In this document: positions 1-64,000 of the stretch, piece by piece | Position numbering within the stretch: position 1 is the first letter of the stretch | Layout: the number at the start of each line of letters is the position of its first letter | Assembly: GCA_022225965.2 (NCBI GenBank) | Contig: JAKJXP020000001.1 | Coordinates: forward strand, 1,444,984-1,508,983 | DNA from: Diatrype stigma | Taxonomy: Eukaryota; Ascomycota; Sordariomycetes; Xylariales; Diatrypaceae | Length of the DNA stretch: 64,000 nucleotides | Reading direction: 5' to 3' | Position numbers and translations under genes: made by a program | Notes under the pieces: generated by a model | What the model was told of the DNA's origin: nothing | Seen by the model: the letters and a program-made list of their open reading frames with translations, nothing else | The model's database searches: none

Positions 1-8
1 GCATAGTA

Positions 9-708
9 CTGGAAACCCCCAGCAGCGAGCGGGCCGAAGAATGGAGCAGGTACTAAACGCGGTGGGCGGAGTGGGGCGTCAAGTCGGACATCGTGGCCTA
101 CGACGTTTACCTCAACTACCCGGTTGATCACCGACTGGCACTGCAAAAAAAGGGCCGCCGGTCCGTGTCATCGGGAGACTCCGAAAAATATGGCTGGATT
201 GTGGCATATGAAGCGGCACTGGAGGAGGACGTGCTGGAAGAAGAAGATCCAACGACGGCGCCCGAGGGCCGCGTCCCTACCTTCCATGAATATAGTGGAA
301 GCGGCGATGCCACCGGCCCATTCTCTAAGTCATTTATGGCTCCTACCAAGACTACGAGGACCTCCTCAGAGCCAATGTCATGTCACGCTTGAGGGACGGA
401 TCGCCATCGCAGAATCCCGGGCGTTTTCCGGGCTTTGGAGGTCAAACGAGCCCAGTAGCTCGGCATGGCCGGCGTGGTCCTGTACAGCGATCCTGGTGAT
501 GATGGCGAAGTGACAAGAGGCAAACGGCTACGAGTGTTATCTAAATGGCCCTGCTAGGAAGCCAGGCAGCGTTGTGCGCGGCGGTGTTGCGTTCCACAAC
601 GGTCCTGGTGATCCACCGACGCCGGGCTATCCCTCGAGACTGGGAGTTCCTCGAAAGCCAGTCGAAGGGTATGTTGCTGATATTCCCTCTATACCTATCT
701 CATTAGAC
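9..708 (+). pseudogene. Relic of glutamate carboxypeptidase II-like (M28B, PSMA/NAALADase) gene, 5' part outside the window
   Basis: Translated pieces follow the order of the PA/protease-associated region of fungal glutamate carboxypeptidase II proteins. They are LETPSSERAEEWSRY, then WGVKSDIVAYDVYLNYP, EAALEEDVLEE, RVPTFHEYSGSGDATGPF, YGSYQDYEDLLRANV, GVVLYSDPGDDGEV, PTPGYPSRLGVPRKP and DIPSIPIS. They lie in at least three different frames, and a TAA interrupts the first piece right after WSRY (about base 56). The gene is therefore broken by a stop and several frameshifts. The peptidase domain with the zinc ligands is missing: after about 710 the similarity ends, so the copy is also 3'-truncated. 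No intact reading frame longer than 99 codons covers it. Family assignment rests on motif order that I recognise; the decay is directly visible. Confidence 0.8.
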
Positions 709-1379
709 TTGTCTGTGCTTGGAAATTGCTGCAGGATGGTACAAGTCTCAATCGGATTGATCCCAGATAAAGGACTCCTATTTATTATTATCTTACTTTA
801 CCTCATTGCCAAAACTAGTTATGCATGGCGCGTGTTGGTTGACACCCTTCGTCTTCCTCGCCATCGTCACGGGGGGCGTTCATGGACCTCGCAAATATTT
901 GGATTTACTTTCTGGAAGTATATCTCTGTTTGGCTCTCTATTTAGCCTAGTAAGCGTCAGTAGAATGAAGATTGAATGTTAAGAATGTGAAACCATCACT
1001 GCCATTAATAAAAGACAACCACGATGAAAAATTAATGGTCTGTTGAGTACTCGTGTTGATTCATGTATTCATCATCTATGCGTGTGATCTGCCGCAATGC
1101 TTCGTTATATAACCCGTCAACACCGCCTAACCGACCGACCCGAGCCCTCCGTCGTGATCCGACATGACCTCCCTACCCCCCTGAACTCCTTAAAAGATGA
1201 CAGGACCCCAGACAATCATGAGTCGGGGCAAAATTTCCTTTCTATGGTATCACTTTTTGTTTTTGGTAGCCTGAACTATATAACCACCTGGTCAATCTAG
1301 TTGTCGCTATACTTATCCAGCGAGCTAGGTACTTGCGTCTTTGCTCGTTTTCCCCTCCGAATCAACAAGCCAATTGCTA
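709..1379. other. Spacer, no gene seen
   Basis: This is AT-richer DNA between the carboxypeptidase relic and the 3' end of the IMP dehydrogenase gene. Short frames have no recognisable motif. The right part probably holds the 3' UTR of the minus-strand IMP dehydrogenase gene. Confidence 0.5.
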
Positions 1380-3234
1380 TTACGCATACAGCTTCTTCTC
1401 GTAGGTCTCCATGTTCACGCCACCCTCCAGCTGAGCGCTGGCCGTGCGAATCTCAAATCGCACAACACCCTCATTTACACCCTCGTGCAGTGCTTTCAAG
1501 CTTATCATGCCAGTGTCCTGCAGCGAGTGCTTGAGACCTGCCGCCAAGTAAGGCACGAACTTGTTGACGGAACCCCGATGCGCCACAGCGCCGGAGACAC
1601 CCTGAGCAACAAGCACGCTGTCGCCTTCGCTGAAGTAGCGCGCAGTGCCAGCATTGCTGGCTTGGGAGTCCTTAGCGCCGGCACCTGCCTTCTTATCTTG
1701 CATAGCATCAATGCTACCCATGCCTCGGTACGCCTTCACGAGCTTTCCTTCTCGAGAGACGAACGAGGTACCGGGAGATTCGGTAGTACCAGCTAAGAGG
1801 CCACCCATCATGACGGTAGAGGCACCGAGCGCAAGACCCTTGACAATATGCCCGACGTTTTGTACACCGCCGTCAGCGATACAGGGCACGCCAAACCGTG
1901 CAGCGAATGAGGCAACGGCGTGCACAGCCGCAGCCTGAGGACGGCCAACGGCCATGACTTCCTGCGTGATGCAGGCACTGCCGCTTCCCATTCCAATTCG
2001 AAGACCATCAACACCAGCGGCCACTAGGCCGGCAGCCTGCTCCCTCGTCACGACATTACCTCCAATAACGTCCAACTCCGGGAACTCTTGCTTGATCCAT
2101 TTGACCATGTCGATCTGGAACATGCTGTTGCCTTGACTGCTGTCAAGAATGACGACGTCTAGGCCAGCATCCACAAGCTTCTTGAGACGGGTTTTATCCT
2201 CGGGTCGGGTTCCAATGGCAGCAGCGCAGAGCAGCTGCTTGGAGTCGGGAAGCTTCGAAGCGAGAGGGAAGTGGAGGTTTTTGGTCAAGTCGGAACGAGA
2301 GATCATGGAGACAAGGTTGAAGTCCTTGTCTACCAGCGGCAGCTTGCCCTTCTTGGACTTGGCAAGAATCTTATTGGCTTCAACCAAGGTAACGCCATCG
2401 GGGGCAGTGATAAGGTCGGTCTCCATAACCTTCGAGACAGGCTGGCTAAGATCATCCTCGAACTGGAGATCACGGTTGGTCACGATACCGAGCAGCTTGG
2501 AACCAAGCTTTCCAGATTCTTCAGACAGTCGAATTAGTCAGCAGTCCATCGCAAATTAAAAGCGAAGATAAAAAATAGGTTTGTGGTAAACATCTTCATA
2601 AAGAGCATAATTGAATCCCCATGACATTGCTGTCTATACGGTGGAACGAAAGTTATAATAATTAGGTTTGTAATCAGGTGATGCGAGATCCCTCGGGGAT
2701 ATTGTAGTGATAAGGACGAAATCAGAATGGTCAGAACTCACCGGTTACGGGGAAGCCACCGAACCCCCATTTCTCCTTGAGGGCCTTAGCATCTTCAACG
2801 GTGGCATTTGGGCTCATGACAACGGGGTCATTGATAAAGCCGTTCTCGTATCTCTTGACCCTGCGGACCATGTCGGCTTGCTCATCCGGGGAGCAGTTGT
2901 GGTGGATGACACCTAGACCACCTTGCAGGGCCATGGCAATAGCCATTTCGTGCTCTGTTACAGTGTCCATCGGTGAAGAGACGAACGGAGTCTTGAGAGA
3001 GATTCTCTTGGTAATGGGAGAGTCAAGGGCAACATCAGAGGCCGGGAAGCCGATGTAGCCAGGCAAGACAAGGAAGTCATTGTATGTGAGACCTCCATGC
3101 AGCTTGGTGTCCATGAGGTCATCGATGCTGAGTCCATCTCGAGACTCGTACTCTTTCAAGACCTCGAGGGCAGATTGGGCGTCGAGGAACTTGGAAGTCC
3201 CGTTGACGTTGCCTGGGCCGTTGGTGGTCGGCAT
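1380..3234 (-). CDS. Inosine-5'-monophosphate dehydrogenase
   Basis: This is the cytosolic enzyme that oxidises IMP to XMP with NAD+, the committed step of GTP synthesis. Exons are 2742-3234 and 1380-2518; the intron (2519-2741) has donor GTGAGT and branch CTGACTAAT, and joining gives 543 codons plus stop, the usual fungal length. The ATG at 3234 is used because the upstream in-frame codon at 3249 is GTG. The N-terminal barrel segment carries [14 protein letters not shown] and [13 protein letters not shown] pair follows at about residues 120-235 ([19 protein letters not shown] across the splice). The catalytic loop is [12 protein letters not shown] with its thioimidate cysteine, and the flap contains KAYRGMGS. 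The tyrosine in that flap is the ordinary form; in the mycophenolate-resistant Penicillium paralogue I recall a phenylalanine at the matching site. The C-terminus ends in KKLYA. The gene is complete, with no odd features. Confidence 0.97.
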
Positions 3235-4624
3235 TTTGAGGGGAGGCACGTACGTGAAGAACGTGAAATAGATGAAAAGCTAGGGAGAAATCGTGGAAAG
3301 ACGTAGCTAATCAAATGAGGTCGAAGATCAAAGACAAAGAGGGTAGGCGTCGATGGGGGTTTGCTTGACGAGCCGACGACAAATTGTACACTGATCTCCT
3401 TCCCGAGAGAAGGGAAGGAAAATCAAAAGACGGCGGCAGGCCGGCACCAAATCTTTTTATCTGAACTTTTTTTTCACTTATCTGGAGACCCTGAAAAACC
3501 AAAGGCACAATGCGGGGCATGCGTGAAGGGGTGCTGCTTAGTGCTGTTAATGTGTGACTTTGTCTTGGTAGCAATCTCAGTACAAAAACTTGTATACAGT
3601 GGAGATTCACTACTAGTGAAAAAAGTCTTTTGCACCGCTTAACTTTTTTCTGGTAGGCACCCAGGCTAGGTACTGACCTTCACTAAGGCTTTGCTCCAGG
3701 CTCTGCAGTCGGAGCTTCAATTGAACCTGGCTGCCCTGGAAGGACCTGAGGTGGGGGAGGGGAGAGACGAGGAGGAGGGGTTGGATGGGTGGCTGGAGTG
3801 ACGGTGGCTTGAACTGACCGAAAAGGTGGCTGGTTGAAGCCTTGGCACAATACGGGCGGCTGCCGTAGCTACCCAGAGGACCACAAAAGCAGGACCACAA
3901 AATCGGCGCCTATTGATTCCCCACCGCGTCCCGGTTGCTCCCTGAGCTTCCTCTGAAAGGCAGTCAACAAATAAACAAACTACCTGAAACGGGGATTTTG
4001 ACGAGCTACTATCGTCATCCGCCCGGCTCACCATCCCACCTATCCCACCCACATCTGCATCTGCATACTACCCGACTGGTACCCGACTCTTTCCCGACTA
4101 CGCAAGGCCAGGGCAATCATCTGTGGCATTTGTGGCATCTGTGGCATCTGGTGTGGCCGAACTTTGGATTACCTACAACCACCCATTCAACAAGTAGCTG
4201 TTCAATTCAACTGGCTGTCTTGGAGACTCGGTCACGACCCTGATACCCTGGTACCCTAATACTCTAATACTCGCCTTTCCCTTTTATTCTCCCATGTGTG
4301 CGCTGAGCGTGCGCCCATATTCCTTTACCGCTACAACGTAATTTGGAGCACAAGGCACAGGATCTCCGGGAAGACCAACGGGTTTGCCATATTATCCGGG
4401 ATCAGCTTTCAATTGAAGCATCGGTACGCACCGGACAGAACAATTGTTGGGTTCGAGATACGATTGCGGCCAATCCGGCGACCCGGTCAATCTATACCAC
4501 GCAAACCCAAACCGGCAATCATCTTCTATCCAAAACCCGGCGCTGTGATGCACTCCTCAATTGTAGCCAGGAACAACGAGAATCAAAGGGTTAGCACCGT
4601 TGGTGAACTACTCTAGACGTCGAT
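3235..4624. promoter_or_regulatory. Divergent intergenic region between IMP dehydrogenase and IQGAP genes
   Basis: About 1.4 kb separates two divergent ATGs, so it should hold both promoters and 5' UTRs. Pyrimidine-rich stretches and a short direct repeat (TGTGGCATT/C, four copies near 4121-4155) are visible. Short frames inside look like UTR noise; none has a recognisable motif. Confidence 0.5.
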
Positions 4625-7600
4625 ATGTCATACCGCCCACACCCATTGCGTCAGTCCTACACTGTTGACTACGCCGCGATCAACCGAAACCCGTCGACTG
4701 CTTCGTCCGCCTCCTCGGGATATTCCTTCAATTCGAACGGCTCCGACGCATGTGATAGCACTCACTCGTCAACGTCTATAACATCGAATGAGTCAGCTGC
4801 ACTGGCTTTCCGACACAAGCGTGGCATGAGTGAAACTGCGCTGCGCCATCAGGCGACACCTCGGTCTACTAAACACGACGAACCCAAGGCCACTCCGGAG
4901 AGCATGTACAGTTTGGCCAGACAATCGTTGAGGCCTCTGCCACCAGCTCCCGCCTCCAGCTCACCTCAGCCATCTCCCACCAAGACCTCGCCGCGAACAT
5001 CCCCTACTAAGACCTCGCCGCGGACATCACCATCCCCTCGCTATGATACCCGCCAAGAGCGTGGGAAAAGCTTTGATATGGGCAGGCTTTCCCTGTACGA
5101 CGGGAGCACAACACCAACATCAACCCCGAAGGGCCGACCTCTGCCGCCGCCTCCACCAGATGGCCAGCCGGCATTATCCCCGTCTCCCCCCCGCTACCGA
5201 CATGAGCGTGGCCAAAGTTTGGATGTCACCGGCGGTTCGCCCGAGCGACGGCAGCGACCTCCACCGACTCCGTTGTCAAGATCCACAGCCGCCGCCCGTC
5301 CTACTTCTATGGTCCTAACCCGATCCGACACAGTATTACCACCGGGTTCATCAAATCACACGTTGGCTTCTCCTGGGGCTATGGTGCCGCATTCTCATTC
5401 GCATTCGCACTCGCATTCCGCCTCCTTCGTCGCCCCTGATTTACAGGAACTGGGACGCTCTTCCACAAGCCAGCTCCGAACCCTCTCCTCACTGGCTCAG
5501 GGCGCGTCGGCGGATGAGTTCGCCATCACGACTCGAGCTCAAGAAGTGGTCGGTTTGCGTGGGCGGCGAAGGCTACAAAGGGTAGGCAACGCGGACAGTT
5601 TAAGAAGAAGTGACCGATATGGCTTTGAGGGGCGGAATTGGATGGACAAACAACGGCAGTTCCTACAGGCTTATGAGTATCTTTGCCACATCGGTGAAGC
5701 CAAGGAGTGGATCGAAGACGTTATTCATCAAGATATTCCACCCATTGTTGAACTAGAGGAGGCCCTGAGAGATGGCGTGACACTTGCCGAAGTGGTCAAA
5801 GCCCTCAATCCCGACCGGCGGTTTCGAATTTTCCGGCACGAACGACTCCATGCCCGACATTGGGACAACGTTGCCATCTTCTTCCGATATCTAGACGAGG
5901 TCGAGCTTCCAGATTTGTTCCGGTTCGAGTTGATCGACCTCTACGAAAAGAAGAACATACCCAAGGTCATCTATTGCATTCATGCCCTGAGTTGGCTATT
6001 GTTCAGGAAAGGGATCGTTGATTTCAGGATAGGTAACCTCGTTGGACAACTGGAATTCGAGCACCATGAACTTGAGGCCATGCAAAAGGGCCTGGATAAG
6101 CTCGGCGTTAGTATGCCTAGCTTTGGGAACATGGGCGCCGATTTTGGGGTAGAACCTCCAACCCCTGAACCAGAAGAGACCGAGGAGGAGCGCATTGATC
6201 GAGAACTATCCGAGAACGAGGCTATGATACTGGATCTACAAACCCAGATCCGAGGAGCTATGCTTCGAATACAACTAGCGAATATCATGCAACACCTTTG
6301 GGACACAGAAGGGTTCCTTATCGATCTCCAATCTAGGATACGAGGTGACTGGAGTCGCCAGATAGTAGACTACCGTCTAGAGATGCGGAAGTTCGCCATC
6401 AATCTTCAGAGTGCCGCGCGGGGTTTCCTGGCTCGAAGGCGGATGCTGCGTAGAGAGCAGTTCTGGAAGAGCAAGGAAGATGAAATCCTCAAGTTACAGA
6501 GCCTGATACGGGCCACGAAAGTTCGCGATGAGATACGAGAGACGAAATCGGAGTTGCGACAAGCGGCCGGTCCCATACGACACATCCAGGCAGCGTTCAG
6601 AGGCTACTTGGCACGAAAGGAGGTCGTGAGCCAGCAGAAAGAGACGAGTCTCATGACCAAGCCTGTAATCGGGCTGCAGTCCGCGATCCGAGGAATGCTA
6701 GCGAGAGGGAAAGTAGAGGATGAGATTGTCCTCCTCCAAGAGCAAACTCCAGCCATCACCAACTTGCAGGCTGTCGCGAGGGCCATGTTGACTAGGAACC
6801 ATGTCCTCCAGGAGCAAAAAGCGCTACATGCATCTGGCCCTCAGTGGCAAGCCATTCAAGCCTTCGCAAAGGCCATGTTGACCAGGAATGTCGTCCTTGA
6901 GCAACAAAAGGCACTGAATGCATTCGGCCCCCAGTGGCAAGCCATCCAAGCTTCTGCGAAGGCGATGCTGACGAGGAATGCCATTCTTGAGCAACAACAG
7001 GCACTAGATGCATTTACCCCCCAATGGAAAGCTATCCAGGCCGCCGCAAGGGCGATGCTTACCAGAAACGTTATCCTCGAGCAGCAAGAAGCCCTGCAAG
7101 CATTTGGTCCACAATGGCAAGCTATCCAGGCCATGGGCCGTGGAAAATTGCGCCGACAAGAAGTACAGGCAACCAAGGTCGAACTTTCACAACACAGCCC
7201 GGAGCTAGGTGCTCTGCAAGCGCATATCCGTGCGGCAGCGGTTCGCCGCGAGATTGCCGACAAGTTAGACGCTCTAAGCAGTCACGAGGAGTTCATTTTG
7301 GACCTTCAATCGTTCGCCCGGGGAATGTTGGAGCGCCAACGGGTAGCAACTGAGCTAGATGCTCTAGAGTCCGAAGAGGAACAAATCACGGATCTTCAGG
7401 CATGCATTCGTGGTCTTCTGTCTAGGATACAGCACTCTGCCTTACTTGATGAGCTGGCTTCCCATGAAGATGAGATTATCGCCTTACAATCCGTTGCGAG
7501 AGCTATGCTTCACCGCGCCCATCTTAGCGAGCTATTAGCCGAGCTTGACGAAACTGAGGAAGAAGTCGTGGAACTGCAATCTTGGGCTAGAGGTTTCATC

Positions 7601-10225
7601 GTCCGAGCCAGTTTTGCCGAAAAGAAGAGACACTACGACGAGAACATGCAGAAAGTTGTCAAGATCCAGAGCTTTGTCCGTGGCAAGCTTCAGGGCGAAG
7701 CTTACAAGAGCCTTACTCAGGGCAAGAACCCCCCTGTTGGCGCCGTCAAGAACTTTGTCCACCTCCTTAATGATAGCGACTTTGACTTCAACGAAGAAAT
7801 CGAATTTGAGCGCATGCGGAAGACCGTTGTCCAGCAGGTCCGGCAGAATGAGATGCTCGAGCAGTACATCGATCAACTCGACATCAAGATTGCCCTACTG
7901 GTAAAGAACAAGATCACGCTCGACGAGGTCGTCAGACACCAGAGTAACTTTGGTGGCCACGCCAGCAACCTACTCGCAAATGCATCCATCTCCTCTGCCA
8001 ACCATTTCGACCTGAAAGCTCTGAACAAGAGTTCGAGGAAGAAGCTAGAGTCTTATCAGCAGCTTTTCTTCAACCTCCAAACACAACCAGCGTACTTAGC
8101 ACGCCTCTTCAGACGGATCCGAGAGCAAGGCACGGCAGAGAAAGAATGCAAGCGAATCGAGCACTTGATGATGGGTCTTTTCGGCTACGCACAGAAGCGA
8201 AGAGAGGAATATTACCTACTCAAGCTCATTTCCAGATCAATCTGGGAGGACGCTCAGACTTGCCAGACGCTCCAAGACCACCTCCGCGGGAACTTCTTCT
8301 GGGCGAAGCTGCTTTCCAACTACAGTCGGTCTCCCCGGGACAGAAAGTATTTGCGAGAACTTTTGGGCCCCTTGATCCGAGACAATGTTATCGAAGACCC
8401 GCACCTGGATCTCGAAAGTGACCCCATGCAGATCTACCGATCGGCCATCAGCAACGAGGAGCTCCGCACCGGCCGCCCGAGCCAGAGACCATTGGATATC
8501 CCCCGGGACCTCGCCATCAAGGACCCAGAAACGCGCGAGCTCTTTATTGATCACCTGCGCGATCTGAGAGAAATTTGCGAACAGTTCTTCCTCGCCCTCG
8601 AGGAGTTGCTGCCCCGGATGCCCTATGGTCTGCGGTTCATCTGCCAACAGACCTTTGAGGCATTATGTCAACGGTTCCCGCGGGAACCACAACACCATAT
8701 CCTTCAAGTCGTTGGGAACTGGGTCTGGCGCTTCTATTTGCAACCCGCGTTGATCAACCCAGAGCAAGTGGGTGTGATCGAGAAGTCTCTGGGCCCGTTG
8801 CAAAAGCGCAATCTCTCTGAGGTCGCCAAAGTACTGGGTCAGATCGCATCAGGTCGGCCGTTTGGAGGCGAGAACATATACCTACAACCTCTGAATGCAT
8901 TCATTGGCGAATCTATCCAGCGCCTCTCTATAATCACAAATGACCTCATCTCGGTTGCCGACGCCGAGAGCACCTTCGACATTGATGAGTTCAACGACCT
9001 ATATGCCAAGAACAAGCCAACTCTCTATATTAAAATGACGGACATCTTCGCCATCCACACTCTCGTCGCCCACGAACTTCCCGCGATATGTCCCGGCCGC
9101 GATGACATACTACGGGAGATTATGCAAGATCTGGGCAGTGCTAAGAACAACGAGAACGAAATGGTCGCGGCCGGTTCCTCCGATATCCAGTTGTTCCTGA
9201 CGCCGAAACTGCACGATGTTAATGACCCCGAAGCAGAAGTCAAGGCGCTCTTCATGGAGACGAAGCGTTGCATCCTGTACATTATTCGTGTGCAGACCGG
9301 TACCAACCTTCTCGAGATCCTCGTGCGCCCCCCGACGCTCGAGGACGAGCAGAAGTGGCAAGCCTTGCTCCGGGAGGACTTCGGGTCACAGAGCCGGACC
9401 AAGGGCGCCTACTCGGACGTGCACATGATCGACGTCACCCGTATCTCGTATTACGACATGAAGCGCAACGCCCTGGAGAACGTCATGCGGCTCGAGCAGA
9501 TGGGCCGCATCTCTAAGCACAACTTCTACCAGGACATCCTCAACGCCATCGCCGTCGACATCCGCACCAAGAGCCGCCGCCGCATCCAGCGCCAGCGCGA
9601 GCTGGAGGGCGTCCGCCTAACCCTCGGTAACTTGCATGACAAGGCTAAGTACCTCGAGCAGCAGCGCAAGAGCTACGATGACTACATCGAGCAGGCTATG
9701 ATAACGCTGCAGAAGAACAAAGGGTAAGTCGTGATTCCTAATCATTCGTCTAACTACACAGCAATTTGTTTCTTTTCTTTTTCAAGACTTTCCCTCTGTC
9801 TCGACTGAAGGCTAACCAGACTCCCCAAATACAGAAAGAAGCGCTTCCTCCTCCCCTTCACCAAGCAGTACAACCACCAGCGGGAGCTGGAGCGGTCGGG
9901 GCGGGTGCCCAAGTTCGGGTCGTACAAGTATAGCGCAAGGCAGCTGGCGGAGAAGGGCGTCGTGGTGGCGTGGCAGGGGGTGCCCGACCGCGACTGGGGC
10001 AACATCAACTTGACCATCTCGTGCGACGAGGTCGGCGTCTTCCAGGTCGAGGGCAGCCGGGGCCACATCCAGATGCCGGGCGCCAGCGGCGCCGTTCCCA
10101 TCGAGGACCTGCTCCAGGCCCAGTTCGAGGCCCACCAGTTCATCACCCTGTTTGAGGGAGGGCTGCGCCTCAACGTCAACTTGCTCCTGCACCTGCTGTA
10201 CAAGAAGTTCTACCGCACCCAGTGA
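4625..10225 (+). CDS. IQG1: IQGAP-family cytokinesis scaffold (Iqg1/Rng2-like)
   Basis: In fungi this protein links actin, myosin light chain/calmodulin and Cdc42-type GTPases at the septum. Exons are 4625-9723 and 9835-10225; donor GTAAGT, branch GGCTAACC, acceptor ACAG. The product is 1,829 residues. Residues 1-330 are a Ser/Pro-rich disordered leader with a His-Ser run (HSHSHSHSHS, about base 5395). A calponin-homology domain spans about 335-465. A long IQ-repeat tract runs from about 530 to 1,020, including near-identical 30-residue units at 6785-7150. The RasGAP-related domain begins near 1,140, and the RasGAP C-terminal domain lies at about 1,595-1,760 and continues across the intron. 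The domain order is exactly that of IQGAPs. Length is greater than yeast Iqg1 (about 1,500) because of the IQ expansion and N-terminal leader. I am very sure of the family. Confidence 0.96.
6785..7150 (+). repeat. 90-bp tandem repeat inside the IQGAP IQ tract
   Basis: Four copies with an exact 90-bp period are marked by the codons for AMLTRN at 6785, 6875, 6965 and 7055. Each encodes a 30-residue unit of the type LEQQKALNAFGPQWQAIQA followed by xAKAMLTRN. The calmodulin-type IQ core is altered: the usual RG after the IQ is replaced by AKA or ARA. Confidence 0.9.
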
Positions 10226-11740
10226 GTGCTAGTACTGGCGGGTGGGCAGGTTTGTTTGTTGGCTATGAGAAGCTTGACTTCTCTTCCTCGCCTTTTATCT
10301 ATTATTTTACCCTTTTTTCATCGTCATCTTCTTCTTCTACTACAGGGGAGGGCCGGCGAGTGCTGGAGGGAGGGAGGGTGTGTGGGAGCGAAAGAGTCAG
10401 GAGCATGCATGGAAGGGATGCTATTTATTGATTCACGTACGTACGGTGTAACGAAGATGGCGATACACGAATGTTTCACACGCAAGGGGGAAACGGCGAG
10501 TGTCACTCAAGAAGAGTGTTTTTGAATGAATAACGGATGGATGGAGACTCAGGAGAGAGAACCGCCCCCCATCCGGTCCACCCAGGACCAGAGTCGATGA
10601 TGAATGGGTGGATTCGACGGACGACAAAACCCGATTGACTGAATAGCAAGCAACTTGATGTTTTGTGTTTTTGATGGTTGGATGGATCGACGAAGGAACT
10701 TTTGTTATGCTACGGCTTGATTGGCTGCTTGATGGATGGATGGAGTGACGGAGAATGAGTGGATGGATGGAATCACATGCCTTGAAAACAAAAATGAAAA
10801 CTCATCGCGGTTTATTGTCGTGTCTTTTTTCTCTCTTCTCTTCAGGGCAACTCATGGTGGAGCGGCGGCACCGGTGTTTATATGTTGTCCTGGTTCTTTC
10901 TGCACACTTGGCTGGTTGGGCACTGTTTATCGCCTGTTATTGTTGTTTATTGTTGTATGTATGTACGGCGTGCCAGCCGGCCAGCCTATGCTGCGCATCC
11001 AGCATTATATGTATTGATGGTGTGGTGGTGGTTGGCCATCCGTAAATGATAGTTGATTATGGGATCGTGTGCCTACGTACCCTATGTACTTACGGCGAGT
11101 GATGACATAGTCGGTGGTGATGCCAGCAGTGGGCACGGCAACGTTACCGAGCATCGGTTGTTTGGCGTTTAGGTAGTTACCTAGGAAGCACGCACATGAT
11201 GAGTAGCCGGGAGAACAATAAAACATCCCCATGTAGGGATTGACATGCTACGAGAAAAAGGAAAAATCCATTGTGTTGATACTAGACAGAATGTGTTACA
11301 GTACATGTAGTGTAGCGAAACTAATAATAAGAATTATATTCTCAAGTGCCGCAGAGGACGATCGAGTAGTCAATATTGAAGAAGTGAATGTGTCCCCCCT
11401 ACAAGTCCCAACCAACCAACCAACCAAGTCCCAATCAACAGCAATGACCCAATGACAAAGGAAATGGACAGGTAGTAGTAGTGACTAGTGTCTTGCTTTT
11501 CTGTCTTCACCGAACCTGCCCCTTTTTCGTTCCAGCCCACATTAGTCTTTTCTGTGCTATTGAGAGCCAGCAATGACTAGCATGTGTGCGCGCGCGTGTG
11601 TGTGCCCCTCCCCGCCCGGGTAAGGTCGATATTGTAGGGACCCAGGACACCAGAAGCCAGACCGTCTATCCAATACTATATGCGCGTGGGCGGCCAAGTT
11701 TATTAGCCGAGGCCGCGTCCGCGTCCGCTTCGACCTGACT
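10226..11740. other. Spacer with simple repeats, no gene seen
   Basis: This region lies between the convergent IQGAP (+) and the 1,546-residue gene (-), so it holds two 3' UTRs. It contains GGATGGAT-type tracts near 10535-10755, CAACCAACCAACCAAC near 11410 and a GTGTGCGCGCGCGTGTG tract near 11585. Reading frames here lack protein-like composition. Confidence 0.55.
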
Positions 11741-14700
11741 CTAGCTCTCGTCCTCTTCCTTGATCTCCACCTGAATCTCCGGTTCGAGCGGCTGCACGCC
11801 GTACCAGTAGTCGAAGTCGCCGAGCTTCCAGGCCTCGTCGCGGCGCGGGGGCGTGGGCCTCCAGCGGGCGGCCATGCCATCGTAGAAGATCCAGACGACG
11901 AAGACTCTGCTGGTGTGGCCGGTAGGGAGCGGGTGGATGAAGGGCGTCCTGGGGGCCTGCGAGTCGATGATGCCGAGCGTGAAGTCCCGTTCGTACATGT
12001 CCTGGCCCCACTCCCACAGGGCGCCGGCCATGTGGTCGGCGAAGAACCGGGGCCCGACGTACGACATATCGACCTGGCCCTTGTGCTTGCGCACCTCGAG
12101 CCAGTCGTTGGCGTGGAGCCGCTGGTAGTTCTTGAAAATCTTCGTGAAAGCCAGCAGGTCCGGGGTGGCCAGGTGCGGGTACTGCTTCTCGAAGCTGGCC
12201 TGGATGGCCCAGATGGCGCGGGGCAGGCCCGGGTCCGGCGGGCTCACGATCGTCTTGGTGACGACCTTCCCGCTCGCGTCCTGGGTCGTGGTCTTCTGCA
12301 GCGTTGGGAGCGGCACTGGCTCCCAGCCGTTGGGGAAGGCCCCCTGCAGATTCTTGGTTTGGTCCCGGAGCGCGAGGGCGATCTCCCATGGGTCCGGGGG
12401 GTGCGGCCGCCGGAAATACCGGAGGTCTTTGTTGAAGTCGTGGCCGCTGTCAGGCCGGGTGTCTATGGGTTCGGGGCCACGCGGCCGCTTGGCCGGGCCC
12501 TTCTTCACGAAGTCGACGGGCAACCGGCGCTTCAGCGGATTGCTTCGCACGATGGTCTTCTCCTGGCCCTCCGGCAGGAGCGGGATCTGCACCGGCTTCT
12601 TGTGCGTGATCTCCCAGAGCTTCTTCTTCAGCCAATCGCCCCAGGGCACTTTGTCCGGCGGGTAGATCGCTGTTTGTTGTGACAGTGACATGCCAAGGTT
12701 AGTGAGATGCGTCTCCAAGTAAAGACAGATGTGGTGTAGCTGGTCCTGATGAACAGGGAGGGGGTGCGGGAAGGGGGTCTTGGAAAAGGGGAGGGGACAA
12801 CGGTCAACTTACCATTCTCCAGCTGCTGGCTGATAACCAGTTGCTGCAGGAGTGTGTCACCCATGGGATACACGGCCGGCCCAGGAATCCAATCCTGCCC
12901 CTGTCGGGTTATGGGCTGTAGACCGTGTCTCCCCGTATTTCTACCCTTGGATCCCCCGGCGGAATGGTCAGAGGTATTGCCTCCGTTACCACCGTTACCG
13001 CCATTGTTGTTGTTATCGTTGTTGGTGTCTTTGCCGCCATTGTTTCCGCCGTTGTTGTTGTTTCCGCCGTTGTTGTTGTTTCCACCGTTGTTGTTCTTTC
13101 CGCCGTTGTTGTTGTTTCCGCCGTTGTTGTTGTTTCCGTTGTTCTTGTTGTTTCCACCGCCATTGTTTCCGCCGCCATTGTTTCCGCCGCCATTGTTCCC
13201 GTCGTTCTTATCAGACTTCCCCGGGTCAGCCTGCGTTAGCGTTTGGCCAGGCTGCGTTTGCGTTTGGCCAGGCTGCGTTTGCGTTTGGCCAGGCTGCGTT
13301 TGCGTTTGGCCAGGCTGCGTTTGCGTTTGGCCAGGCTGCGTTTGCGTTTGGCCAGGCTGCGTTTGCGTTTGGCTGGGTTGTTTATTCTTCAAGGTCGAGT
13401 CGGTGATTGCAGCAGCGTTCTTTCCGGTATTGTAGTACGGGTCCCACGTGCCGATGTTTCTGCGGGGGGGCACGCCCCAGATCTTCCACATCGCAGTCAC
13501 CGCTTCGGCTTCTGTCGGGTCAATGACCGGCGACAGTTCCTCGATGCGGGGGCTGCTTCCCAACGGGGTGCTTCCCGACAGGGGGGTGGTGTTTCCCTGG
13601 TCACGGGACATGATGGCGCTTTGATCTATCCTCGCAGTAAGGATGCCCGTGATCTGGTTGCGAGGGTCTATCCTGAGTCTCTCGTCTTGCCGATTCTTGA
13701 TCAAGAGTTGTCGCTCAGGGCTCTGTTGGTGAAGCGGCCAGCGCCTCAGGTCGAAGAAGTTCCTGCGGGTATAAGGGGCCTGGTACCTTCTTTGTGCTGC
13801 CGTGGCCCAAGACCACAGGTTGGCGCGCGTGAGACCTTGAAAGGGTGTCTGAGACTTATCTCTGAATGCGGTCAGACGCCCTGGGTAAAACATGTTTCGG
13901 TTTTGGACGCAATCGTCTATAAGACCCTGCTTGAGGAGAACAAAGGGATCTGGATGTTCTTCCGCACTTGCGGACTTCAGTACCTGATTCGGATCTGCTT
14001 TGTCCAGGACATCCTGAATACTCGGAGTGTCTACGTGTACCTTGGCCTCGTTGCCATCGGCCGACCTGTTGTTGAATGTCTCACCCGCGTCGACCATTGT
14101 CGCCCAGTAGTCCATTTCCCTAACCGCGTAATCCGCGGAAATAGGCGGCATTGCCTGAAGCCTCTGCCGGAGCTTGTTGTAATACTGGATCGAGGTGCCC
14201 ATGCGGAATGCCAGGCCTCTGAGGTATTGGCAGGTTTCCTCGGCGGTTCCCTGGTACTCGTCATTTAGCACCCATTGCCAAACCTGCTCCCAACCAGCCA
14301 GGTCACCAATGGAGGGCTGAGGCTCGGTCTCCCTATATGCTCCTTGCACATAGTGGCTTTCTGGGACCCAGAGGTTGGCAAGGTCTTTTTGTTGCTTGTT
14401 TGTAGATTGAGCGCTTGGCTTCGTAGTCTTCTGTGAGTCATCTTCGTCGAGGGCCATGATCCTCTCTAGACTCAGGCCACGCGCCAATTTTCTGTGTTCG
14501 AGAATCCCGGCGTAGTTACGTGGGTCCTTTGGTTCATGCTTGAAGCCCTTGTCCTTGTAGGCTTCCGTAATGTGCCACAAGAAGTAATTTTTGTTAAGTT
14601 CGTTGGCTCGTGCAAACGCTTGGTTATGTGCATGACGCCAGAGGATGCGGTCTTCAGGGTATAAGTTAAACACTGGCGGTGCGACTCTGGTGAGTGTCCT

Positions 14701-16595
14701 TTTCCCAGCTGGGTATAACCTGTCGTGGTGAGTTAGCCATATGCGAAGGGGGAGAGCCTGAGCCACTCTCGGTCTATAGTGTGAACATACTTGCAGCGGC
14801 CTAGCCTCGCCAGGACTTTGAGGTAGTGTTCTGTCTCCTCTATTGTGAACTGGTACGACCGATTCGGGTGTCGAAGATGGTCATCTGGAAGCATCTCCGC
14901 TTCTGCACCATTGATCTTCTCCAATAACTCGTCAACGGGAATTGCCTCGGTTTTAGCGGGGATGAGTGATTGCGACGAGTCCGATTTCCCGGGCCCTGGA
15001 TCATTTGTCGTTTCTTCCCACGTTCCATATCCCCTCAATACCTCCTGTAGCCGGTTATCAAAGATCACAGCCAGGTTATCTTGCCGCAGCTCATTGATCT
15101 TGTTCATCATGCGCATGCTTCGAGGTGGTTCACCGACGAACTTCAACCAACTCATCTCTCGCTCATTTACCAGCCTGTATACAGGATTCCCCTCCTCTTC
15201 GGGTGCATCGAAGTCTATATCTTCGTCCCTCTTGTAGAGATCACGCCGTTTATTGTCGTTCAGCAGCTGTCTTTCTCGCTCTGGTGTGGTGGTTTTATTG
15301 GGAGGCGTCTGATAGGGGTAGATCTTCCCTGCCTCGATGTCGTTCAATATGGCCTTGAGGAGAGGTCGTGGGTATATCGCATACCTGTCGCGCAAGTGCG
15401 ACTCAAGTTCAGTGAGGTACTTGCCAGTTCTCAGCCAATGGCTATCTTGCACAGAAAGGCCATTGGTTGTGTATGGACCGCGGAAGTTCACAGGAAGACA
15501 AGATCGATCCCTTTCGTCCCAGGCGCTTACGTTGAATTCTATGCGTTTCCGTAAAGCTATGTGGTTCAAAAAGTTTGTATATCCGCTGTACCAGTAGACC
15601 CAAGGGAACGGCTCCTTTCCTGTATGGGGCACCTGGTCTTGTGCGAGCATTCGTGGCTGGAAAGGGACTTCCCTTGGCAAATCCACCTTCTCGTATGGTA
15701 GAACAACTCGGCGCCATGGGGTGTTGATGATTCTGTTCTCATGGTTGGTGAAGAGGTTGAGGAGCTGCTGGACAGCAGCACGCTTTAAGCCCCGTTTGCG
15801 AGCATAGCCTTGGGCTTGAACCGGGAGAGACTGGGTTGCAGGAGGGGGCAAGTTTTCCATCTTGATCCTGTGAACCGTCTCAGACACACCCCCTTTGATA
15901 CAGTGTTCGTATATCTTATTAGATGTATCGTAAATGTTATTCTGCGGAGGCTTCCAGGCTGAGGGGGTGGTGCTGAGCCTCTCGGCAATCAGATGTGAAT
16001 CTAGCGAATACCAGAATACTGCTTCATCATCTCGTAGGTGCGTCCCAAACTCTACATCAGATTCTTCCTGTGTTTTACCCGGCAAAAGTGGAGCTGGCGT
16101 ATAGAATGCACTCCGACCTTGATGTGGGAGAGGGATATCCATACGCTTATTGCGTATCAAAGATTTGTCATTTGCCGGGCTGGGTAGCGGGTTCACCTTC
16201 GGGTAGGTGATCAGGCGATCAGAAAAGCTCTTGACTGGTGTTACGTGGGTTGACCAGCGACTCTTGTCCGTAGTCCATTTTTGATATCTCCGATGTACCT
16301 GCACCATATTGCGCGCCTGATCTAGGTCTCGTAGCAATCCCACAGATCCATAGCCGAGATCGCCCCTTAGTCGGCCTGCCTCACAGTCATTCAGATACTG
16401 CTCTATGTTGTCGATGCATCTTTCCCACTGTTGGTCTCTCCAAACATCTTGGTCGCGCAGATAATTCAAGATCCGAGGTAGAGCGATCAACGGATCCAGG
16501 CCCTGCGGGAAGGTCGGGAACTGTGTTGTCGGTGAAGGGGGTGGTGTCGGCGAATTTTGTTGACTGCCCCCAGGGGGGCCCGGCTGCCCACTCAT
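11741..16595 (-). CDS. Large uncharacterised protein with QTQTQPG array and Asn/Gly-rich core
   Basis: Three exons join exactly in frame: 14791-16595, 12813-14719 and 11741-12669. Intron 14720-14790 has donor GTATGT, branch GGCTAAC and acceptor GACAG. Intron 12670-12812 has donor GTAAGT, branch CACTAACC and acceptor AACAG. The product is 1,546 residues starting MSGQPGPPGG. It has no signal peptide or membrane segment. The first 1,040 residues are Trp-, Tyr- and Arg-rich and look folded. Residues about 1,050-1,100 are seven near-perfect QTQTQPG heptads, and about 1,105-1,190 is an NNGG/GGNN low-complexity stretch. A folded-looking C-terminal part of about 300 residues ends EIKEEDES. I recognise no catalytic motif and no named domain. 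A 600-residue gene diverges from the same 617-bp spacer. I am confident that it is one gene; its function is unknown. Confidence 0.85.
13000..13210 (-). repeat. Asn/Gly-coding low-complexity tract
   Basis: Imperfect repeats of the plus-strand pattern CCGTTGTTGTTGTTT encode NNNNGG- and GGNNGG-type runs in the 1,546-residue protein. Interruptions by GGT/CCA changes show that it is not a pure triplet microsatellite. Confidence 0.85.
13237..13380 (-). repeat. 21-bp coding minisatellite (QTQTQPG)
   Basis: About seven head-to-tail copies of a 21-bp unit (plus strand GTTTGGCCAGGCTGCGTTTG, period 21) encode QTQTQPG on the minus strand. Copies are almost identical at the DNA level; the two ends carry variants (SQTQTQ and QTLTQA). 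Confidence 0.92.
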
Positions 16596-17212
16596 GTTGG
16601 CGGATGGGTTTTTGGAGTCGACTTCCGCTATTTCACTACACTAATGAGAGGCTTCGAGTTGAATATAAAGTGTTCCCAGGTCATCCAGGGGTGAAGTTCT
16701 CAGGCAGCAACCGCCTAGACGCACATATCGTCGCTTAACGCTGTTTAGGTCCGATATGCCTTGCAGTTCCGTATTGGCTAGAATTCACGAGAGAAAGGAC
16801 GAATAGGGGAGGTAGACAAAGAGGGGTAGGGGCAAGTATACAGGATGGCATGTTATGTTTTCTCCAGTCGCGATCGTAGTCTGCTTTCGTAAGGAATCCA
16901 GAGGTTGCCAGGGATGTGTCGCCAACATTCCAGGCTGGTCCCTCATGGCTTAGACCTTACCGTAAATAGGAAAGAACAAAGAGCTACTGAAGGCTTCCCA
17001 CAAGTGAGACATGTCTAGAGAAAGCCTTCGTGAAGCTACTATTTCCGCTTGCAGCTTTATGAATGCTGCACTCTTCTCAAATCTTTGTCTGGCCACGGTT
17101 GGATGGTATAGCACACTTAGGGAAAATAAGTCCAAAATCTGATCTGACCGCCATGTGGCAATATGAATGTTGTTGGTCAGCCAAGTCCAACCCATAGCGA
17201 CAGCCACGAACC
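16596..17212. promoter_or_regulatory. Divergent spacer between two uncharacterised genes
   Basis: This 617-bp interval separates the divergent ATGs of the 1,546-residue (-) and 600-residue (+) genes and must contain both start regions. No recognisable operator or repeat was seen. One short minus-strand frame inside (16950-17324) overlaps the start of the plus-strand gene and is not protein-like. Confidence 0.5.
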
Positions 17213-19081
17213 ATGTCTCAGAATAAGAAATCAAGGGTGACATTCCTGGAACTAGATGATGCCGGGTCCGACAGTTCCCATCGGAGGACATTGCCGAGTA
17301 AGAAGAGAAGAAAGCCGAATACATCAGAAACGCCGCAGCATCAACATAAAAGGGGAAGAGTCCAAAAGAAAGATCAACATAGTCTTGAAGACAGCAGTGA
17401 CGATAAGGCTATAAATGAGACTCGTAGAGTTACTAGGTCCACAACGAAGCGGTGGAAACGAGACGAGATGAAGGAGGATCAGCCACAAACGCTGGGGTCT
17501 GGAGAGACCGGGGATGTTAAGAGCCGGAAACCTTGGGAAACGATCGTCCTGGGCGTCGACCTTGGCGACAATTTGAGTTATATCGAAGAAAAGGATCGCG
17601 AGATATTGCAACGGCGATATATCATCGAGCACTACGAGAAGGAATCGCCGGGTCAAGTAGCCCACCACAAGTGGCTTCTGGATGAGCTCATCCAGGAGAG
17701 AGCCGAGATGGAAGACGACGAAGAAAACCATCTACCAGCGTAAGTGGGGTTCCACCCCAATATCACTTGATAACATTTGATTGACTTATAAATGATGGCG
17801 ACCAGGGATGAGCGAGAAGCAAGAAGTCGCGTTATAGAGCGGGTGGAAACACTCAATTGGGCTCTTGACACTTGCGAGTGTGAGGCGGAGGCGGTCAATA
17901 TCCGTGCAGCGCTCCAAGGGTACGCCTCGGGCGAAATTGGATATTCAGACAACTTCACCCTGATCTATGGTGGACATATTGTCGACGTCTGTCCGACTTA
18001 CCAATCCTTCTGTGTCGACCGAAGCGAGAGACTCCGCCGTTACGCCGACAAGTACGGAGAGGGCTGGCTTTGGAGCGAACCCCCGCTTGCTGGCCCAGCA
18101 TTCGAAGTCCTAGCCAAAAAAGGGCTGAGCCTGGATCGGGAGACTTCCAGTAGCTTCGGCATCGGCCATTACGCTGTCCATCTGAACTTCATGGTTGATA
18201 AGCGCAAGGTGATGAGGGAGGGCCGGCGGCCAACCAAGGACATCTCTGATGACACAAGCTCGCAGTCAGACTCGCAGTCAGGCTCACACCCGGACGAGGT
18301 GCGGGCTCATCTCAAAACTCTCCTAGACTCGGGCGCAACAGTGCCCATGCTGCATCCCAATGATCTCCAGCAGTTGAAAATCGACATGAAATGGTACAGC
18401 GCCCAGGGGGTTGTCGGGACGAACACTGCGAATGGCAAGACCAAGAATAGATATTACGAAATGTACGTCTCAGTGTGCACCGAAGATGGCAGTTCAATTG
18501 TGGGCCAGGGTAACTCAGTGACCTGGCCGAACGAACCATCAACCTTGGGAGGCTTTCTCCCTGTCATCATCGCGGGCAGTAGACGCCGCGGAAAGCAGGT
18601 CACATATACAGACCGGCTGAGCGGGTTGCTGCCATTTGATGCGTCTTATGTATCCTCTGCTCCTACTACGGGGAGAATCTGGTTGGGGGAAGATCGGAGA
18701 GATGTCTTGGGCGCGAGCAGGTTCCCGGGACACCTTCGATACGACGGCGATAAGGTGCTCACCATTCCCTACCCGCAGAGGCTGGATGGTATTCGGGTAG
18801 GGACCGAGACCCCGGACGCGGTCGTTTTTGCACATCACCTGAAGAATAGCCCGGGGTCCCAGTTCATCGACACTGATCGCCCGGGAAAGCGAGGCACCAG
18901 TGAATGGGCTATCAAGCGGGCTCGCCATCAGCGTGGTGCAAGACTCACGCTTGTCACAGAGGAAACTGCTGAGATAAAACCACCAGTGGGAACCCCCGTC
19001 ACACGGAATGCTGAATGGCGTAAACGAAATTGGACCCTGGCACAAATCAGAGCTTACAACAAGGCAAACTCAAAGACCTAG
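17213..19081 (+). CDS. Uncharacterised protein with basic N-terminus and retropepsin-like DSGAT motif
   Basis: Two exons, 17213-17739 and 17806-19081, join in frame (donor GTAAGT, acceptor ACCAG) to give 600 residues. The N-terminal 150 residues are charged and disordered, with a nuclear-localisation-like SKKRRKP. The middle is predicted to be helical and charged (EKDREILQRRYIIEHYEKE). The C-terminal half contains TLLDSGATVPML with Asp at residue 350, and 125 residues later DVLGASRF, which resembles the second hydrophobic-LG motif of retropepsin folds. That suggests a domesticated aspartic-protease-like domain, but the spacing is longer than usual and no retroelement polymerase or integrase lies nearby. 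The motif is seen directly; the fold is inference. The gene may be co-regulated with its divergent neighbour. Confidence 0.8.
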
Positions 19082-20015
19082 CTGGGGGTATCTGAAAGGA
19101 GACCATGAACAGCTTGTGGCAAAACGCAGGGACAGCACAAGTGCCATCTCCTAGCCAACAAACGACCAATGTGGGATTGCACCTTATACAATCAAATATA
19201 CATGTTATTGGGGATCGAAGTGTTGATATAGGGAGAATGAGGCCAAGTCTGCTTCGTAGGTTTGTAGATAATGTTGTTGGTCTCAGAAGGGGATCCGCGT
19301 TTCGAAAGATAGGCGGGATCTCGTCTCGTTAACTTGGTGTGGGGTACATACATTGCTTACCTAACTAAATAAATTGACATTTCCATTCCGCGCTGGCTCA
19401 AATCTTACCTACCTAGGTACTTACAGGTAATTCCGACGCAGCTAATCGACTCGCCGTTTCCCTGTCTACATATTTGACATTTAGTCTGTCTGCCTGTCTA
19501 CCTTTCTGCCTGTCTGCCTGTATCAGTATTAGGTAGGTCCATGGCTGTTCATCGATCCATCGCTGCCCCAATTGACTTCCTCGCCTTTCTTTTCCCTCGC
19601 ATGTCTGTTCATAGCAATGTGAGTTGTGAGTACATACTTGGGTATTGCGTATATTCTTTGAGTCCTGATCTCCTTTCTGTCTACCAATCCGAAGTAAGTG
19701 GGACAATACATGGGTTCGACATAGCCTGGAGCAAAACACCCGAACGCCCGATACATGCAGATACCTATAAAGGCCTAGCGCTTTGCGCGACCTCGAATCG
19801 CCCCTTTCTTTTTTTGGCCCGATATGCCAGCTGCGGTCTCCAGCCTGAGATGAGTTCGTAGAAAGTCTCAGCCGACCGCAACAGCTGGGATTAGACATAT
19901 AACGAGGAAATAGCCATAAAAGCAGGATACATCCTAGCCAGGCCCACCCCTTTTTCTTCTGCTCCATCGTACACTGCTAAGTACTCAAACAGTTTACACA
20001 GTCATGCCATGCAGC
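19082..20015. other. Spacer between convergent genes, no gene seen
   Basis: The region holds 3' UTRs of the DSGAT gene (+) and the cupredoxin-like gene (-). It includes CTGTCTGCCTGTCTACC-type repeats near 19485-19520 and an ACCTACCTAGGTA tract near 19410. No coding signal is convincing. Confidence 0.5.
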
Positions 20016-21730
20016 TCAACCCAGTTCCCGGCGCAGCGGTTCCGAATGCGCCTCGAGTTCGACCGGTGCCGGTGGGGGCGACGCCAAAGATTCCCTGTTA
20101 CACACAGAGTCAGTAATCAGTCAGCCGTTCCACGTCGCGGAAATCTTGAAATGGTTCCTATCTATCTCGCTCTCCCTCCACCCACCCATCCATTCAGGCA
20201 GCAGTGGGCACGACTATGTGTAAACCTAAGCGCCATGAAGCTGGACATGATGGAATTATAGGGAACAGTGAGAAAAGGGACAAGTAAACCTCCAACTTAC
20301 CGGTTCGGGTATGCGTGTGGTGGATGTCCCGGGCTCGGCTGCCCGGGGCCTATGTATGACGCGTGCGGGCTGTGGTTGCGGTTGTGACCGTAGCCGCCTA
20401 CCTCGGGGGGCGGCTTCGGGCTGCGCGAGCCGTTGAAGGGCTCGGGCGGAGGCGGCCCGCCGTATGTAGAGGCAGTGTAATTGGAAGGCGGAGGCGGGCT
20501 TTTCGGGGCGTTGGCGTAGGGGCTGCCGAAGGGGCTGGGCCTATCGCCGTGGTGTGGGTAGTCGTCGACATAGTGCGCTTCGACCATTGGGGGCGGCATC
20601 TGAGATGCCCGCCCACTTCGCCGGTATCCCTTCTCGATGCCGCCCTTGCGCCCGCACACGTACACCAACCCGACGCCGATGAACACCACAGCCGCGCCGC
20701 CGATGGCGATCCCGGCGATGGCGCCCGGCGTGAGACTGCTCCCCCCAGAGCTGGAACCGGAGCTGTCGTCACCGGCTGTTGGTGTGCTGCCTGGGGGGTT
20801 GCTGCTCGCGGGGATTTCCCCCTCGGCTGGGAAAGGCTCGCCAGGGGAGAGCTGGAATGTGGTGGTTCCATTTTCGACGAATGCCCTCTGCACGGTTACA
20901 TTGTGTGTTGCGTTCTACCCGCGCCCCCGTTGAAGTCAGCTCGACAGTGTGACTTCTCGCATTTGGTACGACGTATGTGGCAAGGACTTACCGGATTGAT
21001 CACACCAATCATCTCATATTCGATGCAGGATCCCGGGGCCGAACTTTCACACCAATTAATCAGTATATCGAGGACGGCAAGCATTGAGGTAGCAATAAAT
21101 CAGCAGAGCTGGAATCATCTTACCAGTAAAAGAAGACCGGATCGGTGCTGTTTACCTCCAAGGTCCAGGTAGGGAGTGGGTTCTCGGTTCCGTGAAGCTG
21201 TTCAATAGGGCCACTAAAGACTAATAGTGGTTGGAGGTCAGTTTCAGGGTCGCCAGCCGTGGGATAATAAGGGGCTAGATAGCCGAACAAGAAGGAAGAG
21301 GGCGGCGAAAGAGGAAAGGGGCTCCGTACAGATCTCCTCGCCGGGATGGACCATATTATATGGAATGCATGGCTGACGGAAATCCGCCTTGACGACCGAG
21401 TGGTTCGTTGGATAAAAGGTAAACTCTACGAACATCATTAGTTCATAAGGCGACGTCCGGTGTCTGCATTTTTTCCCATGGCAGTTTCTGCTCACCGATC
21501 TTGTCGCCTACGTTCGCCATTATGGTGTCTGGGTCATATTTGTGGTCAAGGCCGACTCGGACACTGTGGGTTGCAATGGCCGTTGACAATGATGATGACG
21601 GCGACGGTGATGTTGCTGATGGAATTGCTGAAGATGTCGCAACCGATCTAGACGGTAACTGCGGTACGGCCTGAGCGCTGATTGATGATATAAAGGCAGC
21701 CATGGCCGTGAATACCAGCAAGCTCTTCAT
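20016..21730 (-). CDS. Secreted or membrane-anchored cupredoxin-like protein
   Basis: Six exons join in frame to 390 residues: 21496-21730, 21330-21425, 21124-21220, 20992-21043, 20301-20914 and 20016-20094. Residues 1-20 form a clean signal peptide, which is why the ATG at 21730 is chosen over an upstream in-frame one. A Ser/Pro/Thr linker follows. The cupredoxin-like domain spans about 55-165: VRVGLDHKYDPDTIMANVGD, FYPTNHSVVKADF, CIPYNMVHPG and DPVFFYCSAPGSC. The last two share the family's paired cysteines; the His in PTNHS and the Cys in FFYC are likely metal-site positions. A Ser/Gly stalk leads to one membrane helix at about 224-248, then a Pro/Gly/Tyr-rich cytosolic tail ending PVELEAHSEPLRRELG. 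The final exon of 26 codons is easily missed. The likely role is at the cell surface; copper binding is inferred. Confidence 0.9.
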
Positions 21731-23134
21731 GGCGACAGCGGCAGCGGCAGCGGCAGCGACAGCAGGGGTAAGCAGTGGATTTCTAAAGTTGGTTGTTGCT
21801 TTGTTTCCCAACTGCCTCAGTCGACCAACCTTGGAAGGTTTCAAGTGGTTCAGCGGCGCATGGGGAAAGCGCGCTCGAGAGCAGGTGTGTTAATGCAGAT
21901 GGTAGAGGGCAAAGAGAGGGAAGGGAGAGTGAGAGAAAGTGACAGTCTGGAGAGCGCAATCAATCTCCCAGCTGAACTGATCTAACAATCACCTGCAGGT
22001 GTAACAACGAAAGACCTGGACGTGGACCTGGGGAAACCACTTAGACGGGCCGAGCTGGACTGGCACACACCCAAGTTCCAACATCACATCACCTGCACTT
22101 CCACTCCAGTCACCACGTTCTCAGATCCATCATGGATGTTCGCCTCGCCAGCTCACTCGCTCGATTGCTTGCTTGCAGGTTGCTTTGTTGCTAGTTTGCT
22201 TACAGCCTGCCTGCTAGTTCTTACCTACCCCCAGCACCTTATCTTGGAGTACCTACATACTACGTGTAGGTAGGTTGGTTACCGTTGGTAATAGGTACCT
22301 CGTACTGAGCCCCATACCACATTACACCTACATACTACATACATAGGTATCACCTATCATCTATACACTTAGCACAAGACCCAACAGCGTGGCTCGGTGG
22401 CTTGGTGGCTCGAAGAACCAAAAGCAAAAAGATGATTAGGGATATACGTGCTTTGCTTTGGGGGCTGAATGCTGCCAAGAAGAATACAAGGAGGCGAAGC
22501 CTTGTCAAAGCGGACCTTTGGCCACCAATGATGATGACTATAATTCTGTCCGATTATGATTATGTCGAATTGGTATAGGTAGCATATATACAGCTACGTA
22601 GCATAAGGTATGTAGGATGTAGCCCTACCATCCTGCCTACCAGCCTGCTTACCAGCCTGTCTATCAGCCTAGGTACCTAGAGCTAGGGACCTACCGAGAG
22701 AGAACTCTCATCTGATAGGTGAGCTCGGAGAGCAGCGGGGCATAGGTCTGCCAGGATACCAATCATAGCACGCAGCGGCTGAGTGGCTCTGCAGTTGCCA
22801 GCCATCGCCAACCCCGAAGAAGTCCATAAGGCTGGACTAGTAAACTACCTAGGGTCGACGGTCTCGTTAGTTCGATTCGGTTCGTAGGTCTGCCAGTAAC
22901 GTAATTCGACTCTACCTACTGTCGTACCTCTAGCATCCCGCAGCATTGCCGCACCGGGTTATTTACCCCAGCTACGCAGGGACTGTACATAACTATGCGG
23001 TTCAACGTTGTAATCTATCAGTGTCTCTCCCCAGAATGCCACGTTGGACGGACGTCATGTAGAGAGACGCCCAGGAAGGGGTACCGAAGCCGACACAGTA
23101 GTATAACTGAGCAACTAGCCAATTAGAACGCAGG
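21731..23134. other. Gene-poor spacer
   Basis: The left part is the promoter of the cupredoxin-like gene. It contains many CCTGCCTACC and ACCTAGGTA-like tracts (for example near 22270 and 22670) and no frame with coding character. Confidence 0.55.
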
Positions 23135-23427
23135 TACGAAGGTAGCGGCCAAAAGTAAGTTTACACTTGGACAGACCCTTCTATGTAGTGTGAGTATGGC
23201 TCAAGAATACTGTATACTTTGCTTATATAATCACTTAGCGCGTAGTACAGTATCGCGTCCCTGGAAAGATCCGCTAAAGCAAAAAGCTTCAGCGGTATTA
23301 GCGCCATGCCATAGCACTCAGCCCCCTAAGTTCTATGTATACTATACATCACAGTGATTGAATGTACTACTACTGTAAGGGGGAGTAGCTGTGTAAACTA
23401 AGGTTACTTTTGGCCGCTACCTTCGTA
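23135..23427. mobile_element. MITE-like element with perfect 22-bp terminal inverted repeats and TA target duplication
   Basis: The left end reads TA then CGAAGGTAGCGGCCAAAAGT plus AA (23137-23158). The right end is its exact reverse complement (23404-23425), followed by TA. Shorter inverted similarity continues inward (TTTACAC against GTGTAAA). The element is about 293 bp with no open frame. A TA target site and short inverted repeats are typical of Tc1/mariner-type non-autonomous elements; that class is inference. Confidence 0.85.
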
Positions 23428-24271
23428 GTTATGTGACTTTAGAGCTAAAAATAGAATCATTAGCGCGACAGGCTTTGGGCTAAGGTGCCTCTAGTGCTTA
23501 TGTCTTACATAACTAACAACTTCGCATCCCTTATAGATATAGGTAATATGTGCATTTTTCTTCATTATTACACACGTGCATGCAGTAGTCACGGCCAGCC
23601 TTGGTTGACTACAACATACACACAATTCCTGAGAATCTGGATATACTAAGATGCCTGGTAATTCCAATGAAGCTTGCTTACCTGATCCGCCAGCGGCAAA
23701 CAGGAGAATGCCGTGTTCCACTGCGTAACGACCATAGAGGCTTGCACACACGGAATTGTAGTCTCGGGTGCTGTTGTGATCACGAAAGGCCTGATGTGAT
23801 CACCCTCATACCTAGGTAGCTACCTACATGTTTTGATCCATATACATGTGTAGATCACCCCGTCGAAACATATAGTGTCTAACAGGATCAGCAATAGCAC
23901 TTTACCCGAAGCCTATAGGACGCCCAACTTCATATAGGGGAGGTAGCATGATGCGATGTCTTCGCCTAGGAGTTAACCATCATACCTGGTAGCTGGCGGG
24001 CTGAGTTACCTGTCCGTATATAATACGTCGGTTAATGCGGCCGGGCCCGCATGGGCCTAACGTTCCACTCCTTTAACTAGGTAGTAGAAGCACGAGAATG
24101 GGTCAGTTCCAAGGGGATTTTCCAGCCGTTATCATAAAAGGAACGACTTGAGTGAGGCTCGTTATATGATCAAGTTCGCTCAAGCGATGGAACCAGCTGA
24201 CAGCTCTTTTGCCTTACCGACCCCGGCGCAAGACCCCGAGCTCATGCCCATAAGAACCGACTTCAAGCCTG
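23428..24271. other. Gene-poor spacer
   Basis: AT-rich DNA between the MITE-like element and a broken reductase gene. It contains CCTAGGTAGCTACCTACATG near 23811. No coding stretch was recognised. Confidence 0.5.
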
Positions 24272-24945
24272 AGCAGCACTCACCCGCGGCAAAGACTCCA
24301 GGGACAGGACAGTTTTGGAATAGAACGTCGGATTGACCTTGATGTCAGTCTTCGGGTCCATCTCGCAACCGAGCTGGTCCGGTAGGGTCCTGCCCACGCG
24401 CATCTGGGGCTGGTTGGTCATGAATGCCAACGTGTGCTGCGGCCCCTTGTCGAAGTCGATCCTGAGACCCTGGTCGTTTTCCCTTTTGGAATTCCTTTTC
24501 AGCTTCCTGCGGTCTACCCCCATACCTTGGCCTTGGGGCAATTGCGCCGACAACTCGGTCGCGAGCGCTTCATTGCCGTTCGTGTATATTCTTACGAGGG
24601 CAGCGAATTTCCTTGTGTCTTGCGCAAATATCGTAGCGATTTGCACATTGCCGAGAGGGTCCTCCGCGAGCACAGCCGCCACATCGGAACCTCTTTGTTG
24701 GTATCCAAAGCAAAATAGGCAGTGGAAAGTACGGCCGAGGTCGGCTTAATCAGCACATGGTCCCCATGTAAGTGAATGTTGTCAGCTTACATAGATCTGC
24801 CGTAGTTCTCTGCAAAAGCCTTCGATGTTAGGGAATATCTCCTGCACGCCGAGGGCTAGCAAGTTCCTCTTGGACTTCCAGTGTTCTCCCTCTGAACCGA
24901 CGACTTCGAATAGTGACTCTACCCAGGACAAAAGGTGGCTACGTG
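24272..24945 (-). pseudogene. Broken thioredoxin-reductase-like (GliT-type) FAD oxidoreductase
   Basis: Minus-strand pieces match, in order, the second half of fungal thioredoxin-reductase-like FAD enzymes. They are ESLFEVVGSEGEHWKSKRNL and LALGVQEIFPNIEGF near 24800-24930, and FHCLFCFGYQQRGSD with the CxxC redox pair near 24690-24720. Next come VRIYTNGNEALATEL, then LPDQLGCEMDPKTDIKVNP and finally PGVFAAGE in a shifted frame near 24285-24303. A direct 5-bp duplication (GACAGGACAG, 24303-24312) causes that shift. The N-terminal FAD motif (GxGxxG) and the C-terminal NAD-site end are not found, so the copy is truncated on both sides. Such enzymes protect against or build epidithiodioxopiperazines in some fungi, but no such cluster is present here. 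The assignment is from motif order. Confidence 0.78.
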
Positions 24946-25179
24946 GAGTTATCGGAGAGGAGGCCGAGGGGCCAAAAGAGCAACAAGAGCAATCACTGAT
25001 TTGATAGGTCTACGATGTGGGTAAGGTAAGCATTGTATACAGTCTCGCCAGCGCCATTCGCTTACTATGTGTATCGCCTTACCTTAACGCTAGCTCCTCC
25101 AGCGCCAAAGTCTGGCCCGGTAGCGGTACCCGAGATGATACAGAGACCCGCGACGCTTTACTACGAACATATTTATAAG

Positions 25180-25239
<60 letters not shown>

Positions 25240-26655
25240 CGTGTCTATGTATGCATCTATACTCGGAAAAGGGCATCATCATCCTTCGATGTGGCGAGGA
25301 AATTAGGAATACAGGGGGCAGACGAGAAAGACGGTTGAGATTTTGAGGCATCTGCAGTATTGGTAGTTGGTAGGGAATCAACGACCTAAAAGTGCAGTAT
25401 GTAGGTATAGTAGGCATCGAAGTAGAAGCTCTCGCCAGGCCAATAAGAGGAGGTTGGGGTAAAAGGGGGGATCCCCAGGAAACCTAGGTATCTCGGCTTT
25501 CCTAGGAAAAGGTAGCAGGATCCCAATAGCACAAACCACAGGGCATATTCATTTCGTAAAGGTGTCTTATAGTCGTTGGTGGTTAATGTTATCTTTAGTA
25601 TTACCGCCGCATGCTCAGAGCCCACTATCAGCAGTTCAACCCGGAAGGGAAATTATCTGGGCAGGTCGAGCAACAAGAGATTGAAAAGAGGACAAGGTCT
25701 ACAGCAAAAGAGGAATCAGTTCTAGGCCAATGAACTACAGCAAAGGGTAGAGGGGGGGACCACATCCTGTCAATAACACAACGCCAGGAAAATGCCATTA
25801 ACTCCACGTCTTGTCTACGAGCCTAACGCTCATGGTTTCCGAACATAATACAAATCAGAAGAAACGTGTGCCAGATTAATGAATGCGTGAAGCTCCTTTT
25901 GCTACAAAACAGGCCTAGATGCCCGCTCCATCAGTCCATTCCTCCCCCCTAGATCTATATCCCCCATCCTCTCCAGAACCTCCCCCTTCCCCTACTAACT
26001 CCAAGCTTCTTACAGTCCCCATCACCAAGCAGTGGGGCGCCCAACCTTCATGTGATAATCGACATCAAGCCGAAATCCAGAAAGATCGGTCGTCCACGAA
26101 GGGGGGTCGTATGCGACATCGATTTTGATAGCGACACCCGAGGTAGGTAGTTAAACAGTATACTTATCGGCAAACAGGAGGCGGTAGGTATGCGAAACGA
26201 ACTCGAATTCGAGCGGAAATCGCATGCTGTGAATGCAGATGGGTATCGAAAATGCGGAAGGGAAGGCTTGGGATTGGGTTTTCCCACCCATCCTCTTACG
26301 GGTAATGTAGCTAGCGTTCGCCAACTTCTCTAATTATCTATGCAGTGGCTCTATCCAGGGGAGCCAGGTTCGACGTAGGTTCTAATTCGTGGGTACCGGA
26401 GTGCTGATTTAAAGGAAAATAAACGAACGTCCCACGAATATAGGGGTTTCTTAAGCATGTTATCGATCTGAAGATCTTGTTGTCGCTTGTTGATCATCCG
26501 TTGCTTCTCCTTTATGGTTCTTCATGGTCATGTCGTGCTTGATCTCTAGCCTCCAGGACATCGATACCCTGCGAGCTGGTAATCCAACTAAGACTCGTGA
26601 GGTGTGTTAAGGATAAGTGGTGGAATGCGTCCTCAGTGATGCGCTAAGTGATAGT
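24946..26655. other. Gene-poor spacer with a long dinucleotide microsatellite
   Basis: No gene was seen. It includes the TA/TG microsatellite and, to the right, the 3' flank of the syntaxin gene. Short frames with runs of Pro/Ser near 25919 lack any family signature. Confidence 0.55.
25180..25238. repeat. Compound microsatellite (TA)n(TG)n
   Basis: About nine TA dinucleotides pass directly into about twenty TG dinucleotides. Confidence 0.97.
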
Positions 26656-28018
26656 CTAAGCGCTCGCCGGCTGCTGCTGTTTTGGCTGGTTCTGTAAAAC
26701 AACAACGGCCACGACAATTGCAATGATAAGGATAAGGATTACTGGAAAGTCTGTATCAGTATAACTGGCACACACACAAAGTCAGTAATATGGTGATACA
26801 CATACCGCAGATACCGAGGCAAATCCACTTCTTCTTGCGCGTAGACCGGGCCGTTTCAACAGCAGTACCAAGTTCTAGGTTACCCTTGTCGATGTTCTCA
26901 ACCACCTCCTCGCCCTTCTGCTCAATCGCAATAACGGCCGCTTCCTGTTGTACGACGAGGGTATCCAAATCCTGGAAGAGCTGCGCGATCTCCTCGAGCT
27001 GCTGTTGGATCTTCTCGAGCTGTGCATGCCGATCCTGCACAGCGTTGAGGACGGCCTGAGCCTGGCCACGCCGGTTGCTCTGCATCAGGGCCTGCTGGAA
27101 GATCTGGCCACCAGACTGGTCCTCCACCGCAGCCTGCACCTCGGCCTCTGTGGCATCGGGTCGCACAATGCGGTACTGCCGGGCCACTTGTTCTTCTGTC
27201 CTTTGGCGGAAGGTAGACTCAACTTGACGGTACGAATGCATTGCTTCCTTGAGTCGGGCGTCGACACGCTTCACTTGGGCGCCAAACCGTGCTTGGCTCT
27301 CGGGGTTGCTCTTCAGTTGTCGGACACGATCTGTCAAGGTTCTATATTCGGCCATGGTCTGACTCGTAAGACCATCTAATTGGCGTTTAGTGTTGCTCGA
27401 TGATGAAGTATCGATATCGTCTAATGATCTCTGCTGAAGCATTTGCAGCTGCTGGAGATTACGGTCGATCGTTTCAATTCCCTTGTTGATGTCGGCGATT
27501 TCGTTCAGCACCGCATTAGGGTTTCCCGAGGCGAATGAGCCGGCGTTCTGAGTGAGCGGCGCCATCTCCACGTTGTTCGCTGTAGGACAATCAGCATCCT
27601 GCCTGTGTTTCTGCCCACCTCAAAGCGAGGCACCTACAGCCGTAGTTGTCTCCACCTCCATAGCCCCGAGCAGCAGGTGGGTTGTAGTAGCCATTACCGC
27701 CATCATCGCCGCCAGCACCACCTCGCTGGTCATAAGGGTTTGGCCCTCCACCGTATCTAAAATCGTTCAAGCATCAGTAACAATCGAAGGTCCGGTCGGT
27801 ATGATCGTGGGATCGTCCGCGTGGGATTGAAAGGGTAAACTAACCCGTACTGTGGCATCATGTCAGTCTCTCATGCATATCAAAGACAATCTTGCTCGGA
27901 AGATAAAGGCGAGAAGGGGATAACCACGAGAGATATTCTCATAACGCAGTTGATTCGCTGGAATGTGGGCGCAGTGTAAACTGCATGATGAATCATGAAA
28001 CAACACACTTACACTCAT
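26656..28018 (-). CDS. SSO1: Plasma-membrane syntaxin (Sso1/2-like t-SNARE, Qa)
   Basis: This t-SNARE drives fusion of secretory vesicles at the plasma membrane with a Sec9-type partner. Five exons join in frame to 329 residues: 28013-28018, 27845-27849, 27638-27756, 26806-27579 and 26656-26741. The first two are only 6 and 5 nt long. The start MSYGYGGGPNPYDQR fits the Gly/Tyr-rich N-terminus of fungal Sso proteins. The Habc region (LNEIADINKGIETIDRNLQQ onward) and the SNARE helix (LFQDLDTLVVQQEAAVIAIE) follow, with the central glutamine. A basic KKKW precedes the membrane anchor, which is split by the last intron and continues VILILIIAIVVAVVVL. An alternative start at 27861 (MMPQYGYGG) without the micro-exons is also in frame. 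Family assignment is secure; the 5' end is less so. Confidence 0.94.
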
Positions 28019-30049
28019 TGTGATCGGTTACTCGAGAGTTTCCAAGATGCGATGCGACGATATGATACTGATGTTTGCCAGAAACACAGGTATCAAAGAT
28101 AGAATGCGCTTAGCCCTTGTACTTGTTCCTCTCTTTTGCTTACTTTCGTAGCAGCAGCGATTCTCTGGACTTGACTCGGATGAGGAGTTACAAAAAAAGA
28201 AAGGTGAATCAATCCAAAGCTCGCAAAAGACGCAGCAAACGTTGGAATGCCAAAATGTAGCGAACAAAGGCCAGAAAAGCGACACGATACGAGGTTGTTT
28301 GGTCGGATCAGGGGAGAGAGCCAGGAGAGCCAGGTAAGGCCAGGGGAGCTGAGGCCAGAAAAGGGCTTGGGACAATTCATTAGCCTCTCAATGGTTGCAG
28401 GGCAGGCACGATAATCCCTGCTAAAGCCCTGTAGCCAAAAGGGCAGTTGATTGGGTTGCGATTTACGGCAGGGGTAGGCCCCTTACTAGCGCTCTGGCGG
28501 TCTCTAGGCGCTACAAGCCGGTACGTACAAAGACCGGAAGACCCTGACTGACCCTGACTCCAGCTGTGAGTGACCCTTTAGAAAATCGGAAAGTCAGATG
28601 TTCTTTGCGAATATCGCTGCTGCCAATTTGGAATGTCCATTCCGTCGACTCACCCTTGTTAATTGGATGGTTCAAATATAGCAATGCATGACTAGTTGCA
28701 AATGTCTCTATACCCTACCGGCCTACATGCATACCTCCCGCCTATCTACATACATACCTACCTAGCCAAGCATGAAGACAATGGAGAAAAACAGAAGGTG
28801 AATCATGGATGGTCGACAGCATCACCGGCATTGTCACCCTAGCACTCATAGGTAGTAACGGAGGCTGTAACGCTGTAACGACAGGATGAGAGGCCATACC
28901 GGCCAGACCATGATGACTCCTTGGATGTTTCCGATATACAGGAGAGCATTGGTTTTCGAACACTGCCAGAACTGATTGCTGTAGCAGGTGTCTCGAAATA
29001 GGAAAGCGCTGTAAGAAAGCTGCGAGAAAGCGGAGCCGGAGATCACTGGCTGCTCGCTGGAGACTGCCCGCGCTTCAGACGATGGATCGGCGCCATCTTT
29101 AGCCTCTTCTGAGGCAGTGACAGTTGGCGCGCTTTTCTGGTTATAGTGTAGGGTAGGTAGTATGGGGGTTTTTCGCTTGCAACAGGGCAGGCAAGGCAAT
29201 AAGGTACGATCTCTCGTGGTCCAACTTTCTACCACTAGTAATTGATAATTACAGGCCGTAAATCATGATGAACTTCGCATACAGACTTCATTTGCGGTAT
29301 CGCATCTGCCGAGGTCGTTGCACTTTAGGGCATAGATGACCCAAAGATCTTGGCCGAGATTAATATGATAAGCCTTTTCTCATACAGCATAGATCGGCCG
29401 CTGCTGCATGTGTACTTCGTAAGGGATGCCTGGATAAACCGTTCGCACGAGCATCGCAAGCAGTTGCGGGTAGTTAAAACCCCGAGCCTGTGAACACTGG
29501 AGTAGGAGTACCTATAGGCACTACCCGTCCCGTACCCGCCCCGACACGTGGGGCTAAAACTCCGAACCGAGATTTTCGCTCCTGCCACCGAGACATACCA
29601 CGATCCATATACTACCTTATGCAATTGGCATCGCGCTACTGTGCTCAGCTGCGCTCTTAGCTTCTTCACACTTTCGATCGCTCTAGTTGTCCATCGTAAG
29701 GCTGAGTTCCGGTATGAAATATGCCTAGGCCAAACTCTTATTCTCGGAACGCTACGCACCGTCAAAGCTCTACGCTGCGAAACACGGCCGCTCTCGTCCC
29801 ATGTACATGTACGTGGAAGGGGCTGGGGGACTGGGGACTGGGGAAATGGAGTTCATGTTCAGCCCTTTTCAGTCATTGAACAGTGATAACATTGAATCAC
29901 GTATCATCTGCGAGCTCGTGCGATGATCTGCAACATCTTCGTGTAGCTAGCTCACTATTACTCTGTCTACTAATCTCTGCAAACGAGCATGAGCTCATAT
30001 ATCAGCCGCTCTTCGCTTCTCTCTTCGCTTCATGCCACCAGCACCCATC
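28019..30049. other. Two-kilobase spacer, no gene seen
   Basis: The left few hundred bases are the syntaxin promoter. The rest has CATACCTACCTAGCC-type tracts near 28750 and no supported gene. A 129-codon minus frame at 28846-29235 has no family signature and was not called. Confidence 0.5.
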
Positions 30050-31136
30050 TTACACGATGGCGTAAGCAGATGCATAGCTCACGCTGGAGTCGCTGACATC
30101 CTCGACTAGGCCGCTCCGCTGGTACTGCACGAACTTGAAGCGGTATTTGCCATCCGCGGCGCCCTCCCTGGCTAGCACCTCCAGAGCCGCCATCATCACC
30201 CCGATAGGATGTCTTCCACAGACCGTGTTCTTGGTGTGTCTGAGATTGTCGACGAAAGCGTTGTGGTTACCCGACTCGACGGCATCCATAGCCAGGTGGT
30301 CTATCTGCTTGATGCTCTCGTGAATCGGTGGGTTGGTTGGCGTGGCCGTTCGTCTGCTGAGGGACTGTATCTGCTGCACATTCCCCTGTGGAGCGTAGGC
30401 CGTATAGCTGAATCTCGATCCCCAATGGCAGAAGTCAGAGCTGATAACAAAGACGTTGTCGGGGTCTTTCAAGTACGGCACCAGCAGCTCCCCAAACTGC
30501 TTCTCCTCGGGGCCGTTGTTGTCGCCGATGAGGATGGGAACAATGGTCGGGTATTCAGATGCGGACGAGAAGGTCTGTGTGAGTCTCTTGTAGATGTAGG
30601 GCAAGTGCATCTCCAACGAGTGTTCGCTGACATCAGAGGCTGTGGGAATGTCATGGAACTTGCCCGTATCTCGGAGTTCTTGGACAGTAGCCTCGTCTAC
30701 GGTCAGGTCACCAAATGGCGTCTCATATTTCGCGAACTTAGTCAAGGCACATCCAGAGAGGTAATAAGTATGCGAAGGTCCGAGGATAAAGATCCGTTTA
30801 GCCTTGCTAAGGTCGAGGGATTTGTACGCCCAAGCTGCACAGGCTCCAGAGTAAGAGTATCCCGCGTGACTGGGAGCTCATAAGTCAGTGCCGTTACCAT
30901 GATGAGGTATGCCTATTGGCGTCTGTGGCATGCAATATAAATGGACTGGATCAAGGGGCAACATGTGTTACTTACGGCGCAATAACAACTTTCGCTCCGG
31001 AGATAGGCAGACTGTTGTTGTTTACAGAGTCCGGGACATCCTCAAGGAAGCTGTCGAGCTGTCCTGAGAGTGAGGTGGGGTCGCCGTCGTACCAGCTATA
31101 CGCGTGACTAGCCTCCCGAGTGCCTTTCAGCTTCAT
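30050..31136 (-). CDS. MEMO-family protein (Mho1/MEMO1-like)
   Basis: Two exons, 30976-31136 and 30050-30869, join in frame (donor GTAAGT, acceptor CCCAG) to 326 residues, close to the family length of about 300-340. The fold is related to extradiol dioxygenases. The three residues that bind metal in human MEMO1 are all present: His55 in APHAGYSYSG, His87 in GPSHTYYLSG and Cys271 in TVCGRHPIG. The substrate-pocket motifs EHSLEMHLPY and ISSDFCHWG are also intact. Family members have been linked to copper and redox control and to cell migration or filament growth; the exact role here is unknown. No signal peptide, so it is probably cytosolic. The gene is complete and single-copy in the window. 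Confidence 0.95.
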
Positions 31137-33304
31137 CGTTCTTTGACGCGAGCTTCTGTCGATATATAGAAAGTCCCGGGTACCTAGGTAGTATCTGTGA
31201 TTGGTTGGGGAGATCTACAAGTCAAGAAATGGCAAGACGGCGGTTGTCTGCCGAAGAAGTATGAAATGACGACAGGCAGGTGTGTAAGAGGTACCTACCT
31301 GCCTGAGAAGATGGCGGGGAGCTGAGAGGCATCTTGATTGGCAGGTGATAGGCTGATAGTATAGCTGATAGTACATACCTAGGCAGTCGCAACTGCCCCG
31401 CGCTGCCCGATAGCTATGTGCCAATTAGGGCGGGCGCCAGGGGCTATCTTTGAGTAACATTTGTAAGAATTGTGGGGTTTTACTATAATCTTCTATTGGA
31501 AGTCATTTCCAAACTCAAAATCATACATAATATTAAGACTGCTTTAGAATACTGGAAACCTACCTCATGGCACGGTATTGTACGTACTGACTTGTTCTCT
31601 GTACAATCGAATCTTCCAGCAACGGGTCATTCGCGTCGTGGCCAATATTACCACTACATAGTAGCCGTGCTGGTCTGGGGCTGACAGATTGGACTTTTAC
31701 CCATTGATGAGGTGGGCCGAGATAGCTGGATAGCTGGGACAAGACCTCGATTATAGGGGATGGTACATCTATGATGAAGAGTACACCTATGCCAACCGGT
31801 GGGATATTGGTTGCAACTGACAGATATTGAAAGTGAAGATGACCCCTGTTATAAACTCGAGCAAAACGTATATGCCTTGATGTGTTTGAAATGGCACCAC
31901 ATATGAAGTCTATCTGACCCCTCACCATCCCCGGATTGTTACGAGAGGCACTATCGAACCGATCCTAGTGTATTTAGACTTCAACACGAGGCCGGATTCG
32001 CCACGGCGATTGCCTTCCGATCGTTATGAGAAGAGGAACGATCAGAGTGTCGACTCTGAGCAACCCCAATCAACCCCAAGTAAGCAAACCTTTGGACCCG
32101 AGTGCAAGTCCGGCGTCGTCTCTTCAAGCCTTGACCCTTGTTTACCCGTGGGCAAACAGGTAGCACTATAGGACGCTAAGTCTGAAATAAAACCCCATTT
32201 CCCAAAGCGGTATACCATACAAATAGGGGCTTCGGCTGCAACCAGTTAACTGTCAACAAACATGAGGCCCGCTCTTACACTCCGGGAAGCAGCACCAAAT
32301 AAACAGTAAAGAGCTCAAAGTAAAGCATTTGAGGCTGCTGCTGATACAGTTCATTTGGTTATTAGCCCTGAATAAGGTCTCCGCCAAGGAGGTTGCGCCC
32401 TTCAACATCCGCGTGCTCACTATCCTGCTGGGGACATGCAACATTAACATGGCCAACGCTTACATCCTTTGGCAAGACCCCCTTGGCAAGACCCCCTATG
32501 CCAATGGGGTATAAGGGCATTGTCGCGGGCCGGATCATGGACTATACATTGGATTGGCAAAAATTTCCGCAGCGGGGACAAGGATAAAGCTATGAAAGGC
32601 TGTTTATCAACTCATTGTCGGTGAAGGGTTCGGAGCCGGAAAGGAGCAAGAGAAGTTCTTGCCTCTCGGCGCTGACATTACGGCTCGCACGACTCTGGTC
32701 CAGGTAGTCACTGTGACATAAAATCTGTTATTCATTACTACTTCACTCTGAACGCCCATATCTACCATTTCCAGCCAAACCATACTAGATGGCACCTATG
32801 TAGTTCAGGTGATGCAAGATGATTCCCCTTTTTGGAACGAGGTATTCTTACCCAGGCTACATATATTAAGCAAACAATTTCAACATAACTCCAGGCTTAC
32901 TTTAGGTTCAAGTATCCAACGTTGAATTCTCGACGTGTTTAAGCACTATGAAGTAGTACAATTCGTTCCCCGTGGGGTTGAACATCCAATCTCGGGCCAG
33001 AGGACGTGACTAACAACATCGCCTGTTAGCTACAGGTGTACTTCAACAATGGTACTACCCAAGAAAGAACTTTCGGGATTATACTGTCATAAACACACAG
33101 GCAAGCCCGTATATCGATAGCTATTGTTCCACCGAGTGCCGTTTGACAAAACATATATGAAGAAACGCCAAAGTATGGAAGCAATGGCGATGTTCGCAAC
33201 GGTAGAAACAACAGCACTCTTTGGTTTCTACCTTTGAATTTTTGATTACCAATTCATTACTGATACGATTCACGGTTCCTGGGGTCACTGCCTGATTGAC
33301 CACC
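31137..33304. other. Gene-poor spacer
   Basis: The left edge contains the MEMO promoter with GGTACCTAGGTAG near 31187. The remainder is AT-richer and carries only short frames without recognisable motifs. Given the relics on both sides, old unrecognised gene remains are possible. Confidence 0.5.
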
Positions 33305-33980
33305 ATGTCTGGTCCGAGTCTGACTGAGCAGCTATCGCAATGTTAGCTATCCACCCAAGCCCGCGTTCACCGAGAACGATTTGCCGCAACTACCCAGAAA
33401 GGTGAGCACGACCATCTTCGGCTTCAGTTCCTTGTTCCTCGGTTCATAACAGGTAAACCGCAAGTCTATCTGATTACCGGCGGCAACCGTGGGATTGGCG
33501 GAGAGCTGGCTCAGACTCTATACTCCAAGAACGCCAAAGTCTACATCGCTTCTCGATCGGCAGCAAGTGCGCTCAAGGCGATAGATTCGATCAAGCGAGC
33601 ATGTTCTGAGATCCTCCTCAGGAGAAGTGGCTTTCATTAGACTCGACCTCGCAGGTCTATCGACCATCAAGGCTTCTGCGCCTGAACTCCGCCCAGGCGG
33701 GAGACAAGCTACACGTCCTGTGGAACAGCATCGGCGTTATGAAGCCGGCCCGGGGGGCTGAAACCGCCCAAGGATACGAGCTGAAGCTTGGCGTCAACAA
33801 AGTCGGCACCTTTTTGTTCACCCAGCTGTTAACCCCGGTTCTGGAGGGCACTTATGATGGCAGAGGCAACTCCCGGTACTGTCCGTGTCATCTGGCTTGG
33901 TTCGTCGACCGGGGAGACGCCCTTCGCCCTCAAGGGAGATGTTCCGATGGCCAACCTCGGTTACCGCAATGACCTCGGTA
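33305..33980 (+). pseudogene. Relic of short-chain dehydrogenase/reductase (retinol-dehydrogenase-like SDR)
   Basis: From the ATG at 33305 the sequence encodes MSGPSLTEQLSQC followed by a stop. It then shifts frame into YPPKPAFTENDLPQLPRK and a GT-AG intron. After the intron come VYLITGGNRGIGGELAQTLY, NAKVYIASRS, IRLDLAGLSTIKASAPELR, a shift, and LHVLWNSIGVMKPARG with YELKLGVNKVGTFLFTQLL. After another shift comes TVRVIWLGSSTGETPFA. The order matches SDR landmarks: the TGxxxGIG cofactor loop, the NNAG-like strand (degraded to WNSIG) and the N-x-x-G helix. The catalytic YxxxK region is not reached. At least three frameshifts and one stop make it non-functional. The family is recognised from motifs. 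Confidence 0.82.
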
Positions 33981-34595
33981 AGTTTCCATAGTGGCATTGA
34001 CGAAATCAGACTGATGGATGGTTCCGTGGAGCCGATTTATGAAGTGCCGTTAGGATCTGCAGGAGGCCACGAAAACCAGGGACGAGGGGAGCCTTGGTGT
34101 CGCCCAGTAGCTTTGGGGATGGGGTGAGAACCAAGTTGAACCATATCGTTGACTCACTAGTTACCGTCAATGCCAGTAATAGATCGCAACTCGGACGAAA
34201 CGGTATTGTTTATTGATATCCAGTTCACGACGTGAGCATGAGCGCCCATTGGAAGCCCCTCAAAGCACTAAATAGTGTATCAAAAATGCCATTGAACCCC
34301 TTTTCTAGACTCTAGTTCAGCAGGAGGAAACCAATTACCTCGTGGTTGGCCAATGGTCATTGTATTTTGATATACAATGTTTGGTACTTTTGTGAAATGG
34401 AATAAATGCTTCCGTCTCCGGGCATCAAGTACATGCCTCCCATTCTCGGACCACTGTCCCGTAGTAGAAAGAGAGAAACTACTTGAATCTTCAAAGAATC
34501 CGTCCTACTTACCTCAACCCATGAACAGATGACCGTACTTACCGACGTCGAAGACGAGGGAAAGGTTCCCTTATCCAATGAGCCAACTGGCAGTT
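33981..34595. other. Spacer between two gene relics
   Basis: No gene seen. It may include the decayed 3' part of the dehydrogenase relic: a GTAAGT donor-like site follows directly at about 33979. Confidence 0.4.
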
Positions 34596-34800
34596 GTGGC
34601 GCCAACCTTCTGCATCCTACGGCACGCCGAGGGCATATACCAAATCACCGACGACTGGAAGAAGAGGCGCGACCCGGGCTTGATCAGACCTGATCGAAGC
34701 GTAGCATCAACAGTGGGACTATCTCCGTGCTGACCGCCTGGCCATGGAAGAAGTGACGCGCATCGTCTCGTCGCCGGTGCGACGGCTACAGCAGTCGCCA
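34596..34800 (+). pseudogene. Fragment of histidine phosphatase (phosphoglycerate-mutase-like) gene
   Basis: One frame reads PTFCILRHAEGIYQITDDWK and continues KRRDPGLIRP, matching the catalytic LRHxEG motif and following helix of fungal PGM-like phosphatases. About 80 bases later, in another frame, EEVTRIVSSPVRRLQQS matches the family's (T/R)IVSSPxRR segment. The two pieces are out of frame and the second catalytic histidine region is not recognisable downstream. It is therefore a truncated, frameshifted copy. Confidence 0.65.
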
Positions 34801-37800
34801 TATCTGCACGGCTCCGCATTTATGCCTCGCTAGCAGCGGTAGCAGCAGCAGCAGCATAAGTACTTCGTAGCACGATCGGAAGGCCCATTCATCCTCGCCC
34901 TTTTTGAGTTGACCGAGACGTGGCCGTGTAGATCTTAAGTTTTGGACCGACCTCGACGTTTTCGTTTCCAAGGCGAACGTTTTTGACGACGTGGAGAAGC
35001 CGACTTGAGCCGCGTGTGGCCAAGCAAGGCACGGCAAATTTCCTGCGGTGCCTGCAAGAATCCTCGTCGCCGCCAAGGAAAAGACTCGACAACGAAAGTG
35101 ACGGCAATGAAGCCAACGACTATCATGGACAAAACGGCGCGCAGAAGGAAGGGCGAAGACCAAGACGAAGGTGAAGATGAAGACGAAGACGATAGAGTAC
35201 TAGTTAATCACCACGCCTTATCAAGACAGACAGACAGCCGGAGAGGGCCGCCCTGCGGATATGCTACTACTCCACCACGATAAGGAGGAGGACGAGGCTG
35301 ACGCTGACCGCCCGGTGAGCAGAGCGCGGTGCGTGAGGATTCTGGCCCCGCCGCCTTTGCAGGCGCATCATCCCGAAGATCCCGCGCCTGGCGCGAGGTG
35401 AAGAATGATCGACGAAAGGTGAGTGAGTTGGTAACGCAGTACGGTGCCTAATTAGGCCTGATGATAGATCATTGATACGTGTATAGCATGTCGCTAGCTA
35501 GCTAAGCAGGTAATGTAGCCTTGGTGATGTGCGTTGAAGCAGGGCTTGAGGCAAGGTCGCCTACCTACTACCTACCGGTAGCAGAGATCTCGTGGTGGCG
35601 AGACCATGTTGGTTTTGGCATATCGACCTTCCTTTTGTGAACTGGACATAACGTAATGTAGACAGCAATAATAATGATGATAATAACGATAACTCCGGAT
35701 CAGCGCCGGCAAGCTAGTAGGACGAAGTTTCTTGTTCTGATGTCATGTTATACCTGCTGGGAGCCGAATAATCTTGTAACCCTATTCCTATCGTGAGTAC
35801 AAACTCGTACAATACCTGCTTGCCTGCGCGGAGGAGAGAAGAAGCTCGGCTGCTCCGGAGGGGCAGCGGCGTCGTGAGCGGGGCACAGAAGGTTGGAAAT
35901 ACGGGTGGTGATGGTGGTGGTGATGATACTGGTGGAATGCATGGCATTTCCAGGGAAGCGAAGCCTCCATGCAAGGCGGTAGCTAGACGACTTAGGACTA
36001 GAGGAGGGTCCTGTCTGGGGTCTCACCACTCCACCACACACCATCTCACCTGCAAGCTTGGCTGGAAATGGCTGGAGGGCGTGCGGGCGGACATGCTGCT
36101 GGTGGTTCGGACCTTCTGGCCTGGTCGTGAGGATGCTGCTGCTTTTGAAGCTAGTTGGACTGACTAAGTGCTTCGTAGAGGAGGAAAAACCTGAAGCGGT
36201 TTTGCAGATACGAGAAACCCGTGATGATGTAGTTGGATTGTTCGTCGGTCTTTGCCTACTTGCCTGCCTGTCAGCTGATATTTCCATCTACCCCGCTGTG
36301 GTCTAGTCGGCTACCTGGGAATACGGCGAAAAGAAGCGATGCGAATTGTTGCAGCCAGGTTTTCGTGCTATAGTATGAAGCAATATATAGTGTGCATACA
36401 TACATACATACCTAGGCAGCTGCCAGGTAAGTTACGTGGTGGCAGGTATGTCGCTTTGCAGGTCCGACTTCTTGAAATTCCGTCCAATGAAAATAGCCGG
36501 TCAGGGTGGATATACCCCCTGACTGGCATCATGTATGTACTTACCTGCCCATATCTATCAGCCCCAACCTACCACTTGCATATCAATGCACGCATATTGT
36601 AGGACTTCCCGTGATGTCTATTGGAGCACAGTGTGTGAGACTTTGAGCATAATGCGGGGAGCGTTTTTTTGTTTGTTGTGTCTGTTGGCGATGATACCGA
36701 GGGTGGACGGGTGGACATGCCACGAAGAAGACTTCTAATCGTAGCTAGCTATTGTTTCGAAAATGTGTCCACCAGTTGCAATGCATCCATATAGCCGGCA
36801 GGGTGGTAGATACCTAAGACAGAGACAGGTAGTATGGGACATATGTGTGCGTGGTTCGATGGCTGTCAAATCAATGCCTACTTCGTACTAATTCACGGCG
36901 TTTGATAAGGAGGCTCTGAAACACATCCCACCCGCGAAAAGAACGAAGTGCTACCCAAGGCTATACAAGACCACCTGAGCATGCATCCAAACGGAGTTCT
37001 TTTGGAGCAGATCCCGGCGCACCGCAGCTGGAAACCGGACGTCCAGACCAGATCCTCCAGCCAGTTCCGGCGTGTCCCTCCTCAACACGAGGGGCTAAGG
37101 CGACTGCGGGCGCACCAAAAGCTATAGTCATAGGCCATGATTGCATATGAACACGAAGCTGTCAGGCTATGCTATGCCATGCCGTGACATGACATGCCAT
37201 TCCATAATCATTGTTCATCTCGCTCTCTCTTCTCACGGCATCTTTAACTAATGACTGCCTAACCTAAGTAGGTGCGGACTTCGCAGACTAGAACATAGGT
37301 ACCTAGGCATTTAACACCATGATATAGTTATAGTAGCTGCCTATCTCCCGAACCGAACGAACAGCGCCGGAGCAAATGGAAAGGTGGAGCCGACAAATCA
37401 AACTGCGAGTGGTCCTTGAGAGCCCTTGTGGAGGCGGCTCTCCAGCTTTGCCAGGGTTCCAGGGGTCCCTTCTCGGTTCTGGTTCGGATCCCTGCCATTT
37501 GACATCTTACAGGTTGCCGCTAAGTCCCAGGAGGGGTTAGTCGCTCCGCCAAGGGTGGCCGGGGTTGGCTGATAATGGAAAACGGCAGCATGGGCAGCAG
37601 TCGAGAACCGTCGGCGTCAACCACGGCTACGGGAACATGAGCTCCTTCGTTTGATTATTGCCTACCTTTTATCTTTGCTTTCTCACACTGGCCGACGGGC
37701 AGAATGGCAGGTTGGCAGGCTGGCACTCCAACGGAACGACCGTGCTTGGGTCTCGGGCTGGCTGGCTCTTATCGTCCCATGACTCCCATTTCCTCAAGAT

Positions 37801-38078
37801 GGGCCTTGAGCCCTGGTGCCCGTCGCTTCTGGGTTCCTTCTCCCCCTTTAAAGCTGGTGTATCCCCGCGGTCGTAGTTGGACTTTGTGAGATCCCTTCGC
37901 TTCCTTCCTATCAATTCGTCACACGTTCCGTCATTGGTATATCTTGGATAAAAGTACTCGGTCGTTTTCATAATTATCGGTTGTGTTACCTTCGGCATCG
38001 GCGTCTTAGCATTGGCTTGATACCACCCTAGAAGCAGCCCCTGATATACTGCCCATATACCAAACCCCGATTCCCAAA
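34801..38078. other. Long gene-poor region
   Basis: More than 3 kb without a supported gene. It includes GAAGACGAAGACGA-type triplet repeats near 35165-35190 and repeated CATACATACATACCTAGG near 36395. A CCTAGGCAT tract lies near 37300. The part right of about 37,700 is the likely promoter and 5' UTR of the DUF7707 gene. Frames on both strands are short and lack family signatures. Confidence 0.5.
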
Positions 38079-38759
38079 ATGCCTTCGTTAAAGACAACCG
38101 TCCTGGCTGCGGCCACCATGCTCCTCTCAACCGTCCGGGCTGACTACATAATCGACCCCGACAGCGTATCGCTCACGCTGAGAAGTACGTTCGTTGATGC
38201 TCTCATCGTACCATGCCGTGCCTTACCACGCGGTTCATTCTTTTCGTTGTGCTGACTGGAGACGATAGATTACTGGTGCAAGCAGGAGTTGAGCTCATGT
38301 CCCATCATCTGCCAGCAGGTTGAGCCACGGACGACCGACGTGAACACGTGCGACGCCGCCACCCTGACCTACGGCTGCGTGTGCGGCAATGGGTTGCAGC
38401 CCAACCTGTCCGAGTACTCGCTGACGATACCGTACTTCACGTGCACCGAGTGGGGCACGCAGTGCGTGACCGGCTGCAACGGCGACAACGCCTGCTCGAG
38501 CTCGTGCCGCCAGGACCACCCCTGCGGCGCCCAGGACCCGACCAAGCCCAACACAACGGCCAGCGCGACGCAGAGTTCGACCGCGCCGACTGCCTCTGCC
38601 ACCGATGACAGCGGTACCACCTACGATGGGTTCGCCGGCTCGTCCGGGTCCGACTCGGCCGACAGTGCGGCGATCCGGACGCTAGAGGCCGGCGGCAGCT
38701 TTGGAGGGTTCCTCCTCCTGTTTGCTAGTGTCTGCGCTGGAGTTGGCCTTGTGCTATAA
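38079..38759 (+). CDS. Secreted, probably GPI-anchored DUF7707 protein
   Basis: Two exons, 38079-38184 and 38269-38759, join in frame (donor GTACGT, branch GCTGACTGG) to 198 residues. A signal peptide covers about 1-21 (MPSLKTTVLAAATMLLSTVRA). The cysteine-rich core at about 22-135 has the family landmarks YIIDPDSVSLTLRNYWC, SCPIICQQ, CDAATLTYGCVCGNG and PYFTCTEWGTQCV, ending CRQDHPCGA. A Thr/Ser-rich stalk follows. The C-terminus is a hydrophobic GPI-type signal (GGFLLLFASVCAGVGLVL) after a small-residue cleavage region. Such proteins are abundant on fungal cell walls; their molecular function is not known. All core cysteines appear paired and intact. The gene looks functional and complete. 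Confidence 0.93.
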
Positions 38760-40553
38760 ACCGCATGGGGATATACAACAACAGCCTTTCTCCGCCTCTA
38801 CATAGCCCGACCGCCGACTTTCCGCTTTTCAGTCACCTATCATCAATAATTGTAATAATACTGGAGAGTGCTGGGGTAATTCCCGGCAGTTCTCCAGACG
38901 TGGGCGGTCGGGGTATACCATTCTTTGCTTTGAGCGAAACAGCATCATACCCATACCACTCCTTTGAAAAGCGATTGGAGTTCCGGATACAAACCATGTT
39001 CGTTAACATGACTGTCGAACATGGGCGGGGGGAGTATTGAAGTGACGTGACGTTTTTTATGCGTCAGGGGAATCTTTCTGCGGTCTGCGCATCCGCGATC
39101 GAGATATGATCATAAAGGTTGATGAGAGAGAGCGAACCTGAATCGAAACCTGCATGCTGTATAGAGAGGTGATGCGAGTCGTTGTGTCGACTCGTAGTAA
39201 TATAATGCGGCCGGACAATAAGGCATTGTCCACTCTTGGGCGAGAACCCATCATCACACCCCCTTTTCTGGCATTTCGCAGTGACTCTATGTGTAGAAAA
39301 TAGAGGTCACCGTTTATATCATTCATTCCCTATGCCATTACTTCTCTGTACCCGCCTACCTGGGGACACACGTAATTTCTAGACAACTATTTACGACATA
39401 CGTAAGCCATGTGCCAAGTACATGCCGGATATGATTGGCTTACTGCTGTTAGTGATCTCCGGAACATCGGCTTGTCGGCTGCTAAGAGACACCTAAGCGC
39501 CGTCTCGGTTTTGATTGGCTAGGAGTAAGTAATCTTATCCATTCCCGGCCCCTGGCTGGCTGGGCTGGCCACTCTGGCCACTGGCAATTCCATCCGTCAA
39601 TTGGATCGAGGAGGATTTTCACGTGTCAAATTCAAATGTGATGATGAAATGAAGCTGTCGAGACTCATCGTTATTGGACGGAACCTTTCCCCCCTTAGTT
39701 CGTATATAACGCGCGTACGAAGTACGTTGTAACTACGTTAACCACATACACAACTTCCAGAACACCTCGTGGATATGTAGGAGAGTGCAATATGTAGTAC
39801 GAATACTGGCATTGATTTTACGATCTATCGTTTCAAGGCCAATATCAATCACCAACTAATTCGACTTCAATTACCGACCTGGCCCTGCATTAGCGCATTG
39901 GCGGGAAAGTACGCAGTTGTTGAGGACATCCTAGTGCCAGATTTTCAGAGCCCAGAAGCCTACAGAAGCCTGCCTAGCGCCTTAGAGCCCAGAGCGCGGA
40001 GCTCCCATGAGCGCCCATGAGGGTGTCAAGCTCTGTTGAAGACCCTCCCGACCCCACTACTCCCGACCAAGACACAGGCTATTACGCTATGGACCCTGGA
40101 CGTCCAACTTCAACTTTTCGGTCCTGTCCTGTTTCTGCTACATACTACAATGCACGACATCTGCGCAATGCTGATGCCATTATTGTTCTTATTGTTCTCA
40201 TAATGCATTCCATTCTGTCTTAGCATTGTAATCGAACCAAGGCCAACAGCGCCGTATATTTCAGTTCTCTGCATCGAAACAGCACAGAACTTAGACTATA
40301 CTACACCCGAAAAACAATACCACGCAGCTCGTTGACGGGACTCGGGCTAAAGGCACCTTAGCTATAGCTGCACGTCATCTGGAAACCGTTCATTACCTAC
40401 CTACTCATCCGTCACCTTCCAGCGAGCGAGCAAACGGACAACGTGAAGGGAGAAGTGTCCACAGCATCAGCATCAGCACCGGCACCAGCACCAGCACCAG
40501 CACCAGCGGTCTGGTTCTTCTCTTCAAATTGCACCCTTAAAGCACAGTCCGTG
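38760..40553. other. Spacer, no gene seen
   Basis: It contains the 3' flank of the DUF7707 gene and the promoter of the phosphotransferase gene. A CAGCACCAGCACCAGCACCA-type repeat lies at about 40478-40506. No coding frame with family character. Confidence 0.5.
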
Positions 40554-42148
40554 ATGGTTCCCAAAAACAGTAGTAAGAATACCCCTTTTCGTCTACCTTC
40601 CCACATACTATGTCGTCTGCATACTCTTTGCTGATCGGGGTATCGTGTCGGCTACATAGAGGCGGCAAAAGCCGAATGCATCTCCGACGATGCGCTCATC
40701 CACCTCCGATCGTATAAGTACTCGGCCGTCGACAAGTCTCCGGTATCGAACTACATTCTGCGGCATTGGGTGCGTTTCTAAACCCTACCTTCCTCCGGCG
40801 CACTACCCGCTTCATGCCTACATATATATATAAGAAGTCACATACTAAGATGCTCGCTCTCTCGCGCGCGCCCGCAGTGGAACTTCTTCGTCGAGCTCCT
40901 ACCGCTATGGCTGGCACCCAACATGGTGACACTGCTGGGGTTCATGTTCATTCTCGTCAACATTGCGTTGCTCGTGATCGTCATGCCAGACTTGATCGGA
41001 CCGGTATGTACCCATCCCTACCCCCTTCCATGATTTGACGCTCTTATCCCCCTTTTTGCTACCTGGGACCTTGGGCTGACTGGTTTTCCCATATGCGCAA
41101 CTAGGGACCGTCATGGCTGTACCTCAGCTTCGCGTTCGGGCTCTTCATGTACCAAACGATGGATAACGTGGACGGCAAGCAGGCGCGGCGGACGGGCACA
41201 TCGAGCGGGCTGGGCGAGCTCTTCGACCACGGCATCGACTCACTGAACTGCACGCTGGCTAGCTTGCTCGAGACGGCGGCCATGGCGCTCGGCACGTCCA
41301 AGTCGGGCGTCTTCACTGCCCTGTGCCCCTGCCTCGCCATGTTTTTCTCGACCTGGGAGACCTACCACACGCACACGCTGTACTTGGGCTACTTCAACGG
41401 GCCGACCGAGGGCCTGCTCATCGCCGCCTCGGTCATGGCGCTCTCGGGAATTTTCGGCCCGGACATCTGGGCGCGGCCCCTGGTCGAGCTCGCGGGCGGG
41501 CCGCAGCACATGTTCGGCTACGCCGACCTCGTGGGGTCCTACTCGATCCGCGACGTGTGGATCGCCATCATCGTCGGCTCGCTCGTGTTCGGCCACATGC
41601 CCTTCTGCGTGCTCAATGTGGTGCGGGCGCGGCGCGCGCGCGGGCAGCCCGTCGCCCCCGTCTTCCTCGAATGGACGCCCATGGCCGTGTACACGCTCTC
41701 GATCGGCGCCTGGCTGTACTCGCCGCACTCGACGCTGCGGCGCGAGAACCACCTGGTGCTGTTCTGCCTGACCATGTCGTGCGTCTTCGGCCGCATGACC
41801 ACCAAGATGATCCTCGCACACCTGACCCGCCAACCCTTCCCCTACTGGACCGTCATGCTGGCCCCGCTCGTCGGCGGCGCCGCCCTCGGCAACCTGCCCG
41901 TGTTCGGCTTCCCCGCCGTGTCGGCCCGCGTCGAGCACGCCTACCTCTGGGCCTACTTCCTCTTCGCCCTCGTCGTCTACTTCCGCTGGGCCTACCTCGT
42001 CGTCACCAGCATCTCTGACTTCCTCGGCATCAACGCCCTCACCATCCCCCGCGAGAAGCAGCTCGAGAACGAGAGGAGGCGGCAGGAGGAGAAGCAGCAG
42101 CAGCGGCAAGCGAAAGCGACCAACGGCGCCGCCAAGAAAGCGCAGTAA
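40554..42148 (+). CDS. sn-1,2-diacylglycerol ethanolamine-/choline-phosphotransferase (Ept1/Cpt1-like)
   Basis: This membrane enzyme of the ER/Golgi transfers phosphoethanolamine or phosphocholine from the CDP-alcohol to diacylglycerol, the last step of the Kennedy pathway. Four exons join in frame to 432 residues: 40554-40572, 40660-40769, 40878-41003 and 41105-42148. The 19-nt first exon (MVPKNS plus one base) is my inference from donor GTAAGA and acceptor ACATAG; the rest is firm. Family landmarks are LRSYKYSAVDKSPVSNYILR, WNFFVELLPLWLAPNMVTLL and the CDP-alcohol phosphatidyltransferase signature DGKQARR with GELFDHGIDS (DGxxAR-x8-GxxxDxxxD, all three aspartates of the metal site present). 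About eight membrane helices follow, then a Gln/Lys/Arg-rich tail. Choline versus ethanolamine preference cannot be read from sequence. Confidence 0.94.
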
Positions 42149-43294
42149 GGACGGTAACTGCTCACCATCGCTCGGGGTGTGGGGTGTGACTGTGCTGGCG
42201 GGTATGGGCTGAGAAAGACCAGAGATGTATGTGCCATGCGGGGTTTTTTCAAGGCACCAAAGACCAGGAACGCGCGTGCGCGCTTTATCGGGATATGCAC
42301 AGAACCGGGACTGCGGCCCACAGCTTTCTTCCAGGATCTTCGTTCGCGGACCCTTCTTTTCATGTATTATATACCGGCGCCCTGAGCAGCCAGCTAACGA
42401 CGTACGAACGGATGGCAGGGCTGCATTGGAACCGACTGGGCTGGCTGGTTATAATATACGGAGGGAAAAAGGGGGAATGGACCGACGTTTGGGCGAGGAA
42501 GGGCTGAAACAAACCTGCTCAAGGTAGATAGAAACCAAAGGCGCCAGCCAACAATGCACGTAAGGGACTAGGTAGTCTGGGTACGCCTGAAGACACATGC
42601 ATTGATCCGGTCTGGATGGGCTGCGGCGGGCTACGTATATATATAGCTTTGAAATACATACCCCTGATATAGAAAACGGCATAATAAACACCGATAATCG
42701 TAATTTGGCGTGGGCAGTGGAGGGGGGACATCTACTCATTCGCATTGGTGCCGGTGGCCTCGTTTGAATTTCACTGCGGTGATGGTTGGCCGTGCCGGTA
42801 TTCACTGGACGAGGCAAGCCTTTACCCACCAACGAAGAAAGTCTAGGAACACCACCAGGATAAGCTTCGGGGCAATGGTTTTTTGTTATACACCTCTGGG
42901 TCGGTCTATCTACCGTTGTTTTGCGTTTGTTACACCTGCCTGGATATGAAAGCAACTGCGATCGTTGCTAGCTGCCAGCCCGTCTGCCTAGACCGCTCAT
43001 CTCATCGTCGTGACATATACGTACGTATGTTTTGCCTTACGTACCCCTAAGCAGCAAGCTGAAAAACCAGAAGATATCTAAGATTCAGCGATCTCGTGGT
43101 CTATCTGGTCTGATCATTTCATTCGTCAATCCACGCCCGTCTTTAGCCCCTGTTTTTCCATTCCGTTCCATCCATTCCTTTCCATTTTCTTTCACCTGGT
43201 CTGGCTGGATCTTGGTCCAAGATTGATGTGATGTGATGGATCGAAAGCGGGCTATGCCAAAAAAACCGTCACACAATTCTAATCCTAATAGTCT
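42149..43294. other. Spacer between convergent genes, no gene seen
   Basis: 3' flanks of the phosphotransferase (+) and Swp1 (-) genes. It contains GTATATATATAG near 42635 and ACGTACGTATG near 43020. No supported coding frame. Confidence 0.5.
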
Positions 43295-44573
43295 TTATCT
43301 CTCACCGGCTAGGCGTCGGCCCTGCACCTCGCCCAGGGCCTTGGTACCGCTCAGGAAGATGGAGATGGTGAGGAGGCCGACGAGGGGCAGGACCTGGAAC
43401 AGGTTCCAGCCGATGTAGTACAGGAAGAAGACGCCCTCTATGGCGACGATCGACCCGAAGAAGACGGCGTGGGCGAGGGGCGATTGGCTCAAGGCTACCG
43501 GCAGGTGCTCGAGGTTGGCGCCGAGCCGGAACCACTGTTGTCGGTGTTAGCTTGCTACCTACTTCACATTGGAGAGAGACAGGGGGGTGAGGGAAGAGAA
43601 TGGAGAATAGAGTAGAAAGTATAATAAAACACAACGTACACCGGCCCAGATGGCGGGAAGGGTAGCCACGACGGCGAGCGCGAAGGCGGCCGACACGACC
43701 TTGGGCGGGGTCTTCTCGCCGGCGCGGAAGATGTGGTGGATCTCCTCGAGCTTGCCGTAGCGTAGGGGTTTCTCGTAGGCCAGCGGCTTGGTGTCGTCCG
43801 CGGCCCGCACCACCGCGACGTCGAAGGCGGGGGCCTTCAGGGCCTCGGCCGAGCCGAACGAGCCGATCACGACGGAGGCCTGGAGGGGCTCGGCGGCGAT
43901 GGCGAGCTGGATGGGGAGGTCGGCTTGTTTCTGTGTCCGCGCGTGGTGGGAAGCATCTCGAGCGTTAGTGGGCGGTTTCGTTTGGATGGGTGGGGGTGGG
44001 ATGGGCTGGCTGGTGAGTAGCAAGGTGGGTGGGTAGGTAGGTAGGTAGGTAGGTAGGTATGTAGGTATGTAGGGAACACGTACGATCTCGACAACGGCCT
44101 TTCCGCTCTCCTTGACGGTCATGGGAAAGGGGGCCTCAAGGCCGGTCGACGGCTCGCGCAGAACCAGGAAGGCCTGGTGTGGTCGCTTGGCCTTGCCGTC
44201 CTCCTTGGCGGTCAGGAGGACCTTCAATGGCTCGGAGCTGCTGAAGGAGACGGTCTCGGTGGCGGGAGATGTCTGGGTGAACCTGAAAGAAAAGGCGAGC
44301 GCAGGGAACCGTCAGTAATCATTCATGATAATGTATGCAATGCACCCTGAGGAAGAACGTCAAGCAGAAACAAATCATGGCAGCGCATGAGAACTTGAAG
44401 CTGCAGATGGATGGGGCTTCTGATAAGGTCAGGTTAGAATAAACCTACTTGATCACGCTGCGGTCGGCGGACTTCTTGGGGCCCATGACAACCGAGGCAT
44501 CGTCAAAGCCCCACGACGAAGCGGCCTGGGCAGCGCCGGCAGCCAGCAGGAGCAGAGAATGGAGGAATCGCAT
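43295..44573 (-). CDS. SWP1: Oligosaccharyltransferase subunit Swp1 / ribophorin II
   Basis: An ER-membrane subunit of the complex that transfers glycans to asparagine. Four exons join in frame to 284 residues: 44449-44573, 44084-44282, 43640-43930 and 43295-43534. A signal peptide (MRFLHSLLLLAAGAAQA) opens the protein. The lumenal part contains EPLKVLLTAKEDGKAKRPHQ, QAFLVLREPSTGLEAPF and DLPIQLAIAAEPLQASVVIG. The C-terminus has three membrane helices at about 186-207, 220-245 and 250-270, as in ribophorin II. Size matches yeast Swp1 (about 286) rather than the longer animal protein. Intron 2 contains a GTAG tetranucleotide repeat. Confident by topology and motifs. Confidence 0.9.
44025..44068. 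repeat. GGTA tetranucleotide repeat in Swp1 intron
   Basis: Plus-strand GGGTAGGTAGGTAGGTAGGT continues to about 44060 with one or two T variants. It sits within the second intron of the minus-strand Swp1 gene, just inside the donor site. Confidence 0.9.
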
Positions 44574-45206
44574 CGTCGCTGCTTCTGCTCGTTCGTACAG
44601 GTGACCTGTGAGTTGAGGTGCGCAGCTGGGGCGAAAGGGGTAGGAAAACGAAGTGTGGGAGTTGTAGAGAAGTGAATGAATGGAACCTTCAACTTCAATT
44701 TGTTGATGTGAAGCTATCGCCGAACTTCATTAGTTAAGTGCGCAAGCAGCTGCTAAACATACGTACGCAAGTACTTAGAGGTAGGACGGTTATTGGTGGT
44801 CGTCGTTGTAGTACCCACTCAGCCACTACCCCAGGTGCTAGGTATTGCTGCAATTGGGTGCTTTTGGACACGACAGCTTGTTCCTCTGACGTTACAAAGT
44901 ACATACCCTACCTGTTATCTAAAATGTATTGTACATACATGTAGCTATCCAAGTCGACATCCAGGGGTGTCGAAATCTACATACACCCGACACGCATACG
45001 GCATCTACATATTTCAATGTTTCTATATGAGCCTCTTCTATATTTCTACATATGCTGGAACACAGCCAATTCAAGGCAATATCAGTATTATACTCGTTGT
45101 TCCAGCATTCACCATTTGGCAACGTAATGAGGTTTCTAACCGTTCTATGTTCTACATAAAGCCATATACGCCATCATGCCCTTTGATGGTTTTACACATA
45201 GACCCC
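44574..45206. other. Spacer, no gene seen
   Basis: Promoter side of Swp1 and 3' flank of the HET-C gene. No coding frame with recognisable content. Confidence 0.5.
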
Positions 45207-47263
45207 TTAGAAAGGCCATAATTTACTTCCCAAAGTAACAACCTTTCTAGGCGCCCATGTTGCTACGCGGTATACCACATGTATGGTATTTATAGTAACA
45301 TGACCGATGCCGGTAACAACATCTCCTGCAGCTCCTCGTGGATCTGACATGCCCTTCTTCAGTGTCCCGAAAAACCAGTTGATGTCTGTGATGGTGTCGT
45401 TGATCATTCCAGAAATAGGGGCAGCTCTCTTGTTGGGTGGTTGGCGCACCTCGGGCCGAGAGCCTGGGAACTTGGCCGGGCCTCTCTGTTTCCCCTCGAA
45501 GTCTTTCAAGGTAAGGAACTGGTTCTCATGGTTCCTGCTGCGGACACTATCCTTGGTCAGTTTATTGCGAAAACTGTCTCGGCCTTCTGCCGAATTCTCC
45601 TCCCACCATCTCTTGACCGTGTCGAACATATATCGCTGAATGTTGGTTTTCTTCTTAGGAAAAGCCGGGTGGTGCATGATCTTCAGGATTTCGTTGATCG
45701 TCTTTTCTGCGTTCCGTCTTGGGTCGTCCCAGCAGTCGACCACTTGTTGCGTGACCCAGTTCGTTATGACTGTTGCGACGAGGCCTGCCGGTCGGTTAAG
45801 CACGTTGCTGAAGTGGTCTTTGGAAAGATCTGAGTGACTTGGGTCTGATGCTTCCCCCTCTTCATAAATTTCAGCCGATTGAGACTTGGCCGCCTCTTCA
45901 TCCACGCGGTCTTTCGCAGCTTTGAGGGCGTTGCGCAGCTCCTTGACTGATGATTCTACCATGACAGCGAGGTATTTGTAGACAAGTTGGTTCAAGTAGT
46001 CCCCAAGTTTGTTGCCCGATCCTCCAGGCCTCTGTTCTTCTGAGTCTTCCTCGCCTTCTTGCAGCCATTTCGAGACTCTGTCGTGGAAATAAAACATCGG
46101 TTCAATAGTCTGCCAAACGGATTGTGCGTCGATTGAATCCCCAGGTACATCCTCTGTTAACTCTTTGGCTTTCAGGAAGATTAAACGGACTGACTCTAGC
46201 TGCTGTGAGAGTGGGTTGTTGCCCTCAGTAGAGGCCTTGCTCACTGTTTCGATAGCAGTTTTTACCATCTCGAACAGTTGCTCGAAAGCCATTCCTCCGA
46301 AGTTGAGTTTCTATTTATCGTAAGCTTCGTCGGTCAGACTCGGAAACATTTTCATATGCTTACATCCTCTAGTTCACCCAGTGACCCTTTGGATTGCAAC
46401 ACTGCCATGTCGTCCGCTTCGCCTAATAAGCTGTGGAAGATGTCGAGCATGCCAAACGTGCCGGTGACGATCGGTGGTACCTTTCTTGCTTTCCCGTGCG
46501 GGACCTTGATTCTACAGGCATCCCCGACGAAAGCGAAGACATCGTGTTCACCCAACTCGTGCAGGCAGAGTTCCGTGAAATTGCTGTGTGCAGCAAAATC
46601 CTCGAGCGTATGAAGAGCGGCGCCCAGGCGTATGAAAGATTCTTTGCAGGCACTCGATTGGTTCTTCTGCCGTCCCTTCCGCCCCAATTCAATACACGAT
46701 CTGAGCTGGTCCCGTACATAATCGGCAGAAGTCGCCCATCCATGACTGGAATTGGCTATATAGTTCTTCATTCCCGTCTTAAGGTCAATCTCCAACTCTT
46801 TCGGGTCGACCGGCCCTCTCAGGCGAGTATCGATATCCTTCGCATTATCCTGGTATCCTCTGGGATTGTCGATGTGCTCTACATGTGTGTAGCAGCCAAG
46901 GCGCTCCGTAGTGACCTCAAACTCGTCCGTGGCGAACCCAAATTCCAAGAAGCCCATGACCGAGACGATGGCCCGTAAGACTGGCTCAGGGACATTGTCG
47001 AGGCACGTGGTGTCTATGACCTGGGAGAAATCCCGCAACCAGTTGCCAAAGTAGATCTGTTTGCGCTGCAGCTTCGTGAACCTGTGGTTCGTGACAAAGC
47101 TCGATGGCAGGTACCGAAGCACCTCAATTATGTCGCCATGACGCCAAACAAAGCCGTTGAAGTCGCTGTTCGGCGGCACTTCACCAGCTCCGAACGCAGA
47201 TGCGGGGCCGATGAACAAGATGCATATGATCAGCAACACCAAGAGTAAGGAAGCCTGAGACAT
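45207..47263 (-). CDS. HET-C domain protein (heterokaryon-incompatibility C family)
   Basis: Two exons, 46364-47263 and 45207-46310, join in phase 0 (donor GTAAGC, acceptor AATAG) to 667 residues. A signal peptide or signal anchor (LLLVLLIICILFIGPASAFG) is followed by the HET-C hallmark FGAGEVPP and WRHGDIIEVL. Next come KLQRKQIYFGNWLRDFSQVI, RLGCYTHVEHIDNPRGY and ALHTLEDFAAHSNFTELCL, where the His/Asp-rich block resembles a metal-binding helix pair. The C-terminal 350 residues are helical and charged and end in a short hydrophobic tail (YRVATWAPRKVVTLGSKLWPF). Neurospora het-c is longer and ends Gly-rich; that tail is absent here. Neurospora HET-C acts in non-self recognition; many homologues have no proven role. 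Whether this copy is an allorecognition locus is unknown. Confidence 0.9.
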
Positions 47264-47887
47264 CTCGGAGATTTCGGTAACCTGCGATCAAACGTGTAAG
47301 TAGGAAATAAGCATCATTTGTCGGGGTACATGCCTAAACACCTTCGCCGTTGATGGGGTAGTTAGGTACCGAATTGTTTTGTTCGCTTCCGACTGTCCAT
47401 CCATCAAGTGCATGAGCCATGAGTCAATGACCTAGTTACACACCAATGACACAAGACCGGAGAAAAATCTCCGGACATTTTTCATGCCGAATTTATAGGC
47501 CACCGAGATAGGAAATCCAAATCACCACTCACAATGGGAAACAATATGTCAAAACCCGAATGCTTCGGGTGACAGAGCATCGGGGCAGTATTTAAGCACG
47601 GTGGTCTTCCCGTATTTGTAAATAGTCTGGAGCTTACTTGCCTTGCCATAACGAAATATCTAGCAATATGCGTTGAATAGAATGTACAATAGTTAGCGGG
47701 ATTCAGATCCAATTGGTATATCACAATCAGAATGCAGTTTAACCACGAGACATCGTGTTAACGCCCAGCGGAATATCGAAGTGCTATTGAAACGCTTTGC
47801 TCTATACCATTGAACACAATGCAACTCACTTTTAACTAATTTATTGTAGCCCCCCATCTATCTTCATCGCGTAGCGTCCCATCACCG
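47264..47887. other. Spacer, no gene seen
   Basis: Promoter of the HET-C gene on the left and 3' flank of the glutaminyl cyclase-like gene on the right. An 80-codon frame (47482-47724) has no family motif. Confidence 0.5.
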
Positions 47888-49186
47888 TCACAGCTCCGAC
47901 TTATCCCTCCCCCTAGTACCAGCACTCGCAGCGTCGCCGTCCTCCCCGCGCCGCTTCGCGACCGCGACGGCCGTGTGCTCGATGAAGCCATCGAGCTCCA
48001 TCCACTCGGCGACGAAGGCGGCGACGATCTTGGCCCAGTCGGCGACGGCGGCCGGGTCGAGGTGGGCGCCGTCGTCCTCCATGCGGTGCCAGACGGCCGG
48101 GAACGGCGACGGGATCACGTGCAGCACCGGCACGCCGCGCGCCATGAACGGCACGTGGTCGTCCTGGATGTACCCGCGGCCCGCGAGCTGCGACGGCAGC
48201 TTGTCGGCGTCGCCGAGCCAGCGCCGCTCCTGACCCTGGGGCCCCAGCGACGGGGCGGACGCCAGCTGGCCCGCGGCCCGCAGGCGCGCCTCGACCCGTG
48301 CCAGGCCTTGGTACGCCCAGTGCGTGGCGCCGAAGTACGAGGGCACGGACGGGTCGGCGGCCCCGAGCAGGTCCAGCAGCACGAACAGCTCGATGGCGTC
48401 CAGCGGGTTGCGGTAGGCCGAGCGCGCCGGGTGCGCCTCGGCCTCCCAGGCCTCGGCGAGCGCGCGCGCGCCGTACAGGGAGTCGGTCGCGGACCAGGTC
48501 GCCCACGCCTCCTCCCCGTCCAGGAACAGGATCTGCACGCCCCGCTCCTCGTCGAGCCCCGCCATGCCCGACGCCTCGAGGTCGTCCCACTTGCGCGTCA
48601 GCGCCTCGTCGATCGTCCGCGCCACGTGCATCAGCATGGCGCAGGGCGCCGCGCTGTCCGTCGCCCCGATGAAGCCCGCGGGCTGGTGCAGGCTGTCGTA
48701 GTGCGCGGCCAGCGTGAGGCGGGCGACGTCTCCGGAGCCAGAGCCTCCCTTCGCCGTCGTCCACGGCGGGTCGCGCCGGAAGATCATGCTAGCGAAGGGC
48801 ACGTCGACATCGCCGGTCGCGGGCGTCTTGGACGTCGAGTTGTGCCACAGCAGGGTCCAGGCCGGCAGCTCGCGCGCGAAGAACCCGGCGATGTGGCGCT
48901 GGGCCGCCGCCGACCCGGCCGTGCCCGGCACGCGCGGGATCAGTAGCGGCGCGAGCAGCGCGCCCGTCGCCGCGTCGAAGTCGGAGAACCCGCCGCCTGG
49001 GATGCTGCGCAGCGCCGCGTCCGATAGTTCTTCGTACGCGAGGCAGCCGCGCGGGGCTACCGCCAGCACCAGGAGGAGCACGCAGAGGATCAGGACGGTG
49101 GTGGAGAGTTGGCCGTGCTGGTGCCGCCGGCACTTCCACCGCCACCTGGTAGTGGTGGGGGAGTAATGGATCGCCGCCATCACCAT
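47888..49186 (-). CDS. Glutaminyl-peptide cyclotransferase-like M28 zinc enzyme
   Basis: A single-exon gene of 432 residues with ATG at 49186. A basic start followed by one hydrophobic stretch (STTVLILCVLLLVLAVAPRG) suggests a secretory-pathway signal anchor or signal peptide. The M28-type zinc ligands of glutaminyl cyclases are in place: Asp177 in GATDSAAPCA, Glu225/226 in LDGEEAW and His375 in DGAHLDP. The substrate-site IQDDHVPF and the catalytic acidic residue in LLDLLGA are also seen. The likely reaction is cyclising N-terminal Gln to pyroglutamate on exported proteins. Coding GC is very high, which produces long antisense frames that are not genes. Complete, with no defects. Confidence 0.92.
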   Translation of the reverse strand: MVMAAIHYSPTTTRWRWKCRRHQHGQLSTTVLILCVLLLVLAVAPRGCLAYEELSDAALRSIPGGGFSDFDAATGALLAPLLIPRVPGTAGSAAAQRHIAGFFARELPAWTLLWHNSTSKTPATGDVDVPFASMIFRRDPPWTTAKGGSGSGDVARLTLAAHYDSLHQPAGFIGATDSAAPCAMLMHVARTIDEALTRKWDDLEASGMAGLDEERGVQILFLDGEEAWATWSATDSLYGARALAEAWEAEAHPARSAYRNPLDAIELFVLLDLLGAADPSVPSYFGATHWAYQGLARVEARLRAAGQLASAPSLGPQGQERRWLGDADKLPSQLAGRGYIQDDHVPFMARGVPVLHVIPSPFPAVWHRMEDDGAHLDPAAVADWAKIVAAFVAEWMELDGFIEHTAVAVAKRRGEDGDAASAGTRGRDKSEL

Positions 49187-49877
49187 CTTCGCGGCCTTAG
49201 TGCTGCTGTTGCGTTTCGTGCTTGCGAGACGATGTCGTCGATGACGACGCCGTCATTTAGATCGCGTCTCTTCTGAACCCACGAATGAACATGTGTAACT
49301 TTGTCTTACAAGACAAGAAATGGGTAACTATCATCAATCTAGGTTGTATGTACGTAAACAAACATGACGTCGCAAAGCAAATCTAGAAGGGGCAACCAAA
49401 TGTCACGATAGTGGACAATCTGTCCACCTAAGGTTGATACGTAGTCAAGTAGGTACCTAATAAGTACTAATTGTTAAGTATGAAGCACTCTGACTGGCTA
49501 AAAGACCCTTGCCCGTGGCCTGATCTGTGGAAATCCTCCCAAATAGCGTTAGCGGATATATCTAGGTACTTTTACTATGTACTTAACTTGGTATCTATAC
49601 CTGCTGCACGTGGAATTAAAACACCGCTAGAAGTACGTACGAAGTACGAATTCTCTTTATGCTGTAGCAACAGTATATAGCTACGCTCTTGCTTCAACCC
49701 CCAAAAAGGCGCCCGAGGATGAGGTAAGGTATGCAGATGCTTCGACTACGGTAGCCCCTGACTGGAGAGGGGTGAAAATATGGAGTATTTCCGAGGCCTT
49801 AAATCCAAGAGCCCGGTCCGAGACCAACCGGGGCCTTGCTGTCACCTCCGTGTGTAACATTATCACGGAGATAAGCC
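49187..49877. other. Spacer, no gene seen
   Basis: Promoter side of the glutaminyl cyclase-like gene and AT-rich DNA with GTAGGTACCTA and TCTAGGTACTT near 49450-49570. No coding signal. Confidence 0.5.
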
Positions 49878-49990
49878 GTGACAGGTGGCTTATTATAGGG
49901 TAGAGAGTAAGTAGTTCATCACAGAATGGCTTATGTCTCCTAATGATGAACCGCTCTACACTCTATACTCTATAGTAAGCCACCTGTCAC
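49878..49990. repeat. 113-bp hairpin element with 15-bp inverted ends
   Basis: GTGACAGGTGGCTTA at 49878-49892 is matched by its exact reverse complement at 49976-49990. Imperfect pairing continues inward (TATAGGGTAGAGAG against CTCTATACTCTATA, and GTTCATCA against GATGAAC). A second, offset inverted pair (AATGGCTTATG at 49925 and CATAAGCCATT at 49996) straddles it. It has no coding capacity, and the target duplication is unclear. Confidence 0.75.
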
Positions 49991-50169
49991 CTGGGCATAA
50001 GCCATTGAAATCATGCACAGGCCAAGGCCCTACCTACAACACTATATAAGACGTGACCCCGTCTCTGTGTGTTTCGGAATGCTACCGGACTATCGTCTAA
50101 CATCCTGAGCTACCTAGATATATAGCATCTCTCTTCATCATTGATTGCAACCCTAGAGACTAGAAGCGA

Positions 50170-51479
50170 ATGACCATGGAAACTTCAACAGTAACAGCCA
50201 CGACGACCCCATCCGAACCCGGCGCCGTCTTCCTAACCGGCGGCACCGGTACGGTAGCCCGCCGCATCGCAGCGCTCCTACAGGCGGCGAACATACCATG
50301 CGTAGCAGCGTCGCGGTCCGGTCGATCGCCCCCCCTTCCGAACAATGCGGCGAGCGGCAGTGTCGCGGGCGTCCGCTTTGACTGGGTCGACCGCTCGACG
50401 TGGGAGCCCGCGCTAGCTGCTGGTGCTGGTGCTGGATCTGGAACCATCCGCGCCGTGTTCCTAGTGGTGCCTGGGATGCTGGAGCCGGGCCCGACGGCGG
50501 CGGCGTTTGTAGACCTCTCCCGGACCCCTCGCTTCGGGGCGAGGCGCTTCGTGCTCCTGAGCTCGACCGCTATCGAGGAGGGCGGGCCCGCAATGGGGCA
50601 GGTCCATGCTGTACTCCGTGGTCTCGGGGATAAAGGGGAGATCGAATGGGCGGTGTTGAGGCCCAGTTGGTTCCAGGGTGAGTTGGTTTCTTTCTTTCAC
50701 CTTTTTTCTCTGAATTTACTATGGTTACACACATGCACGCAAACATATATATGTGTGAATACATGTGTATACATCCAAATATATGTCTACATCATGTATG
50801 GGGAAAGAAAAGGGGAAGCGGGCGTGCCATGTCCTTTGTAACAGCCTACCTAGGTAGTATTGGGAGAGAAGTAAGAAACATCCCCTGACCGACGGCTGAC
50901 AATACCGTTACAGAGAACTTCGCGACTCAGGAGAGCCATCTTCAATCTATCAGGGAAGAAAACAAGATCTACTCGGCGACGGGCCCGGGGCGGATCCCCT
51001 TCGTCTCGGCGCACGACATCGCTGCCGTCGCGGCCGAGTTGCTAACGACATCCGCGTCCGTGTCCGCATCGGCATCCTCGCCCGAGGACAACTCCAAGCC
51101 TGCGCTGCTTAATCGCGAGTACCTCATCCTCGGGCCCGAGCTGCTGTCGTACGCCGACGTCGCCGCGACGCTCTCGCGGGTCCTCCTCGCCAGGCCCGGC
51201 GATGGTGGCAATAGCAATAGCAATAGCAATAGCGATAGTCGTCATCATCGGGCCATCGAGCACGTCGACCTCACCGAGGCTGAGCTGGCCAGCAGACACC
51301 AGCGCATCTCCGGCATGCCGGAGCAATACGCCGCCATCCTCGCCGCCATGGACACGGAAATCCGGAACGGGGCCGAGGAGCGGCGCGGCCTGGGGGGCGA
51401 TGTGCGTTTGGTCACGGGGCGCCTGCCCCGACCGTTCGCCGAGTTCGCGGAGGAGAACAAGGATGTTTGGGCGACGTAG
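50170..51479 (+). CDS. NmrA-like NAD(P)-binding dehydrogenase (EasG/FgaFS-type family)
   Basis: Two exons, 50170-50677 and 50914-51479, join in frame (donor GTGAGT, acceptor TACAG) to 357 residues. The Rossmann nucleotide motif is VFLTGGTGTVARRIA (about 20-34). ENFATQES follows the WAVLRPSWFQ strand across the splice, which is the usual landmark of NmrA/HSCARG-type reductases. GRIPFVSAHDIAAVAAE and the YLILGPELLSYADVAATLS region complete the family pattern. Two low-complexity inserts (SASVSASASS and a Ser-Asn run) make it longer than the usual 290. Related enzymes include agroclavine dehydrogenase of ergot alkaloid pathways, but no ergot genes lie nearby, so substrate and pathway are unknown. 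Confidence 0.88.
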
Positions 51480-52363
51480 GCGCTGCTGGTAATGCTGGTA
51501 GCGGAGGCGGATTAGATGACTAGTACCCGTGACAATGCCGGACCCAGGATTGTTTGATGCTCTTACGAAAGAGTATAACAAAGGAGAAGCAAGGAGATAA
51601 TACTACGTTGCAACTATCCTTAAGTAGGGTCTTGGTTATATCGTTAGACTGTGAACTCGGCTCAGCTCCTTCCATTCTGAGTAGCTCCTCGGCCAGAGAA
51701 GAAAGTCTTTCTCTCAGTGTATGTTTAATCTCTGCCTAGGATATTAGTCACTGATTGCATTGGTTTAGGTTGTGTATAGCCAAGCCTTGGAGTACGCATT
51801 TACGTGCGGGGACGAGATTATTAAGTCCTTGGCGGAACTCTGAGCAGTGTCAAAACGATAGCACACGAGTAAGTCACCACTGCTTGGCAACTCATAGTTA
51901 TCGCCTTTCCTCAATGTATGTGTGATGTGTATTATGCCAGTATACGATATAGCACAGCCGACAGCCGATACGGTAGTGACCACTAACTAGTTCATGGATA
52001 TACACATGCGCGTTCGAGGTGCTCTGAAATGATGCCTGCCGATCTTCTCTGCCAACCGGCCCAACCCCGACCTTATACGTAGGTATGAACAAGGCACAGC
52101 AAGACACAGCAAGACACAGTGCGTCCCGACGAGCCGAGAAAGAAGCAAGCCGAACAGAGCTGGAGATTTCCTTCGCTGGTTCGCTAGTTTACGACTTCAA
52201 GGCAAGGAGCTAGCTCAACGATAACTAACTAGCCCCTGGGCACGATGTCGATACTTAAAGGTCGAAGGCCGTGCAAAACGAAATCATCTGCTACCCTCTG
52301 AGATTCCTCTCCATTCCCCAGAAGCTACAGAGGATCAAGCTGTCAAGGAATACAGTAGCGAGA
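51480..52363. other. Spacer, no gene seen
   Basis: 3' flank of the NmrA-like gene and promoter of the aspartoacylase-like gene. It contains a short direct repeat (GCACAGCAAGACACAGCAAG near 52094). No coding frame is supported. Confidence 0.5.
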
Positions 52364-53697
52364 ATGGCCGCCAACACCCGATCCCTCCGCGCTTTGCTCA
52401 CGGCGCTGATGCCCATGGCCTCTCTCGTGTCCCTACTGAGTGTGGCGCCCTCCCTCTCGCTCGCCCAGACGCAGTTCACAGGCGACATCCTGCACGGCAT
52501 CCCCGTGATCACGCACCTGTCGCTCGAGGACGTGCCCAGCTCGGCCGTGACGCGGTACTACCTGTGGGCGCCGAGCGTGAGCGGCGGCTGGGACCTGCAC
52601 CTGCCTCTGTTCGTGGCGCGGGGCCCGCCCGAGACGCTGCGGGCGGGCAAGAAGCTCTCGGTGTCCGGGTCGATCCACGGGGACGAGGTCAGCCCCGTGC
52701 GCGTGGCGCAGCGGCTCCTCGCGCGGCTCGAGGCCCTCGACTGCGACGCCCTGAACGGCACCGTCATCGGCATGCCCACCCTGAACCCCGTCGGCAACTA
52801 CCTCGGCCAGCGCAACTACTACACCGCCTCGGGCTCCGGCACCCTGACCAACGTGAACCGCGTCTTCCCCGGCGAGGATCCGGACGAGGGCGCCACCGGG
52901 CCCGATGGGCACGCTTGGATGATCTGGAATAGCGTCTGGGGCAATACGTCCAACGTTGACGTTGCAGTGGACTTCCGTGCGTTGTCTTCCTCCCTTCACA
53001 CACGTTTCCCTTCCGCATTTCTTTAAATCCTTTCTGGTGTCTTCTGTTCTTGCACTAAACCTCCTGCACAGACACGGCTACGAGCGGATCGCGCGCTCCG
53101 TTGTGGGCGTACGCCGACGTCCGCGTGCCATACGTGGAGCGCATGGCCCAGCTTCTCGAGCCGGACATCCTCAAGATCGACGCGGGCGAGCCCGGGAGCA
53201 TCGAGACGACGTTCGTCGAGCACGGCATCCCGGCCATGACGGTGGAGCTGGGCTCGGCGCGGCAGTGGACGGCGCCGTACATCGATCGGGCCGTGGCGTT
53301 CCTGGAGCGCCTCATGGCGGACCTGGATATCCTAGCGATGAGTACGGAAGGGGGCAGCGAAGGCCCGTACGTGCCGGATCTGAGCCGCACGTACACCGGC
53401 AACGTCTTCCACGCGCTGACGAGCCGCTTCGGCGGGTTCGTCGAGCCGCTCGTGTCCGTGGGCGATGAGGTATCCGTCGGCCAGGCCGTGGCGTACGTGC
53501 GCAATGCCTGGGGCGATCTCCTCGAGACCGTGTACTCTCCCGTCGATGCCCGCGTCTTCCAGGTCCCTTCCGATGCGGCTACTGAGCCCGGCCGAGATGC
53601 CGTCCAGCTTGTCTACTACAGCACTGAGGTTCCTGACTGCGAGGGGGGATGCATCATTTCTTCGCGGGATGCCGTGGGCCCTCAGAGGAGGAGGTGA
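52364..53697 (+). CDS. Secreted succinylglutamate desuccinylase/aspartoacylase-family zinc enzyme
   Basis: Two exons, 52364-52976 and 53072-53697, join in frame (donor GTGCGT, branch GCACTAAAC, acceptor CACAG) to 412 residues. The in-frame upstream codon at 52271 is GTG, so the ATG at 52364 is used; it opens a signal peptide (TALMPMASLVSLLSVAPSLS). The carboxypeptidase-like zinc site is complete: HGDE in SGSIHGDEVSP (about residue 104) and His205 in DFHTATSG, created across the splice. TLNPVGNYLGQRNYY and NRVFPGEDP are the usual substrate-pocket pieces. A C-terminal beta segment (VGDEVSVGQAVAYVRNAWGD) resembles the biotinyl-like hairpin of the AstE/AspA subgroup. It probably hydrolyses an N-acyl amino acid or similar amide outside the cell; the substrate is unknown. 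Confidence 0.9.
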
Positions 53698-54250
53698 GAA
53701 GCAAGTTCTCTTGAATATTGAGATGGCCGAGGTCCTATACATTGCAAGGGGAAAGGAACTTTTGTTATCTGCATGGCATTTGTAACACTTGATTGGGCAT
53801 GATCCTGTACTACCGCCTAGATAATTGCTTAGAAATATGTATAATGCATTGTTTAGCCATGTGGTCCTAAATCCCAAAGGCCCAGCGATACGTATACACG
53901 GCTCACTGGTACCTACAGAAGAATTTAGTAGGGTCTATGGGGCCCCCTTTTCCAAGCAAAAGGTTTTCTCCAAGGCGCATAACAGTATGAAGTAAGAATC
54001 CAACCAAAATCTCAAAACATGCAATCTTTCCGTTGTGTGATCGTGATATAGTTGTCGATTGTTTCTTTCCCAATACCCCAAACAAAATTGTTGCTTTCCT
54101 TGGGTTTGTGTCTGCGGATAGACGATATAGCAAATCATTACGACTACCATTTGAATGTAACCTCATCCTGATGACCAGGCTTGGATGATGATATCCGCAG
54201 TCTAGTATTCACGGATTAATAGATTTTCTCAGTACTGGTACAGATCACTG
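53698..54250. other. Spacer between convergent genes, no gene seen
   Basis: 3' flanks of the aspartoacylase-like (+) and GMC oxidoreductase (-) genes. AT-rich, with no supported frame. Confidence 0.5.
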
Positions 54251-56587
54251 CTACGGGAAATTTGCAAGCTTGTCACTCACCTTTTCACCAATAGCATAGC
54301 ACGTGGCACTCGTATGCGTGCCCGGTAATAAAGGCATGATACTGGCATCAGCAACCCGAAGGCCCTGGACCCCAAAAACTTTCAAGTCGCTCCCCACAAC
54401 GCCTCCCAGTTCTCTGGGCATCATCGCTGCTGTGCAACAAGGGTGCTGAAAGCTCGCAACCGTGGCTGTCCGTATCCAGTCCCTGATCTGCTCGCTATCC
54501 TGCACCTCGACTCCAGGGGCCGTCTCCACGACGCCCATGGCCTGCATTGTAGAGGTGGTATACAAGCTGCGCATGAGAGGCACGAACGAGGCCATGATGT
54601 CTAAGTCCACGGGGTTCGCTAGCGTGCCGTAGGTGATAATGGGCTCTGCGTCATGATCGTCCGGGTCTAGGAGGACGGAGCCGCGACTCAGGGGCTTGAG
54701 GAGGAAGCCGGCGGTAGGCGCCTCTTGAAAAGGGGATTCAAAGACAGGATGATTTGGGTTCTCAAAGGTGGCTGCTAGGATCCCTAACTGAGCCAGATAC
54801 CCCTTAACAACAGACTCGGCGGCCCCGTTTGGAAGATATAGAGCTGCCTCTCCGGACTCTATCTGATGTCTCACTGAGGCGACAATGTTCCCGTAAGAGG
54901 CGGTAATATTGGGCAAGGCTAAGTATACTGCAGTGTTTCCCAGGGCCATTGTGTATGGCCCCTCAGCTGGCGTCAAACCGAAGGCACGAATAGCCTCTTG
55001 GAGGTAGGTCGCATTGCTGTTCAGCATGGCAGCGTTTGGCACGGGTGGATTTGTGGCTTGTCAGTCAAGGTTAATAATCAAACATGTAATTACCATATCC
55101 TGGGTCAAGCCTGCACAACGTACTGTTTACTCCAAAACGAGGGCCACCATGATCATGGAAGTTGTATCCGACACCTGGTAAATCACTGGTGATTTCGATT
55201 CCGGCACGAATAAGCAGATCAGCTGGTCCGATTCCACTGCGCTGCAAGATTTGCGGTGTGTGGATTGCGCCAGCGGATATTATACTACCGTATGTTAGCA
55301 TTTTACCCACTTCGGAGCTGAAACGCAAGCTCCTCTTCTCTTCACTGTTTAAGATCCCAAAACAGCATCAATTTGATTGTGCAATTTCAGGTCGGGGATA
55401 CATACTAAATCTTGTTAGAATACAATCAACCCAGAATCCAACTTGTGAGGTTAGAACAGTGACAAGAAACGAGGAATCGGTGTACGCACCACCTCTGATT
55501 TTGCAGTCACAGTTGATACTGTGTCTTCAGTAAGAGAGCGGATTTCCACTCTTGGGACATCCCTAATATGGATGATCTCATCATACACTACTCTTGTGAC
55601 CTTATGATTAACAAGCAGGTCATAGTTCGCACGCGGGCCGATCTCGAGGTAATGGCCGCGTCCGGCATGTGAGCGTTCATGATTATTGGGATATTGCGAA
55701 GTGGGAACCCAACAGATGCCATATTTGTCCCCGGCTGCGCACTCTTTATTAGGGCTCACGCCAGCTTCGATCCAGGCATTCCTAACGATACCTAGAAACT
55801 GTTAGAGGCTACATGTGAATTTTCTGAGATAGAACGAAGCAAATCCCGGTGTAAACCATACGTGCAGCTGGCCATTGAAAAGGGGGCCACGTAGAAAAGA
55901 TGGGCGTGGAACCCCCGTAGGCGGCGTCGAAGTCCCAGGTAATCCCAAACTCGGCCACTTGCTCTTTACTCGGCTCCACGAATGTCACGCTCTTCCATAC
56001 GTCAGCGATCTGACTGATTCTCTTTGTGTTTTAGGTAGAAGAATACTTTTTGGAAATATGGGAGCAGGCCCTCCCAGTCCCATTTGATTTCTTCCTGTGC
56101 GGAGGAGTTCGCAAGTGTTGCCCAATCGTCGTAATCATATCGGGAGCCCCTATCGAAGAACTGCCCATTGGCCGCCGAGCTACCACCAACTGTCTGCCCA
56201 ACAGATAGCGTTGCGTTTCTGTTATTGATCCCCGGGACTTGTACAGAGTAGTTGAAGGTAGGCGCTAGTGGGGGGCTTCCTGGTGGATCAAAAGTACCAG
56301 GAGTCTCTGCGAAGTCACCATATTCAACAACGAGTACCGTGCCTAGATGTAGTCATTAATGCCACCTAGACTTCGAAATTTGTTCATTGTTTTTGTGAAT
56401 CGTCAAACTTACGATTGGGAAAAGCCGCGGAAAGCCGATCAGCCACCGTAAGCCCCGTGGTGCCACCACCACCGATTATGAAATCATAGATATCTCGGAG
56501 GTCTGTGATTTGCCGCTTTACATTGAAAGCATGGGACCCGAACGCCACACCGGCAAGGGTGAGCGGAACAAGAATCTGTGAAATCAT
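54251..56587 (-). CDS. Secreted GMC-family FAD oxidoreductase (one splice junction unresolved)
   Basis: Exons are 56413-56587, 56047-56342, 55862-55991, about 55490-55791, 55094-55284 and 54251-55056. The product is about 633 residues. A signal peptide ([16 protein letters not shown]) precedes the FAD loop [16 protein letters not shown] (about 38-52), then [20 protein letters not shown] and LSAGA-type [20 protein letters not shown]. The C-terminal catalytic region has the His of [10 protein letters not shown] and the His of [15 protein letters not shown]. It probably oxidises an alcohol or sugar with hydrogen peroxide release; the substrate cannot be told. Five of six exon joins close in frame. 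The join between 55490 and 55284 does not with any GT donor: the acceptor (branch GCTAACATACGGTAG) needs phase 2, and only a GC donor at 55487 fits. It is either a non-canonical intron or a recent frameshift. Confidence 0.88.
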
Positions 56588-57666
56588 GACAGTCCCCGAA
56601 TTTTCTTCCAGCAGAAGACCTACTAAGCATCCAGACGCTCGAGTGAATGGAGATGAGGACCAACGGCTCTTTAAACCCTTTTATCTTCAGTCTTAGTGTG
56701 TACAAAATGGTCATAGTCTACCACTCGTCGATTCGGTTGCTGTTCTTGTGTAAGGTCCACATCCATGCCATATATGCCAAGCTGACGTCCTGCATGCTGA
56801 CCGGCTTTTACAAAGCTACTTAAACAGGGAAGTTCTTCCTGCTCAGAGTTCCCGGGATGTTTTTCTCCAATCATAAGCTGTAGATGGTGAATTCCGTCTG
56901 GATTGCTGCAAATATGAGTAAGACAATCTAGGCACCGGAGATGTTAGATGTCTAGAACGTAAATGCTTATGTGGGCTTCAATCTGCGAGTGTAACTCCCC
57001 TCACACACAAACATAGTGACTCCACCCGAATGGAAGAATAACACTAATTAGCCAATACTTCTATGATTAAGTTGTAGAAGTTACGAATTAATGTAAAAGA
57101 GGAGTCAATTTCATCTTGAGAGGGGAACCTCTATACTTAAGGCTCTGATTATGGTGCTTTCAGAGGTGTGTAATCCCAAAAAAAGGGGTAGTATCCACTT
57201 TCATCTGTGCTTTATATCATACCCATGAACTTGATTTGGTGCTTGAAAAAAGACTAGCAGTGGAAAAGCGAACATAGCTGAGAACAACAGAGTACTCGTG
57301 ATTGAATATTGCCTTGGCGGCTTGGCCGGAGAACCAGAACACACTGTGTTTCCCGGAAAGTTACGGCTCCAGGCCACTCAGGTGATGATAACCAGTGCGT
57401 GACTACCACGGCCACAATGCCTAACCAATACGAACCTGCATGCAGAGACTAATCACCACGGGATCCAATAGGATTAAATGATGGAATTGTATAACTTCAT
57501 TATGACAAAACATTAATCATTAACTCATCTGTCATCGTGTGTATATAGATCACTACAGCAACCCCTGAGGGCTGCTCAAACCGCGACTTGACGAGATCAA
57601 ACGATTTGGCTGACTCCATCAGTAAGTTTTCACCCTAATCTGATTTCATCTTGCCCTACGTTCAAT
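56588..57666. other. Spacer, no gene seen
   Basis: Promoter of the GMC gene on the left and 3' flank of the DUF3712 gene on the right. AT-rich, with no coding signal on either strand. Confidence 0.5.
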
Positions 57667-59073
57667 TCACCGCATCATCTTTTTCATCTTCATCCCCAGC
57701 TTGAGCAAGTTCAACTTCGATGCACGAGCAGCGGCTCGAGGGGCCCTCTTCTCCGGAGTACTAGCCGCAGTAGTATTGCTATTTGCCGTCGTATTCCAGT
57801 GGCTCAACACATCCTGGATCAAGGTCGAGTTGCCAAACAGGCCATCTATGAGGTCTGTGAAGGAGGCCTTGTTGCTGCCGGTGAAGCTGTTGATCAGGTC
57901 GCTGCCGAGCTTCATCACGGGCACCATGGAAGTCACCCGCCGCTTGTTGAGCACGGCCTCGACGAAGCGGATGCGCTCGCCGTTGACGATGGTGGCGTTG
58001 CCCGTCGCGTCGATCTGGATGTTGCCGCTGCTCAGCGCGTCGGCCTGCGCGGCGAGGATGGTCCCGAAGTTCTGCACGAGCGCGCCGAAAAAGAGCTCGC
58101 CGTTGAAGTACCGCGAGTTGTTGCCCGGCGGGATGTAGACGTCGTAGATGGTGATCAGACCGATCCGGACGTCGCCCGACATGAGGTTGAGCTTGATGTC
58201 GCCGAGGCCGAGGGCGAGAGCGCCCCAGTTCGGCAGGTTGAGCGTCCCTTGTATGTTCGTACCGTTAGCTTCCGGGGGCATGATAAGCTGCAGGGTTTCA
58301 ATGCCGAAGCCCTGCAACTTATTGAGCGAGTTAACCGTGACTGTCTTCTCGATGTGGGCACCGTAGTGCAGCCCGGACAGATGCACCGTCGAGTCGCCGC
58401 GGGTAGATAAGTCTACTGTTGGATTGTCGAACACGTTTTCGAACCACTTGATCAGCTCGGTCTCGTTGGTTATTGTGACGGTCTGGTCCTGAACGACAAT
58501 GTCGGTATCTCCATCTACATGCAACTGTGGCAGAGTAACATTGACGAAGGGGTCGAATGCATCCCCGTCCTTGTTGTAGAGAAACAACGTTGTGGGATCA
58601 ATATCTGCCGGCAAGGGCGTGTCTAGAGCCGTGTCAAGAGAGATTTTCAGTTGGGTGGCCGACAAGGTTATCAGGGAGCCGCTGTTCACCGGCATCGGTT
58701 GCTTGTCAATTATGTGCTGCACAATGGCTGGGAGAATCACCAGGAACCTGACATTCATTAGTTTCGTGTATTCATTTGCCTTGGAGTTGCGCGCTTACAG
58801 AATTGGCAGGGCAATGGCTAGAATGATGACCGCCCCTATCAAGTACCACAACCAAAACTTCAAGTAGTGCTGCCGCACCTTCTGCCTCTTGGTGAGAGGG
58901 ATAGCAGCCGGCGCCTTCTCCTGAACGTTGTCGGCGCCCGAAGACGCATCGTTGCTACCCCGTCCCGAGTTGTCTGTCGCTGCTGGGGCATCGTCGCCTC
59001 TACCCCCGTGTATAGAGCCCGGGGGAGTAGTGTGTTCGTAATGGGAATTGTCCTGAAAGGTCGACGACGCCAT
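57667..59073 (-). CDS. Single-pass membrane protein with DUF3712 (AsmA-like) domain
   Basis: Two exons, 58799-59073 and 57667-58747, join in frame (donor GTAAGC, branch AACTAATG, acceptor TCAG) to 451 residues. A disordered cytosolic N-terminus of about 70 residues is followed by KFWLWYLIGAVIILAIALPI and LFLVILPAIVQHII, one membrane helix that is split by the intron. The extracytosolic part carries the DUF3712 pattern: SATQLKISLDTALDTPLPA, DIVVQDQTVTITNETEL, GFGIETLQLIMPPEANGTNI and GTLNLPNWGALALGLGDIKL. Many NxT/NxS sites fit a lumenal location. The basic tail LKLGMKMKKMMR is unusual. Members are common fungal vacuolar or cell-surface proteins of unknown biochemical role. Confidence 0.9.
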
Positions 59074-60904
59074 GATCGCTTGTCTTTGGCAGCATCAAGT
59101 CGGCAGACTGCAAGAAACTAGCAACATGGAACGCCCGAAGATTCGATCAGTCGACAAGGACGCGGCGGCGCCGAGTAGAACTTGAACATGAGCTTGGCAG
59201 CACGAAGCACCCAATATACCAGAAGTCACACCGCGGACGTTGCATTCAAATCACCATCGAATCCACTCATGATCATCGATCGGGTGGAGGTAGGTAAGGT
59301 AGGGGGTAGGATGCTTTCCCCCTCCCGCGGTGCGATGAGCTATCCAAAAATGGATGTTGTCTCCGAGACTCCAACTCTGCTCTTGCCCATCAACCCAACC
59401 AACTCACGATGCTACCCTGGTCGCGGCGACTCGAGCCTCGCATGGACCCCGGCCAGCCTTGGGGTCTCCCCTGGGCCCTGGCCTCACTGGCCTTCCCGGG
59501 TCACGCACACAATGCTAGCCGGTGACGATCCAATCAATGAGCGCACAAATCTGCGGGGTTGGTGTTGAATTAATCTTTCAGAGGCACCCACAAGAGAGAT
59601 CGGCCGGCAGCAATGTGATGTCATAACAGATTAGTTGCCTGGCCTTTACCGAATGGGTCGAGAAGATGGAGATCTGTCCTTCCTCTTTTGGGCATCGCGT
59701 AACGGAGGATGCCAATAGTCTCCAAGTAGCACGAACAGATAGAATCCCTAGGACAAGAGTGCTGACATTAGGACAGCTTCAATACGCGCTTCCCTTAGCT
59801 TCTTATTAATGGGAAAGGTTTTCGAAGCTAGCTTACCTGGACCTGTTCTATTCAGCTTATAGGGGTAGGTCCCACACGGCATCAACAACTATAGAATTTC
59901 AACACGCTTCAGTCCCGGCCGGCGGTATTACTAGGTTTGCGGGGTTGCTGCTGGGCAGCCGCTTCGCACCCGCTTCCGGTGGAGAAGGTAGCATCCCTTG
60001 TCACCAAAGGAAGATAGAGAGGGAGTGTAACTAGGGGACTAAAATAATGGGATTCATTGCGGTAGGATATGCCCTCATGCTCATGGGTAGTGAAGCGGTT
60101 AAGAGAGTACTATATCAGCCCCAAGTAGACCTGCCGTATATGAACCTCTAACATATGATTTCAATGGGGTTTGGTTAACACAACATCGCTACAGACCTAT
60201 GATACGACAGTGGATAGCTGGGCACTCTCCATAGGCAGCACGGCTATCATTATGCAGGTGACACGACTGTAGGCGCACATCATTCAAGACTGTCAGATCG
60301 TCCATGGATCTATAATCCTGTTTCGGTAAATTGTGACCGCCGCCTCGAAAATTTTCACATGCTCAGATGCTCCTCGGATCAAGATCATAGCTCCCCCCAT
60401 TTCAGCCCGTCCGCAGCCCGTCTGTCACATTCGGGCCAAGCTCGTAGGGGTTGTTGATTGCGCGATTAGAAAAGCTTATTATGTTGGACTGCCGGCCACG
60501 GTGCTTATATGGGGTAGCTTCGGTAGCTTGGCTCGCGATGCCTCGAGCGGAAACATCGCCGAGTACGTTGGGGAAACTGGGGTAATATGGAGACCTTCCG
60601 GGACGCGAGGGTAGCTAACCCATGTAACAATATGTGGGTAACAATCTTAAGACGGCAATCGATCAACCTGGGATAGTTCTAGTGGGAATTTTGCCCGAAG
60701 TCCCCCCTCAGTCAGCACTGATCACGATCTTCAGCTGAGGGAAGCGAGCCATAATGGCGGTAGGCATTGCTTGCAGTAATATTCTCGGGCCTCCCCCCCT
60801 GGGATATCATGTGTCCCGAGCACTCCTCCATTTTCAGCCAGTCGAGTTGAGTTGCAAGAGAACACCTTGGAAGCATCTCAGACGTGCTCTAGTCAACCAT
60901 CGCC
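59074..60904. promoter_or_regulatory. Divergent intergenic region upstream of the 19-residue-repeat gene
   Basis: This 1.8-kb spacer separates divergent starts of the DUF3712 (-) and repeat-protein (+) genes, so it contains both promoters. No intact gene was seen; frames such as 60333-60614 have no family motif. No individual regulatory site can be named with confidence. Confidence 0.5.
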
Positions 60905-63900
60905 ATGCTGTTCTCCAAGCTCCTCATCGCCGCTTTGGCGCCAGTCGGCCTTTTCGCTGACAGCGCGCCCCGGACGGCCTCAACACCAGAGCTGGATCTT
61001 GACGCGCTCCTCGCAAAGCACAATCTTGCACTGGTTCCTCGGTCTGATCTCACAGAGGCCTTGACTGAGCTCAATGGATTACTCAGGGCAAGTCAAGCCC
61101 AGAAACGGAACGCGCCCTTATACCCGCGGCAGAGTAACAATAGCACCGGCAACTCTGGCTCTGGCAATTCTGGCTCTGGAAACTCTGGTACAAGCGGTTC
61201 TGGTTCGGATTCAGGCGGTCTCGACCTTGGTGACCTTTCTGGGCTTGGTGACCTGGGCGACGTTTTAGACAGCCTGGGTAAAATCGTAACACAACTTGGC
61301 GACCTCGGGGACTATCTCAAGGCGGCCCAAGAGCTGCTAAGCTCCGAGTTCCTGCAAGCTCTACATGATGCCATGGTCTATCTCGCCGACACGCTTCGGC
61401 CGCCCATCCCAAATATCACCCGGAATATTCTCACCAAGACGGAGCCAATAATCGAGCTGCTCTCTTCCCTAGATCTGAAGAGCATCATAGATAAGGTCAA
61501 CGACATTGACATAGGAGGTATCCTAGACGCGTTATCTCCGCTATTAACACCCGACTCGATCAAGAACGTTGTGGCTCTGCTGAACAATGCTGGCAAACTC
61601 CTGACGTCAGATACGGTTGACTCCCTCAAGACCCTGCTTGATAGTCTCAAGGACCTCGATCTCCAGGGCCTACTTGATGCGTTGGCCCCTCTCCTGAAGC
61701 CCGATGCAATCAAGAATATCGTTTCTTTATTGAACAACGCTGGGGACCTCCTGACGTCGGATACGGTCGACTCGCTGAAGACCCTACTCTCTAGTGCGCA
61801 GCCACTGCTTGATGGTCTTAAGGACATCGACCTCCAAGGCATAATCGACGCTTTGGGGCCTCTGCTAAAACCAGAGGCAGTCAAAACCATCGTATCTTTA
61901 TTGAACAACGCTGGAGACCTCTTGACATCGGATACGGTCGATTCCCTGAAGTCACTACTCTCTAGCGCACAGCCTCTCCTGGACGGTCTGAAAGATATCG
62001 ACTTGAAGGGAATAGTCGATGCTTTGTCACCATTACTCAAGCCTGACTCAGTCAAGGGTATTGTGAGCCTACTGGATAATGCTGAAGATCTCCTTACGGC
62101 GGATACTGTCAAGTCTCTTAAATCTTTGCTGTCCAGTGCGCAGCCACTCATCGACAGCCTCAAAGACATCGATCTACAAGATATTCTTGATGCTTTGTCG
62201 CCGCTGCTGACAGCCGACTCCGTCAAGGGCATAGTTGGGCTGCTTGGAAATGCCGAGTCGCTACTTACGAAGGATTTCGTGGACGAGACGCAAACCCTGA
62301 TCTCTGGAGCAGCACCGCTCCTCGACAAACTAAAGAAGCTTGACCTGGAGAGTCTGATAGACCAAATCACACCAATCCTCAACGAGGTTGGGAAGCTTGA
62401 CCTCGAAGGCCTGTTCAAGGCCCTTAGCCCGCTGCTTACAGAGGATTCTGTCAAAGGAATCGAAGGTCTCCTGAACAATGCCGAGGATCTCTTGACTCAT
62501 GACTTTGTGGATCAAACGAAGGACTTGATATCAGGAGCAGGACCTTTACTCTCTAGTCTAAAGGATGTCGATCTGCAAGGCCTACTCGACCAGGTCGGCC
62601 CATTACTCAACAGTCTGGGCAAGATAGATCTTCCAGGCCTTGTTGATGCTGTCAAGCCGCTACTGACAACTGATTCGGTAAAAGGGCTCGTCGGGCTCTT
62701 GGACAATGCCGAGGATCTCTTGACTCACGATTTCGTGAGCCAGACGAAAGATTTAATATCTGGGGCAGGACCTTTGCTTTCCAGCCTGAAGGATGTGGAT
62801 CTACAAGGCCTACTCGACCAGGTTGGCCCGTTGCTTAACAGTCTGGGCAAAATCGACCTTCCAGGTCTCCTGGATGCTGTCAAGCCACTCCTAACGACTG
62901 ATTCGGTAAAGGGTATCGTCGGGCTCTTAGACAATGCCGAGGATCTCTTGACTCACGACTTCGTGAGCCAAACGAAGGACTTGATATCTGGGGCAGGACC
63001 TTTGCTTTCTAGCCTGAAGGATGTGGACCTACAAGGCCTACTTGACCAGGTTGGCCCGTTACTTAACAGCCTGGGCAAGATCGACCTTCCAGGCCTCCTT
63101 GATGCTGTCAAGCCACTCCTGACGACTGACTCGGTGAAGGGTATCGTCGGACTCTTGGACAATGCGGAGGACCTATTGACCACTAAGTTCGTCAACCAAA
63201 CCCAAACGCTGGTAGGCGGAGCTGTCCCCTTGATATCAGCTGTCGGCAAGATTGACGTCGAGGGCCTTGTCGATCAGGTGAAGCCACTTCTGGATTCCCT
63301 AAGTGACATCGATGTGGCTAGCCTTATAGATAAAGTCAAGCCTCTGTTAGACTCCTTGGGAGAGATCGATCTGGGCAGCCTCATTGACCAAGTCAAGCCT
63401 ATTCTCAACTCTCTTGGGAAGATCGATCTAGCTGGCCTTATTGACAAGATCCAACCCATCCTAGATGCGGTGGGTAAGATCGACATTGTCGGGTTGATTA
63501 AACAGATCACGCCAATCCTTAACTCGCTGGACGACATTGACTTGGAGGGCATCTTCGACTCCGTCTCCCCGCTATTGACACCCAAGTCTATCGACGGGAT
63601 TACTGGGCTCCTCGGCAATGCCGAGCTTCTCCTCACACGCGACTTCGTCAATGAGACTCACACTATCATCGACGGCGCCGCGCCCTTGGTCGGAGCCTTG
63701 AAAGGGGTTGACATTGCAGGCCTTCTTGATCAAGCCAAGCCACTTCTCAAGTCGCTTGGCGAACTCGATCTGACCAGCCTCATCAATGCCGTCAAGCCGC
63801 TCCTCAGTGCCCTTGGTAACATTGACATCGAGGGAATAGTGGACCAGATCGAGCCTCTGATCTCGCCAGAGTCTGTGAAAGGCATAATAACACTGATGGA

Positions 63901-64000
63901 AAATGCCAAGGACCTTCTCAGCGCTACTTTCGTGTCGCAGACAACAGAGCTGATAGGCGACGCCACACCGGTAAGTTCCACTTCCTTCCCCATTCCTTCT
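60905..64000 (+). CDS. Secreted giant protein of tandem 19-residue leucine-rich units (partial, first exon)
   Basis: An uninterrupted reading frame of 1,022 codons runs from ATG 60905 to 63970, where CACCG is followed by donor GTAAGT; the gene continues past the window. A signal peptide covers about 1-18 (MLFSKLLIAALAPVGLFA). A Kex2-like Lys-Arg lies at 67-68 (QAQKR), and a Ser/Gly/Asn linker occupies 78-106. From about 107 the sequence is Leu/Asp-rich, and from residue 262 to 1,021 it is 40 consecutive units of exactly 19 residues, mostly starting P-(L/I)-(L/I/V). Three classes are seen: A (PLLNSLGKIDLPGLLDAVK), B (PLLTTDSVKGIVGLLDNAE) and C (DLLTHDFVSQTKDLISGAG). There are no cysteines in the array. 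The pattern predicts short amphipathic helices stacked as a solenoid or a surface-active coat. I do not recognise any named family; function unknown. Confidence 0.93.
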   Translation, partial: MLFSKLLIAALAPVGLFADSAPRTASTPELDLDALLAKHNLALVPRSDLTEALTELNGLLRASQAQKRNAPLYPRQSNNSTGNSGSGNSGSGNSGTSGSGSDSGGLDLGDLSGLGDLGDVLDSLGKIVTQLGDLGDYLKAAQELLSSEFLQALHDAMVYLADTLRPPIPNITRNILTKTEPIIELLSSLDLKSIIDKVNDIDIGGILDALSPLLTPDSIKNVVALLNNAGKLLTSDTVDSLKTLLDSLKDLDLQGLLDALAPLLKPDAIKNIVSLLNNAGDLLTSDTVDSLKTLLSSAQPLLDGLKDIDLQGIIDALGPLLKPEAVKTIVSLLNNAGDLLTSDTVDSLKSLLSSAQPLLDGLKDIDLKGIVDALSPLLKPDSVKGIVSLLDNAEDLLTADTVKSLKSLLSSAQPLIDSLKDIDLQDILDALSPLLTADSVKGIVGLLGNAESLLTKDFVDETQTLISGAAPLLDKLKKLDLESLIDQITPILNEVGKLDLEGLFKALSPLLTEDSVKGIEGLLNNAEDLLTHDFVDQTKDLISGAGPLLSSLKDVDLQGLLDQVGPLLNSLGKIDLPGLVDAVKPLLTTDSVKGLVGLLDNAEDLLTHDFVSQTKDLISGAGPLLSSLKDVDLQGLLDQVGPLLNSLGKIDLPGLLDAVKPLLTTDSVKGIVGLLDNAEDLLTHDFVSQTKDLISGAGPLLSSLKDVDLQGLLDQVGPLLNSLGKIDLPGLLDAVKPLLTTDSVKGIVGLLDNAEDLLTTKFVNQTQTLVGGAVPLISAVGKIDVEGLVDQVKPLLDSLSDIDVASLIDKVKPLLDSLGEIDLGSLIDQVKPILNSLGKIDLAGLIDKIQPILDAVGKIDIVGLIKQITPILNSLDDIDLEGIFDSVSPLLTPKSIDGITGLLGNAELLLTRDFVNETHTIIDGAAPLVGALKGVDIAGLLDQAKPLLKSLGELDLTSLINAVKPLLSALGNIDIEGIVDQIEPLISPESVKGIITLMENAKDLLSATFVSQTTELIGDATPVSSTSFPIPS
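61688..63967 (+). repeat. Array of 40 coding repeats of 57 bp (19 residues), no indels
   Basis: Every unit boundary falls at 61688 + 57n. Class order by unit is BCA BCA BCA BCAA BCAA BCAA BCAA BC, then six A units, BC, three A units and BC. Consensus positions 2, 3, 6, 9, 11, 14, 15 and 18 of class A are hydrophobic. A shorter, slightly shrunken copy precedes the array (about 61545-61687), where a unit has lost seven codons. Confidence 0.95.

What the first reader, a model, noticed from the sequence alone, without database searches (positions are those of the whole stretch)
60905..64000. Undescribed-looking secreted solenoid: at least 40 uninterrupted 19-residue repeats
From residue 262 to the end of the exon every repeat is exactly 19 residues with no indel in 2,280 bp. 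The composition is Leu/Asp/Gly/Pro with no cysteine, behind a signal peptide, a Kex2-like site and a Ser/Gly linker. TPR, HEAT, PPR and LRR units have other lengths (34, about 39, 35, 20-29) and different signatures. Two 19-mers would make a 38-residue helical hairpin, so this could be a new alpha-solenoid. It could also be an amphipathic surface coat on hyphae. The frame continues beyond the window through a GTAAGT intron.
Basis: partly seen in the sequence, partly recalled or inferred. Interest (0 to 1): 0.9.

Follow-up and report, generated by a model that had tools for sequence, protein, structure and literature searches.

The report
Fungal secreted 19-residue helical repeat protein
A fungal gene encodes a secreted-looking protein built from more than 40 copies of a 19-amino-acid helix-and-turn unit that matches no catalogued repeat family but has unnamed relatives in other moulds, so it looks like a real, undescribed structural protein family whose fold and job are still unknown.

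Summary
The frame at 60905-63970 encodes 1022 residues. Residues 245-1022 are 41 consecutive units in strict 19-residue register (the last cut at 18); identity at lag 19 is 0.33 against 0.105 in shuffles. Between copies, third codon positions change three to four times as often as second, so the protein is under selection. It is the only match found in its genome, whose contig ends inside the gene; the 3' end was not found.

It is not an orphan. Hypothetical proteins of Fusarium fujikuroi, Cordyceps militaris and Penicillium capsulatum, and one metagenome protein, share the unit, mostly at spacings of 19 or a multiple. Super-periods of 38, 57 and 76 residues occur, so the module is a single helix plus turn, not an obligate 38-residue hairpin. 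In the two closest relatives the pro-region is the best conserved part. No Pfam, NCBIfam or PDB match was significant.

The alpha-solenoid reading is neither proved nor refuted: both AlphaFold2 models have low confidence (pLDDT 36 and 46). Most likely this is a secreted structural protein, an acidic, nearly Arg-free rod or surface layer of amphipathic helices: a new family of a known general kind.

The parts
60905..60967 (+). putative signal peptide (residues 1-21)
   Evidence: by eye; 13 of 21 identical in P0003, 4 in P0004, 3 in P0002, 6 in P0005; no predictor run
60968..61129 (+). putative pro-region (residues 22-75) with the conserved motif LAKHNLALVPRSDLTEALTEL and basic sites KR (67-68) and PR (74-75)
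   Evidence: residues 28-62: 26 of 35 identical in P0003, 24 of 35 in P0004, 11 of 35 in P0002, 2 of 35 in P0005; one match found in the genome; processing inferred
61130..61219 (+). Ser/Gly/Asn linker (residues 76-105)
   Evidence: sequence; tandem repeat row 61148-61188
61331..61474 (+). capping region of degenerate units (residues 143-190), with a Tyr, which the array lacks
   Evidence: 25 of 48 identical in P0003, 23 of 48 in P0004, 18 of 48 in P0002, 8 of 48 in P0005; cap role inferred
61475..61636 (+). first repeats (residues 191-244), including a 12-residue b unit (233-244) that is 7 residues short
   Evidence: a 12-residue gap also in P0003
61637..63970 (+). uninterrupted array of 41 units of 19 residues (residues 245-1022, last unit 18), order c abc abc abc abcc abcc abcc abcc abcccccc abccc ab
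   Evidence: types a, b and c assigned by eye
62663..63118 (+). two near-identical 76-residue abcc blocks (residues 587-662 and 663-738)
   Evidence: 19 nucleotide differences, 18 at third codon positions, 1 amino-acid difference; TRF period 228 at 62468-63180
63971..63976 (+). candidate 5' splice site GTAAGT where the repeat pattern stops, 30 bases before the contig end
   Evidence: sequence; contig end; not shown to be used

Best explanation
A fungal gene, apparently single-copy, encodes a secreted, probably pro-protein-processed, all-helical tandem-repeat protein. Its module is one 19-residue amphipathic helix plus turn, in three types: a = LTxDSVKGIVGLLDNAEDL, b = LTxDFVxQTKDLISGAGPL, c = LxSLGKIDLxGLLDxVxPL. 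The modules pack in series behind an N-terminal cap into a long acidic rod or superhelix, or a layer made of such rods, that acts as a structural or coating protein outside the hypha. Shown: the repeat, coding constraint, relatives in other moulds, strong amphipathicity if helical. Predicted at low confidence: helices. Inferred: secretion, processing, cap, packing, place and role.
For: Register, and shuffles far below it. Differences between same-type units at codon positions 1/2/3: a 0.31/0.16/0.63, b 0.44/0.23/0.68, c 0.48/0.19/0.67. Median dN/dS 0.19 (a, 17 of 45 pairs), 0.25 (b, 12 of 36) and 0.32 (c, 96 of 210); the other pairs were dropped for dS outside 0.05-3 or not computable. Relatives P0002-P0005, E 1.1e-131 to 9.9e-27, 4 of 7992 scored candidates. 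A profile made from this array hits 4 of 4 relatives and 0 of 1000 shuffled sequences at E 10. Non-zero gaps between recognised units are 19 or a multiple in P0003 (4 of 5, the other 12 = 19-7), P0004 (3 of 3), P0005 (3 of 4, the other 26 = 19+7) and P0002 (6 of 10); steps of 7 are two helical turns. Hydrophobic moment of the proposed helices 0.47-0.63, shuffled 0.20-0.28. One helix per unit in the better model, low confidence. A cap as in other folded repeat domains (recalled) is conserved in two to three of four relatives.
Against: AlphaFold2 gave no confident fold: pLDDT 35.7, pTM 0.24 on the whole exon with a 5-row alignment; pLDDT 46.3, pTM 0.26 on residues 587-738 with 9 rows. No expression, secretome or localisation data. 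The C-terminal part is missing, so a GPI or wall anchor cannot be looked for. P0002 keeps the register poorly (4 of 10 gaps not multiples of 19), perhaps through a faulty gene model. P0005 lacks the pro-motif and its cap is only 8 of 48 identical.
Confidence: 0.5

Rival explanations
1. An interface-active amphipathic protein rather than a solenoid: each 19-mer is a separate surface-seeking helix and the protein spreads on hydrophobic surfaces, air-water boundaries or hyphal and spore surfaces, doing the work of a hydrophobin or HsbA without cysteines.
For: Very amphipathic units (moment up to 0.63, mean hydrophobicity 0.66-0.71 for c helices); free unit order and super-periods of 2, 3 or 4 units, as expected if units do not depend on fixed neighbours; simple composition, no Trp, Tyr or Cys and 1 Arg in the 778-residue array; no confident compact fold.
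Against: Net charge -63 in 778 residues, unlike lipid-binding helices, which usually carry interfacial Lys/Arg (recalled); a cap conserved in the closest relatives and exact spacing suggest ordered packing. Not HsbA: PF12296 matches two other places in this genome and is not among the matches for this protein.
Confidence: 0.27
2. One reading: a two-layer alpha-solenoid of 38-residue hairpins, HEAT-like, binding a partner along its groove.
For: P0005 repeats every 38 residues (identity 0.50 at lag 38, 0.21 at lag 57) and residues 435-776 here every 76. 12 of 17 weak PDB profile matches are labelled alphaRep or HEAT, best E 0.019, over 13-14 residues each. Sub-threshold solenoid matches: SYCP2 armadillo-like E 0.09 for this protein, Adaptin_N E 0.004 for P0002 and HEAT_RRP12_N E 0.07 for P0005.
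Against: Lag 57, an odd number of helices, dominates in P0003 (0.66; 0.56 at 114), P0004 (0.66; 0.60) and residues 245-453 here (0.81; 0.71), so helix types do not keep to one layer. c units of equal and unequal parity are nearly equally alike (0.535 over 100 pairs, 0.495 over 110). No HEAT, ARM or TPR family reaches its Pfam cut-off or appears for 26 two-unit pieces. Models not confident.
Confidence: 0.17
3. Not a functional protein: a decaying or untranscribed repeat.
For: No RNA evidence; the contig breaks inside the gene.
Against: Over 3 kb open without a stop; substitutions concentrated at third positions, 18 of 19 between the most alike blocks; relatives in three named genera.
Confidence: 0.03

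Closest known systems
CCM_07087 (Cordyceps militaris, P0004), CEK25_007815 (Fusarium fujikuroi, P0002), N7492_001098 (Penicillium capsulatum, P0005), hypothetical proteins
   Same: same 19-residue unit; pro-motif clear in Cordyceps, weak in Fusarium; cap region 23, 18 and 8 of 48 identical
   Different: super-period 57 (Cordyceps), mixed (Fusarium) and 38 (Penicillium); Penicillium lacks the pro-motif; none has a Pfam match over its cut-off or a function name
HEAT-type alpha-solenoids (alphaRep, adaptins)
   Same: Leu-rich amphipathic helices; sub-threshold matches
   Different: one-helix 19-residue unit without parity, nearly no Arg, secreted-looking; no match over a cut-off
HsbA / fungal hydrophobic-surface-binding proteins (PF12296)
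   Same: secreted, helical, amphipathic (recalled)
   Different: not repetitive (recalled); matched at two other places in this genome; no match here
Exchangeable apolipoproteins and perilipins (11/22-residue amphipathic repeats; recalled)
   Same: tandem amphipathic helices in simple composition
   Different: unit of 19, acidic, almost no Arg, conserved Pro in 21 of 21 c units, secreted-looking fungal protein

Membership tests
HEAT / ARM / TPR / PPR alpha-solenoid families | match to a family profile over its cut-off | tested here: not met
   best were sub-threshold: SYCP2 armadillo-like 13.1 bits, cut-off 27.8; Adaptin_N 16.1, cut-off 37, for P0002 and HEAT_RRP12_N 12.8, cut-off 27, for P0005; none listed for 26 two-unit pieces
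HEAT / ARM / TPR / PPR alpha-solenoid families | unit of two or three helices, about 31-47 residues (recalled) | tested here: not met
   unit is 19 residues; super-periods 38, 57, 76
alpha-solenoid in general | regular packed superhelix of alpha helices | tested here: inconclusive
   models helical but pLDDT 36 and 46; Foldseek nothing below E 0.59
Leucine-rich repeat (LRR) | family profile match | tested here: not met
   no LRR family listed
HsbA (PF12296) | profile match | tested here: not met
   not listed for this protein up to E 1; family present elsewhere in the genome
Hydrophobins | eight-cysteine pattern (recalled) | tested here: not met
   no Cys in 1022 residues
secreted surface or coat protein | export and surface location shown by experiment | not testable with these tools
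   signal peptide and basic sites by eye only
unnamed family of P0002-P0005 | 19-residue units of the same consensus | tested here: met
   profile from this array scores 4 of 4, E 9.1e-19 or better in a set of 5 proteins and 1000 shuffles

The most novel reading that the evidence does not exclude
A new class of extracellular helical-repeat protein whose module is a single 19-residue helix and turn that can be strung in free order (super-periods of 2, 3 or 4 units, runs of up to six c units), giving a rod or superhelix with no fixed hairpin pairing, kept nearly free of Arg, Trp, Tyr and Cys, perhaps to survive the Golgi proteases, and forming a hyphal surface layer.
Probability: 0.25. Interest if true: 0.75.

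Novelty: new variant of a known kind. Interest (0 to 1): 0.48.

Why it matters
Repeat proteins with a single-helix module and free helix order would be unusual, and useful for design, since most natural alpha-solenoids use two- or three-helix units (recalled; of the review PMC11514114 I saw the listing and passages). A large secreted-looking protein shared by moulds of different habits (recalled: insect pathogen, plant pathogen, saprophyte) but missing from the family libraries searched is a tractable gap in what is known of fungal surfaces.

Tried and rejected
Prokaryote or virus origin: 7 pattern matches in viral contigs and 72 in genome contigs, none confirmed by tblastn. Paralogs or 3' exons in the same genome: five protein queries (the whole exon, P0002, P0004, P0005, residues 815-1022) matched only this locus, and so did the pro-region; the tool scores only its best candidates, so this is not proof. 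Reading on past the contig end: no such stretch. Family and structure libraries by sequence: Pfam 0 of 8 and, for the four homologs, 0 of 18 listed matches over the cut-off; NCBIfam 0 of 6; PDB none up to E 1, best E 0.23 with profile A2 and 0.019 with profile A6; 26 two-unit pieces against Pfam, best E 0.0075, PAH. Results against 'no relative' that I discount: PHROGs E 3.7e-07 to a phage tail family, 4e-06 and 0.002 to two unknown ones, and three between 0.0025 and 0.0051 for P0005, all with 0 stretches passing on their own; NAF E 5.4e-05 and USH1C_N E 1.7e-04 for P0004 and CoV_NSP7 E 3.3e-04 for P0003, below their cut-offs. I take them for composition of Leu-rich repeats; that was not tested. 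The protein search with residues 22-260 returned only P0003, and with residues 26-69 nothing, not even P0003, so that null says little. Foldseek was run on the low-confidence model although its matches mean little. Ice nucleation was considered because a listing turned up PMC9501429 (listing and passages seen): the passages say nothing of such a repeat. Species identification through a GH7 cellulase gave no clear genus. Papers: nine searches, listings seen, passages of two papers read: no description of this repeat seen in the open-licence library; one search listed 10 of 381 papers; subscription journals were not covered.

Full report
The feature. The window is the end of contig 1 of a 49-Mb, 224-contig assembly; Het-C and multi-exon GH7 matches suggest a filamentous ascomycete, by recalled distribution. 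The frame from ATG 60905 runs open to the contig end. Up to a GTAAGT at 63971 it gives 1022 residues: a signal-like start, a 54-residue pro-region, a Ser/Gly/Asn linker, a capping region and the array.

The array. From residue 245 to 1022 there are 41 units of 19 residues (the last cut at 18) without an indel. Lag-19 identity is 0.333; 2000 shuffles gave a mean of 0.105 and a maximum of 0.142. Typing units by eye gives three kinds. In this array a is always followed by b, and the ab pairs are separated by one to six c units: c abc abc abc abcc abcc abcc abcc abcccccc abccc ab. A 12-residue b unit at 233-244 breaks the register once, by 7 residues, that is two helical turns; P0003 has the same 12-residue gap.

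Selection. Same-type units differ three to four times as often at third as at second codon positions, with median dN/dS of 0.19-0.32 on the pairs that could be scored (17 of 45, 12 of 36, 96 of 210). The most alike 76-residue blocks differ at 19 bases, 18 of them third positions. This is a protein under constraint, not a DNA satellite.

Relatives. The protein database returned four relatives among 7992 scored candidates: Fusarium fujikuroi, Cordyceps militaris, Penicillium capsulatum and a metagenome protein, with no precomputed Pfam domain. A profile of 38 two-unit rows from this array scores 4 of 4 of them and 0 of 1000 shuffled sequences. The unit spacing is largely kept: non-zero gaps are 19 or a multiple in 4 of 5 (P0003), 3 of 3 (P0004), 3 of 4 (P0005) and 6 of 10 (P0002) cases, and 30 shuffles of each protein gave at most one recognised unit. 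The position matrix came from P0001, so its own parse is circular. Next to the cap (25 and 23 of 48), the pro-region is the best conserved part in the two closest relatives: 26 of 35 and 24 of 35 identical in P0003 and P0004, but 11 of 35 in P0002 and 2 of 35 in P0005.

What the super-periods say. The arrays repeat every 57 residues in P0003 and P0004 and in residues 245-453 here, every 76 in residues 435-776 here, and every 38 in P0005. In the 57-type arrays identity at 57 is higher than at 114. In a solenoid of antiparallel hairpins a three-helix period would put each helix type alternately in either layer. So either every type fits both layers, or the structure is not built of hairpins. This counts against the simple 38-residue-hairpin model without excluding it.

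Chemistry. Proposed helices have mean hydrophobic moments of 0.47-0.63 against 0.20-0.28 when shuffled. In 1808 repeat residues of four proteins (P0002 not counted) there are about 3 Arg, 0 Trp, 1 Tyr and 1 Cys (Arg fractions converted; the P0003 segment reaches its likely frame-shifted end). The array here has net charge -63. Lack of Arg inside the array, with basic sites before it, would protect it from Kex2-like cleavage; that is my inference.

Structure. The full exon with a 5-row alignment gave pLDDT 35.7, pTM 0.24. Residues 587-738 with 9 rows in register gave 46.3, pTM 0.26, with eight helices, one per unit. Foldseek on the second model found nothing below E 0.59, as expected for a poor model. 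A profile of 26 two-unit rows against PDB sequences gave 17 weak matches, best E 0.019; 12 of 17 are labelled alphaRep or HEAT, over 13-14 residues each, and since alphaReps are close copies of one design they count as little more than one match. Helices are likely; the fold is open.

Verdict. Real, coding, shared by three named mould genera, without a significant match in Pfam, NCBIfam or the PDB as searched, and not seen in nine searches of an open-licence library (listings). A new family of secreted-looking helical tandem-repeat protein; a new fold is not shown.

Noticed in passing
57667-58758 (-): Neighbour frame upstream with a DUF3712 domain (E 1.1e-26), divergently oriented; no known link.
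   Followed up: partly
45207-47263 (-): Two adjacent frames match the two parts of a Het-C heterokaryon incompatibility protein, probably one gene with an intron.
   Followed up: partly
13040-13373: Neighbouring tandem repeats of 18, 15 and 21 bases, all multiples of three, maybe a low-complexity coding stretch.
   Followed up: no
6774-7132: Four copies of a 90-base tandem repeat, 76% matches; a multiple of three, maybe a 30-residue protein repeat.
   Followed up: no
L042 (G000:C152:43732-44079): An HsbA-family match inside an open frame of 822 residues, long for that family (recalled).
   Followed up: no
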